64,000 nt of DNA from Diphasiastrum complanatum (Eukaryota > Streptophyta > Lycopodiopsida > Lycopodiales > Lycopodiaceae), in contig CM055104.1 of the NCBI GenBank assembly GCA_029204225.1, forward strand, positions 38,680,527 through 38,744,526, written 5' to 3'. The stretch's first letter is position 1; every line of letters begins with the position of its first letter. A program made the position numbers and the translations under genes. Of the stretch, positions 1-64,000 are shown in pieces. The notes under the pieces are model-generated. The model saw nothing but the letters and a program-made list of their open reading frames with translations. It made no database searches and was not told the origin of the DNA.

Positions 1-2133
1 TTGGTAAAGAAGAAGGCTGAAAGTAAGAAGCGAAAGCGACAAAGTTGCAAGGATATTCAAACGCTTTCAAAAGGAGGTTATCAAAATAGAAGGATCCGTG
101 TATTCAAGTAAGCATATTCTAAATTTTGTAAGTTTTTCAATGACATTTGGATTTAATTTCAGCTATGGTGATATTCTGTTAACCATCTGTTTTTTTTGCA
201 GATATGCATTAGTAGCTCCTCGGAATATTAAAGACAATGCTTCACTAGGAATGTCATTGGGCACAATATTGACTTGCAAATCCGTTGAGTGTATCATGAT
301 GAATAATAGGATTTCAAATGTTAAGTGTAAAATAGCAGAGTCTTTGATGGTGGACATTCAAAATATTTTAGATAAGACTATAGTTCAGGGTGCTTGTGAT
401 TTTGCAGGTATTAGTAGGGAAGCATATGCAACCAAATTTAAACTAATTAGAGAAGCTTTTAAGCAAGTTCAAATTAGAAAAGTCCCAATCCCTAGGACAT
501 ATCACTTGAAGAAAGAGAGGGATACATTAAACATAGGTATGCATAAGATCACTGGAACTCCATTTCATATTGAGGAGGTGTATAAAACTGATGGAAGATC
601 GATATTCTATAATTAATCAAACAATTTATTTGTTGATCTAAATTACTTGCTGAGATACATCGTCACATTCTATGATATAACCTATGAAAAGGTGAATGGC
701 AAAACAATCATAGTACTTAAGTTAGATGAGTCAAAAATTGTGAAAGGGCAGAAGATGGAAAGGGTTAGTATAACTCTCATGAATGGTGCTCTATCCCAAA
801 CAGAGAACCAAGAAGATTTCAAATTCAGTGTCCAGTCAGAAAATGATATATGGTGGTTGGCAGCGTTTCAGGTAACTAGCCTCATTATTACATTACATTC
901 ATTGAATAGTATTAGTACATTGTAAACTAAGTATAATTAATTCTTTGGACAGGTGCTGAAAGAGGATCATGATATATTATCATGGATATTCTCAAGGACA
1001 TCTTATCCTAGGATCATCAAGGACCATATGGATGAAGGATTTCTCAATGTTCTAGGAGTTGGAGACTTCAATGTTGAATGACACTTAGCAAGTGATTTGA
1101 AAACATTGAAATGTATGTATAATGTCTCTCACGGTGCTACATCAAAACACCCTTGTTTGTACTGCATGAAAATGGCAAAAGATGTAACTAGGAGTACAGG
1201 AATTACTAGAGAATATGCAGATCCAAACTGGAAGCCTGTGCTGCCTATCCCCTTAAAAAATGTGCATGTTTGCACTCTTCATGCAAAAGTTAGATTAATA
1301 GAAAAGATCATTTATCTTCATATAGTTTTTGCTTGGAATACTAAGCCAGCATCATTAGCAAAGGAAGCTATCTCTCGATTAGAAGATGTTTTATCAAAAG
1401 CAGGACTCCATAAAGGACATGTCAAAATTCAAAAAGATGAAAAGCTTTCAGGAAAGAATGGGAACATGCCAACTAAGCCAAGCATAGGAGGAGCAAAAGC
1501 ACGTCATTTTCTATCAAATCATACTGGTAAGGCTTCTAATATTCAACACTCAGTCTGGACAGATATTATTGCTACCACTCAAGACTTCGAGAAAGACGGC
1601 AAAACCAGAGTACTAAAAGTTGATGTATGGAAAAAGCTTGATTGTATGATTGCTATTTTAAGAAAAGAAAAATACTCTGATATTGATAAGATAGCTGTCC
1701 AGAGGACTTGTGTCAAGTTTGTTAATGCAATATCAAAAGCATAGGGAGAAGATCACATCACTCATTACGTGGTTAGTATAAAATTTTCAAAATGCTTTCA
1801 AATTTTCATATATATTTAGATCTAAACATAAGACTAACATTATGATTTTGACATATGTAGCACATACTAAGAGATCATACAACATTTTTTGCAAATACAT
1901 ATGGAAGCTTGAGTGTATGGTCATCACAAGGGATGGAGAAGTCACACTGGCAAGCACGAGCAGCATTTCATCGAAATACACAACATGGAGGAACCAATGA
2001 AAAACGAAACTACATTTGTCAATTGTTTCAGTGGTTCTACCGCAGAGTTCAGATTCGACATATAACAAAGTCCACACAATACAACAAGTTTAGAAAACCA
2101 TGCAAGTTCATACAGAAAGAGAAAATTAGATGA
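1..2133 (+). pseudogene. Transposase-like gene of a DNA transposon, decayed (5' end outside window)
   Basis: Four exons fit one frame: 1-107, 202-871, 953-1771 and 1861-2133, with GT-AG introns and matching phases. The basic N-terminus KKKAESKKRKRQ looks like a nuclear-localisation or DNA-binding tail. Exon 2 holds an acidic strand, VLKLDESKI. Exon 3 holds HLASDLKTL, a CLYC zinc pair and the block NVHVCTLHAKVRLIEK. Exon 4 ends with WSSQGMEKSH followed by HTQHGG. An Asp (KLDES), an Asp (SDLK) and a Glu (GMEK) in this order suggest a DDE-type integrase fold; that is inference and I cannot name the superfamily. Three in-frame stops break it: TAA at 614-616, TGA at 1079-1081 and TAG at 1742-1744. 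It converges on the minus-strand gene ending at 2267. Confidence 0.6.
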
Positions 2134-2266
2134 TTGCTGAGTAGAAGATCATCATTGCTGAGTAGAAGATCATCATGACATGTTCAGAATTGCTTTGCAA
2201 ATTCATTGAACAAGAGAGGAGCAATACCCAATGTAAATGTATTGATTGAATTATACAAAGTGTCAA

Positions 2267-3978
2267 CTATTCATCATCAGATCTTGTATCAGATTCTATG
2301 GTAGTATTGTCATGAAGAAATTCTTTGCTAGCGTATGCATCTAATAGATGTGCATTATCCTTATTTCCACTAAGCTCAATATAAGTGGAATACAATGAAT
2401 ACTGGAAGCTCCTTAAAGGAACATTCCCATCAGTAAAGCCTAAAATGTTCAAAACATAAGATCTTTTGACAAAAATGATCTTATTTGTCTTAACAAATTT
2501 ATGTCCTCCTAGATAAAATGATAAAGCTTTAACTTTCATTATAAGACTCTCCCCGACTGGGCTCAGCTTGGAATGAGCAATACAGATCTCACTCTTCAAG
2601 AAATGCCGAAGATAGTGGCCCAGTCCACTGTCCCTCTGGAACAATGATGCATGTTGTCTGAAACCACCTCGTCTCACAGCAAAAGCATCTATTATGAGAG
2701 CATGCTGCAATAGGAAATATGTTAGCAAAAATACATTCAGTGATTGAAAACATTCAAATGTAAGGAGGATTAAACACTTGCACATTCTTCATCATCAACA
2801 GCAACCAGATCAGGATGATCAATATAATGACCACGTATTGAAGTGGAATCATCAGTGAAATGTATTAATGATGGACGAGGGAAGCCCATATGGGATTGAA
2901 ATGCCGTGAATTCCTCATCGGATGGTCTGCCTCGCCCATCCTCAGCTATATTTGATAAAGTCTTCTTCAGGCATTCTTCACCGGTCATAAGACCCTCCTC
3001 ATCATCAAAATCAATACCAGCAACAAGGTCATCTGTCTCAAAATCTACAAAGTCGGAGAATTCGGAAATTGTGCCGGATAATAAACATAGAACCTCGTCC
3101 TCACGATAGTCAAAAAATTTACATAAATCAGCAATAGTAAAATATACATCGTCATTAATATAATATACAAGCAAATTGAAAAGACATTTCGAATCTTTCA
3201 TAGATTTGGATTCATCATCAGATGTATTTTGGCCAATGAAAAAATCTCGGAGAACATCAGTATTTAGATCAATGAAGTCACTTTCTTTATCAGGAGTGTC
3301 GATAAGAAAGTGACTGATATCCTTAATGGCTGAATTAACAGAGGAGGGTGCAAAAGGAGGGTCAGCAACAGGAACTTCATCATCATCTGGGATCTGAACT
3401 AAAAGAAAAAGTACGAAACCACTATGATATTCAACCAATCGACATTTCTTGTTGCAATACGGACACATAGAACTACTTTTGAAAAGATCAAACAATTTGG
3501 TGAACATTCTATCCAATCTATGTCTAAAAGCTGGGAAAAAATGAACAAGATCAGTATAATGCATGTACTGGAGTTGACCTATGGAGAAAACAGGCTTGCT
3601 AAGTATATCTCTGAATCTGACATAATGTTTATAAAATACGTTAGAATTTGGTTGTGCAGTCCTAAAAACATGTAGATATGGCCTGAATAGGCTGTGGAAG
3701 TAGTCCAGATTTTCAGTAATCCCAAATTCACTCAGAAATGAACTCAAGCCTGATTCTCGTGAGGATGATGAGGAAGAGGCATGGCAGTAGCGTGAATATC
3801 GCACTTGTGCGAGCGGGAGAACTGAACCAAAACTAGCTATCAAAATGGCGCAGAAGATGGGTATGTACGGCAGACAGATACAGAATATTGCACTTGTGCG
3901 CGAGTAGGTATACTTGCAAGCAAACAGACAACAATGAGCGCGCACAAAAGCGATATGTCGCGAATTTTGAGAACGCAA
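2267..3978 (-). CDS. Unknown acidic protein with CxxC zinc motif, probable transposon accessory gene
   Basis: A long open frame runs from 3978 to about 2776. It continues after a short intron at 2704-2267 (acceptor TTGCAG before 2704; the donor is either GTTTAA after 2776 or a GC-type GCAAGT after 2782, both phase 0). It would give about 545 residues with no internal stop. The first roughly 70 residues are hydrophobic and compositionally odd, so the true start may be further in. The middle has a CPYCNKKC zinc-type motif. The rest is strongly acidic (DDDEVP, DFDDEEG, AVDDEEC), and the second exon has a mixed alpha/beta look. No family is recognised. It is convergent with the transposase-like gene and divergent from the histone-protease gene, which suggests all three belong to one element. 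It is the best preserved of the three. Confidence 0.55.
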
Positions 3979-4614
3979 AAGGTAAAAAATTATTCGGCTT
4001 CCGTGCCATTTATACTAAATTTTTGCACATGTGGTCAACGGACTTATGACACGTGTCTACTTTCAATTCGACAACAGGCGCAGGCACGTGTGAGATGACA
4101 CCTGCACACGTGTGAAATGACACCTAGACACGTGTCGCACGTTCATTCGATTGCTCATAAACACATGTCGCTCTCGCATTCGATCGTACAAATCCCACAC
4201 GTGTAGTGTGACAGGGTGACACATGTCGCTCTCGCATTTGTCCGTACAACTCCCACACATGTGACAAGACGTTCTTTCGCACGTGCGAACCCCGATATAA
4301 AATCACAAATTTTGATAAATTTTTTTCACTTTTTTTTTCGCTCTGCATATCACATTTGTGCGTGCCCTTCACAATCAAAATTCCTCCTACTACCTTCCAT
4401 GCGCACAAGTCCGATACGTCTGCCTACGTGTCACCCCATATTGCACTTGTGCGTCTTTCCTAAAATCTAATCGTTCTCTCTGATATTCAGCTCGCATAGG
4501 TCCGATATACCGTACATTCTGTCCGTACATAGCGGTCCTCTGCGAGTTCTTTATCATCCCTTCTTTCTCATCCTAACCTTCACGCACAAGTCCGCTATCA
4601 CATAGTTCACGCCC
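3979..4614. promoter_or_regulatory. Intergenic spacer between divergent genes, with CACGTG box cluster
   Basis: Five CACGTG cores lie at 4050, 4085, 4107, 4129 and 4198, with related CACATG cores between and after them. They sit in imperfect repeats of the type GACACSTGT. Motifs like GCACTTGTGCG or GCACAAGTCCG recur at about 3800, 3890, 4405, 4442 and 4585. The spacer divides the minus-strand acidic-protein gene from the plus-strand histone-protease gene, so it may be a bidirectional promoter or an array of sites for a transposon-encoded binding protein. CACGTG is the plant G-box core bound by bHLH and bZIP factors; use here is inference. Confidence 0.45.
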
Positions 4615-6107
4615 ATGGATAGGAGAAAGCAGACAAGGAGAGACTTCTTCTCTCCTGGCTCATCCTCATCTCCTGCGGTTGCCATCACACCACCTGCTAG
4701 ACCTAGAACGCGCAACCGAAACATGTGGCTCTCTGAGATGCGCAAGTATCAGAGGTCAACAGCTCCGTTGATCCCAAGAGCTCCATTCTACCGTGATGTC
4801 CAAAACATAACAAGAAATAATCTTGGACAGCACGTTAAATTCACACCGAGTGCTCTTTAGTGCCTTCAGGAGGCTGCTGAAGATTATATTAGCCTTTTTT
4901 TTTAGGATTCTTTTTGCTTGCCATCCATACCAAGAGGGTTACCATAATGCCCAAGGATTTTCAGCATCTGATGAGAATGAGAGATAGGTATTGTAGGTTA
5001 CATGTATCTCAGCCTGCTGCTCCTAGACCAACTCCTGTAGATAGGACTCATCTTCCTGCGAAGCGTCCTAGGAAGCAGACAGCCCCCAAGCGTGCTCCTT
5101 AGAAAGTGAAGCCTATCCTAGAATCCATTGTAGATAATGATGTTGATGATAATGTTGTAAATATAGCTACCTCTGTTTTGGATACTCCTATAATTGCTGT
5201 AGATACTACACATCCACCTCCTCCTCCTCCTCCCAATTTCTATACATATATAGATTCGGATGATTATCTTAGATTTGAGAAAGACATGTCGGATGCTATA
5301 GATACAATTGGTACTCCTTTTTGTTTTAGACTAGAAGAACTTGATTTTGGTATTAATTTTAGAGTTCTAGATTGCCTGGATCTCAAAGACAGACGAGCTT
5401 CTATCAGTGATCCCGTGATAGAGTCCGGACTAACACTCTTGCAATTTGACATTGCAAGAGATTCAGCAAACGAGTTGCTGGTGCTGAGTAACTTTCTGCT
5501 CCAGGCCTTCAAGGAGAATAATGACACATTGTCACATTGTCTGACAAGTGGATTCACACCAGCAACAAAGTATTTGGTCATTTCTTATCATACCACGTAA
5601 GATATATTAAGTGCTTCTTCTTGTTTTATGCATTAACGTTGACATTTTCAATTTAAATAGTTCTCAGAATTGCCGCTAAAGTACTTTCAATCTTATTTTG
5701 CAGTGACCACTGGAGTTTAAACCTGATCTCTATTAAGAGATCTATAAATAATATTATTAAATGTTCTTGTTTCAAGATGAATTCGGCGAGAAATACGCAT
5801 AAGGATGTAGATATATTCATTCCATACCTAAGTAAATATATTCCTACAAACGTTCCCCATTCCGTGGACTGGCAGATCGTCAGCTTGGAGGTAAACTCTG
5901 TCTTTCTTAATAGCATTTTGAAATCAGTATTCTAATGAAATATTTTCAATCTAATTCATTCTGTTTCATAATTGATTTCTTGTGTGCTGAATTATTTTGC
6001 AGTCACCCCAGCAAAATGATTCATTCAGCTGTGGGTGGTACACATTGTACAATGCCAAGCTGTTTTTTGAGTGGTCCATCCTTCAAAAAGATGTTGATAT
6101 TTCTAAG
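4615..6107 (+). pseudogene. CENH3-like histone H3 fold joined to Ulp1-like (C48) cysteine protease
   Basis: Reading starts at ATG 4615 with a basic tail (MDRRKQTRRDFF). A histone H3 fold follows: RKYQRST, LIPRAPFYRDV, LQEAAEDYI, then IHTKRVTIMPKDF. LIP-APF, LQEAAEDY, KDF and a loop 1 one residue longer than canonical H3 are centromeric-H3 traits. After it come a basic/proline linker (KRPRKQTAPKRAP), an acidic stretch and a PPPPPPP run. The C-terminus is a C48 protease core over exons to 5596, 5704-5890 and 6003-6107: DHWSLNLI gives the His, MNS sits where Asp is usual, and QQNDSFSCGWYTLYNAK gives the oxyanion Gln and nucleophile Cys. Damage: TAG at 4858-4860, a one-base shift in the T-run near 4895-4903, and TAG at 5100-5102; the protease half is open throughout. 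More C-terminal exons may be lost at 6107. Confidence 0.7.
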
Positions 6108-6134
6108 GTAATAAATTCTGTGTGCCTTAAATGT

Positions 6135-6965
6135 TAAGGAAATGACTCTGGCAAAGTGTGGAGCTACCCCAATATTAAGGAAATGAGATTTTATGACACT
6201 GTCGTCTTTTTCGCAAAAAGCCGACACTGTCACCTTTTTGCAACACTGTCGCATGTGACAGTTTTAGTTCATTTCTACAGAGTGACAGTTTTAGTTCATT
6301 TATGCAGACAGATCGTTTACGGCCAATTTTCACCAATTTTTGAGAAGGAACCGGATGAATGCCAGCGGACACCAGCCAACTGGCAATCGCATTTGACGAC
6401 CTAATTACTTAGTATAAATCAACTGTTCATACATCTCTTTTCAAGATCTGAAGCAACGAATCAACATTGTGAGTTGTGAAGGATTTGAGTGTTATTACAC
6501 GATGCTTCCTGTGCTCTTATCAAGCATATCATTCATAATCAGAAAGTATTGTTGTTAGCTCTCTATCAAGCTTTCAAGCTTGAACTCTCTTGAGCATTCT
6601 AGCTTAGTCTTTTAAGATTTATTTTAGAGTTGCTATTGCGCTACTGCTTATCAGCAGAGCTGCTTATTATCAGACTTATGCTCAGTTACTCAGAGACAAC
6701 TTAGAGTGCCCGGTTTCTATCCGCTATTGTTTTCCACTCATTAGCATCTGATTTTGTTTTTCTGAATCAATGCTATCTTCTTATTGCGTTCAGTATATAT
6801 CAGAATGCATGCATCTCTGTATTGCTTTTGTAACTGATAGAAATTGTTTGAGAATTCAATACTTTATGTTTGGCTACATAATCACTTAGTATCTAGCAAT
6901 TTCAAAGTTAGTTGCTAAAGATTGAACGTGATGTTCATCACTACTGCTTTGTTTAATTTTTTATA
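6135..6965 (+). mobile_element. Probable solo LTR, copia-like
   Basis: The stretch looks like an LTR on the plus strand. Short U3-type repeats lie at about 6200-6310, including a 27-bp tandem pair starting TGACAGTTTTAGTTCATTT and several ACACTGTCG motifs. A TATA element follows (GTATAAATC, about 6411), then a T-rich leader with ATTCATA and CTTGAACTCTCTTGAG. No flanking pol was found. Boundaries are guesses, and it may have cut off the 3' end of the histone-protease gene. Confidence 0.35.
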
Positions 6966-6972
6966 GACGTAG

Positions 6973-7311
6973 TCATGCATTGGGAGGAGTAAGTTTCTGG
7001 ATTACATTATCTATCCTATTTTTGACATCACATGGCTTGATCTCTTTAGAAAGTGACTTTGGTAAGCCAATTGCTTTTGCATATTTGACCATAGAAAGCA
7101 TGAATTTGAAATTGGGATGTCCCAATCTCCTATGCCATAACTCCTCCTTAGAAATATTATTCATCAAAGCAACATCACAAGAATTTGCACTTTCATGTGG
7201 ATTCAACTTGAAAATGCCACCATATCTAGATCCATGTGCAAGTATCTCATCACCTTTCTTAATAGCACAAGTATTGATATTGAAAATTACATCAAGGCCA
7301 TTATCAAACAA
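6973..7311 (-). pseudogene. Copia gag-pre-integrase fragment
   Basis: The minus-strand frame starts LFDNGLDVIFNINTCAIKK and holds the diagnostic gag-pre-integrase block ELWHRRLGHPNFKFMLSMV of Ty1/copia polyproteins, which sits just upstream of the integrase core. It breaks off after KPCDVKN. Nothing of protease, integrase core or RT remains next to it. Its upstream side is cut by the LTR of another copia at about 7318, so it is an older element split by a younger one. Confidence 0.75.
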
Positions 7312-7317
7312 ATTTTT

Positions 7318-8449
<1,132 letters not shown>

Positions 8450-8649
8450 CCCCCTTAAGCTTACTACTACGAATCTGAATTACAAGTGAGATTTATCATA
8501 TCTACTAAAGTAGAATGTTTATCTCTTGACAATGGCTTTGTCAAAATATCAGCCAACATATTGTCGATATGACAATAACTTAGTACAATTTTATTCTGAA
8601 CTTTCTCTATAGGAAAAATTGAACTTCTATATGCTTAGTTCTATTATGA

Positions 8650-9780
8650 GTTCGTGGGTTTAGAGATGAGCTATGCAGCTCTAATTGTCGCACTGGAGTA
8701 TTGTTGGACCAATCTGTGGGCAGATCCTGTAGCAACCTTCTGAGCCAAACTATCTCCTTCATTGCTGATGTAGCTGCAACCTATTCAGATTCTGTAGAGG
8801 AGAGTGAAATTCATTTCTGCTTTATGATGTTTCCTCCTGTAAGGAAACAAATGTAACTTGATGTGGATTTTCTGATGTCCATGTCTCCTGCCCAATCTGA
8901 ATCTGAATAAGTGATTAGCGAAAGTGCACTTTCTATATTGCCATTATAGCTTAAAGCATAGTAGATCATAGAATACATTAAAGATCCTATGACAAACTGA
9001 TAAGGAAATCTACACATTTCTTGTTGATCTGCTTGAGTTCTGGGACACATGTCTTTAGACAGCTTGGATCCTGGATCCATGGGTGTGGCTATCGGTTTGC
9101 AGTCCTCCATGCTATATCTGTGAAGTACATTGGTTAGATAGGACTCTTGGCTTATAATAATCCTTCTGCTTGCGCGATCTATGTTGATCTCCATACCAAG
9201 TAGGTAATGAACTGGGTCTAAATCAGTCATCTCAAATTTTGATGAAAGCAAATATTTGGTTTCATGTAGCAACTGATTCAAATTGTTGATAATTAATGAA
9301 TCATCAACATATAATGCTATTATAACATAGCTTGACTCTTTACGTTTGAGATATACATTTGAGTCCGCGGAACAAGGAGTAAAATAGTGCTGCAACAAGA
9401 ACATTGATTCTTTCATACCAGGTCCTAGGAGCTTGATATAGTGCCTTATGTAATTTACATACCAAATGCTCTTGGCCTTGAAGGACGTAACCTTCTTGTT
9501 GATAAATGAATATTTCTTCTTGTATGTATATCTGAAGTAATGTTGTTTGTGTTGGAATTCGATGCTCAGCCTCAAATCCATTCATTAATGAGCATCCTGA
9601 AAGCTATACAAAACCCAGAAAAAGAAGGCTAGATTTTTTTAGCAGAAGATCGAAAAATTCAAGATCGAATTTTTTAGAATTTTTCGATACCAAATCGACT
9701 CAAAAAATTCTATATTTTTTGAGTCAATGTATATTTTTCGAGTCATTGTACATTTTTTTTCGATACTTGTAAATCATGTT
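8650..9780 (-). pseudogene. Copia reverse transcriptase / RNase H region, degraded
   Basis: The minus strand carries Ty1/copia RT and connection motifs in order: LHKALYQAPRTWYERI, then YVIIALYVDDSLI (RT catalytic YVDD), YLLGMEI, SQESYLTNVLHRYSMEDCK, then SDSDWAGDMDIRKSTSSY for RNase H. Two frames are needed, so at least one frameshift is present near 9340-9400. Above 9585 lies a spacer rich in GAATTTTTCGA and GACTCAAAAAA motifs that matches the spacer of the neighbouring plus-strand copia. Together with the LTR at 7318-8449 this is the 3' half of one element; its gag and integrase are missing. Confidence 0.8.
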
Positions 9781-10173
9781 TGATACTGTCGGTCTAAAAT
9801 CCGACCCAACGACTTTGCGTCAATAGTTCGCCTACTTTGTACATTCAAAGACGGTTGTCATAAATGAGGCACATAGCATTTAATGATAATTAGATATTTA
9901 ACAAGAAGAAGATATTTTGTAGTAGACCTATAACTGTGGATAGGAAGTTAATTAAGGACTAATCGTCATCATAATTTTTGGTTTTCTATAGCTAGCGTTA
10001 TCACGCTCAACAAACTGAAGTTATTGCTTCAAGTAATTGTACTAATTGTTGATATTAACCAGAGTACAATTTCAATCCTACTACTATATCGTTCATTTAC
10101 GCATTTGGATGAATCATTCATCTTGATTATTCTACTGCTAACTATGGCGCTTCCGATCCTACGATTTCTGACA
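9781..10173 (+). mobile_element. 5' LTR of plus-strand copia element with primer-binding site
   Basis: The segment ends in TTTCTGACA and is followed directly by TGGTATCAGAGCC, the usual copia primer-binding site complementary to initiator tRNA-Met. A second TGGTATCAGAG lies at about 10257. The left boundary (TGATACTG or TGTCGG near 9781-9787) is uncertain. The segment abuts the minus-strand copia, so the two elements stand back to back. Confidence 0.55.
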
Positions 10174-12880
10174 TGGTATCAGAGCCTCTGTTGTAATCAG
10201 ACCTCCTCTAATCCGATATCAGTAAATCATCTTTGATAAACCATCAATTTTTGACATGGTATCAGAGTGGGTAGTTCAGTAATCTGCATTTCATTGCGGA
10301 TTATCAAGTCTTGTGTCTATCAAGACGGTGTTCTAGCAAGCGCACAACCAACAGTATTCTGAAATCGTTGTTTCTACCTACGATATCACTCAACTAGAAT
10401 GGATTCATCATCTAGTTCTTCTCTTATCGACAAACTCGATGGGAGTAACTACCATTTTTGGAAATTCAAAATGGAGGTCATACTACTAGCCAAAGAACTG
10501 TGGGACATCGTTGATGGCACAGAACGCAAACTTGAAGGTGATGCACCCATTATCACCAAATGAAAACCAAAAGATGACAAGGCTTTTGCCACGATCACTC
10601 TCAATAATAGGGACACACAATTCAGCCACATACATGCTGTTCAGACTGCTAAAAATGCATGGGACATCCTAGCAACTCTCTACGATATCAGGGATACCAC
10701 GTCCAAATTACATTTGAGGAAGAAATTCTTCTCCCTGAGAATGTTTGAAGCAGAAAGTGTTTCAAGTCATCTCAACAATTTTCAAAATCTTATGGAGTAG
10801 ATGACTGCAACTGGCTCAGTCGTAAAAGATATTGATGTTGTTATGACTCTATTATTGAGTCTTCCTGATTCCTATGAAAATTGGGTCCTAGCAATGTCGA
10901 CCCAGGAGCACCTCACTCTTTCAAGAGTAATTTCGATGCTTCAACAAGAGGAAGTCAGAAGATCTGTAATCTGCTCAAGCTCAGGGTCGGATACTCAAGC
11001 TATGTATTCGAAAAGAAATCAGAAGTTTAGATCAAACAGATCTACACAATCAAAATATCCTGACAAAAGCAGTCTAGGTCGAATTTTCACTCAGGGTCAA
11101 ATTTTGGCTCAGGGTCGAATTCTGGTCCAGGATCGAATTCAGATTCTTTATCATTCCAATCAAAGCAAAACCTACTCTGCAAATACTTTAAGAGAACTAG
11201 CCATCTTATCAGGTTTTGTAGAATTTTAAAATTCAACAATGAGAAGAAAATGCAGTTCCAACAACAAGCAAACTCTACTTCAGCCAGTTTTTCGATCCAA
11301 TAACAAGATGAAGATGAAGCAACCTTCTTAACCAAGGTCGGAGAACATCAGGATATCGATTTTTGGTACCTAGACTTGGGAGCAACTCAGCATATGACTC
11401 ACCACAAGGACTGGTTCAAAGATTACAAAGCATACACCCACTCTCAAATTGTGCAGCTTGGAGACAACTTAACTCATTCTATTGAGGGTGAAGGAATAGT
11501 CAGGATCGAATTTCAGAGAGGCGAAGTCAAGTTGTTGACCAACGTTCTCCACATTCCAAATCTGACCAAAAATCTGCTCTCAGTTAGCAGAATCACAGAT
11601 TTGGGTCGGAGGGTAGAATTTGACACAAACGGCTGCACCATTTTTGACAAGTCCCAAAAGGCTCTAGCTTTCGGGAGGAGTGGCAACCTTTACAAATTCA
11701 GCCACTACAATTCTTCTAATTGTCAAACTCTTTATACATCCACTTCTGAATCAGTTGATATGCTTTGGAATTTTATATTAGGCCACCTCAATTCCAATTG
11801 TATTCAACAAGTGTCAAAATAGAATTTAGTACAAGATCTGCCCACAATTAGCAAATTCAATACTCCATGTAAAAGCTGTATAATCAGCAAGCATGCTAGA
11901 AGTCCTTCCATTTTCGATACAGTCCATACTTCTAGAAATTTGCTAGATCTTGTATACATGGACATTTGTCGCCCTATGCAGACCATTTCCACAAGGGGAG
12001 CTGTCTATTTACTGACTTTTTCTGATGACTTCTCTCGAAAGACTGCAACTTATTTTTTGAAGGAAAAATCTGATATCTTCAAGTTTTTCAAGTAGTTCAA
12101 AACATCAGTAGAAAATTTGACCCAAAGAAGAATCAAAGCTCTATGTTCTGATGGAGGGGGAGTATTTATCTCCAGTGAGTTCAAAGCTTTCTACAAGGCC
12201 AACAGAATACACCTACAACAATCCACAACCAACTACTTACCTCAGTCCAATGGTGGAGCTCAAAGGAAGATTCAAACACTCATTGCAAGTGCAAAGAGCA
12301 TGATGGCCCATGCATCTCTTCCAAAGAAATTCTAGGCAGAAGTTGTTACTACAGCAGTCTATCTACAAAACCGATCCATTACAATGGCCGTGAATGGTCA
12401 GGTGTGGACATGATCAAAGCCATCACTCAAAAATATTAGAGTGTTTGGATGCAAAGCTTTCAATCAGATCTCTGTTGATCTATAGAAAAATCTAACCCAA
12501 GTATCGAACAGTCAAAACCCGATTCAGTGATCGAACAATGGTAGATCAATTATTATTAGCTACTCTCCAAATCACAAGGCATACAAGCTCTACAACCTAG
12601 ACACTCAGAAAGCATTCACAAACAGAGATGTCATCTTTTTGGAAGACCAATTTTTCGACCACAAAGAGAAAGCTACAGCAAATTTCGACCCAAGTATCGA
12701 ATAGCAAAATTCCGATTCAAGGGTCGAACAGTCAAAAATCGATACTAGCTCAAAAATTGAGTCAAAATCTCAACGGATCAAATCACATCAGAGGATCAAA
12801 TTTCAACTCAGAAGATCAAATCGATCCAGACAGCCTCCATCTAGATCTATGGATGATCTAGCCTGCTATTTGTGCAGGAA
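10174..12880 (+). pseudogene. Copia gag, protease and integrase region, truncated and full of stops
   Basis: Gag starts at about 10399 (MDSSSSSSLIDKLDGSNYHF, WKFKMEVILL) and runs in frame past TGA at 10561 and TAG at 10798. A later frame begins with a protease-like segment (GATQHMTHHKDWF), then the LTNVLHIPNLTKNLLSV block. The gag-pre-integrase is weak (LWNFILGHLN). The integrase core follows (VYMDICRPM, FSDDFSRKTATYF, ALCSDGGGVF, NGGAQRKIQ). Further TAG stops sit at about 11821, 12094 and 12334. From about 12640 the sequence turns into a TCGA-rich spacer like the one in the minus-strand copia, then is lost at about 12880 with no RT or 3' LTR. Confidence 0.8.
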
Positions 12881-14507
12881 TAAAGCTATCTTTATGCAAA
12901 TGGAATTTTCAAATCAAAGATCATCATCAAGCATGGAGGAAGCATATTAAAATAGTGGCAAATTGGTGGAATACTCTTCAAAGGTGTTGGCAAGAGATTT
13001 CTACCAAAGAGATCTTATCATGGATATGGTGAGGATGCTGCTATGATGTATTCTTTGGCTGATCTTCACTTCATATGCATACCAAAGAATCCACTAAAAA
13101 AAGTTCCTTCACCAAGCATAGGTCCAACCTTGGATTAATTCCAAGATCAATGTTCAAGTCAAATAGATAACTTTTTAGGAGTGTTGAAAATAAAAAAGCC
13201 ATCTATCTTGACTTTTGGGGTTGATAAAGTTTTTCAACATGCATGTACTTTTCCAAAGTGAAAAATCCAAATTTGGCCTAGTAGAAACTCAAGCCAATCC
13301 ACATGCATAATGTTAAGTTTGCCAAATGTGACATGCAAAGAAAACTTAGACTTGTATTGGCACATGCATGACCATTTGTCGTTTGTATTCTAGAAAATGA
13401 CACATGTAGAAAGTGGGTAGGTGTAGTTGCATATCTCTACATGCAAAGTGATAGGTGTCATATTTTAGGTAGATACTAATCTTAGAAGTGGAAAAATATC
13501 ATTGGAGGCTTGTGCTACCACGAGCTAGTACCATTTCCTATATATGTATGTGGGATCTTCACAAATTTTGATGATGAATCAAGCTTTGAAGCTATTCTCT
13601 AGTAATTTGGATTTTCTACTTGTACGCTTGAATTGCCATTCTCTCTCTAACATGAGGAGGAGGTTTTTCTCATACTTTAATTTGCTTTGTACTTTTTCCA
13701 CATGTGTGAAAGTAATCATTGTTTGATGATTAGCATGCTAGATTGTGATTTAGCCATAGAAACTCTTCAATTAATCTATGTGCTAACACAAAGCTTAGGA
13801 AGATCATTTACACATTTATTGTACATATCCCACACGTGTGAACTTGCTGGAATTTTGTCATTTTTTGCTCCAAAAATACTTGGGTTCAACGCTTGAGCTC
13901 CGTAGTGTCTATGCAATTGACGATAGTGCGTAAAACTCTAACTTTGGCATTGATAATTTTTCATTTGCTTTAAATCTTGTGAATGACTGTATGTTTTTAT
14001 TTTCATGTAGACTCCACAAAATACTCAATCACACTTAATTCGAGTGAAACTATGTGGCAATGGCATCGAAACCTCATCTAGATTGACCCTAAAGATTGAC
14101 AATGCAAAATCATGAGTTTTTGATGATATAAGCTATATATGAGCAATCCTTGGCATGTCTCACTAGGTTTGGTGCCCCAACCACCTTCATTTGAATGCCA
14201 ATAACTTTTTCAAGGCAAGTCCTTTTTGCTTGAAATCAATTGCATCACAAACTAGCTTTCCAACAAGTAATCATACACTAGATTTGGATCTATCTTGGAG
14301 AAACACCAACCATCCAAACTTGGGTGAGCGCTGTTGTCCATACAATGCCAAACATGGATCAGTTCAATATGCTTTTCACCCTTCTTGATCCAAAAATCAC
14401 TTAGATTGCTATCGAGATCCAACTACACTCCCAAACCCGAGTTTTTCAAGCTAATATTTCATCAAACTTGATGCACGCCATCCATCCTTAGGCAAGCTCT
14501 GATACCA
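12881..14507. other. Spacer of LTR-like debris, no gene supported
   Basis: A short frame at 12980-13140 (HGYGEDAAMMYSLADLHF) is not recognised. About 13857-13945 resembles the reverse complement of about 14590-14672, including TTTTGCTCCA, CTTGGGTTCAA and AGTGCGTAAAACTC; these look like two LTRs of one family in opposite orientation. No intact coding sequence was seen. Confidence 0.4.
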
Positions 14508-15239
14508 TGTCAACTTTTTACACATGTGGAGACTCACAAATCAATGTGATTGATCTTCTAAGGAGTGTGTGATTGCACATGAATCTATCTTTTGATTGAT
14601 GAGTTTTACACACTATTGTCGTTGCACAGACATTGTGAAGCTCGAGCATTGAACCCAAGTAGTGTTGGAGCAAAAAACAACAAAAATTTGAAGTCCGAAA
14701 TTTTAAGTAGTGGTCAACTTTAAAGGACCCAATGGGCAGTTCTTGGACCAATGGCTTGTACCTAAAGCAGAAGCTAGCGAAGTAGTGACCATATTGTCGA
14801 GGGACCAAGAGGCAATTAAGAAACTTTGGTGTACGAAGCCACACACTATTACATAGTGGAACACCTTGACACTTGGACGCTCCGTCCCATTTGGCTCACA
14901 CCTTTCATAATACAATGTCATACCCAAGGCCTCGAGAGTTTGTGCCTTCCTCTGAGGTCAGGCTTTGCCTGCGGACTCATGGCTTCAAGCAAAAGCACTT
15001 CTCTTTGAAGGCATTCCCCAAAAAAAATCATGGAATGCCCGAAGGAACAGCCTCCAATCGACGGGTACAAGCTGATTTGCCCTTCAAATGACATTTTGTG
15101 GTGTGGATCCGTCCTTCAAGGCACACCCTCACCCTTCCTTGGAAGCACAGGGAGGCAGGCTTAATGGCAGCGCACTTCACCGTGATGTGTGAAGTGTCAT
15201 TGACATTCAAGTACAAACTTCAGCTCCCACCTCGGACAC
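14508..15239 (-). mobile_element. Minus-strand LTR with primer-binding site at its 3' end
   Basis: On the minus strand the segment begins TGTCCGAGGTGGG at 15239 and ends GTTGACA at 14508. It is followed by TGGTATCAGAGCTTGCC, a copia-type primer-binding site. This gives about 732 bp. No gag or pol is visible below it, so only the LTR and leader remain. It stops just upstream of the PLATZ promoter. Confidence 0.6.
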
Positions 15240-15331
15240 CAGATTGAAAAGCTCTGCCCACGTCAGCCTTCACAGAGTGCGCTTTCAGGCTTTCACGGAG
15301 AAGGCGACGAGAAAAGGAAAAAGCAAGACTA

Positions 15332-15341
15332 TATATACATA
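15332..15341 (+). promoter_or_regulatory. Candidate TATA element of the PLATZ gene
   Basis: TATATATACAT lies about 400 bp upstream of the PLATZ start. The following 5'-UTR-like stretch is rich in CA and CT. Position is plausible for a plant promoter; use is not shown. Confidence 0.4.
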
Positions 15342-15740
15342 TCTGACTCTCGGTTTTCATCATGCAAAACCACCCACAACCAAAATACAACACAAAAGCT
15401 GCTTTTTTCTCTCATCGCCCGCCTCACAGATCATAAAGCTCAGTACACACACCCACAGCAACGATCGAGAAGAGTTTGCTTTGCTTCAGAATTTTGCTTC
15501 CATTGCTCAGCCTTCCACCCATCTTATATCTATCTAGATATTTGTTTGTGTGGCTAGCTAGATCTGTTGAGGAGATTGAGGATCGTATTCACACTGCTAT
15601 CAGCCGGCGTTTTGAAGGAGAAGAAGCGAAAGATTAAGCTAGTGACCGCAGTAGCGGGGATCGTTTGGGAAAGCCTGCCATCACAGAATTATTAACAACT
15701 TTGCCATCTCATTTCACGGCTAGCTGCAGCTTCAAAGCCT

Positions 15741-16613
15741 TTGGAAATAATGATGTCTATCATCAAAGAGGGGCCGGAATGGCTCACACCTTTCCTTTCT
15801 GCGCAATACTTCAGTCATTGCGCATCTCACGCACAAGGAAGACGAGAAAATACTCGATTTTGCATAGATTGTCAACAAGGTCCTCTTTGTGCCACAGCCA
15901 TAGAGTCGAAGCATGTTGCTCACAATACATTGCAGATCAGAAAAGCTTCAAGGATGAATGTTGTGAAGCTAAACGAGGTAAAGAAGTATATTGATGTGTC
16001 AAATATACAGGTCTATACTATCAATGGAGCCACAATCATCTTTCTGCACGCTAGGCCACACTTGCAGCTTGCAAGGGCATGTTCTTCCTACTGTGAAGTA
16101 TGTGGTAGGAATATTGTTGATCCGGTTAGATTTTGCTCCATCGGATGTAAGGTAGAGTGTGCTAAGCAAAACAAAGACGACACATGCCTCTCTCTTTCGG
16201 AATTATATGCAGCAACACCCGACCTTGTACATGGAAAGGGAGGGCATAGATCATCTGCTAAAAATGAATGTCATAAGCCACCCACGCTCGGTGTTTCTGA
16301 ACAAATTAGCTCAAATGATCCGATTGGAAAGCCAATGAAGGAGAAACTGAAGGCTGAGCAATGGAGTATGCAACATCTAGAACTCCGCTTGCAAAAGTCT
16401 AGATCTCAAAACATATCACATGGAAGCGCTCGAGGTAGGGAAAACATGGATCATCAAAACACTCCCCTTCCTCCTGGACCATGCTCGACGTCGCAGGCTT
16501 CTGTACAAGACTTGGATGGAAGTATATTGCACACACTCTCTGAAATGGGTAACATTAGAAGTCCAAGAGTGCATAGAAGAAAGGGAATTCCTCATCGATC
16601 GCCTATGTTTTGA
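15741..16613 (+). CDS. PLATZ-family zinc-dependent DNA-binding protein, single exon
   Basis: The frame is open for 290 residues. PLATZ proteins are plant-specific nuclear factors that bind A/T-rich DNA and usually repress transcription. The domain covers about residues 11-140: PEWLTPFLSAQYF, CASH, CIDC, LCATA, KHVAHNTLQIRK, VKKYIDVSNIQVYTI, FLHARP, and the second zinc module CEVCGRNIVDPVRFCSIGC. One expected zinc ligand is gone: LCATA has Ala where the family has a second Cys (C-x2-C). The region after about residue 145 is low-complexity and polar. The start could be Met1, Met4 or Met5; Met5 lies nearest the domain. No intron interrupts the domain, although the PLATZ genes I know have several, so a retrocopy is possible. 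It has no stops, which argues for recent function. Confidence 0.85.
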   Translation: MEIMMSIIKEGPEWLTPFLSAQYFSHCASHAQGRRENTRFCIDCQQGPLCATAIESKHVAHNTLQIRKASRMNVVKLNEVKKYIDVSNIQVYTINGATIIFLHARPHLQLARACSSYCEVCGRNIVDPVRFCSIGCKVECAKQNKDDTCLSLSELYAATPDLVHGKGGHRSSAKNECHKPPTLGVSEQISSNDPIGKPMKEKLKAEQWSMQHLELRLQKSRSQNISHGSARGRENMDHQNTPLPPGPCSTSQASVQDLDGSILHTLSEMGNIRSPRVHRRKGIPHRSPMF

Positions 16614-19600
16614 GCAAGTCATCATTTTACGACCAAATTGATCACTCACATACAATTCAACATTCAATCAAACTTATTTTTAGATTTTTGGAAACATGCT
16701 ATTATTTATTGTAGGTTGTCTTTTGTGTTAGAAGATTTATAGCTGGTTGCATCATTCAAAAATGCAAACAAGCTTGAGCATAAGCTCTATTATAAGGTTT
16801 GCTTTGTGGACATGGGTTAAATTACCGGTGAGTTAAGCCAGATTATTTGTTATAGCACTATGACTTCTTATGATGTCAGGTGCATATTGGATTTTCTACA
16901 TTCTTTAATAAAAAAATATCATTCTTTATCAGTTTCCACATCATAATTGTTTTTGAGACAATTTGTCAATTAGTAGATCATCAATTTCACCAACATTAGC
17001 AATTGCATGTTGCATATTATTATCTATATTGCAAATGCTCCATATTGGGAAGTTTTCTAAGAAATTGCCGATATGCACAATTTTTGAGCAAATGTGTGAT
17101 TCGAATATTTTCTATGGTGGAATGAGAACAATGCTTGCAAGATCTATTTACAGTAGGGTGCATTGAACAAAAATCATGAAGTAATATATGTTTTTATTAT
17201 TGTTGGACCTATGTTGTTCTGTATATGGAAAGTTTACAATGTATTTGTTGCTTTATTTTGTAAGGTCTGTTAATCCTATGTTCTTTGCTGATGTTGTTGT
17301 ATTAGGTCACACCTTAAATACAATGGAACCAATTCAATTAAGCCAAGTTCTAGGGGAACCTGCTCAATCTAGAAAGTTCCATAGTGTTGCATGATCTTTT
17401 TTAAGCTTTTTGCTTTCAAGAGTGTGGTTATAAGGATTAACCAAGTTTAAACCTGTGTGAAATATGAGGGTACGCTAATAGTTTTCAACTATGATTTACA
17501 TTTGAGAAACTTTAGATTAGCTAAGATCAAATGTACATACCCAGGTGCAATCTGTGTGTCCCATATTCTTTTCTTTTCTGACATGTACCTTCAGCCCGGA
17601 AGTTGAATGTAAGGTTAAAAAAAAGGTAAATTCTTTTTTCATGATAGGGAAGGTCCGCCTCGTCGCCATCCCACCATTGAAAAGTCCTTCTGCCGCAGGC
17701 TACCGCCCTCAGCAAAAAGCCCTTCCCCATTGGAATGACCTTGGAGGGCAACCTCCCCTCTCTCTTATATGTTGGTTTTGAGTCATAGATTTGAAAGTTA
17801 TCCACTTCCAAAGCCTCCAGATCATGCACCAATTGCAATTGAGGGTTGGTGCTGATTGGTATTAGAACCCGATTCTGTTCAATTTGAATGCTTTAGATTT
17901 TTGTTGTCTCTAACATGTTATAAGATGTTAAATGTGGCACTAACACTCTAAGAGTAGATTATTGGTCCATAAAAGCGTTGTACTTGCAAATGGGATAAGA
18001 GGCTTCAACTTTTGAAATTGAAAAAGCTAATGATGCTAAGCTTGCTTCATACGACATCTTATTGAAATTCAAGAGCAATAAAAATGGTTAGATTAACTCA
18101 ATATTCCATAAAAAAGTTAACATAAAATATCAGAGAATCTCGACGACAAGTGGGATCAGATAGGATATAGACAATCTCAAGGAAGTATTGATGTTCAAGC
18201 AGATAATGAAATTCGACTTAAATCTACAACATCTTCATCCAATTATCTTAGCACTAGTATGGCATGTAGTTGTCTAATTGCTTTCTATCTCTGAGTTATT
18301 GTAGCACTTCATTTAGCACCCTTCTAACTATAGTTTGAAAATTTATTTTACGTCTCACTCCAAATGTTGTTATTTTGAATAGGGTAAGATAAACTTCATG
18401 AGTAAGGTGGCTAGGTGAAAATAGGTTGTTCATCTCTTTACTCAATTTTGACATTTATAAGAGAGCAAAGTACTTTTGGTTTTCCTCAAGCATATTGCAT
18501 ATGTATCATGATGTTATTTATAAACTTTCGTGATAGATTTTTGACCGGCAGCTAATACTTTGAAATCCATTATCCTACCTTTCCAAGAGCTTCTATATAT
18601 GTTATCTGATCTTTTTCTTTTCCGGAAAGAGCCTTTTGAAGAAGGATGCATCAAAATCCATTGATATTTATGAAATATTCTTGGTATCCATTAATCTTCT
18701 ACATTTTTTTCATTGCAAATATTGATAGCATCAATGGTTCCTCTTTGTCTTTGATTATGTGTCGCCATTAGTCCAAAATATGTCTACAGAAACTGAGAAC
18801 GGAGAGAATGAAGAGAATGAGAGATATATCTTAGAATGATGAGAAGTTCCTAAACTACAAGGATTAGTTAATGTAGTTTACGACTATTGACGTCAAATCA
18901 ACGTCGAGTGTACAAATACGGGCAGCAAAAGAGTATTCGGACAGTAACTGTGTTCCAATCACAGTCATTTGTTCTGCCCGGTGGGATTTTTGAAAATCAC
19001 GAAAATTTGGCCGAGAAAGGCAAAAACAAATTTCGTCTGTCAACCACTGTTGCAGTTCGTCACAGATGGACACCATTGATTGGGACACATAAGCGTTTAA
19101 AGCGTGTGAACTAAAAAAAAACATATTGACAAAGGGCCCATTTTGAGTTCTAATATCCCCTAATGATTCTAATCCAAGCCCTTCGTACAAAATTTAATGA
19201 TTTCCATTTAGAGAGGTGTCCTTCACATTATTCATGTGAGCTCTTTTTAGGCTTTTGATACATTCACAAGGGGCTTTGGATTCACTTTAGTTGATTAAAA
19301 TAATCTTATAGAGCACGTACATAGGTTTTTACTCTTATGGAAATGTTTTAGATCAGGTCACACTAAGCTAAACAAGATTAATCACACTTATTCCTTGTCC
19401 TCAATATGAGCTCTCATTCAATGCAAAACTCTACAAGATTATTTCTTTTCTTCAAGATCTATCTAACTCTTTCTCAGGAGTAAATAAAACTTCTATAAGC
19501 CTTAGCTAATGGCAAAAATGGCCTTCAATGACTCCAAAAGTATAGATCCAAGTTGTCCTCAAATAGATTGGCAAAAGGAATCTTGTCCTCTTGCCTAACA

Positions 19601-21480
19601 AGTAGCTAAAATATTAAGCTATAGTTCCAAATGACCAACAAATGGTGGCTTCCTTTGTGAAGTATACTAAAGTAGACACAATATATATCAACACATGTTT
19701 GACCTCAAAACATGTTCACAAAGCTTTGGCACAAATTTAAATACTCAAAAGTAACTTCTATTGCTCTTCTACATCAATACTACACATTGAAAAGTATAAG
19801 GAATGCTTCAAACGCATGGCATCACTTGGATCCGAGCCCTAATGCCATGTTGAAAATAGCTTTAAAATATCTTAATCTAATATAAAATGATGAGCAATTG
19901 ATAGAGTTTTTACAATGAATATTAGCTATCAATAACAAAGCTAGTTGCATCACATTATAACATTGGAAAGAGCTCTTGAAGGTATCAAGATTCAAGATCA
20001 CTTGTAGATCTTATCTGTACCAGCTCATAAGACCCATAAAACAAGTGAATCAAAACACAAGCTAATGTCTAGGAATAAATAAGAAACAATCTAATATTTG
20101 TCCTCCAAAGACAATGTAGATGTAGCACCAAAATCACAACTATGCATTAGTTTGTCAAAGACGTGTTGTATAGGGTTTATGATTTCTAACAGCTCTTTGC
20201 AGTCCTAATATTATTATCTAAACCCTAATATTAAGATCCCCTTATATATCCAGAAGTGACCATATATTTATTTTCTAGGAACATTGTCCAAAGTGAACTT
20301 TGTGCTTGGTCTAAGCTTGAATTTGGAGGTGCTCCCCCTTTACAAATGAGCTTACTACAGTGTGTTTGAACATATTGCAAAGTTCCTTGCCATCTTTTAC
20401 TAAAATTAGTACAAATGATTTTAGGAAGTGAAGTAGGACATTATGAATCGAAAATGGTGGCCTTCTTTATCTAGTGTAGCTTAAGAAGAACAACTTCAAA
20501 GGTGATATACACATCGAAGCTTGAAAGTAACAATGTATGTGGGAAAAAAATAATCATGAAAAGCTATTGACATTCTATGAAGAACTACTATTTTTTACAT
20601 TGCAATGATAGCTAATTACAGTAGCCTTGCTATGTACATCTAGTTATAATTATATATTTGACATAGCCACAATGGAGCACAAAGCTCCTAAGTTTTGGGA
20701 CCCCTAGGCTCTACGTGTTCTTTGCATGTGCAGACTAGGTTTTGAGACTAGTTTGTTGCCACGTCAACACTCCCATCCACAACATGGGAATGAGACGAGA
20801 TGAGTAAATTTGTTCATTAATGAAGGAGCTGAATGTGTTTGTGTGGATTCTTAATAGTCTCATGGATAAAGTATGTTATCTATAGCAGCCATAATGCTTA
20901 ACACCAACATCATTATGTACAATATCTTACCCATACATTCACAATTATAGGCCAAGCTAATGTTGGAGCCTATGCGTTCTAGATGTCCCTATTCCATGCA
21001 CATATCTAGCTAGATTTGAGCTTGGATCTCCATTGCCACATGTAAGACTCTTATTCAACTCGGTTATGATGGCCATGGATAAACATATTAAATAAAGGAG
21101 AAGTAGTCTAGGAGTTGTGGATGACTCATGAGCCTACATAATTCATGACAATCTAATATGATGAGCGTATAGGCAATCATGGTTGCCACAGAGTCATGGG
21201 TTTACGACTATCCAATGCTGGCAATTGCAATAAGAGCATCTACCAACATCTTTCAAAGCAGTGACCGATTTTCTTACGCCCTTGGAGGGTAGAGAGCTTC
21301 TGACTTGCCGTGTGATCGCCTTATAAGTATATCTTTTTGCTAAGTATAGGACCATTTTAACTTTTAGGCCAAAATCCTAGAAACCAGCCCTTATCCAATG
21401 GAGGTGGACCTGTCCCTGCCGCCAAGAGTCGCGAGAGAAGCCCAGCGACTGTCGTTGCGACTCAGAGTCCCTTCTCAGCG
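16614..21480. other. Long spacer with weak LTR traces
   Basis: No convincing gene. A primer-binding-like TTGGTATTAGAACCC at about 17856 (+) and GAGCCCTAATGCCATGTTGA at about 19836 (a TGGCATTAGGGCTC site on the minus strand) hint at two degraded LTR elements. The end of the span should contain the TL20.3 promoter and 5' UTR; no clear TATA box was found. Confidence 0.4.
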
Positions 21481-24400
21481 ATGGCGATGGCGTCCTCGTC
21501 TCTCCTCTGCATCTCCCAACCTCTTCCTACGTCCCTCGTTGCACTTGCTTCATCCTCTCTTTCTGTATCTCGTCCATTTCCTTCTGCCTGTGCTGTTTCT
21601 ATCTCATCTCTGCCTTTTCTGCGACCGGCCTCAGAATCTGCTTCGGCTTCTGAAGCTCATTACAGCAGAAATTTGAAGCCAAAGACACCAATAGACTCTG
21701 CTCTTTGCATTGAACGTGCACAGCAGGTCGGCGAATTCTATGCACAATGCTATAATATGCTTTACTTCCATTAATTATTCAAGTCATATTGGAGAACTTG
21801 TAATTGGTGAGCTTTAATGCTGAAAGGTTCCAGTTACGTTCAAGGAGTTGTTGTTGTTATTGTGATTCGTACAGATTAAGAATGCTATAATTTTCGTTAA
21901 TTTCCATGCTAGTTTCAAGTTACGTTTAAGAACCTGGTTTTGGTATGATTCGTAGTGATGTAGAATGCTATAATGTTCTTTATCTCCTTAAAAGGTTCAA
22001 TTTACGTGTCAGAACTTTTTCTTGGTGCGATTCGTAGTTGTACAAAATACCATATTGCTCTTCATTTCCCATGAAAGGTTCACTTCCGGCTTAAGGACTT
22101 GTTGTTAACGTGATTCGTTTTGATAAAGATTGGAAGAATAAGTGTGGATAGAGTAATTATGTTGGGAATTGGGTTGATTCTACACCTAATCAATCAATAC
22201 ACCACGTGAACAACTAGATCATACATACAATAGAATGTTCACACAAAAGATAGACTTTCATGCAAATATTACATTCTATATTGAAGCACGTACAAAATTG
22301 CTCATGTGAGCTCTTGCATGATTGCATCTCTCTAACAATTATAGTTCCGTAGCGTGCATAACAGGCAAGTACAGATGGTCGTTCCATACATACTTTAAGG
22401 GTATTGTTTGTCTTTCTTTTTGTCAATTTTTTCTTTTGAAACCCCTCTTTTACAAAAATGGCTGCATATGCCGTATGAAAGTACATACCTGTATGTAGCT
22501 CGAGTTTACGCCTTCTCTAACTCAACTTAGCTTTCTTTAATAGTGTTCCAAGCCCCAAACTCATGTTTAATACCTAATACATGGCTAATTTCTAATCCTT
22601 GATTTCCAACTTAGAAATATATTCATGGGGGAAAATGACATGATCAATGGCAATGTCCAAGCAAAAATGTTTATTTCTTCTTTAACAACTCATATAACCT
22701 TATTGATCAATGTATGCATTGGAATTTATGTGAGACGTGGATTTATAATTGAAAGTTGCTAAGAGTTTTGGTGTTTACATATCCTTTCAATCTGAGTAAA
22801 GTTACGCTATATTGGACTTGTTCATCTTGACTAATCAATACAATATGTTGTCCCAGACATGTAGTTCAACAATTGAAAAATGCAGGTTTGACCTTGCCAA
22901 TGCCATCGAAAATATCTCAAGAGCAGGTGCAATTGCTGTCACTGTTGCGGGAATTTTCTTTCTGGCTGATCCTGCCCTTGCTTACAAGGTTACCATTGCA
23001 GCTATTGATTCTTGGATCACTCTAGAATCTCCAAATATTGTTGCAAATCAACATCACAGTGCCATTTCAATTGAAGATAAATTTTTTTGAATCTGGTTTG
23101 TGCTCGTGGACATTGGCTAACCTGTCACGGCTTGAATTTTTTGTGCAGGGAGGTGGTCCATATGGAACAGAAGTAACTCGTGGTCAAGATCTCACTGGAA
23201 AAGATTTTAGTGGCAAAACTCTGGTCAAGCAGGATTTCAAAACGGTACTTTACTTTCATACATTTTCTTTGTGTGTGTGATTAAAGTCTTGACAATCCCA
23301 CATGGCAACAATTCCATCCTTTAGGAAGATAGGGACATAGCTACATGCTAAAGCTTGTCAAATTGTGCACTCAGGTTTACATAGAGGATTTGCAAAACTT
23401 GTTGGGCTCTTCAAGTTGTTGCTAGATTAGATTAGTGGTGTGCAACTGCAGAATGTGCAGTATTTGTGCTTTTGAATGTTTACATGAACCATGCATAAAA
23501 ATGCTCCAGTCCATCTTGCGGCAAGCAAAGTTCAAAGGTGCTAAGCTTTTGGGTGCAAGCTTCTTTGATGCAGACCTCACTGGTAATGGTTGCTTTCCTT
23601 GCAATTTTTTTTTAAAATATTGCCTCTTATATCTTCATGCATTTTTGTGTCACTCTATTTGGTGTGGCTAGGAAGCTGCGTTAGTCTGCGTGGTTTAAAA
23701 TTTTTTTACATTGTGTCATTTATGTGGCAATCTTAAATTCATAAGAAAAGCTTGAAAACTTGTTCATGACTAGTCATTGATGCATGATACGATGGAAGTT
23801 GAATCAAGGATGTGGACTACACCCACACTTGGGTGTTGGAGACATGAGTAGGAATACTATAGTGTATAGGCTGTGCTATTCAATTTTCAATTCATAGGGA
23901 AAAACTTGGAAACTTGGTTTTATTATTGGTCATTAATATATGATGTACGTTGGATCAATGATGTGGCCTACACCTTGGATGCTGAAGATTTGAGTAGGAA
24001 TACCATGGCATATAGGTTGTGCTATGCATTATGGCATTAATAATATATGACTTTGTGGGTGGACTTTACAGGTATAAAATTTCCTACTATTTTCAGTCAA
24101 TCATTGTCCTACACATTCTTTACTTTTGATGTTTATAAGTGACAACTAATTGCAAGTAGATTGAAAATCGAAACACATATGAGGATACATAGCTAGCATT
24201 TGGAACATTGAAGTCAAAAGCGATCGCTGTAGATTTGAAAGTTATGCTATATGAGGGCCCAAGTTTTGGTTAAAGGTTGGCATCTTGATGTTATCATTAT
24301 GCATCTTGGTTTCCAAGAAGGGCATAAACTTGGGATGCCAAGCTAACCAACTAAGCCAAGCCTGTTGGGTTGATGTTATTATTATGGCCCATACCACATA

Positions 24401-24789
24401 TAAATGGTTAGATACTAGTTATGCTTCATTATGAACAGATTCACAACACTGAATACAAAGCCTTACAAGCAATGTAATTGAGTTCTCCCATGAAGAGTCC
24501 AAATATCTCAATAATCAAAAGTTAAACAATGAGTGTCTCTAGCCTCTATTCATGGTCCTTTGGGGAACATGGTTAGAATTTAGCAACTAGTTAGAAGTTA
24601 GAAGTTAGAACTTACCACTTAGAAGTTAGAAGTTAGTATCATAGTAGCTATTAGAATTTAGAATTTAGTAGTAACTTCTAAGCACTAATGTTTTTTAGTG
24701 TTTTAGGGTTTAGTGGTTACTACTTAGTTGGAACTTGGTGGTTTAGTAATTAGCATTAGAATTTAGGGCTTAGATTCTAGAAATTAGAG

Positions 24790-24886
<97 letters not shown>

Positions 24887-25007
24887 CTTTATTAATGTCC
24901 TTGAAATACCCTAAGGTACATAGGACTAACAAAAGGTACATGTCAAGTGTGCACATATAGGAGCTTAATTGCTAGTTTAATTGTGCAATGTGTGCTCCGC
25001 TAATTTC

Positions 25008-25075
<68 letters not shown>

Positions 25076-28000
25076 CACACCTCAGACTCTCAGAGGCTAA
25101 AGCTGCAACTTGCAACTTGCAAGCATAGTTACAACTTACTAAAAGCTATAACCTTAAAGCCAGAGGCTGGTTTGCAAATGCCAGCAATGTCTTAGAGAAC
25201 ACCTTGGATTAGAGTGTCCTGACCTACAGTCCACATATGTCAAGAAGCTAGATATGTAAGTCCTAAGTAGTAAGTAGGATAGTGTGCGTTAACTCTAGTT
25301 TAGCTACAAGTCAAGTGAAGCACATACTTAAGGAGATTTAGAGAATGTTTTCTAGAATAGAACGTGAGGGTTCTAATTTCGCACACGTAGGAAACTTTGA
25401 CTTCCTTATAGATATGGTGCTTATGTAGGTCAATCCACCACTTCTATTGGAGATTTGTTTTCGTCGTTATGTTTTATCCTTGTTGTATCTTCAGTGAATG
25501 CTAGTAGGATCTATACTCAAATGATAATCAAAGGATTAAATTTCTCTCAAGCTATTCTTTTTGTTTTTCTGATAAATTCGCAAATGTTTTATCTCTTGAT
25601 ATACCCATGTGATTGAAATTGTTCTTTGTAGTTCTATTTTTAATTCAGCTCCTTATCATGTCCATTACTCACAATAAAATGAATTTGCTAGCAACTTGAG
25701 TAGCTCTTTAAAAAAGTTTTTGTATGACTTCCATTTCGCTCTCCTATGTTGTTGGTTCAAAATAAAGATGGGAAGTAGCCTAAAGAGCACTCAACAAAAT
25801 CATAGTAAAAAATTGGTTTGATATACCATTCTTTTATCAAGGATAGACTACAGGGTGTCACAATCTTTAGTGGCATTGATTTAACAAGTGGATATCATCA
25901 AACAAGGGTTGTGTGAGAAGCTTAGAAACCCGGTTCGAGGTTTTGGGGTCGAAACCTACAGTAAAATGCATTCCAAAATTCATTGGTGTAGTACGTTTTT
26001 TTTTCTAATATGTAATACTTAAAAAAAACAAAAATCCCATAGTTCAAATCCTAAAATAGAACTACAAAAACATGCACATAATAACACCAAAAAATGGATC
26101 ATCTAGCAAACCACAACTTTTTTATACACACTAGAACATGACTAGAACTTGCTAAATTACGTTCACAAGAAGAAAAGCACATCATAAGACTCTCTGTTGC
26201 CTATGTAGTGCAAGCTCACAACAAATGTACAAAGCTCTCTTTGGGTCAATATCATGGCTCATGGCAGGAAGAATCACAAGAAACACATTGTTGTGCCTAA
26301 CCTACAACATAAATTTAACCTAAAAAACCTTCAATTTGAAAGTGCATCAGCCCACCCTATTCACCCACTTGAACGGACCATCCTGTACCCGAAACATTCA
26401 GCAACCTATATAAATGTACCGCGCTTAATTAGAGCTTTAATCTGATACCCATATTGCCCACAAAAAAATAAAATAAAATAAAAATGTTTCTGAGAAACGC
26501 TCCTAAAATCCAGAAATGCGTTTCTAGAAACGCAGTGCAACTATGCCTCGTACTTTTTCTCCTTCACATGAAATTGTAACAAAAGATGAAATTCTGCTAG
26601 ATGCTAAAGAAAAAGAAGTGTTTGCTTGCTTAAAGAAAGCATTAGCTATAGGTTTAGATGTTGGTGATTTTTTTAAACTAAGAAACACTTCTGTGGTAGA
26701 AGTCGATTCTAACTAAACTTGTGTTAGTGATGTTTTGAATCAAGGGGGTGATGCAATTGCTTTTTATAGTTGTCAGCATAATTGGACTAGGACATTTCGA
26801 AAAATGAATCATTGGCTATTATGAATGGCCCTATAGTTTGGAAGAATTATCTCCTAGGAAACTATTTTGTGGTGAAGATAAAACACTAGTCTTGGTTGTT
26901 TTCTCACAAAAGGGAGACCTATTTGAAATGGGCAAATTTAGTGTAAGCTTTTCATTTCTTATCTAGTACACCATTCAGGATAGGATAATAAAGTAGTGGA
27001 TGCACTATCATTTATTGTAGTGGGTGCACTGTCAAGGATGCGTAGAGACATGCTAACTAGTTTCCCTCCTTGGTGCGTTAATATCCTCCTCGGGAGTGGT
27101 GATCCTATGAGACCTGATAATTCTCGTATCATCATGATCAAGCATGTCATCGCGAAGGTGTATGGTACTATACTTCATTTTGCAATGAGTACATAGGTAG
27201 CGACCAAGAAACTCTATTCGATGGGTAAGGCTAGTTCCATGGCACACTACTCCACCACTGAACATCACACTTAGTTAGTTCCATGATTGAGCTGGTTAGG
27301 CACAGATGAGAGAGAGTATATTGGTGTTTTGTGGATTTTAGAAGAGGCTTCGACTTTGTTCCATGACCTTGTTAGAGTTAATGTTCACACTGTTACCCCT
27401 GATGTTGTCATTTAGGATTAATTAGGATTATTGGGCCATGCGTGGGGGCTAATCTAGGGGCCTTTACCTATATTTAGTAAATTCAAGTTAGAATTTAGTT
27501 AGACTAAAGTTCAAGATTCTAGTGCTTGATTTAGAGCACAATTTTTGCTATAGTTGTTGGTGCTTTTACCATATATAGGGACATTAATTAGGCAATTGCT
27601 TTTGCTTTTGCTTTTGCTTTGCTTTTGGCATAGACCAAAGCCTATACGTATGTAGTGTGCCCTAGCTCGTTTGCAATGGGACATAGTTGAAGTTTCTTAT
27701 CACTTGTGTTCTCTCTCATGTGTTTGGCTATTGTTTCATCACAATAGGAATCTTGTCTTGGCTTACTTGATGATCAAATTAGTTTTCTAACAGACACTTG
27801 TTTATTTAAAGGTTGCAGGACATAGGCTTTTCTATAGATACAATATTAGCAGTGATGGCATTAATGAGAGAGATTGGGGTTGTTGTAGGAGTGAGTTAGG
27901 AGTTTTAGATCCAATAAGGAGCACCATTGGGGTGACATAGAGATGTTTCATTTCACCTACTCTCTTTCGTGTAATGATGAGGTTGAGGAGGTTGTCGGCT

Positions 28001-31000
28001 GTGTAGGAGGCTTGGGTGGTGTAGTCTTAGGGATATACTGATCACTATGTCATTATATGTTGATGGTGTGGCTCTAGTCACACTGACTAGAGAGGGGCTT
28101 TAGAGACACCTTGACAATCTACGTGCTTTTTGTACTAGATGGGGGATTGAGGTGAACATTTTGCAGGCCAAAGTTATGGGCTTTTGGAGCCTTCATGTAG
28201 AGACATTTGCTTATCTTGGATGACCAGTGGGATTATCAATGTTGAGTTTGCAATTCCTCTGTTAGTGGCTGATGCCTTCTTCAGGCTCAGGGTCGAACTC
28301 AAACTCTTCATCTTTCCAACCAAAGCAGATACTTTTCTGCAAAATCTATTATTTGATACCCATATTGTCCACAAAAATTTTAAAAAAAGAAAAAAAATAT
28401 CCCCTAAATCAGAAACGTGTTTGTGAACTCATTTCTGGATGCATTTCTAGAAACGTGGCGTAAAAATGGCATCCATAGCAAATTGCTTCAAAGTCGAGTC
28501 TCTTGGTTGCAGTTTACATTGTGTATGTCCAAATCATCAAGGGCATACCCACCATCTTGATTGTGTATTGATATTGGGCCGGTTGTGTTTTCAAGCTTCA
28601 CTTCCTAACAAGCAGGAAATGTTTTCAAGAAACCAATAGTTCACAGTGTCAGATAATCCCCTATTCTAATTGAATCTTTGCTGGAAAAATCCAAGAGCAA
28701 TGCTAATAGGTCTTATCACCACCATTCTTATCTAAAGTTATATCGTACTTAGTTTGTTGGCAATGTTTCTGATTCCTGTTTCTATGGTTTAGGAAAAATT
28801 TCAACAAGTTAATCCAAATCTGTTCTAAACTTTGTGCTATGCATGGAGTTGATGGTCTAAGAATTTGTAGGTGGAATCCATGGGTGCTCCTTTTTGTGTA
28901 TTGAATTAGTGTATACAGAAACTGATGTCTACATGTCTACGTGATCATCAGGAGCAGATTTGTCAGATGCAGATCTTCGTGGAGCAGATTTGTCGCTCGC
29001 AAATGCAGCTAAGGAAAATATTGGTTTTCTGTTAAGAGAACAAAGAAATATGCATGTGTCTGGTCATGTTTTTTATACTAAACTCGTCAAGGCATTGGTG
29101 CAGGCAAATTTTAGTAATGCCAATCTCGAAGGGGCGCTTGTGACAGGAAACACATCATTTAAAGGTGCCAAGATTGAAGGTGCAGGTATTGATTCAATGC
29201 TTGTTACTGACTAGCCCATTGTAGTGCAAATAACGTTTGTAATTTCTTTTCAAGGCACACATACTTGTGTCCTCAAAAGCCTTGTCAAAAGAATCAAATG
29301 TTAGAACCTTGAAGAAGGTGTTCATAATCCATCTAATCCAGTAATAAGTATCTTGTGCTCTTAGTTCCTTATGTTGAAACAAGTTGACGAGTCGAACCCT
29401 GTAACAAAGGCCCTCTCTGTGTTTAAAACGTTTACACATGGAAGTGAAGTCTATGCATTCTTTTAGCCTGTTGCATATAATCAAGTCATCTGCACCTCCA
29501 AGATATATGAGCTTTCTTCAAGAATTTGTGAACGAAGCATGTATGAACTCTCAATTTGTACCAAAGTCAAGGGGTTTACATATATTGAATCAAAGTGAGG
29601 GCTGTGCCTCCTTGTAGATTGGCATTGATCATTATGGCACACCTCTTCAAGCCCCCATAAAAAAACACTGTGCTTCCCCTTCAAACCTTGTTCTCTCTTG
29701 TCCAACTATATGCTAGTTTGAAAGCTTGACTTTTGCAATGCAGTAAAACCTTTCCAGAAATATCTGTTTTGTGTATGCACTTTCAGCCATTTACATTGAT
29801 TGATGTTCAAAATCTTTGGGACATGTAGGATGTATCGGTAATCTTGTTTTCTATTTAATGATCAAATTAAAATGTATGTCAAAGCCTGGGGTGATAACTA
29901 ACAGATACTCTGTTAAGACCCCAAGTCAATATAAAATGTCATTACTTGAGAAGCTTGAGGCATTAGTTCAATAGATGGTCTTGAGGTGCTTTCTAGGTGT
30001 CAAACTCGAGCTAGTGATTAATGCTGGAGGGACATGTGTTAACATGTAGGAATAAACAGGACACGAGCTATATGGAGTATAACTGCTATTGACAAAACGA
30101 ATATTGAACAAGAGTAGCTGAATACAAATGTAACTATGATGGTAATGGTATATATATATATATGAATACGCTCATCAAATCAAGTCAAATCCTGGTGCCA
30201 CTGAAGAAAGATGTGATGGAGACTGTAGCTATAAGGATCTTCTCCGAGGATCAAAGACTAGGATGCTGAAATCCATAGAACCAAAGGGAAACGGATGGTG
30301 GACAAACCAACCCAACCAAACCTAGATCGATTGGATCTTAGCCCCCAAGCTATGGATCTACCAATCAATGCTCAATAGGAGAGATGTCACTCCGGTAGTG
30401 TTCTGCTACCAATACCTCAATCAAGCATACACTAGTGAGAGCCCAATGGGTATACTTATACCCTCCAAAGCCCATGCACCACTAGTAGTGCACTATGACA
30501 CCTCACTGGACACCTCTGTAGCCTAACTGGGCCATCTCATCCAGTTCCCCTATGACTCACTCATAATCATAATTAACTTATGGGTTGAGGTAGGCCTATT
30601 GACCTCTAATGGGATAATAAATCCAAGATCAGTTGTGGGCATGACAGTAGCTGGATGTACATCCAATGCATGTTGAGGACGTCGTCGAGGAGGTCGTCTT
30701 TGAAATGTGTCTCCTCAAGTTGATGGCTCTATGAACAACATGATCTGGGTAGTACGCCATCTCTGGTCTCTATGTTGAGAATCATCATTGACTCCACTGT
30801 CCTCTGAGTCTGGATCAATCTGTAATCTCCTACAAGAGAAGGATGTGATATGGAGCTGTGTATCAAAATGACACAGTTAAACTGGCCGACATAGATCTTG
30901 TCGTAGTAGTAACATCTCCTTGACCATGAGTGCAACACGGCGTGGATCCTCATATGCTATAATGGATCTCATTGTGACAGTTGTATCTCGATGAAGACAA

Positions 31001-31593
31001 TGATATCTCCTCTCTTTGATCTTATAATATACTAGGCATCTAAATAAGAAGTGCTCATTAGGAGATGCCGACATCACTCTGAAAGCAACCAAGGACTCGC
31101 TCATGTAGTGCCATCACTGCTAGGACTGTATCATCGGAGAAGCCAAAATCATGTAACTGCTGGATGAGAAGGGAACATGGGATAGAATCAAAGGTCTTCA
31201 TGAAGTCAACAAAACAATACTAAACTGTCTGTCTCCTCTATTTGGCTTCCTCGATGATAGCACAAAGAGTGAAGACATAACTTGTAGTGAAATAGTGAGC
31301 TCGGAAGCCAACCTGGCTTAGAGCATGTGATTTCCTGATCTCTACCTCAGAACTTACTACTGACTAAAAAATAGTGCCATATAGCTCCGCAATAATGTGC
31401 CTGATCATGATAATACGATAGTTACCAGGATTCTTGAGGTCACCATATTTGTGAATGCGATGGATAATATTAGTACACCAAGAAGATGGAAAATCGTAGA
31501 CAACAACATGATTGAGTAAAGTGGCTAGGATGGGAGAAAGTGGGTAGCAACATGAATCAACAATTCTAGCTCAAGGTCCTCAATGTCTCTAGT

Positions 31594-31668
<75 letters not shown>

Positions 31669-34600
31669 CAGAAAGAAGAAGAAGCTTTATTAATGTATTT
31701 TCTATACCAAAAGGTATATAAGACTAAAAGATACATGTCGAGTGTGGTAACAGAGGGAGCGTGTGTAACGACTCCAAGTAGTACGAAATAAAAAGTACAT
31801 GTAGAGAACTAATGTGCTCTGAATGTAAATGACTAACATGTACTATAACCGCAATATGAATGTAAGAAGAAGGTCTGAAAGACCCAAGTCAAATGCGGAT
31901 CGTGAAAAAGGATGTGATAGGCATAGTTGTTGCATGGATAGCTGAATGTTGTCTATGGTGTCGACGTCGGGATGTAGGGCCTCGCATAATGGGACGTGTA
32001 ACTCTCGTGGTCGCCTGAGGCTGGGTGGTGCGTCGTCTCTGCGTCCTAGGCCTGGGAATGTCGTCGCAATCGTTGTCAGTCATGTTTGCATCAGAATGCG
32101 ATCTTCTTCGAGAGAAGAAGGATGTAATCTAAGATTGTGTGGCTGGATAAGTATGCTGAACTGTCTGACATAGTTCATGTCGTAGGAGGGACATCTCACG
32201 TATCATTAGTGCCACACAGCGGGGGTCCTCGTATGAGATAAGGGACCGTAGTGTAACTGGTGACTGACAAAAAAGGTAGGGATATCTCCCTCTGATCTCA
32301 TAGTAAACTGGACATATGAATAGGAAATGCTCCTCGGACTCGACCATAGATAAAGAGCACAACTGGCAAAGCTGCTCCTCTCGCGGGGAACCCAAGAAGC
32401 GTCTGGTCTCAATCGCCAACTGATGTGAGGAAACTTTGAACTAGCCTAGCAGAAATCGAAGCCCATGAGATAGTCCTAAGGTAAGATAGTGTGGCAAAAC
32501 TGGGAATCCCACTGTGTCTAGCTCCATAAAGTGTGTCCTGTAATACTCATGGGTGCCCAATGGAAGGTCTGTGATAGAGATGCCATGTGTATCCAATATC
32601 TGGGAGGCTTGAGAAAACCATGATAGTCGATCCCCTGGTCATAAAGGTGTCGTGATGAGACAAGTGCCGTCTGTATGTATCTCTGCTCATATGTGGGTAG
32701 CATCATGATACGCTGATTATATAGGATAAGCTGAAAGATGGGCTAGCTATAGGGGTGGAACTGCGAACTCTGTCAGGATAATCTGATGTGGGACAGACGG
32801 CTTAGCCCGTATCATCCGAGACAGCATGAGAACCTGTAGTCGTGAAATACTGGTCCAATCAGACGATGTAAGACCCGTACACCATACCTCTACTGCATAT
32901 AGGGCTGTGGGGGTAACAAGAGTATCAAAAATCTGACATTTACTCGAGGCATTCCGAGTAAATCGTTGGAAATAGAAATGTTGACCCTTCCTGTCATGCC
33001 CATGACTGGTCTCAGGTAGCGTGTCCACGCTAGGGATCAATAGACCAACAACCCGTAAGGTAATTGTGACTATAAGGGAATTGGGGCCCTTATGTGTACA
33101 TGGTCATAATTAATGGTTGTAGGCCTAAACACATGGTGGTGGAGTTGGTATGGGTCTATCAGTGAGTCATTGGGGAACTGGATGACGTGGCCCAGATAGG
33201 CTGCAGAGGTGTCCAGTGAGGTGTCACAGTGCACTACTAGTGGTGCATGGGCCTTGGAGGGTAAAAGTATACCTATTGGGCTCTCACTAGTGTATGCTTG
33301 ATAGCATGACCGGTGGCAGGATGCTGCTGGTGTGATGCCTCATTCCTCTTTGTGATTGATCCATAGCTTGGGGGCTAGATCCGTTCGATCTAGGTTTGGT
33401 TGGGTTGGTTTGTCCACCATCAGGTTCCCTTGTGTTGCTTGTGATTGGCATGCTTAGAATAGGATCCTTGGATTGAGGACTTTATATTGGTATCAGAGCC
33501 TATCCTGTGGTTAAGGAAAGGCAATCTGCAAGCTTGAGAGTTTGGGAAAATTTGGGCAGCATCTACCCTATTTTCCAGCTATAATGAAATCTAGTGTTTG
33601 TAAATCTCTAAAAATTATTTGCTTATGCATTTGTGGTTTAAATATTTTCTAGATCCGATACAGCTCACCGAGTCAGGAGCGCTACTTCTGAGTTAGTCGT
33701 TGTAAATCAACAATAGAAATCTTACTTATGGATATTATTGTTGAAATGTATTGCTTATAAGTCACAACATTTATGAGTCGTTTTGGATTCATTTCTAGAT
33801 GGCTGTGCATAGAATACACGAGAACTTTTGGGACTTATCTTTTCCCGTTCGGAAAGGATGGAATGCTATCCCAGAAGACTCAAGAGAGTTGGATAGTTGT
33901 TTTCCAAAAGTTAGAACTTCACATAGTGAGGTTCTGGTAAATCTTAAGTTATTCTAGATTAGAACTTAAGAATAAATTCTAGACGTATTCTAGATTGGAC
34001 CCTAACTTTGGAATGACAATTTGTGCCATGTCTAAAGTAAGGGCGTTATTGGTTTACAATCCTTATATAAACACCATATGTGAGTTGGAAAAGTCTGAAA
34101 CTTTCCAGATGGAAAGGACTTTTGGAACAACTCATGTGTCTTTTAAGAATTGTGATGCACTCTTACAATATGGTATGGTCTTGGGAATCTGGAGAGTTGG
34201 GATTGGTGAATCATAACTCAGATTCTAGGAAATACCTAATCCATAGGAGAGGATAGTGTTCATACCCCGAATGAATAAACATGATAGTGGAATTTTGGTA
34301 CGAGTGATCACCTTACCAAATCAACTATGTTTATTCGGGTAAAGAGCAAGTAGTTATAGAGTGTCATAGATGCTCGGTAACTATACAATTTATCAATCGT
34401 TTAGTTCTTGTATCCAAGATCTTTTTCGGGTTCAAGACGAGATACACTCGAGATTCATCCAACAGGTCCAATTGATCTCCAGATCCAAGATGCTCTCCTT
34501 CACGTAGACTCTTCCTTCCTGTTCCCAGAAACTTAAGGAGGAACTTCCCCAGTTTTAAGTTCTGAGGACGGAACTTGAATAAGGGGGGAAGAATGTCATG

Positions 34601-36319
34601 CCCATGCCTGGTCTCGGGTAGCGTGTCCACGCTAGGGATCAGTAGACCAACAACCCGTAAGTTAATTGTGACTATAAGGGAATTGGGGCCCTTATGTGTA
34701 CATGGTCATAATTAATGGTTGTAGGCCTAAACACATGGTGGTGTAGTTGGTAGGGTCTATCAGTGAGTCATTGGGGAACTGGATGACATGGCCCAGATAG
34801 GCTGCAGAGGTGTCCAGTGAGGTGTCACAGTGCACTACTAGTGGTGCATGGGCCTTGGAGGGTATAATTATACCTATTGAGCTCTCATTAGTGTATGCTT
34901 GATAGCATGACCGGTGGCAGGATGCTGCTGGTGTGATGCCTCATTCCTCTTTGTGATTGATCCATAGATTGGGGGCTAGATCCGTTCGATCTAGGTTTGG
35001 TTGGGTTGGTTTGTCCACCATCAGGTTCCCTTGTGTTGCTTGTGATTGGCATGCTTAGAATAGGATCCTTGGATTGAGGACTTTATACTTCCCAAGTCTG
35101 GCGGAAGCTGCCTGTCGCATGCCAAAAATAGGGCATGCAAAAAGCAAGAAGAGACAACCTCCAAGGGCTGCCTATCAAAGATGAGTTCCTGGCGCTGCAT
35201 AAAAGCTCTTGATGTGTTGAAAACCATAACTTTGGTTTTCAATATGTTAACCCCCAATCCCCGTAGGCATGAAGACTATCTAGTTGTCGCTATAATTCCT
35301 CTCTGGTAGAAGATAAGAGAACCACATCATCTGCATATAAAAGTATAGCAATCAAGATACTCCCAAGCCTGCAACCTGTGCCACCACATCCCTCGATGAC
35401 TCTCTCAAGCTCGTCAACATATAGCCCGAACAGGGTTGGAGAAAGAGAACAACCTTGTTTCATGCCAATAGTGCTCCAGATATGATTTGAGATGCCGGTG
35501 TCACTCCGAAAACAGCCAAGGACTCTCTCATATAGTCCCATCACTGCCAAGATCGTGTCAGTAGAATAACCAAGTCACGTAAACGCTGAGTGAGAAGGGA
35601 TCGTGGAACAGAGTCGAAGGCTTTCCTGAAGTCAACAAAACAACAGTAGACCCTCTCTTTCGTGTGTCTAGCCTCCTCAATAATGGCCCGAAGGGTGAAG
35701 ATATGATCTGTGGTGTAGTAGTGTGCCCGGAAACCTGCCTGGCCCAATGCATGTAATCTCTTAGACTCTGCCTTAGAACTGACTGATGACTGGACGATGG
35801 TGCCGAATAACTTAGTAATGATATGCCCAATCATAATGGTGCGATAATTACCAAGGATCCATGGGGTCACCAGTTTTATGAATGGGACGGATAATGTTGG
35901 TACACGAGGAGGAAGGGAAACCGGAGACAATTGCTCGATTGAGCAAAGTGGCTAGGGTAGGCGATAGTGTGTCTGCATCATGGATTAATAGTTCAGATTT
36001 GAGGTCATCAATATGGTGGGGCGACGGGTTTTCAGTCTCTTGATGGCCATCGGGACCATGTCCGAGGTGAAGAAAGTGAAAGTAGTCGACCGAGGAGAAA
36101 TGGAGATGGGTGTGTCTGTGGGTGTAGTATATAAGGTAGTGGCGTATGTGGTCTAGGTATGAAGATTAGTGAGGGGAGGAGGTGGGGTACGGGGAATGAA
36201 TTCCCTCCAGAAGGCACTGGTGGAGGAACTGCAAAGGGAATCAACTAAGCTTTTCCCTTTTTGTGTTTCATACACCCGTTTCTTCCGATGGAGGGCATGG
36301 TGGAAAGGTCGACGAGCTT

Positions 36320-36362
<43 letters not shown>

Positions 36363-39190
36363 AGAAGAAGAAGAAGATTTCAGTAACGTCTTTTCCATGC
36401 CAAGAGGCATATAAGACAAAAGGAGTACATGTCAAATGAAATTCACCAGGACGTCATTTTAATACTAAAACTAAAACTACTAATTAAAAGCCTATGAGGA
36501 GATAAAATAGATCAGGAAAAATATGGTACTACGATCATTTTACAGATCAACTGAACCCTCCTCATTTCTCTAACTCTACTTCTACCTGTCTCCTCATCCT
36601 CTCACAAAATCTCTAAATCTGTGGAAGACCTAGGCCTCAATGTCGTGAAAAGAAAGAAGTGATGTATATCTGAATGTCTTTCTGAATCTGCTAAGCTGCC
36701 TCTAAGTCTCTCCAGAACCAAAAACATTTCTCTACAACAAGAATCCTTGTACGAGATCAATGACCAAAGTGTGGTCCAGGGATCACAAAAACAACAATGG
36801 TATGCCCCTCTGATCTGATAAGACACAGAGCATCAGAAAATGAAATGCTCCTCTCTCAACCTCCCCAAATGTGCATAAATGACAAATCCTGTCCTGGTGT
36901 GTTCCTGAAGGCATCCGGTCTCAACATATAACTGATGAGACAAGACCTTGAGTTTTTCCAAAGTGAATCTGAGGCTGTGAGATAAACCCAAGTTCAGGTA
37001 GCGGGCTAGTGTCACACCACCAAAATCGTCCATCTCAAGGGAATGAGTGCAGTAGAAGTCGAGCTTGACCCCCAGAGGCCATGTCGCACTCTGAATGTAT
37101 ACATGATAGATATATCTCCTGATATACTGACAGGACGCCATTGCAAGCTGAGCTACAGAGAATCCAAAGCTAGATAACAAACAGGCGGCCTGAGAGTACC
37201 ATGATGAGTGTTGGTCTTGGTGATACAACTGTTGGGAGGATGAAATTGCCAAAAATGGATAACTTGAGATCCTCTGAATGTATCTCATACTGAATAATGG
37301 TGCATAGAAATGGACCTCAAAGTGGGTACATGACAGCACTACTGGAAAGAACTAAGGTATCTCAACATGGTGAAAGTTGAAAGTATTTTTTTCTGTGTTG
37401 TTGGATGACTGCTGTGTTAGCATTCACTTATCAGAATAGGATGGAAACCCGTATGAAACCTGTAGAGATGGCCCCACAGGGACCTGTGAAAGTAAGTCCC
37501 TCCAAAGGTGATTTGCATGAAATACAAAGTGTCCTTTCAATTTTACACGATCAGATGAATTTAAGACCATGTTTCCTTAGTAGTCAGCGCAGGCCATAGT
37601 GGGTACTGGGTAGGGGGCAAGGTCAAGATGTTCAAGCAGACTCTTGTTGGAGACTCACCTTGTTCTGTAACAAGAGTATCCAGATTATGTTGTGGTGCAT
37701 TTCTCATGTTCCTTTTGTTTGAGATTATTTTTTTCACAGTAGCAGATCATTGATCTTCAGTGCTTGGCTCTTGATACAATCTTTGTCCAAGAGCAAATGG
37801 TCCACAGTAAGTTTATTATGTGGGTATGCATTTTGAAAGCTATTTTGACTTTCACAACGGCATCAAATCTGCAATGTTACTTACTCAACGATATTGTAGG
37901 GATTCTTGAGTGCTCTTGATCTTCTTTTGAGTCTTTTCTTGTCTGTCTCTTATGTCCTCATTGTGGCTGAGTAAGATTGATCTCCAAACCTTAAAAGGAG
38001 AGGAAAGGAGGCATTCACCAACACACCACTGGTTGGACCGTTTTATTTTTGCTGATTAAATGACATTATGCACGGTATGTTAGCATTGGAGTTTAATCAA
38101 TTCCAATAGATGTTCTCTTGGTTGTATATCTATTCTTCTCTTTGACTTGGCGCTGTAGAGGGGCACCTTTTTGTACAAATAATATATTATCGTTAGTTAA
38201 ACTTGATCTATCAAGCATTGAGATTTTGACCTGTAACTTTTACATGGAATATTGAGTGACATCAGTGTGCTACTTTTGCTCATATAATTCTCAAATCCAT
38301 CACATAGTTTCCTTCTTATGTTCCCAAAGGACAAAATGCAACACTTTCATAAAATGTTATCTTTGTATACCAAAATCGTTCTATACTGAAGGCCTTTATA
38401 CACCTTTATAAGAAGATGGGAAACTTTGCTTCTGTATGCAATAACTTCATCTTTGAGAGAGGTCAAATATGTCCTTGGACTATATATTATAAGGTATGTT
38501 CAATGCTTTTTTGACTAGCCTCACAAGTATTTGCAACCACTTCAACACGATCTTACCTTTTCAAGTTAAGTCCAAAAGCATGTTTTTGTGAGTTTGGGTG
38601 ACATTCATCAGCATAAAACTACCATATTCACCATGAGGCCTTATACCTCTTAGCAAGTTTCATACTTTTGTTAGGGAAAAGGAAGCTGAAAATGTCCTAA
38701 TTTGGCACGGCTCTGATGCCAATAGGTAGATATACTAGGCTTGGCATCGAAGTCTATGCTCAATTGGCTCATTCGTTTTAATGAACATGTTGGGGCTCAC
38801 CGCTCTATAAATATCTTTCCGGGATTGATGGTAACTATTGTTTGCTTAAAACACATGCATGGTTATTTCATATATTGTAGTTATCCAATAACTAGAAATT
38901 CCAATTTTAAAATTATCGCTGAAATTCAAAACTGTTGTATTTCCAGACTTTACTGATGTTTTTTGGAGGGATGATCAGCGCGAATACCTCTGCAAAATAG
39001 CTGATGGGTTTGTTTTTACCTTGCAGGACTCTTCTATGTTAATTTCTGTATTAAATTTCCCATCATATGCTTTGTACATCTTTCATATTATCCTTTTTGA
39101 TATTGGTTGCATAAGAAGCTGTACTTTTTTATATTCAGGGTTAACCCCACTACTGGCAATGCTACAAAGGACACACTTCTTTGTTCCTAA
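21481..39190 (+). CDS. TL20.3: Thylakoid lumenal pentapeptide-repeat protein TL20.3, seven exons
   Basis: Exons: 21481-21726, 22857-22988, 23149-23244, 23510-23582, 28952-29185, 38947-39007 and 39139-39190 (TAA). Phases agree and all outer splice sites are GT-AG, giving 297 residues. Residues 1 to about 85 are a Ser-rich chloroplast transit peptide. AGAIAVTVAGIFFLADPALA is a lumenal transfer signal with an ALA cleavage motif and no twin arginine, so Sec rather than Tat import is inferred. The mature part starts GGGPYGTEVTRGQDLTGKDF, then pentapeptide repeats (FKGAKLLGASFFDADLTGAD, SDADLRGADLSLAN, NANLEGA, FKGAKIEGA), and ends DFTDVFWRDDQREYLC and VNPTTGNATKDTLLCS. The ends match plant TL20.3 as I remember it; biochemical role is poorly known. 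Introns 4 (5.4 kb) and 5 (9.8 kb) are packed with transposons. The exon 28952-29185 carries an extra 90 nt (29014-29103). Confidence 0.85.
23738..24035. repeat. Diverged tandem duplication, about 150-bp unit
   Basis: Two copies start ATTCATA(A/G) and share CTTG.AAACTTG, GAGTAGGAATAC.AT and ATAGG.TGTGCTAT. They lie in intron 4 of the TL20.3 gene. Confidence 0.6.
24580..24790. repeat. Degenerate TTAGAA/TTAGAAG-rich minisatellite
   Basis: Dozens of TTAGAAG, TTAGAATT, TTAGTGG and TTAGTAG words follow each other and run into a GA microsatellite. Resemblance to the plant telomere repeat TTTAGGG is only loose. Confidence 0.6.
24793..24960 (-). mobile_element. LINE 3' end with (CT)n tail
   Basis: A GA run (24793-24884, CT on the LINE strand) is followed by AAGCTTTATTAATGTCC, AAGGTACATAGGACTAA and TACATGTCAAGTGTG. 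The same order recurs at 31667-31745 and 36360-36440 at the ends of LINE copies, so this is a severely 5'-truncated LINE on the minus strand. Confidence 0.65.
25012..25070. repeat. (GA)n microsatellite
   Basis: A clean dinucleotide run in intron 4 of the TL20.3 gene. No LINE end is visible next to it. Confidence 0.95.
25900..26546. mobile_element. MITE-like element, copy 1
   Basis: The right end (AGAAACGCAGTGCAACTATG, to about 26546) and the inner block GTACCCGAAACATTCAGCAACC ... GATACCCATATTGCCCACAAA match the well-bounded copy at 56089-56801. The left end is weak (AGAAACCCGGTTCGAGG near 25940). It lies in intron 4 of TL20.3. Confidence 0.5.
26990..28200 (+). pseudogene. LINE reverse-transcriptase fragment split by a solo LTR
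   Basis: Plus-strand reading gives the LINE RT blocks NSRIIMIKHVIAKVYGTIL, KLYSMGKASSMAHYSTTEH and GF.KRLRLCSM (once FRKAFD-VP). After the inserted LTR come VAGHRLFYRYN, SPTLFRVMMRLRRL and a decayed Y-DDV box at about 28060. Many stops and frameshifts show it is long dead. It belongs to the same broad family as the minus-strand LINEs at 30.6-37.3 kb. Confidence 0.65.
27370..27792. mobile_element. Solo LTR, about 423 bp, inside a LINE
   Basis: It begins TGTTAGAGTTAATG and ends TTTTCTAACA, giving a TGTTAG/CTAACA terminal inverted repeat. The LINE frame is interrupted exactly here. Flanks GACCT and GACAC would be an imperfect 5-bp target duplication. Confidence 0.6.
28340..28470. mobile_element. 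MITE-like element, truncated copy 2
   Basis: TTTGATACCCATATTGTCCACAAAAA, then AGAAACGTGTTTGTGAACTC and TCTAGAAACGTGGCG, match the right part of the copy at 56089-56801. The left side is missing. Confidence 0.55.
30230..30646 (-). mobile_element. Solo LTR with perfect 5-bp target duplication
   Basis: Minus strand: begins TGTCATGCCCACAACTG and ends GATCCTTATA. It is homologous to the LTRs at 32992-33486 and 34594-35087 (TGTCATGCCCATG; TTGGTTGGGTTGGTTTGTCC). GTAGC flanks it on both sides (30225-30229 and 30647-30651). It lies in intron 5 of TL20.3. Confidence 0.75.
30652..31605 (-). pseudogene. LINE copy A, internally deleted
   Basis: Minus strand: RT blocks NPGNYRIIMIRHII, FRAHYFTTSYVFTLCAIIEE, YCFVDFMKTFDSIP and MALHERVLGCFQSDVGIS. 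The sequence then jumps directly at about 31061 to the C-terminal part NEHFLFRCLVYYKIK and ALMVKEMLLLRQDLC. The polymerase active site and most of the palm are missing. Its 5' side abuts the CA/GA repeat at 31593-31666, the tail of LINE copy B. Confidence 0.75.
31593..31666. repeat. (CA)n(GA)n microsatellite, tail of LINE copy B
   Basis: A short CA run merges into about 30 GA units directly next to the LINE 3' end sequence AAGAAGAAGCTTTATTAATG. Confidence 0.9.
31667..36320 (-). pseudogene. LINE copy B, interrupted by an LTR retrotransposon
   Basis: Minus strand, in order: GNYRTIMIGHIITKLFG, QAGFRAHYYTTDHIFTLRA, VYCCFVDFRKAFDSVP, GMKQGCSLSPTLFGLYVDEL and ILLYADDVVLLS (the RT active site). The LTR element at 32992-35087 follows, then TPTALYAVEVW, RLQVLMLSRMI and a C-terminal zinc-type block CQLC ... 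EEHFLFICPVYYEI. The 3' end carries an AATAAAGC-like signal followed by CTTCTTC and a CT tail. Stops and shifts occur throughout. No endonuclease domain is clear at the 5' end. It sits in the sense-opposite orientation in intron 5 of TL20.3. Confidence 0.8.
32992..35087 (+). mobile_element. Complete non-autonomous LTR retrotransposon nested in LINE copy B
   Basis: Two LTRs, 32992-33486 and 34594-35087, are near-identical by eye (about a dozen mismatches plus one single-base indel). Both run from TGTCATGCCC to GGACTTTATA. The primer-binding site TTGGTATCAGAGCC starts at 33487, and the polypurine tract AAGGGGGGAAGAA ends just before 34594. CTTCC flanks both sides (32987-32991 and 35088-35092), a perfect target duplication. 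The inner 1.1 kb has no gag or pol motif, so it must be mobilised by a partner element. Confidence 0.92.
36321..37340 (-). pseudogene. LINE copy C, 3' part
   Basis: A GA run at 36321-36359 plus GAA units precedes GATTTCAGTAACGTC ... ACATGTC, the shared LINE 3' end. Above it, minus-strand frames give GVTLARYLNLGLSHSLRF, LREEHFIF and LWSLISYKDS, matching the C-terminal region of copies A and B (HFLF ... RSLISYEDP). The RT itself is absent. Confidence 0.65.
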
Positions 39191-39429
39191 ATTTTAGCAA
39201 CGAGATCGGTGATGTGCTGTTTGACAAGGGACCTGATGAAAGTGCAAGTCTCAAATGAAGAGCCTTTGAGCTTGTTTCTCAATTTTGGCTTACGTCATAG
39301 CATCTGGAACATTCTAAAAAGAGTTTAGTCAGTGTACATAGTATTTAAAACTGTTCAAATTCTGGTCATAGAAGGTTCTTATAGAACTTATTACAATATC
39401 CTTAACTTACTTATGTTGAGGCCAAAAAG

Positions 39430-39435
39430 AATAAA
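39430..39435 (+). terminator. Candidate polyadenylation signal of TL20.3
   Basis: AATAAA lies 240 bp downstream of the stop codon. Nearer T-rich stretches also occur, so the site is only a candidate. Confidence 0.35.
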
Positions 39436-39917
39436 ATGCAAGGGTTTCGACTAGTAGCAGATTTGTTTTGAGAAGCTTATGAGCAAGGAAGTTGTGACCA
39501 GATTATCTGCAAATTTGTATAATATCTAGTACGTATGGCATAGTTGCAGCCTGTGATCTGGATCGAGCTTCGGACATTGGAGTTAGGGTTTTGCGGAACT
39601 GAAATTTTTTTTAAAGCTTTTCCTTCAATTTTTTTTGCATTTCCTTGAAATTTTTTTAGGTAGTATGCCACTTTATCAGCAATAGACTGTTGAACCATTC
39701 TGCACTAAGGGAAGCCCTTTTGGAATCATGAGCTATCGCAAGTAATTATCAGTCTTAATGCTAGTTGGGTCCCAAATCCATGGATGATGAGTGAGGATAA
39801 GGATGAACTTGTGAAAGACAACATAATGGCCTACGAATAAACTGTCAATAATCTAGAAATCATGACATGCATAAATGAGCTAATTCTTTTCTATGGAACT
39901 TGGATTTGACAGGCGGA

Positions 39918-40025
39918 TGAAATTCAGCCATACACAACCTCTAAACAACCCTTGACTGGAGCTCCCAAAACTGAAATTCAGCCATACACAACCTGCAAAC
40001 AACCCTTGACTGGAGCTCCCAAAAC
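39918..40025. repeat. 54-bp tandem duplication
   Basis: TGAAATTCAGCCATACACAA ... GGAGCTCCCAAAAC occurs twice head to tail, with two mismatches (CTCTAAAC against CTGCAAAC). Confidence 0.85.
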
Positions 40026-40862
40026 TAATTTATGAAGGCCTATAGACTCGTGCCATCAAGGACCAATTTACCATTGTAAATAAATCGCAAACATGGTTTA
40101 ATAGTAATCTATTAATAGGGAAACTCCAGTATTTAACTAGTTACGGAGACCAACTAGGCAAACTATCTATCTATAATAAAAGCTCCAGGCTACCTAAACT
40201 ATCAAAAAACATTCCAACCATTAGTCTCTTTTCCTAATTTTTTGTTTTTGACTGGTTGTCGAATGTAGATGATTTGGAATGTGTGTTTCAAATTGTTTTT
40301 GTAGGGGATCGTGCTACAACTGTGGTACATAGTAAATGACCGAAGCTAGAGTAGCCTTTATGAGCAAAACCTTTTTTGGGTCTATTACCATCATTATTGA
40401 CATCAAGTTTAATAAAAAGGTCTACTTATGTTATGTTCTTGCTTACATAGCAGTTTTGGAAGAAGTCTAATAGAGATGAGCTGTATAATAAGTTGTAGGC
40501 ATACTTTTCATGTCAGACTCATTGTTATTGCTAAACTTACAACACCATACCAAGAACTACATAGAATGGTCATGTTTAAGGGGCTTTGTTTAGGTCATAA
40601 AATTCAATGTACCCTTGATTTGGCCCCTATATGGCACACGACTAGTTCATATCATGGAATCCACTGAAGATTTAATATCCTCTTTTGAACTTTTGGCAAA
40701 ATCTTAAGTAGCTAGTTCATTCTTCTTTCATATGTGAGCATTTTCCCATTTTGAACTGGCAAAAAGTTGTGATATTCTTGATTGTGTATGTTTTTTTAGG
40801 CCTATAACCTGGCTAAGACAACTCGATGTGATGGGGAAATTGCTTGGTATGTCAAATTGCCC

Positions 40863-41640
40863 TCAACTTCTAACCTTTGTATGATTTTTCAATGGATGAG
40901 AGGCACGATGGACCACATCATGGTTGCTACTTTTTGGTCTTTTTGCACTTGTCATTAGAGGAGTTATGAATCCAAGTAGTAGGTTCACTTCTTGACTTGA
41001 TATTGGCAACCTTATCCTCTTCAGCCACCAATACCTCTTGCAATTCTTCAACAGATGGCAAAGTTTTTTCAATAGCAAAACTTTGAACAGATTAGCATAA
41101 CTCCTAAGCCATTTAGAAGCACTTGAACAATCTCAATGTTACCAATAGCATCACCAACACATGCTAAGTCACCATTAAGAGATTTAACCCTCATTATATA
41201 AGAGTTAGCACTTTCATCTTCCTTTTGATAGCTTTGAAGAATTTGCCTTCTTAGAGTGAGCAACCTAGATGTGGAATTTGACTCATATATCTTTTGAAGA
41301 GTCCTCCATGCCTCATAAGATGATGTACAAGCTCATACCTCCTGGAGAAGCTCATTTGAAACATTCATCTTGATGATGTGTAAAGACCTCTTGGCCTTCC
41401 TTCGATAAATGATTTGTTCTTGGATAATATCAGGCTCCTCTTTAATACCTAATACAATATCCATCAAATCATTCATAGTTAGCAAGGACTCCATCCTTAC
41501 CTTCCATATTGAGTAGTTGCTTGCATTCAACCTATCATTTCTTTCCAACAAGTACCCTCCTTGGTTTGCCATGTTGGAGAAGCTTGATCCTTGATATATA
41601 TATGAATGTGATTGTTTTTTGTGCACACCAGTACTCACTT
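40863..41640 (-). pseudogene. Copia gag fragment
   Basis: Minus strand: NDRLNASNYSIWKVRMESLL, MDIVLGIKEEPD, KMNVSNELLQEV, then LRRQILQSYQKEDESANSYI, a UBN2/gag_pre pattern of copia Gag. A stop and frameshifts break it near 41338 and 41069. It is close in sequence to the plus-strand gag at 43912, so it is another member of that family in the opposite orientation. Confidence 0.75.
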
Positions 41641-42184
41641 AAAATCATAGAAGTGGATCAAATAAATCTAGAACTTACTTTTGTTATTTGTGAATATGAT
41701 GGCATATTAATAGTCTGGCCACAAGCAACTTGCATGGGACATGTTTGTTATAAGATTGTCACTAGTTCAAGCAATATTTGGCTAAAATGTGATAGAAACT
41801 GTGAACAGTCCTCTAAAGATGTATTTATATTGATATAGTAGTGTGTGTGTGCGGTCTGACATGGTCTGAATGATATCTAAGCCTTTCTTTTCGTTTAGAT
41901 ATTGTCATGATCAACCTTGCCTCATTTCAGTCCCATATTGACACATTATAGCCCCATGGCTCTGGCAAGGCTCCTATGACGTCTATTCTCGGGACACCGT
42001 CGTCATCTAGTTATCCTTGTGGCCATTTTGGTGGATCTCCCATTCCGGCTCCTCCACCTCCTGGATTTCACCCCTTTTCACGTACGACAAGTCCTGAGCC
42101 ACACTTTGCTCGTGATTTCCATGATCGGATACACCTTACTACCTATTTTGGTTCCTCTGATGGGAATCTTCTACCTAGTTGACT

Positions 42185-43116
42185 AGCATGCTAGAAATGG
42201 GCAAATTTTGCTCTCAACGTAGAACAAAACTCAATGGGCAGAAATAGAATCCAACCAAGTGTTTTCTAGCACTCTTGAATTCATAAATAAAAAAGTAAAA
42301 TCATGAAACAAGAGATCTCATCAGATCTTGGAAGGAACTACTTCGATATTTTCTTGAATGCCAAAACTAGTTGCTAGAAATCTTGACAATGTCACACCAA
42401 ACTACAAAAGTTTGAAGAAATGATTTTCACAATTCTAGCTTGACCAATTTTGGTCACATGCATTGTAATTGGCAAGATGACGATGTAAATAGATGCCACA
42501 CGTGCCAAATAGCATAGGATGTTTTTCCAAGACTTCATTCCTCATATTACATTGTGATAGCATCTTTGAAATGAGGCCAAAGTGTGCTTAGATAAGCTAG
42601 AGAAATTTTAGGAGCTAAAAATAGCATGTTTTACATTGTTTTTGAATCTTGAGATCTTGACTCCATATTAGGGTGGATCCAATGACCTACTAGGTTAGAT
42701 GTTAGGGTTAGGTTATGATAAGTACAGAGATGCCCTAAGACGTTCAGATCCATGCTTGAAATGTATAAATGTATGATGGGATCTCCATCAAAATATCAAG
42801 AAAAATCGAGTTTTTTCACTTCTATCATCATTGTCTTTTGGTGGCAAGTTCTAGCTATTGGATGTGAGTGTTCTTATGCATTAATTGCTTGGTTTGGAAG
42901 GTAATGAACCTATTTACAGGTCTGAGAAGCTTGCTGTACTTTACTTTGGTTCATTTGATCAAATCTATGTGCCTAATGTGGAGTTAAATGCCAAATTTGC
43001 TAGTTTTGGTAACTAGTCTTGATTCTAGATCATAGTTTGGATCTAGATCTTTTATTTGTGCATCCTCCATCACTTTTAGAATTGATTGGGATTCATTTTG
43101 CTGTAAAATTTTGTCA
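42185..43116 (+). mobile_element. Probable 5' LTR of plus-strand copia
   Basis: The segment ends TTTTGTCA at 43116, directly followed by the primer-binding site TGGTATCAGAGCC. The left boundary is a guess near 42185. No matching 3' LTR was found downstream. Confidence 0.45.
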
Positions 43117-43911
43117 TGGTATCAGAGCCTAATCAAAAGTGAGCTTTAGATTTGATTTTCTCAAGCTTAGATCCTAGATTTGAGTAGTATTGGGTTTGCC
43201 CTTGCTACTAGTTGCTAATCTAGTGATTGTACCTTCAAATTTGGTTTCATTTGAGTAATAATAGATCAAAGGAAACTTGTTTTGCTGAGTTATAGCTGCA
43301 AGAACTGAGATTGACCCATTTCCATTCAACCAAACCAAATTAAAAAGTTTTTATGAGTTGAATCTTGTAGTACATGTCTCCTAGTAGAGACTTTCATAAG
43401 GATTTGAATGTCGCCACTCTTTAGAAGTTTGGATCAGTCATTTGAGAGCTTAATTGGGTCGTTCTTAGGCTTCTTAAGGTCCTAAAATACACCTTTTAGG
43501 TTCAGATCAAGTGTTTTGATGATTTTTTCATCCCCTAGTGAAAATTGTGTTTATATTCTACTCGGTTTTGGATAGGTTTGTGATTGAATATGTCAATGTG
43601 ATTCAACCTGAATTTAAGAGGCTTTATTTGTAAGACATTTGTGTGTTATAAAGTGCTTTTGGTTCAGTATAGGTGGATTCACCCTTCTTGTGAAGTCGAG
43701 ATCAAGGAGGAGACTAGTTTTGATCAAATCTATAGTAAATTTGGATCTAGTTTGGATCTAGAAGATAGATCAAGCTCAAGATCACCTTAGATCTTGTTGA
43801 GAAATCAGAGAGTGATTCATCTCAGGTCCCAAAAAGAGTGGGATAGCGAGTAGTGATCATATCTTGTACAATCTATCTTGTTTCTTTGAATCTATCTCCC
43901 TATCATTGAAG

Positions 43912-45475
43912 ATGGCATCCATAAGTGTCTATCTTTTGGATTCTAGTGATAGATTGAACTCTTCAAATTATTCAATTTGGAAGTTAAGAATGGAATCCAT
44001 CCTTATCATGCAAGATTTGATGGATATTGTGAATGGAGAGGAAGATGAGATTGCACTTCATTGTATTACGATGAATGTTGCAAATGATTTGCTCAAAGAA
44101 GTAGGAGCATGTACCTTAGCCCAATAGTCTTGGGAGACTCTTCAAATGATCTATGAGTCCAAGAATACCTCAAGGTTACTTTCCCTCAAGAACCAAGTTC
44201 TTCAATGCTTCTAAGAGAAGAGTGAGAGTGGACATCAATTTGTCTTGAGAGTGAAAGATTTGAACAAAGAGCTTGCTTATGTTGGTGAACCTATTAAAGA
44301 GAGTGAGCTTGCGCAAATAGTTTTGAATGGCTTATGTAGTGATTTTACTAACCTTGTCCAAAGATATGCCATCATGGAAAACTTGCCTACACTTGAAGAC
44401 CTTCAAAGTGTGTTGATGGCCGAGGAGAGTAGGAAGGCTCATATATGGAGAGGCTCTCCATCAATGATGATGATGACAAAGCCTTATTTTTCAAGAGCAA
44501 AGGCAAAGCAAGGAGCAAGGGAGGAGCATTCAAAAAGGAGCAAGCAAAGGATGGAGATTAAGGAGGATCTACATCATCATCATCACAAGTCAAGCCCAAG
44601 ATGGACAAATCAAAGATCAGGTGCTACTATTGTAGCAAGATGGGGCACTATGCCTCGGAATGCTTCAAGAGGAAGCAAGATCAAAGTCAAGCCAACATTG
44701 GACAAGAGGAGGAAGAGAGTTATCATGAGGACTCACTCATGATGTCAACTTTTTCATCATCAAATGTCAAAGGTGAAGATCCTTGGTGGATAGATAGTGG
44801 GGCTAGCTCCCACATGTCAGAAGGGAGTATTTTTCTCAACTCACACCTTATGTAGGACCTATAAAGTCCACTTTTATAGCAAATGATCATGAATGTAAAG
44901 TTGAAGGTGTGTGATCCATTCCCTTATGCTTAGGATCTTCCAAGAAGACTAAAATAGATGGTGTTCTCTGCATTCCTAGCATCACTAAGAATTTGCTTAG
45001 TGTTGGCCAACTTTTAGATCATGGTTTCATTGTGGAGTTGTCTACTAATATATGCAACATCAAGAAGAATGGGAAGATCATAGCAAGAGGAAGAGGTTTT
45101 GGGAGGTTTTTTAAGCTTGATGCTTTTGTAGATCCTAACCAATTTGTGATGGTAGCCAAGGAGGACAAATTGACCACAAATGATTTGTGGCACAAGAGGC
45201 TAGGTCACATCAACACCAAGTATATGGAAGCCACATGCAAGGAGGAGCTTGTTGTAGGCCTTCCAAGATCTATGGAAAAAGAGGAAAAGGTTTTTGAATC
45301 ATGTGCTTTGGCTAAAGCACATAGGTTGCCTTTCTCTAACACTATCACTAAGACTACTCACCCTCTTAAGTTGATTCATTTGGATGTACATTTTGCTAGC
45401 ACAAAGAGCAATGGTAGCGCCACAATGTTTGTAATCTTGAATGATGAATCCTCTAAGAATCACGCTACTCATTGA
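43912..45475 (+). pseudogene. Copia gag, zinc knuckle, protease and gag-pre-integrase region
   Basis: Gag begins MASISVYLLDSSDRL and continues NSSNYSIWKLRMESI, with TAG at about 44128 and TAA at about 44212. After a frame change come the CCHC zinc knuckle CYYCSKMGHYASEC and the protease motif WWIDSGASSHM. A further piece has LCIPSITKNLLSVGQLLD and LWHKRLGHINTKYME, and the integrase start (PLKLIHLDVH). It stops at about 45475 with no RT. Two or more frameshifts make it non-functional. Confidence 0.8.
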
Positions 45476-46079
45476 TGGGCATACGAAGGCTTAACAGATT
45501 TTTATTTGCCTTTGTAACAATAGGACTTATATGGTTGAGATCAAGGAGGAGCTTGATCCAGAGGAGCAAAATCCGAGAGCTTCAACTATTCCAAGGAGAG
45601 GCACAAGAGCAAATACGGAGCTATCAATGCTCATTTTTGTGGACAAGGAAAGGCAAGTTGGAAAGGGAGGTACCATTTTGTACTTCATTTGTTGAGTTTT
45701 GTAATGAAGTCTCTTTGAATTCTAAAGTATGGAATAAAAGGTGTTTGTCATATCTGCTTACTCTTGAGTGTGCTAGAAGTAAGCATGACATTTTCATTCA
45801 TAAGTTGAAAGAATTTGACTTCATTTTCAAAGAGGCATATTGTGAACCTTGTATGAGAATAAGTGAATCATCCTTGAAGGACACTTATATCCATACAAGA
45901 GTATTTGGCCTCATTAGTTTCAAGTTCAACAAGTATGTAATGCAAAGATCATCTTGAGAAGGAGAACATTCAGGTTTGGAGACTAAAAAATAAGGTCCTT
46001 GAGAGTCTTGAAGAAGATCATGGTTTGGATGGCTGTTTTTGACGCTTGAGGAACTCACGATATCATACTGCTCTTCCAT
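45476..46079 (+). other. Unassigned open stretch
   Basis: Two overlapping open frames exist: one reads SLNSKVWNKRCLSYLL, another VEIKEELDPEEQNPR. Neither resembles a family I know. The stretch separates the copia remnant from the Penelope-like fragment and may be a captured or decayed sequence. Confidence 0.25.
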
Positions 46080-46369
46080 CTATTTTAGAACTAAACTTCA
46101 TATTGAATTTGATTTCCAGTAATACAACACACACAAACCATTTCTAATCTCTTTGGTGGATTGTACTCTCGTTTTTGTGAGTATGAAGTAATTTTTAAGA
46201 TCCTGTTGGGCAACTGGAACACTTAAAGTTGTGATTATACTTAGCATAAGCTTTCTATTAGACTGTTTTTGCATCTAGTAGCTGATTGTAATGGGAGAGT
46301 TGTTCCGCAATATTCCTGCTCTCTTCTCCGTTCGCGTTCTTCTATCTCCCTTGCCCCATCAGAAATCAT

Positions 46370-47035
46370 ACTTGGAGGCAAATCAAGGGAATTCCCATGG
46401 GTTTCTCCTGCTCACCATTATGGTGTAACTGGTATCTCTCATATTTTGAAATACAGTTTATCAAAAGGCTAGCAAAATTGAAGCAAACACAGATTATGAA
46501 TGATTTCAAGTATTCACTCAGGTATATTGATGACATATGCTTTATCAACAATCCCCTTATCGGGAAATTCCCAATATAATGCAATCTAAAACGCCAGATA
46601 ACCCTTTCTAGATTTATTTTTTAGAATATCTTAATATCGATAAAAGAAAAACAGCCAATAGTATGGTTGATTTTTTGAGTATCACCATTGCTTTTGACCC
46701 TATAAATGGTGCGGTACTCCTTTCTAAATATGACAAAAGAAGAGATTTGCCTTTCCGTTGTTTACAATAAATACATTTGGCCTCCAATAGACCAATATAC
46801 AGTTCCTATAAAATCATTGTTTCACAAGTTATTGCAGCTATGTATTGCTATAATAAGCAGCAAACGCTTTTGAAAGAGGTTAAGACTTTATGTGAAGCGT
46901 TTCAAAGAAATGGTTTTTTGAAAGACAAGGTATGTTTGATCATCGAGAAACTGCTTAAGCAAGAAACTTTTCCAGGACTATCTTTTGAGTTGCCTACAAA
47001 TTTTTACTCTTCCTTGGTGAGTTCTCCCTTAGGGG
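46370..47035 (+). pseudogene. Penelope-like element reverse-transcriptase fragment
   Basis: Plus strand: KGIPMGFSCSPLWCNWYL, YFEIQFIKRLAKLK, then SLRYIDDICFINNP carry the PLE-type RT blocks GIPMG..C.P and RYIDD (catalytic Asp pair). After several stops a later frame gives NRPIYSSYKIIVSQVIAA and KTLCEAFQRNGF, as in the thumb region of this RT class. No GIY-YIG endonuclease was seen. The fragment ends close to the CT run at 47089. Confidence 0.6.
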
Positions 47036-47085
47036 GGAGCTAGCTGCCCCCTGAGGGATTCACTGACTGTGTGCCTGGTTGGTGG

Positions 47086-47214
<129 letters not shown>

Positions 47215-48900
47215 ATGAATCTTACTCAATGATATTCCGTCGGGTTATCTACGCTTTGCCGAGCGAATGCTAAGTCATCTTAACACACCAAAAAAGAGTT
47301 GCTTTTCAAATTCAAAATTCTCAATGGACTTTGCCTCATTTTTCAACGGTTAGGATATGCCCTATCATATCCAACGAACGAAATCACTTACCTCTTCCAC
47401 AAGTTAGGTTGGTGAAAGAGAAAGGCAAATGTTATAAGAGAAACTACCACTACTACAACGCTACTATGCCTCCTCTCCTCCTCTACTTTCTCTCTATGCT
47501 GGCTTACATCTTGTAGCGCCCATCTACGAGCAAACGATCATCAACGTCACTTGCTGCAGTATGATACTTTCTAGTTTTCATCATTATTGGTTGACAGTTT
47601 CCTGGTTTGTTTCAAATTTTCAGCTTGATAGAAGTGTAGGAGAAATATAGACCTTTGAAAGTGCAATTTTGCAAGTGCTCTTGCCTAACATTGTGTAGAT
47701 TTGTTTGTGCTATCACTTGGTCATAGATCAATCAAATAGATTGGTTAAGGATCATTAAATTTCAGAGCTTAGAATTGACCAAAATGTGTGTTATGATCAA
47801 GTTTGGATCAAGTTTGGAGACATATAGTGCTATAGCCTCTCATTGGTCAAGCTAGTCACCAATTTTGGTGTCATATACATGTTTGGGAAGCAAGAAAGCT
47901 TGGAGATCAAAATTCTTTGTGAACTATCTATTTTTTGGAGTTAGAATATGATGTTGATACTCTTATGCATCTGATTTTTTGAGAGCATCTAAGGTGTAGA
48001 TGGCTTAACATTCCACAAGGCAACAATTCTTGAGCTAGGTTGACAAGTTGTGAGTGATTTGATTCCAAAATATAATATTATGGAGTTTCTTCTTAAATGA
48101 AGATTTGTATCTATTTCTTATGCATTTCTAGAGTACCTAATTGAGTGGATGTGGATTAGGAGCACTTTGATCCTTTCGATAGAAAAATGCACGTTAGTTG
48201 TGATGAATCAATGATGTACAAGGACAAAGATGTTGAGAAGGGTGACACATCAAGTAGTAAAGATGTTGTTTTGAGAATTCTTTTTGATGATGGACCATTT
48301 GTGCTTTGGATTTATTGGGTGATGTTATGGCATAATTTTGAACGAACCATAATGTTGTTTTAAATAAAGAACAAATATTGAATTGTACTCTTATATTTTA
48401 TTCATTGTCTCCATATGAAATTCACATATTTGATTGACTATTGATAAAATGGATCATTTCTCAATGAGAATTCTTAACTGGGTGATTGCTTGTTGGTAAC
48501 TATGTTGGACATTTACCTTAGGTCAACAATTTGAAAAATGTATCGCAATGACCCATGGTTGCATCCCAGATTGACTTTATATATGATAACTTAGTTGCAT
48601 ACTTATTCACCAAGGATATGAGCAAATTTAGAGCACACCAATTGTTACTTAAGCTATTATGCCATAATATTATTAACTATTATAAACACCTTACCTTTTT
48701 TGTTAGCCATTTGTACTTTCTTTCACTAAACAAATTTTAAAAAGTAAGTGATGCTACATAGTTTGTGCCTGGAATCACTCAAAAATATATATACATACTA
48801 TCTTCACCATTTCGAAAATTGTATACCCTCCAAAGAAAATTGCATTTACTTTTATTTTGACACAAGCATTTTTGACGTATTTTGTAACTTTAACATAAAT
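47215..48900 (+). other. Spacer with a copia 3' coding remnant
   Basis: At 48575-48665 the frame NLVAYLFTKDMSKFRAHQLL matches the end of copia polyproteins (usually -ADILTK-), so a Pol C-terminus survives here. The rest shows no supported gene. Confidence 0.45.
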
Positions 48901-48994
48901 GGCTTCTTACAACTCGAAAGAGAATAATTGGTTACCTTTTGCATACATGGCTTCTTACAACCCCAAAGAGAATAATTGGTTACCTTTTACTAGT
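48899..48994. repeat. 48-bp tandem duplication
   Basis: ATGGCTTCTTACAAC ... AATAATTGGTTACCTTTT occurs twice in a row with few changes. Confidence 0.85.
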
Positions 48995-49099
48995 GAATTT
49001 ATACTAAATAGATTTCAAGAAACTTACTTCTATATACGATATCATACAATAGTTCTATTCCTTAGTAGATTATTAAGTTTGTGTATATAGAGGAAGACT

Positions 49100-50450
49100 T
49101 CCTCTAACCATCCCACAAATCTTTTTTCAGAACTTTTAAAAACCCAAAGCCCACTTTAAAACTTCTCTAACATAATAAAAAATCAGCCCCTAAACAATTC
49201 TATAAGCATCACTACTCTCTTCCAAAGAGAACTAGATTCATTAAGTACTTCAACTACAAGCATTCTACAACTAGGAAAGCCAATAATCTTCTCCAAAAAA
49301 AATTTAGTTGGTGATCTTAATAGAACTTGAAGAAGGTTAGAAAGGTTACCATCCTTTGTCTAGCTCGATACCACTTTTACAAGTAGAAGTAAGGAAGTCC
49401 TCCAAATCCAAGATAGAGCCTCCAAATGTCCTCCAAGCAACCTGCAAGCTTCAAGATGCTCCCCAACTCCAAGCTAGGATGCCTCCACCTGCAAGTAAGG
49501 ATCTGCAAGCCTCCAAGGATCTCTCCTTCACCTGTATCCCTACTCTTTAATCACAAAGATAGATAACAAGCTGGCCTCAAGTATTCACCATCCAACCATA
49601 GCTAGATCCAAGCTCCAAGCAAGACCTATCTAGCACCCCCTTGCTAACCATAAAACAAATCACAAGCATACCACAACACTCCATAGCATACTCAAGATCC
49701 AAACCCTACTTATGTCCCATACCATAAGCAAGATCCAAACCTTAAGCATACTACCCAAGAAAGCACTCTACACACTAGTAGCAACACTAGAGCATAAGCA
49801 AAGCAAACAAGAGAGGTCTCCCCTTCCCAATGGGCGCTCTACTACTCTCATATAGATGGCCCATGGACCCCTCCAATGCACAATGGAGTTTCATGCTCAT
49901 CCAATGAGAGAGAGAGAAGCCTAGGGGAGTTAAAGAATCTCCAAGAGCCTCCATAGGCTTATGGAAGGTCAAGAGACTCCTTCCATGACCTATGACTCTT
50001 TGAATGCCTTTCTTGTCGGAGTTGGAAACTCAATGGACACTTTAGAAGGGTGCCCTCCTACTAGGTCCCATTGCCCAAGTTGTGCAAGTATACTTTGGTC
50101 CTAGACCAATAAAGTAATATGGTTCAAGGTTGAGGCCCAAGGTTTAGAAAAATAGTCATCCAATGACTGTCTAACACCTCTCTAGGTTCCATACCTCCAT
50201 CCAAGGCATAGACACCTGCCTGCCCTTAACCAAAGACACTAGTACCTTAATCTAAGACACGTACCCTTAATCTTAAGGGTACCCCTTATCCAAGGGTCAC
50301 GTGACTCCATACCTCCGACTAAGGTATAGTCACTTGCCTACACTTATCCAAGGGCACATACCCTTAATTCTAAGGGTACCTTCCCATTCAGCCCCCAACA
50401 CTAAATGGACCAATAGGGGTCTGAAGTACTGCTAATTACATAGGTATGTA
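49100..50450. other. LTR-like spacer with imperfect repeats
   Basis: A/C-rich DNA with CCTCCAAG and GCAAGC words. A duplicated unit at about 50190-50385 (CATACCTCC ... CTTAATYTAAGGGTACC) is repeated twice. It resembles retrotransposon LTR or leader DNA but no primer-binding site or pol was found. Confidence 0.3.
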
Positions 50451-50575
50451 ACATCTAAGTTGTGACAAAAATTCGACACAAAAGTTTCTACCAATCATGT
50501 CCCTTACATATGATTCTTAATATATTGTAATGAATAATTTTGCACAAAAGTTCTCTAATTGCTTGGTTTTAGTAA

Positions 50576-50582
<7 letters not shown>

Positions 50583-50609
<27 letters not shown>
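50583..50609. repeat. (CA)n microsatellite
   Basis: A short clean CA run in an A/T-rich spacer. Confidence 0.95.
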
Positions 50610-52646
50610 ATTCCAAACAACATACAAAATGTGTAAGATTTCCACTATCCATATAGAACATACTCAATCAAAAACATTTGTAAGCTAAAAATTGAAAAGC
50701 AATCATTCATGTTTATTTCGTGTCTTATGTGTGAAGCAATGCCTGAGTTAAAAATTTACAAATCATAATCTTACAATATACATCATGGATACCCCTTCCA
50801 TTAAGTATGGAGCAGGACGAGTTCTCATGTATAGAACTATTTGTTGTTTATATTATTTTTTGTCCCTTAACCCTATATATATACATATATATATATAAGA
50901 AAATTACATCTTTTTGAAGTAATTGTCCCAATTTCTTCACGTAATTCTAACATAATTCATTTTTATTGGATGCACTCACAAAATGATCTACCTGGTCTTG
51001 ATTCGTTGAATACAACTTAGAATGTGTTTGGTGATAGTTTGCTTTGACAAGCAAGTCATTCAAAAACCTAGTCTTTCTAGTCATTATCCCTCTTTGAAGA
51101 GGTTGAACTTTTCCTCTTTCTGCTCACATTCATTTGAGTTTGGCCATGCTAACATAATTCATGGAGGTTAATATGTTACTCTTATTTAACAAGGAATTAT
51201 TTGAATCAATATTCAATATTTTTGTCAGGAAAAGCCCGTGTTCCAGAAGTGTTTGAAATTCAATCAGTATTCTTTTGAATGCTACAATCATGTGCAACTT
51301 ATAAAATGGTTTTTTTATTTGTCTAAACAGTATTTAAGGTGGCCTAATGTCATTCCCTATTTTTAGCTAATTATAAAAAAAGTTTACAATTTCAATTTTA
51401 AAATGCCTGTCAAAACAAAAAAAATTAGGTCATGTTCAGAAACGGAATGTGTTCCATTTCAAAACGTGGCCAAAAAAATACATTCAAAAAACATACATGC
51501 AATCTAAATTGTCGTAATAGAATCATTCTTTTTTTAAAACTAAGATCTCTTGATTCTATACAACATGCCCAATTGAAGATCTTATTATTTTGTTCTGTAC
51601 AAGTGCTTGTTTCTTGATCGGATTCTGCTTCAAAAGCAACTCATTTCTCTCCAAAAACAATATTAGCTATCATAGCAAATGTGCTGGACAATGGCACTAA
51701 AAAGTAGCATATTATGCTAGTTCATGATTGAAGAGTTCCTTAAATCACAAAATACCCAATTAATCAGATTGAATGCCTCTTACCATGAATAAAACAATCA
51801 CTACTGGACTTTTCTATTCTGCTACATGGAGGCCTATATGATCAAACCCAAAACACATCCATCAAATCTCATTACAGTTTTCTTTTGCAGCCGGTTGGAT
51901 GGTGCTTTAGGAGCTACCGGTAGCAAGCATCTACGTGCTGCCCACCAATGCTCTGATTCTGACGAGCCCCATGAATGCCCGATCATATAGTACAGCTTGA
52001 TTATATAAGCTTTATAAAACCCTGCCAGCAATGATGATCCAAAATCAGGATGGATGACTGCTTCAAAAAATAGCAAGTAGCATTAGTCACAGACAGGTAC
52101 AGCGTTGTAGGCAATCACTCATACAGCTGTATGTATGCAATATAGTACATGGATCTGCATAATGTGTCTTGATTACTGTAAAATGATGTTGAGCAGGTGT
52201 GAGAAAAAATTTCAATCATTTCAGTTCATCAATGAGGAGATGCTGCAGATCCATGGGGCAAAGTTTACTGAACGGTTGGGAAGCACTGTTTTTGCAATAA
52301 GCATCACTGTATCGCAATTAAGTTGCACGCAAAGTGCAACTTTGCCAGTCTTAAAGGGGACCTCTTGCATGATTCTTTTTTGTGCAAGAGCTGGTCATAT
52401 CTACAAGCCCCATGGAAATACCCACGCATGCACCCACACACACATTTAAACATTCACATTAACGAAGTCACATTGCTACTGCTAGATAATAATACAGATA
52501 CTGTTGGAAACAAATTGCCAAGCATAATATTCATAAAATTATTGACTAGGAGCTTGCCATCCCTTACAACTCTATTCAACTAAGGAAAAAGCTGCAATAT
52601 TCCAAAATAGGATCCCACCGACCTCTTCAATGATAAATTTGTCCAC
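50610..52646. other. A/T-rich spacer; possible last exon of the minus-strand gene
   Basis: Mostly featureless. A minus-strand open stretch at about 51850-52070 (FYKAYIIKLYYMIGHSWGSS) is preceded by AG acceptors and could be a downstream exon of the gene at 52647-54211. No homology supports it. Confidence 0.25.
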
Positions 52647-54211
52647 CTGTCTTAAAAAGGGCCTTTCCCATTGAGCTTTGATTATCAAAGTTTTGTCAAC
52701 AGCATACGTAACTTCTGAACGGCTTGGATAGATAGACAAGTCAGCTAATTGTTGGTTGCTTTTCTGAGTGATTGCAATCAGGTTACAAATTGAACATCAA
52801 GCATCAAGATTGGAAAATGAAGCAGATTATTAAAAGCTAACAGATCTAGAAATGCAATGTTCAAAACTTCAAGTAGCGTTAGGTGACACAAGGATGATAA
52901 TTGGAAAATAAGTCCCATTTTAGACATATACCAATCCTCCTTAAAATGGCTAAAATGCAAAGCTTCACCTGATGCAGAACCATGAGCTCGTTGTAGTACA
53001 ATACGATGAGTCACAAAACCCTATACATGAAGCAGACTATGTAAGCTTATTGTTGATGCCAAAAACAACAGGGGATTAATGCAACAAACTATATTAGCAG
53101 TTGAATTACCTTTTAGCAGTTCTTTGATATGACATGTAGAAATGCCAGAACGACACAATTGAGGTCTTTGGTTCAACACAAAATAGCAGAAAAGCTTCAC
53201 ATTTACAGAGATGAACTATATATCTAGTACATGTCAACCAAAATTACTTGATATTTATCTACTAGCTACTAAACTACCTGCCAAACAGCCGGCATATACT
53301 CCCGGTGCGACATTTTTTCTGTTTGTTTGGAAGGTTTTTCGGTTGTAGTTCTGTAACGGAACTGCTCATTGGAAAATTCCTGATTCAAAGCAACTTCACA
53401 CAACCTGAAACACAAATAGTGCAATATAAGAGTTCTATGTGAAAGTTGAAAAGGACCTCGATGTTTACAAGAAACCCCCCACCCCACTTGACCAGAAGTT
53501 TAGCCATAAAATTTGACACAAGCTCTGATTCGCTACACCAGTTACCAGGGAAAATATGCAAAGCTTGAAAAAGTATAATGATTACAAGATAAGCAAGGTT
53601 ACCTCTCGGGGTACTCTTTCTGACCAAAGTGAGCCAAGTCACGATTTCCAGGATTATCTCTTGTTGAGGAGCTGAATATCGTGCCTTTCGAGGCTATCAA
53701 TAGAAAAGGATGAGTCTGTAGGATTTGGCGAAGTTCTCGTACAACGGCTTCAAAAACAACCTGCAAACTGAGTGTTCTGGCCGAAATCGAGAGCAGATAG
53801 TAAGTAAGTTAGCAATTAAATATCCATTTTTCCAACGTTTGATTCCAACTCCAGTTAAAGTTGTGAGAAGCAGTAAGGTGAGAAAGTTAAACAAGGCTGA
53901 AAGTGAACATATGCTTAACAGATAAGTACCTAACAACAATATAATTTGGATCAACAAAAGAATTTTGGAATGATCAGTTTGCTGATAAGGCTATAGTCAA
54001 ATCACTCAACTAATGCATTTAGCAGGTAATTGTGAGGTAAAATATCAGCCAGCGTCTACAGGATAAATGTTTACTCCTTGAATGTATCTAGTCAGAATCA
54101 GAAACTACTCACTGGTGAATAGTAACTTGATTACTTTATGGACCATTGAATGCTTTAAAACAGAACCGTCAAGTACCATAGAATTAACAATAGTATTTAA
54201 GTTTTCTGAGG
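52647..54211 (-). CDS. Unrecognised multi-exon host gene, partial
   Basis: Five consecutive exons join without a stop and with matching phases: 54211-54135, 53760-53603, 53404-53278, 53020-52932 and 52722-52647, giving about 175 residues. All introns are GT-AG. Landmarks: NTIVNSMVLDGSVLKHSMVH; VVFEAVVRELRQILQTHPFL and LIASKGTIFSSSTRDN; PERLCEVALNQEFSNEQFRY and SHREYMPAVWQ; GFVTHRIVLQRAHGSASGEA; RSEVTYAVDKTLIIKAQWER. Clean splicing and balanced composition contrast with the surrounding retroelements, so this is probably a living host gene. I do not recognise the family. Both ends are missing: the first exon starts with two bases of a split codon and the last ends in phase 0, so further exons must exist on each side. 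Confidence 0.6.
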
Positions 54212-55267
54212 CTAAATGCGAAACTTGGAATTGGGTAAAAAGGCTACTAAAATCCTGGATCAAGGGTAGACTGTGTTGGGCATAATGCATGTGACGAATC
54301 ATGCACATGCAGCATCAATTTCTACAGGTTGAAGGAAGAAAGGCTAAAAACTACAAGCTATTTTTGAGCAGTGCCAACTCATAAGACTCGCGCATAGCTT
54401 TTCTAGGTCTTGGGAAGCTTATTGCTCAAACAATAACCAAGACGCCATTGAAGAGTAGGGTGGACTTCTTTTGGAGCTTGCCAGGCCTCCTTAATCCCAT
54501 AACAGTTCCCCATCATTCCCCCCACTCTTCTATAAAAACAAGCCCTTGAAAGGCACTAGCTATTTCATTACTTTCACTGATGATTCTTCTGGAAAGAGTA
54601 GGGTTTCTTTCTTTTTAACTTATATCACAAGCTTTCAAGTTCTTTGTGGAGTTCAAAGATCTAGCGGAAAATCAAAAGTCGAAAGAGTGATAGAGGTTAA
54701 GAGTTCATTCCTAATGAGTTTGAAGATTTTTACGAGCATGACATCAAAAGGCAAGTGACAACATCCTATACACCATTAAAATAGTGCATCAGATAGGAAA
54801 AACCAAACAATTGTTGCATGTGCATGTAGCATGATGAAGGCATTGGAAGGCCAAATAGGTGTTTAATGGAAGCAAGCCCAGTGTTGCCCATTGGAGGGCA
54901 CTTGAATGTGAATTTTATGCTCATGTTTCCAATGAACTCTGGAAGAAACTTGATGGTAAGTAACAAAAAATATGTTTTTATGAGCTATTTTCAGAATGAA
55001 GATAATAACTAGTAAAACAAAAATGTGCTTGCTGTTTTTTTGCAGCAAAAATTTGACAAGCAACTCTATTATAACATTGATGTTTCTTGGTTAAGAAAAA
55101 AAGATATTGGTCATACAAGTGTTGGGCAGCGATTATTGATGAAGAGGAGCAAGTTACATTATCACCAAAGGCCGCCAAGAGATTACCAACGTGGTACTTG
55201 AAGAAGACTTTTTGAAGATGGGCAAATTCTAGCGCTAGTGAGTTCAGTCATCAAGGAAGCCAAAGGG

Positions 55268-55270
<3 letters not shown>

Positions 55271-55312
<42 letters not shown>
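55271..55312. repeat. (GA)n microsatellite
   Basis: A clean GA run within the copia debris. Confidence 0.95.
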
Positions 55313-55318
<6 letters not shown>

Positions 55319-56088
55319 TCTCAAACTAATCTAAATTTTGCTTTAGTGTCCAAAGTACTCAATGATGATCAACCACACTTGTTTCAAAAAGGATCTCAAC
55401 CTAGATGCAAAGGAACAATTCTTCCATTTTGAAAAATGATAAGTGCGAGTTTGTTAAGAACGAAGCCTAGAAGTTAATCAATACCAAATGGGTGTATCAA
55501 ATCAAGTACAAATGCAATGGTGAGGTGACAAGTTCAAGGCAAGATTGGTTGCTAAACGGTACGTGCAACAAGAAGGCATCGACTAAGATGAGACTTTTGC
55601 TCCCATGGCTAAAAGGCATATCATTAAAACAATCTTAGCTATCACCTCTCATTTCAATTATCCAACAAATGGATGTAAAATCAGCTTTTCTTTTTGGTTT
55701 TCTTGAAGAAGAAGCGTGAGCAGCCTGAAGGATTTGTAGCCAAGGGGATGGAAAACTATGTTTGCTATCTCAAAAAGTCATTGTATGGCTTGAAGCAAGC
55801 ACCTCACACATGGTATTCATGCATAGATGAATACCTCACAATGTATAAGCTCAGGAAGAGTAAATTTGATCCTAACCTTATGTTTTGCAAAAAGGGGATG
55901 AGATTTTAATCATTATTTCATGTGGATGATTTTATTATTAAGGGTAGCAGCACTTCAATGTTCAAAATAAGAAAGGATAGCTTGTCACTAGAGTTTGGTA
56001 TAAAAGACCTAGGGCAACTCCAATATTGTTCAGGCATTGAAGCATGGAAGCGACCAACAAGTATATATTCTTAAATCAAAAGTACGTA

Positions 56089-56801
56089 CCATAGTTGCAC
56101 AGAAACGCGTTTCTGAGTTTCTGGACCAGAATCGTAGGAAAAAAAAACGGATATTCATGATATTGCATTGCTTTGCAAGTTATACTAAATTGTTCCTTTC
56201 CTAGTTCTATCAGTAAAAGCTACCAAACGAGGACCCATCAATGGTATTCATGGTTTCCAATAAAAGTTTCCAGCCTCCCATTCCACGACTTAACGTCTCC
56301 TTTGTAGAAATGGTTGTGCCATGCATATCAACTTGAGCCACAGCATGCATTCACATATTTTGAGGCCCCAAATGTAGCTAAATAAGGCCCTAACTTCCAA
56401 AACAACTAAAAAAGCCAATAAACTCTTACTAAAAAGCCTAGTAAGGCCCTAACTGCCAAAACAACTGGAAAAGCCAATCATAGGCCTCATTGGACCCAAT
56501 AGTAGCTCTAAATGAATTGACAAAACAGATATCAAAGTAACACCCCAAGCCACTCTGACTTTCAACCTTGACAGAATCTTACAGGCATTGTTGCACCCAC
56601 ACTGGACCACAATGCACATTGTACCCGAAACATTTGGCAACCTACATAAATGAACTGCCCTTGAAAAATGCTGTAATTTGATACCCATATTGCCCACAAA
56701 AACAAAGAAAAAAGCATTTCTCAGGAACGCTCCCCCATTTCAAAAACGCGATTCGAAAACACGTTTCTGAACTCGATTATAGAAACGTGGTGCAACTATG
56801 G
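56089..56801. mobile_element. MITE-like element, 713 bp, inserted in copia pol
   Basis: Terminal inverted repeats CCATAGTTGCAC and GTGCAACTATGG are perfect over 12 bp. TACGTA flanks both sides (56083-56088 and 56802-56807). Because TACGTA is palindromic, the true duplication could be shorter and the termini longer. The ends are rich in AGAAACG/CGTTTCT palindromes. Relatives lie at 25900-26546 and 28340-28470. No coding capacity; the superfamily is not resolved. Confidence 0.8.
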
Positions 56802-58149
56802 TACGTATGTACATATATTACTTAAGAGATTTCATATGATGGATTGCAAAGTTGCTCCTACACTTGTTGAATATAGCTTGAAGTTGGAATCTTCTTTGGA
56901 TCATATTCGTGTCGACGAGACAATATTTGGGAGATTGTTGGAAGCTTGATTTATTCTATTATCACTTGCACATCAATTTATGGTAAGAGAATCGCACTTC
57001 AAGGCAACCAAGAGGATTGCCAGGTATCTCAAAGGAACGTTCACTTTTGGGCTTGAATACAAAATAGAAGGTAACCTTTTCTTGCAAGGGTGTTGTGATG
57101 CAAAGTGGGCAAGCAATGCTGAAACCAAGAAATCAATTTCTAGTTATGTATTTTCACTTGGCTCAAGTGCAATTTCATGGGGTAGCAAGAAGCAACTCAT
57201 GGTGGCACTTTCCTCCACGGAAACTAAAGTAGCAAGCTCGACTTATGAAATTGTTTGGTTTCAAGAACTTATTGAAGAAGTTGAGGAGTTTCAAGAAAAA
57301 GCTGCTACTATTTTTGTGCTATTTTTTTGTATTCCCATTGCTAAAGATTGTGTGCTTTTCATGCAAGGACAAAGCATCAAAGTGCATTATCAATATTTAA
57401 AAGAAAAAACTCAAGCTAGAGAAGTACTTTGATTGTTCTACAGTTGATCCAAGTGGTCAACACATCCACCAAGCAAGTTACCAAACATAAATTCTAGAAG
57501 TTCCAATCTATGTTGGGGGTTCATGGGATCAAACTTTTTACCAAAGAGATAGAGATAAATACTTATGTATTATAACTTATGTTTGTTATTTCTAAGAGGG
57601 CCCCTAATCTTCTCAAAAGTTTTAGACTGTAGTTGAATGCTTCTTAGTTTCTAGCAACATAAGCATCAATCATGTTTGGTGATTAAGTCAAATCTTGAAG
57701 TAACAAAATGTTTGTTGGTGGTATACTATGGATAGAATTCAATCTACGAATTTTGATTCAAAAAGATATCTTATGATCACTCATGTGAAAACTCAAAAAA
57801 GACCTTTTTATCTTGTATGAGTCTTGTAAAGAATGATCGATCTATTATTATGCAAGAATCAATAGCTTTTCTAATCTAGATTCTCATCTACCTCTCCATC
57901 AATAGTGACGAGGATGAGGAGATTATGAAAGCTCACATTTTTCGTTGTTATGTCATTTGACATTTCATTAAGTACAAATCATGATGATGACATTTATGAA
58001 CATTTGATAGCATTATCAATTGCATGCATTGTGATATATGATGGTAACCAATAGCCCTCAACTAAAAAGCTTCATCATAGGTTTATTTAAGAGAGGGGAG
58101 AAGGTAATCTTTGATGCAGTCTTCATCTAGCCACTTGGCATTGATGGAA

Positions 58150-58850
58150 GGATAATCTTTAAATTTGTAATTCCCATAAATTTTTCTTCCTTTTCCTTTC
58201 TACACCTAGTGAAAGGTCTATTTTGGCTCCAGAATTTCCTTATTGTCTATCACTTATGAAGGGCCCAAACTCAAGGCTTTCTTCCTTTATAATACTCCCA
58301 ATAAATGCTTTAAGGATAATGAAATGAAAAGCATTATGCAAGTTCCTATGAGAGGGTGATTCTAGGTAACAAGGAACATCATTGGTCATTTGTGTAACTT
58401 TGAAGGGACCATAGTAAGTGATAACTTAATATGTAGCTTTCTTTTTAACTATCTTCCTTCAGCCTCTTTTTATCAAATTTTAGCAAAACATGATCACCTT
58501 CTTGAAAGAATACCTTCTTATCTTGTTGATTGCCCTTTATTGTCGGTCTTGGGCTTTTTAAAATTTCCTTCAGCACTTGATCATTGGCAGTCTTATAATG
58601 TATAATCAGCTAGAAGCCCTTTCCTTTACTTTGAATCAAAAGGACAAAAGACATCTTTCCATAAAAAATCTCGAAGGATTTGTGCTTGTAAGAAAAACGA
58701 ATAGCATTGGTGTATGGAAACTCAATTATTGGTAGATATTTCTCGAATTATTTTTATTTTTGTAGACATATGTCTAAGAGATCAAGAATAGTGCTATTGT
58801 GATCTCTCATTGTCCATCGATTTGCGGATGGAAAGAAGATACTTTTGGTT
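58150..58850 (-). pseudogene. Gypsy integrase C-terminal fragment
   Basis: Minus strand, across several frames: a QIDGQ box (usually DGQTE, near 58815), KVIMFC.NLIK, YYGPFKVTQM and HRNLHNAFHFIILKAFIG, the Ty3/Gypsy integrase tail (typical -GPFKV-, -HNVFHVSLLKKF-). Stops are frequent. Reverse transcriptase and LTRs were not found next to it. Confidence 0.6.
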
Positions 58851-59689
58851 TCTTGATCAAGGACCGTTGGCTTCAATGAAGAATGAACTGTGTGCTACAT
58901 TTGTAGCCTTTAATCCTAAATACCAGAATGTCCAGAGAACTTAAGGGGTTCTACAAGAAGCAAAAGTCAGGCACCAACACATACTGATTTACAGTGAAGA
59001 GCTTCTCCTTCGAGACAAGAAAACAAGTTGAGGCAAAGTACCTATAGAAATGCTATTCTCAGCAGCAACATGAAATTTCCAAGCACCAAAGTCAAAAATT
59101 CAACTGGATGTCATGTATGTACTTCGGTGAGACCCTTCTTTTGAGGACCTCTAAGGCACTCAAATGGCAATACTGTTGAGCTTTATATTTCATGAGAGCT
59201 TATATTGTTTATGGTCCATGTTATAAGGTTCAAGTGAAGCTCTTCAATTTAAATCAAGTTAATTCAAAAGATTCTGTTATGCAAAAAAGGTATATAGACT
59301 TCTATAAGCTTACAGTTGGAACATTATCTTAAGCTTCATGGTGAATGATTCCACAATGACTCTATATAGTCAATTTCTTTATATCGTTGCAATCATGTCC
59401 AAAAATGGCATGGATTAACAACTTTCCTAAGGCATACAAACTGTAACTTTCCCTTGGATTAATCACAAAATCAGCCTTCTTTTGTCAAAGTAGGTAGGAA
59501 AAAACCTCCTAACTTTACTACAGAATGTCATATGCCGATCAATCCATCCCTTTCAAAGGTAGCATGCCCTTGGAAAAAGCGACCTTTCACTTCAATGTCG
59601 GAATAATCTCTTGATGCACACTTAGACACAAGGATAGCTTGTTACAGAAGTCATATTGAGAGGAAAAATTAGCTACAATTCTCAACAAA

Positions 59690-60052
59690 AGACATTATGA
59701 ACTACTCATATGAACTTCCTCAGGGTTCATAAGGCTACTTAGAGATTTCATGCTCTTTAAGTGTGAATCAAAAGATACCTCGCAAGAAATCTGAATAAAA
59801 TTGTTAAATGAAGAGGTTTACGCAAGCAATCTTAGTGTGATTACTGTAATCACAAGCTGTGAAATAAGAAAAATATCAATAATTGTGTCTAGAGATAAAA
59901 CATAAACAAAACCACCACACATTTTATCCTGCATTACTTCAACTTAGAAGTAGTATGAAGCAGCTTTTGCATTAATTTGATACCTGTAAGAGTCTGAAGC
60001 AACTGGGAGGGTTGACTGACAAGCTCGATCCAACCAATAATAAGCACCAATG
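59690..60052 (-). other. Two candidate exons of a minus-strand host gene
   Basis: 60052-59984 has a TGTGTGCAG acceptor and a CTTACAG/GTATC donor and reads HWCLLLVGSSLSVNPPSCF. After a 193-bp gap, the next stretch begins at 59790 behind TTATTCAG and reads ISCEVSFDSHLKSMKSLSSL. Both are phase 0, so they join. A third coding-like piece, DFGAWKFHVAAENSISI, sits near 59040-59090. They could be upstream exons of the gene at 52647-54211. This is inference. Confidence 0.4.
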
Positions 60053-60479
60053 CTGCACACAAAGAGAACCTATGGGAAAAGTTTCTACGAACCATAAATG
60101 ATCAAACTACGAATCTTAGCTCCCATGTGCACCTTACCACAGTGGTATTGAAATGCATTGCATGGAGTTCCAAACCCATTTTAAGCATGCCCACTCCAAA
60201 TGTACTTCAAACTTCACATTTTTCAAACTTTTGTTTTGAGTTTTGAACTGTTTGGTTGCTACCTTGGTCTCTCTAGACAAGGCCAGAACAAACATTGCTC
60301 TAGGTCTTCTATCTCAGATTTGGGGAGTTAATTCCTATTTGAGCTTTACATTTGACTCAACTGTATTCCATTGGTCAGCCTCACGCTATTTGTCTAGTCC
60401 CCCTGACCATGTCATTGCTACTAGTGTACATTTACTCGTGCAAAGTCCAACTGCTTGTAGATGACAACTCTCAGCTTCA

Positions 60480-60800
60480 CTACTTACCATGTTGGAGAAT
60501 AGAGCCGTAGATCTTAGTCAATACATGTTCAATCAAGATGGTGCAATAGTTTTCAAGTCTCATGGCGCAGTTGTGAGTGGGATGGATGAGATTGGTGCAC
60601 CGAGATGAAGGGAAACCAACTATGACTGCCTTATTGAGGAGGTGTGCAATGATAGGTGATAGTAGGTCACTAGCATGAATGAGAAGTTCGGCTTCAAGAT
60701 CCTCTACATCATGAGCACGCTTACAATTCAAACTATCAATGGCGTCATGAACCATATGAACTGTGAACATAGAGAACTTTGTGGGCCTAGAGGTTATGCA
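60480..60800 (-). pseudogene. LINE fragment upstream of RT core
   Basis: Minus strand: DVEDLEAELLIHASDLLSPI, IAHLLNKAVIVGFPSSRC and ENYCTILIEHVLTKIYGSIL correspond to the segment just before and at the first RT block of the LINE family seen at 26.9-37 kb (usually NYRTIMIGHII-KLYG). It is truncated on both sides. Confidence 0.6.
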
Positions 60801-60854
60801 TATGGCAATGATAGGAATGGTATAAAGAGTCGATGCGTATTGTGCCCAAGTATA

Positions 60855-60875
60855 ATATATATATATATATATATA
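60855..60875. repeat. (AT)n microsatellite
   Basis: A short clean AT run at the upstream edge of the LINE fragment. Confidence 0.9.
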
Positions 60876-61049
60876 AGGAAGCGGACCCTGGACGCGGATG
60901 CGCGTCCGCATCTGCGTCCGGACGCGGCAGCCTCAGGGGTGCGTCCACGTCCAGAAGCGTCCCCCATTTTTAAAAAAAAAAAACACAGGCACTTGCCCTC
61001 GCTATCCCACATCCCCAAAGCAAAATAAAAACAATTTATGGCCCATGCG

Positions 61050-61079
<30 letters not shown>
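61050..61079. repeat. Poly-C homopolymer, about 30 bp
   Basis: An uninterrupted run of C. The length may be unreliable for technical reasons. Confidence 0.9.
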
Positions 61080-61081
<2 letters not shown>

Positions 61082-61812
61082 AATTAATTATCAAAGGGTG
61101 TCTGGCACCCACCTGCCCCCTCCTATTAAAAAATAGGAAAACGATACAAAAAAAAATTTGCAACAGACCTAACCACTACCCCCATGCCTCCCATGTCTGA
61201 TATCTACAAAATCGGACACGAAAGAGCAACAATTTATATTTTTTGAGTCTCCAAAACTTTGTCTCATGCCCTCGCTATCTCTCTCTCCCTGACGAATCTA
61301 TATTATAATATGTATAAATGCAGGTAAACAATGCGCTCCCCGGATGAACCTCAACAACTTACTAATTACTTATGCTCCACAATGTCATTCAACACAGGGA
61401 AGTTCAAGACCTACACAGTACCATGGCCTATGTGATGAGATAGGTTTAGGGTTTTGGGAGGTACAACGTCACATGGGCAACTAATCGGGGCAGGTCCTGG
61501 AAGATGTCCGCCGGCACAACGAACGGAAGCAAGAAGCAAAATTTCACGAGCGCCAACGAGAGATAATGGCGCGACTACCGGAGCTGCAGCCACGTGCCCT
61601 GCGACTCTCGGACCTGCTCCCCCCTACCCCAGCTGGCGAGGGCCTGGTGCAAAGCGTGCTTGGTGTATTGCAATGTAATGTATGTGTTTATGGAATGCTA
61701 TCAAGGGGGGGTGTATTTCTGTGAAGTGCATCTGCTATCAATCTGCTCTCAATTTTTGTTTAACTGTGTATGATGATTATGGCTGTGGGGTTTATTGTTT
61801 CCATACCACGTC

Positions 61813-61916
<104 letters not shown>

Positions 61917-62096
61917 GCACAGAGCAAGCCACTTCTAACCAACCATAAAAATTGCGTAATTCAAACCATTTCTAACTAGCCATTCAAATTTCACATACCT
62001 AACCATTTCTAACCAATCATGATAAACTAGCCATGACACGAATAGACTGTAAAAAAATATACACATCTGTTTTGATACCAGTGTCCATGATGCTAA

Positions 62097-62560
62097 AATG
62101 TGTACAAGCTCTCAAGACAGGGAACCACAAGACCTACACACTACTATGTCTTATATGATGAGATCGGTTTCCCCCCGGATGAACTTCAACAGCTTACTAA
62201 TTACTTATGCAAAACTGTGTCATTCACTACAGGGAACCACGAGACCTACACACTACTATGTCTTATATGATGTGATCGGTTTCCCCCCGGATAAACTTCA
62301 ACAACTTACTAATCACTTATGCAAAATTGTGTCATTCACTACAGGGAACCACGAGACACTACTATGTCTTATATGATGTGATCTGTTTCCCCCCGGATGA
62401 ACTTCAACAGCTTACTAATTACTTATGCAAAACTGTGTCATTCACTACAGGGAACCACAAGACCTACACACTACTATGGCTCGGTTGACCAGATCGGTTT
62501 CTCCCCGAATGAACTTCAACGACTTACTAATTACTTATGGCACAGTACCGACACGGGGAC
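62097..62560. repeat. About 112-bp tandem repeat, four copies
   Basis: GGGAACCAC starts at 62120, 62232, 62344 and 62450 (periods 112, 112, 106). Each unit holds CTACACACTACTATG, GATCGGTTTCCCCCCGGATG and CTTACTAATTACTTATGCAA. A diverged single copy lies at about 61330-61440. Function unknown. Confidence 0.85.
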
Positions 62561-63205
62561 CCCGAAACATCTCCCAGTTTTCAGGTCCCGACCGGACAAA
62601 GTGTCCCTGAAGCCCTGTTTAACGTCGAACTTCGGATGGACGTTTTGGGCCGGTCGTCCATCCGTTCCTCGTCCTATTTGTTCCCACAGGTTTCTATTGA
62701 GGTTTTCCACTGGCCAAAACAGACGGCACCTAAAACGGATCCCGTTTGGAGAAACTGGGCCTTCGGACAGAAAGTTGCAAAACTAGTCCATTTCACGTGA
62801 GCTAATTGCGTTTCTCTCCCGTCGAAATGCCATTTTGACCGAACGATACCCAAATCGAGCCAGGCTCGATTCGTTGAGTTCGTATCGGGATCACGAACCT
62901 GTGGACTATATTCTTGGACCGTTAATGCATTTTAAGTGAATGCTACAAAAGTGCTGCACATACCTGTGGTGCAATGCCTACGACACAATGAGGACGTGGG
63001 TTTGATGATGTTTATGGTTGTGGTTATGATGATTATGGTTGTGGCTTGTTTTAATGGTTATGGCTGTGGGGTTGTGGGTTTATGCTGATTTGTTAGGGTT
63101 TAGGGTGTTATGTTGATTGTGCCATTTGTTAGGGTGTCGGGTTTAGCGTGTTATGTTGAATGGTTGAACATGATGCATATGTTATGAGAGAGATGCAGAT
63201 GTGCT

Positions 63206-63208
<3 letters not shown>

Positions 63209-63254
<46 letters not shown>
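63209..63254. repeat. (CT)n microsatellite
   Basis: A clean CT run of about 23 units leading into a CT-rich minisatellite. Confidence 0.95.
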
Positions 63255-63257
<3 letters not shown>

Positions 63258-63279
63258 ATCGCGATGGCTCCATGGCGCC

Positions 63280-63810
63280 TTGCAGCGATGGATCCATCTC
63301 TCTCTATCCGCTGCCTCCATCTCCCTTGATTCGCTACCTGAATCTCCCTCTATCCGATGCCTCCATCTCCCTCAATTTGTTGCCTCCATCTCCCTTAATC
63401 CGCTGCCACCCCTACAATCCGCTACCTCCCCTTGCCCTTGAATCTGTTGCCTCCCCCATGATCCGCTTCCTCCCATGTGATCCGCTGCCTCCCCTACGAT
63501 CCACTACCTTGAAACCACTGTGATACGCTGCCTCTCCTGTCCCGCTCCATCCCTTCTCCTGTCCCACCTGTCCTCAAGGTTCTGCCCTGCCCCGCTCCTG
63601 ACCTGTCCCGCTCCATCCCTTCACCTGTCCCGCTCCTTCCCCGCTCCTGCCCCTCTCCTGTCCCGCTCTTGACCTGTCCCGCTCCATCCCCTCTCCTGTC
63701 TCGCTCCTGCCCTTGCTACCTGTCCCTCTGCCTGTCCCTCTCCTCCCCATCGTTGTCCCTCCAATCATTGTCCCTCTATCGTTGTTCCTCCAATCGTTGT
63801 CCCTCTCTCT
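63280..63810. repeat. CT-rich degenerate minisatellite
   Basis: First CCGCTGCCTCCATCTCCCT-type units of about 24-30 bp, then CCTGTCCCGCTCC units, then CATTGTCCCTC units. Open frames here are composition artefacts. Confidence 0.75.
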
Positions 63811-63822
63811 CTTCTTGCCATT

Positions 63823-64000
63823 ATGGCTGATTGGCAATCAGTGAATCAGAAGGAAAAGAAGAAAACCCCTCCCCCTTCTCCCTTTGTTTTCTCAACCATC
63901 CCTACTACGGCTCCAAACCCCTTTATGTTGACCCCTCCCTCTCCTGCTTCCTCTCCCTCGCCCCTACCCTCCACTCCCGCAACCTCTACCTCTACCTCTT
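63823..64000 (+). CDS. Start of a Pro/Ser/Thr-rich frame, cut by window end
   Basis: ATG at 63823 opens MADWQSVNQKEKKKTPPPSP and stays open to the window end, rich in Pro, Ser and Thr. It follows directly on CT-rich repeats and could be a retroelement gag, a host gene start or chance. Not recognised. Confidence 0.25.
   Translation, partial: MADWQSVNQKEKKKTPPPSPFVFSTIPTTAPNPFMLTPPSPASSPSPLPSTPATSTSTS

Follow-up and report, generated by a model that had tools for sequence, protein, structure and literature searches.

Transposons of the Kyakuja-Dileera-Zisupton (KDZ) type can carry Ulp1. In fungi H3 was captured and amplified to high copy number by a hAT DNA transposon; according to the available part of the source these are coding sequences of host H3, mostly truncated and RIP-inactivated, and a fusion with a protease is not described in that part (PMC6710886). 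Some VANC genes of VANDAL transposons (named KIUs) carry Ulp1, and VANC proteins bind short motifs that are dense in the non-coding parts of their elements, as far as the available portions of the sources go (PMC13317346, PMC5735166). The RAG lineage is treated in animals in the accessible text of two further sources, where the rule is given that terminal inverted repeats (TIRs) of the RAG/Transib type start with CAC (PMC7204232, PMC4411706).

Here, we describe a plant locus in which a histone fold and an Ulp1-like domain are joined inside a DNA transposon. The window, i.e. the whole analyzed stretch of 64,000 nucleotides from Diphasiastrum complanatum, occupies C13:38680527-38744526 in a genome of 1.74 Gb; all copy searches refer to this one genome and the reported copy numbers are lower bounds. 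With KDZ elements the locus shares the Ulp1 domain within a DNA transposon, but its transposase family has no KDZ among the Pfam matches. As in the fungal hAT case a DNA transposon has multiplied an H3 sequence into many copies. The difference is that the fold has here diverged, is joined to Ulp1 and is conserved from one subfamily to another. The KIU/VANC genes of VANDAL MULEs are similar in having an Ulp1-domain gene and a short motif clustered in the non-coding part; in contrast, no MULE transposase is present here, no histone is described for VANC in the available texts, and the motif occurs in both orientations instead of the one reported for VANDAL21. RAG-like and Transib elements, again within the accessible parts of their descriptions, have in common with this element the transposase fold, the combination of DDE, CX2C and HX4H, and a second gene arranged tail-to-tail. 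They differ by the CAC start, which is absent from the element described here (its TIR begins with CATTAG), by its ORF2 without Pfam match, by the added histone-Ulp gene and by the plant host. The identity of the locus as a decayed copy of a RAG1/Transib-type transposon with ORF2 and an H3-Ulp gene is almost certain; its features are collected in Table 1.

Table 1. Features of the transposon copy in the window
Feature	Position	Strand	Basis and remarks
Transposon part in window	1..6121	+	Alignments to L038, L039 and L045; left end predicted ~355 bp outside, right part lost
Transposase exon	203..871	+	Splice phases, family matches; first triad Asp in LDES; one in-frame stop
Transposase exon	953..1771	+	Splice phases, family matches; second catalytic Asp and CX2C; two in-frame stops
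Transposase last exon	1861..2130	+	Splice phases; HX4H and catalytic Glu
ORF2, two exons, tail-to-tail with transposase	2267..3780	-	63-93% identical pieces in L038, L039, L043, L044 and L045
Shared divergent upstream region	3797..4597	.	9 copies of TATYGSACTTGTGCG, both orientations
H3-Ulp exon 1	4615..5596	+	H3 tail, fold at ~4720-4992, basic/Pro linker, region ahead of catalytic His; broken
H3-Ulp exon 2	5705..5890	+	DHW, catalytic His
H3-Ulp exon 3	6003..6107	+	QQNDSFSCGW, catalytic Cys

The locus 4615-6107 consists of an H3 tail, an H3 fold, a basic, proline-containing linker and a C48 (Ulp1) domain in three exons, all in one gene. This is the order that a first-pass annotation of the DNA had proposed, and it is confirmed by the read-through product (X placed at the breaks), in which residues 23-123 match Pfam Histone above cut-off (9.8e-23) and residues 317-418 match Peptidase_C48 (3.3e-7, 30.8 bits, cut-off 20.7). 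Taken alone the N-terminal histone piece also passes (30.2 bits, 5.9e-7, cut-off 26.4); the C-terminal piece, at 22.2 bits against 26.4, and the last exon of the protease, at 19 bits against 20.7, narrowly miss their cut-offs. The fold in the read-through aligns with solved H3 over residues 17-123 and shares about 50% of its residues with plant H3. Its gene start, MDRRKQTRR, agrees with the host H3 start MARTKQTAR in six of nine positions, and the loop 1 that had been described as longer is indeed one residue longer than that of H3 in the window's family.

Two stops and a frameshift in the histone half had been taken to mean that either this copy is broken or the halves are separate proteins. 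The former holds: one TAG lies at 4858-4860, a second (4903-4905) adjoins a run of T (4895-4903) at which the frame is shifted, and an additional TAG is present in the linker at 5100-5102. Against the latter, both halves lie in one frame in other copies. Even in the window one stop falls within the 226 codons that comprise the C-terminal half of H3, the linker and the rest of exon 1, the alternative frames having 21 and 22, and equally few stops were found in none of 20,000 Markov-1 sequences. Both introns (5597-5704 and 5891-6002) are GT-AG introns that keep the frame, and splicing them puts DHW and QQNDSFSCGW in frame.

The genome was searched with exon 1 as query (328 amino acids), and the best 122 of 9,976 candidates were scored, with a ranking that favours full length. 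All 122 are single matches that begin in the H3 part, span the linker and stop at most 17 residues short of the exon 1 end, a point just ahead of the catalytic His. Counted by eye, 24 of these 122 have no internal stop and 98 do; frameshifted copies, that of the window included, are absent from this set, and some rows with equal scores may duplicate one copy. Five fetched copies (L037, L038, L043, L044 and L045) have an uninterrupted exon 1. The catalytic-His exon was found in eight and the Cys exon in six of ten fetched loci of the window's family (family A), those lacking one or the other including short or truncated loci. In L038 and L045 the reading frame is open through both catalytic exons. 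These are the intact copies with both domains that the first-pass annotation had proposed to look for, and the opposite outcome, intact relatives that never link the halves, did not occur in the window's family. The fusion of the H3 fold with the Ulp1-like part is therefore real and forms one reading frame in other copies.

The broken histone half of the window copy could also be expected if a host H3 or CENH3 pseudogene had come to lie by chance beside an unrelated Ulp element. We consider this practically impossible: each of the 122 best-scoring matches (of 9,976 candidates) stays in one frame from H3 up to the exon 1 end, catalytic exons follow in most fetched loci, and gene order, spacing and ends are conserved. 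Moreover, at its degree of identity to plant H3 the fold is no recent copy, and it groups with other transposon folds. The open fused copies refute this candidate. As a separate observation, TAG occurs in at least one position in 95 of the 98 stop-bearing rows among the best 122 (by eye), a pattern that C-to-T decay of CAG codons would produce.

That the window locus belongs to a transposon had been noted as probable. It is a decayed copy of a DNA transposon that is abundant in this plant, and the transposon is borne out by a copy that retains both ends (L052-L038; C7:71809545-71818225). This element has 8,681 bp and perfect inverted repeats of 35 bp beginning with CATTAGAGGAGTTCTCAATATC. With up to three mismatches the first 32 TIR bases occur 1,177 and 1,240 times on the two strands, i.e. 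2,417 times genome-wide, and the reversed control not once. A target site duplication, which has 5 bp in the RAG1/Transib superfamily, was not seen at this sole copy with both ends, and a 5' repeat was not found in L039 with L051. The gene order in the element is transposase on the plus strand, ORF2 on the minus strand and H3-Ulp as third gene on the plus strand. Of the six long family A loci, five (L038, L039, L043, L044 and L045) have this order; in the sixth, L037, homology is missing to the left of window position 4154. Homology of the window copy to other copies stops at 6121, beyond which L038, L039, L045 and (gapped) L044 run about 2.2 kb further to a common end. For ORF2 no Pfam family was found at E <= 10, and by Pfam there is no RAG2-like partner (kelch, PHD).

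Between ORF2 and the H3-Ulp gene the motif TATYGSACTTGTGCG is clustered. Allowing up to three mismatches, the window has 12 occurrences, and the shared upstream region accounts for 9 of these, whereas shuffles of the whole window contain 3.0 on average and 8 at most. At up to two mismatches L038, L039, L043, L044 and L045 have four to eight copies each in the corresponding position; with this threshold it occurred once in one of seven scanned loci of a second family (B, see below) and was not found in L050. The resemblance to the motif clustering of VANC systems may be called suggestive only.

The transposase next to the H3-Ulp gene has the RAG1/Transib fold, with fold matches to RAG1, amphioxus RAG-like and Transib proteins. 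DDE, CX2C and HX4H follow each other at RAG1-like spacing (D175, D271, C291, H497 and E522 in the window read-through). The relative P0004 shows D404, D501, C521, H755 and E779; in P0005 the last four of these motif residues are seen and the pattern for the first Asp fell on an earlier LDE. In the other 33 of 36 rows compared the pattern of the final Glu was not seen. The MULE, CACTA and KDZ elements that had been named as known carriers of Ulp1 were not recovered: neither the window transposase nor nine of ten scanned relatives have any Pfam match above cut-off, and no MULE, CACTA or KDZ was found among them. The tenth relative, P0038, matches DUF7794 outside its transposase part; it is a gene model from Adiantum nelumboides that joins a DUF7794 protein with a transposase piece, either as a model fusion or as an exonised element. 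A plant transposase with RAG1 fold bears on the age and spread of the RAG lineage.

A genome search with Pfam Histone gave 153 matches, 150 of 6,325 first-look candidates being scored. Thirteen matches reach about 164 bits, and the six of them that were extracted are canonical H3; most other listed matches are diverged H3 folds with 95-110 bits. The fetched non-host H3 loci represent 32 distinct places, namely ten of family A, twenty of family B and one each of families C and D (L031-L035 repeat the places of L015, L017, L022, L025 and L020 and were counted once). In family A the histone half is 78-91% identical to that of the window and all ten loci have protease matches. In family B (e.g., L015/L031, L022/L033, L017, L020 and L025) the fold is about 45-52% identical, and none of the twenty loci has a protease match within the stretches fetched. 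The long B frame of L015 starts with a few residues followed by MARTKQTARDPR, the canonical H3 start, and continues with Gln- and Pro-rich stretches to a C-terminal H3 fold. Matches to a transposase of the same family are present in 8 of 13 long B loci and a short ORF2-like piece (31-35% identity) in 10 of 13. The orientation is unlike that of family A, with H3 opposite to the strand that carries transposase and ORF2-like piece (L034, L035, L036, L046 and L048). A related end sequence was found in one of the B loci (L047). As family B has H3 without Ulp1 near the same transposase type, the H3 component may be older within these transposons than the window's family.

Family C is represented by L050, where a diverged H3 gene starting with MARTESTARA and an A-like linker are followed by transposase pieces (4094-8172 in total), a second H3-like piece at 7084-7392 and protease matches at 7622-8172. 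These protease matches follow the second H3-like piece and need not belong to the C gene itself; L050 is a nested or composite locus. Family D (L018) has another H3-like fold and no protease match in the 3.3 kb fetched. Three proteins from ENA contigs (P0001, P0002 and P0003) have H3 folds with long N-terminal tails. Three H3 matches of equal score at C15:29099217, 29206333 and 29315846 are about 107 and 110 kb apart, and look like segmental duplication.

Purifying selection has preserved the fold of the histone half in the few pairs tested. When L043 is compared with each of the other four intact family A copies, dN/dS of the H3 fold is 0.11, 0.11, 0.13 and 0.17 at dS of 0.47-0.58, these four pairs sharing L043 and thus not being independent; in the same pairs the linker reaches 0.44-0.56. 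Among themselves the four close copies scatter between 0.29 and 1.52 at low dS, as dead copies would. The protease part of L043 has a low dS (0.06-0.076), so L043 looks mosaic. For family B, pN/pS averages 0.43 over the twenty folds and lies at 0.13-0.33 in the twelve pairs of greatest divergence, which draw on few loci. A captured passenger without function, comparable to the H3 fragments of the fungal hAT element, would agree with the stops in 98 of the 122 best-scoring copies and has a precedent in H3 capture by a transposable element (PMC6710886). It is nevertheless very unlikely in view of the constraint on the fold both in the L043 pairs and in the diverged B pairs, the presence of H3 folds near the same transposase type also in family B and L050, and an exon 1 that is open in 24 of the best-scoring 122.

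The Ulp1 half is less complete with respect to catalysis. In the alignment to yeast Ulp1 the catalytic His and Cys of the window match, and the catalytic Asp faces a Lys, which leaves the His-Asp-Cys triad incomplete; the copies read IKCSC, IKGFC or IKDFC around this position. Tyr replaces the catalytic Cys in L028 and L037, a stop follows the catalytic His in L028 and L039, and further stops are found in exon 2 of L037 and exon 3 of L023. With the missing Asp, the Tyr for Cys and the stops in exons 2 and 3 of some copies, protease activity is doubtful, and judged by these residues a role in SUMO binding may be just as likely. The protein could then even be a decoy, its histone half sequestering H4 or histone chaperones and so weakening silencing, with an Ulp1-like half that would only bind SUMO. 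The lost Asp and the combination of a conserved fold with a loose linker would fit; against it, family A (window included) keeps His in nine of nine reads of exon 2 and Cys in five of seven of exon 3, and we hold the decoy to be unlikely.

We rather propose that the H3-Ulp protein acts as a putative chromatin-anchored SUMO effector of its element, a tentative assignment to which we give somewhat less than an even chance. For its binding, SUMO and silencing steps we infer the following course. The histone half would pair with host H4 and be built into, or attach to, nucleosomes of the element or of its target sites, where the Ulp1-like half would remove or bind SUMO on nearby silencing or kinetochore-chromatin proteins. 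The chromatin of the element would thus be kept open, in the manner proposed for VANC/KIU of VANDAL transposons, and insertion might be biased by the protein. Identity and this presumed chromatin and SUMO mechanism taken together probably represent the best explanation of the locus. Against it weigh the lost Asp with the Tyr and stops of some copies, the H3 of family B with its other orientation and no Ulp1 match, the CATTAG start of the TIR, the target site duplication that was not seen, and the scattered dN/dS among the four close A copies.

The kind of histone involved was examined with a tree of 21 folds that included four of the five intact A copies, four of the twenty B loci and two of the six host H3s that were extracted; P0001, P0003 and the plant H3 row were not among the 21. 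The plant CENH3s used in the tree and in the diagnostic test are the two of Arabidopsis and maize. Placing the fold in such a tree had been suggested beforehand, and the outcome is divided: the transposon folds and the two plant CENH3s lie on one side of a branch with support of 93/87 (not starred), but the transposon folds also form a clade of their own against host H3 and CENH3 (97/90). Of the columns that distinguish H3 from CENH3 the window has 10 CENH3-like, 4 H3-like and 9 of neither kind. The corresponding numbers are 9-11, 4-5 and 7-10 for the A copies, 6-7, 5-6 and 10-12 for family B, 6, 4 and 13 for C, 6, 2 and 15 for D, and 0, 23 and 0 for host H3. The test is weak, as in leave-one-out on the same columns Arabidopsis CENH3 itself reads 8 CENH3-like to 7 H3-like and maize CENH3 8 to 13; human CENP-A gives 6 to 10 and Cse4 gives 4 to 12. 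By their column counts the transposon folds have left canonical H3 and share some residues with plant CENH3. With the weak test and the separate clade this leaning stops short of descent from CENH3, and the fold may be said to lean weakly to plant CENH3. LIP-APF, QEAAEDY, DS and a slightly longer loop 1 are common to both; unlike plant CENH3, the fold here is fused to Ulp1, borne by a transposon and placed in its own clade.

The likeness to CENH3 in columns and tree is what could be expected if a host CENH3 had been captured and were used to steer insertion into centromeric chromatin. The distribution of insertions could point in the same direction, since the 83 exact TIR matches on C1, the one chromosome that this count covers, are clustered with up to 15 per 2 Mb and 26 per 5 Mb, whereas 2,000 uniform draws never exceeded 11 and 15, respectively; 15 of the matches lie at 64.97-66.68 Mb and 27 at 95.0-100.6 Mb. 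This clustering may partly be due to local or segmental duplication, or to the two ends of each element. Known CENH3s that were left out in turn read no better than the transposon folds, and the separate clade speaks against capture as well. Capture of a host CENH3 for such steering is unlikely, and a putative centromere steering by the H3-Ulp protein as such is improbable.

For the chromatin-anchored effector a wider frame can be given, which comes close to an even chance: plant transposons of the RAG1 type may long have encoded their own H3 variants, one type of them fused to a SUMO-protease-like domain, and would put them into host chromatin for control of silencing or choice of target. This suggests that a mobile element may build or edit host chromatin. 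Histones are among the most guarded proteins of a host, and a high-copy element with a diverged but conserved H3 and a domain of the SUMO pathway offers a route to ask whether mobile DNA writes its own chromatin. It also raises the question whether centromere-type histones were drawn into, or arose from, such conflict.

Outside the transposon part the window contains at 8811-12900 what are presumably pieces of Copia-like retrotransposons on both strands. An open frame with translation is present at 15696-16613, which we take to resemble a PLATZ-type zinc-binding protein.
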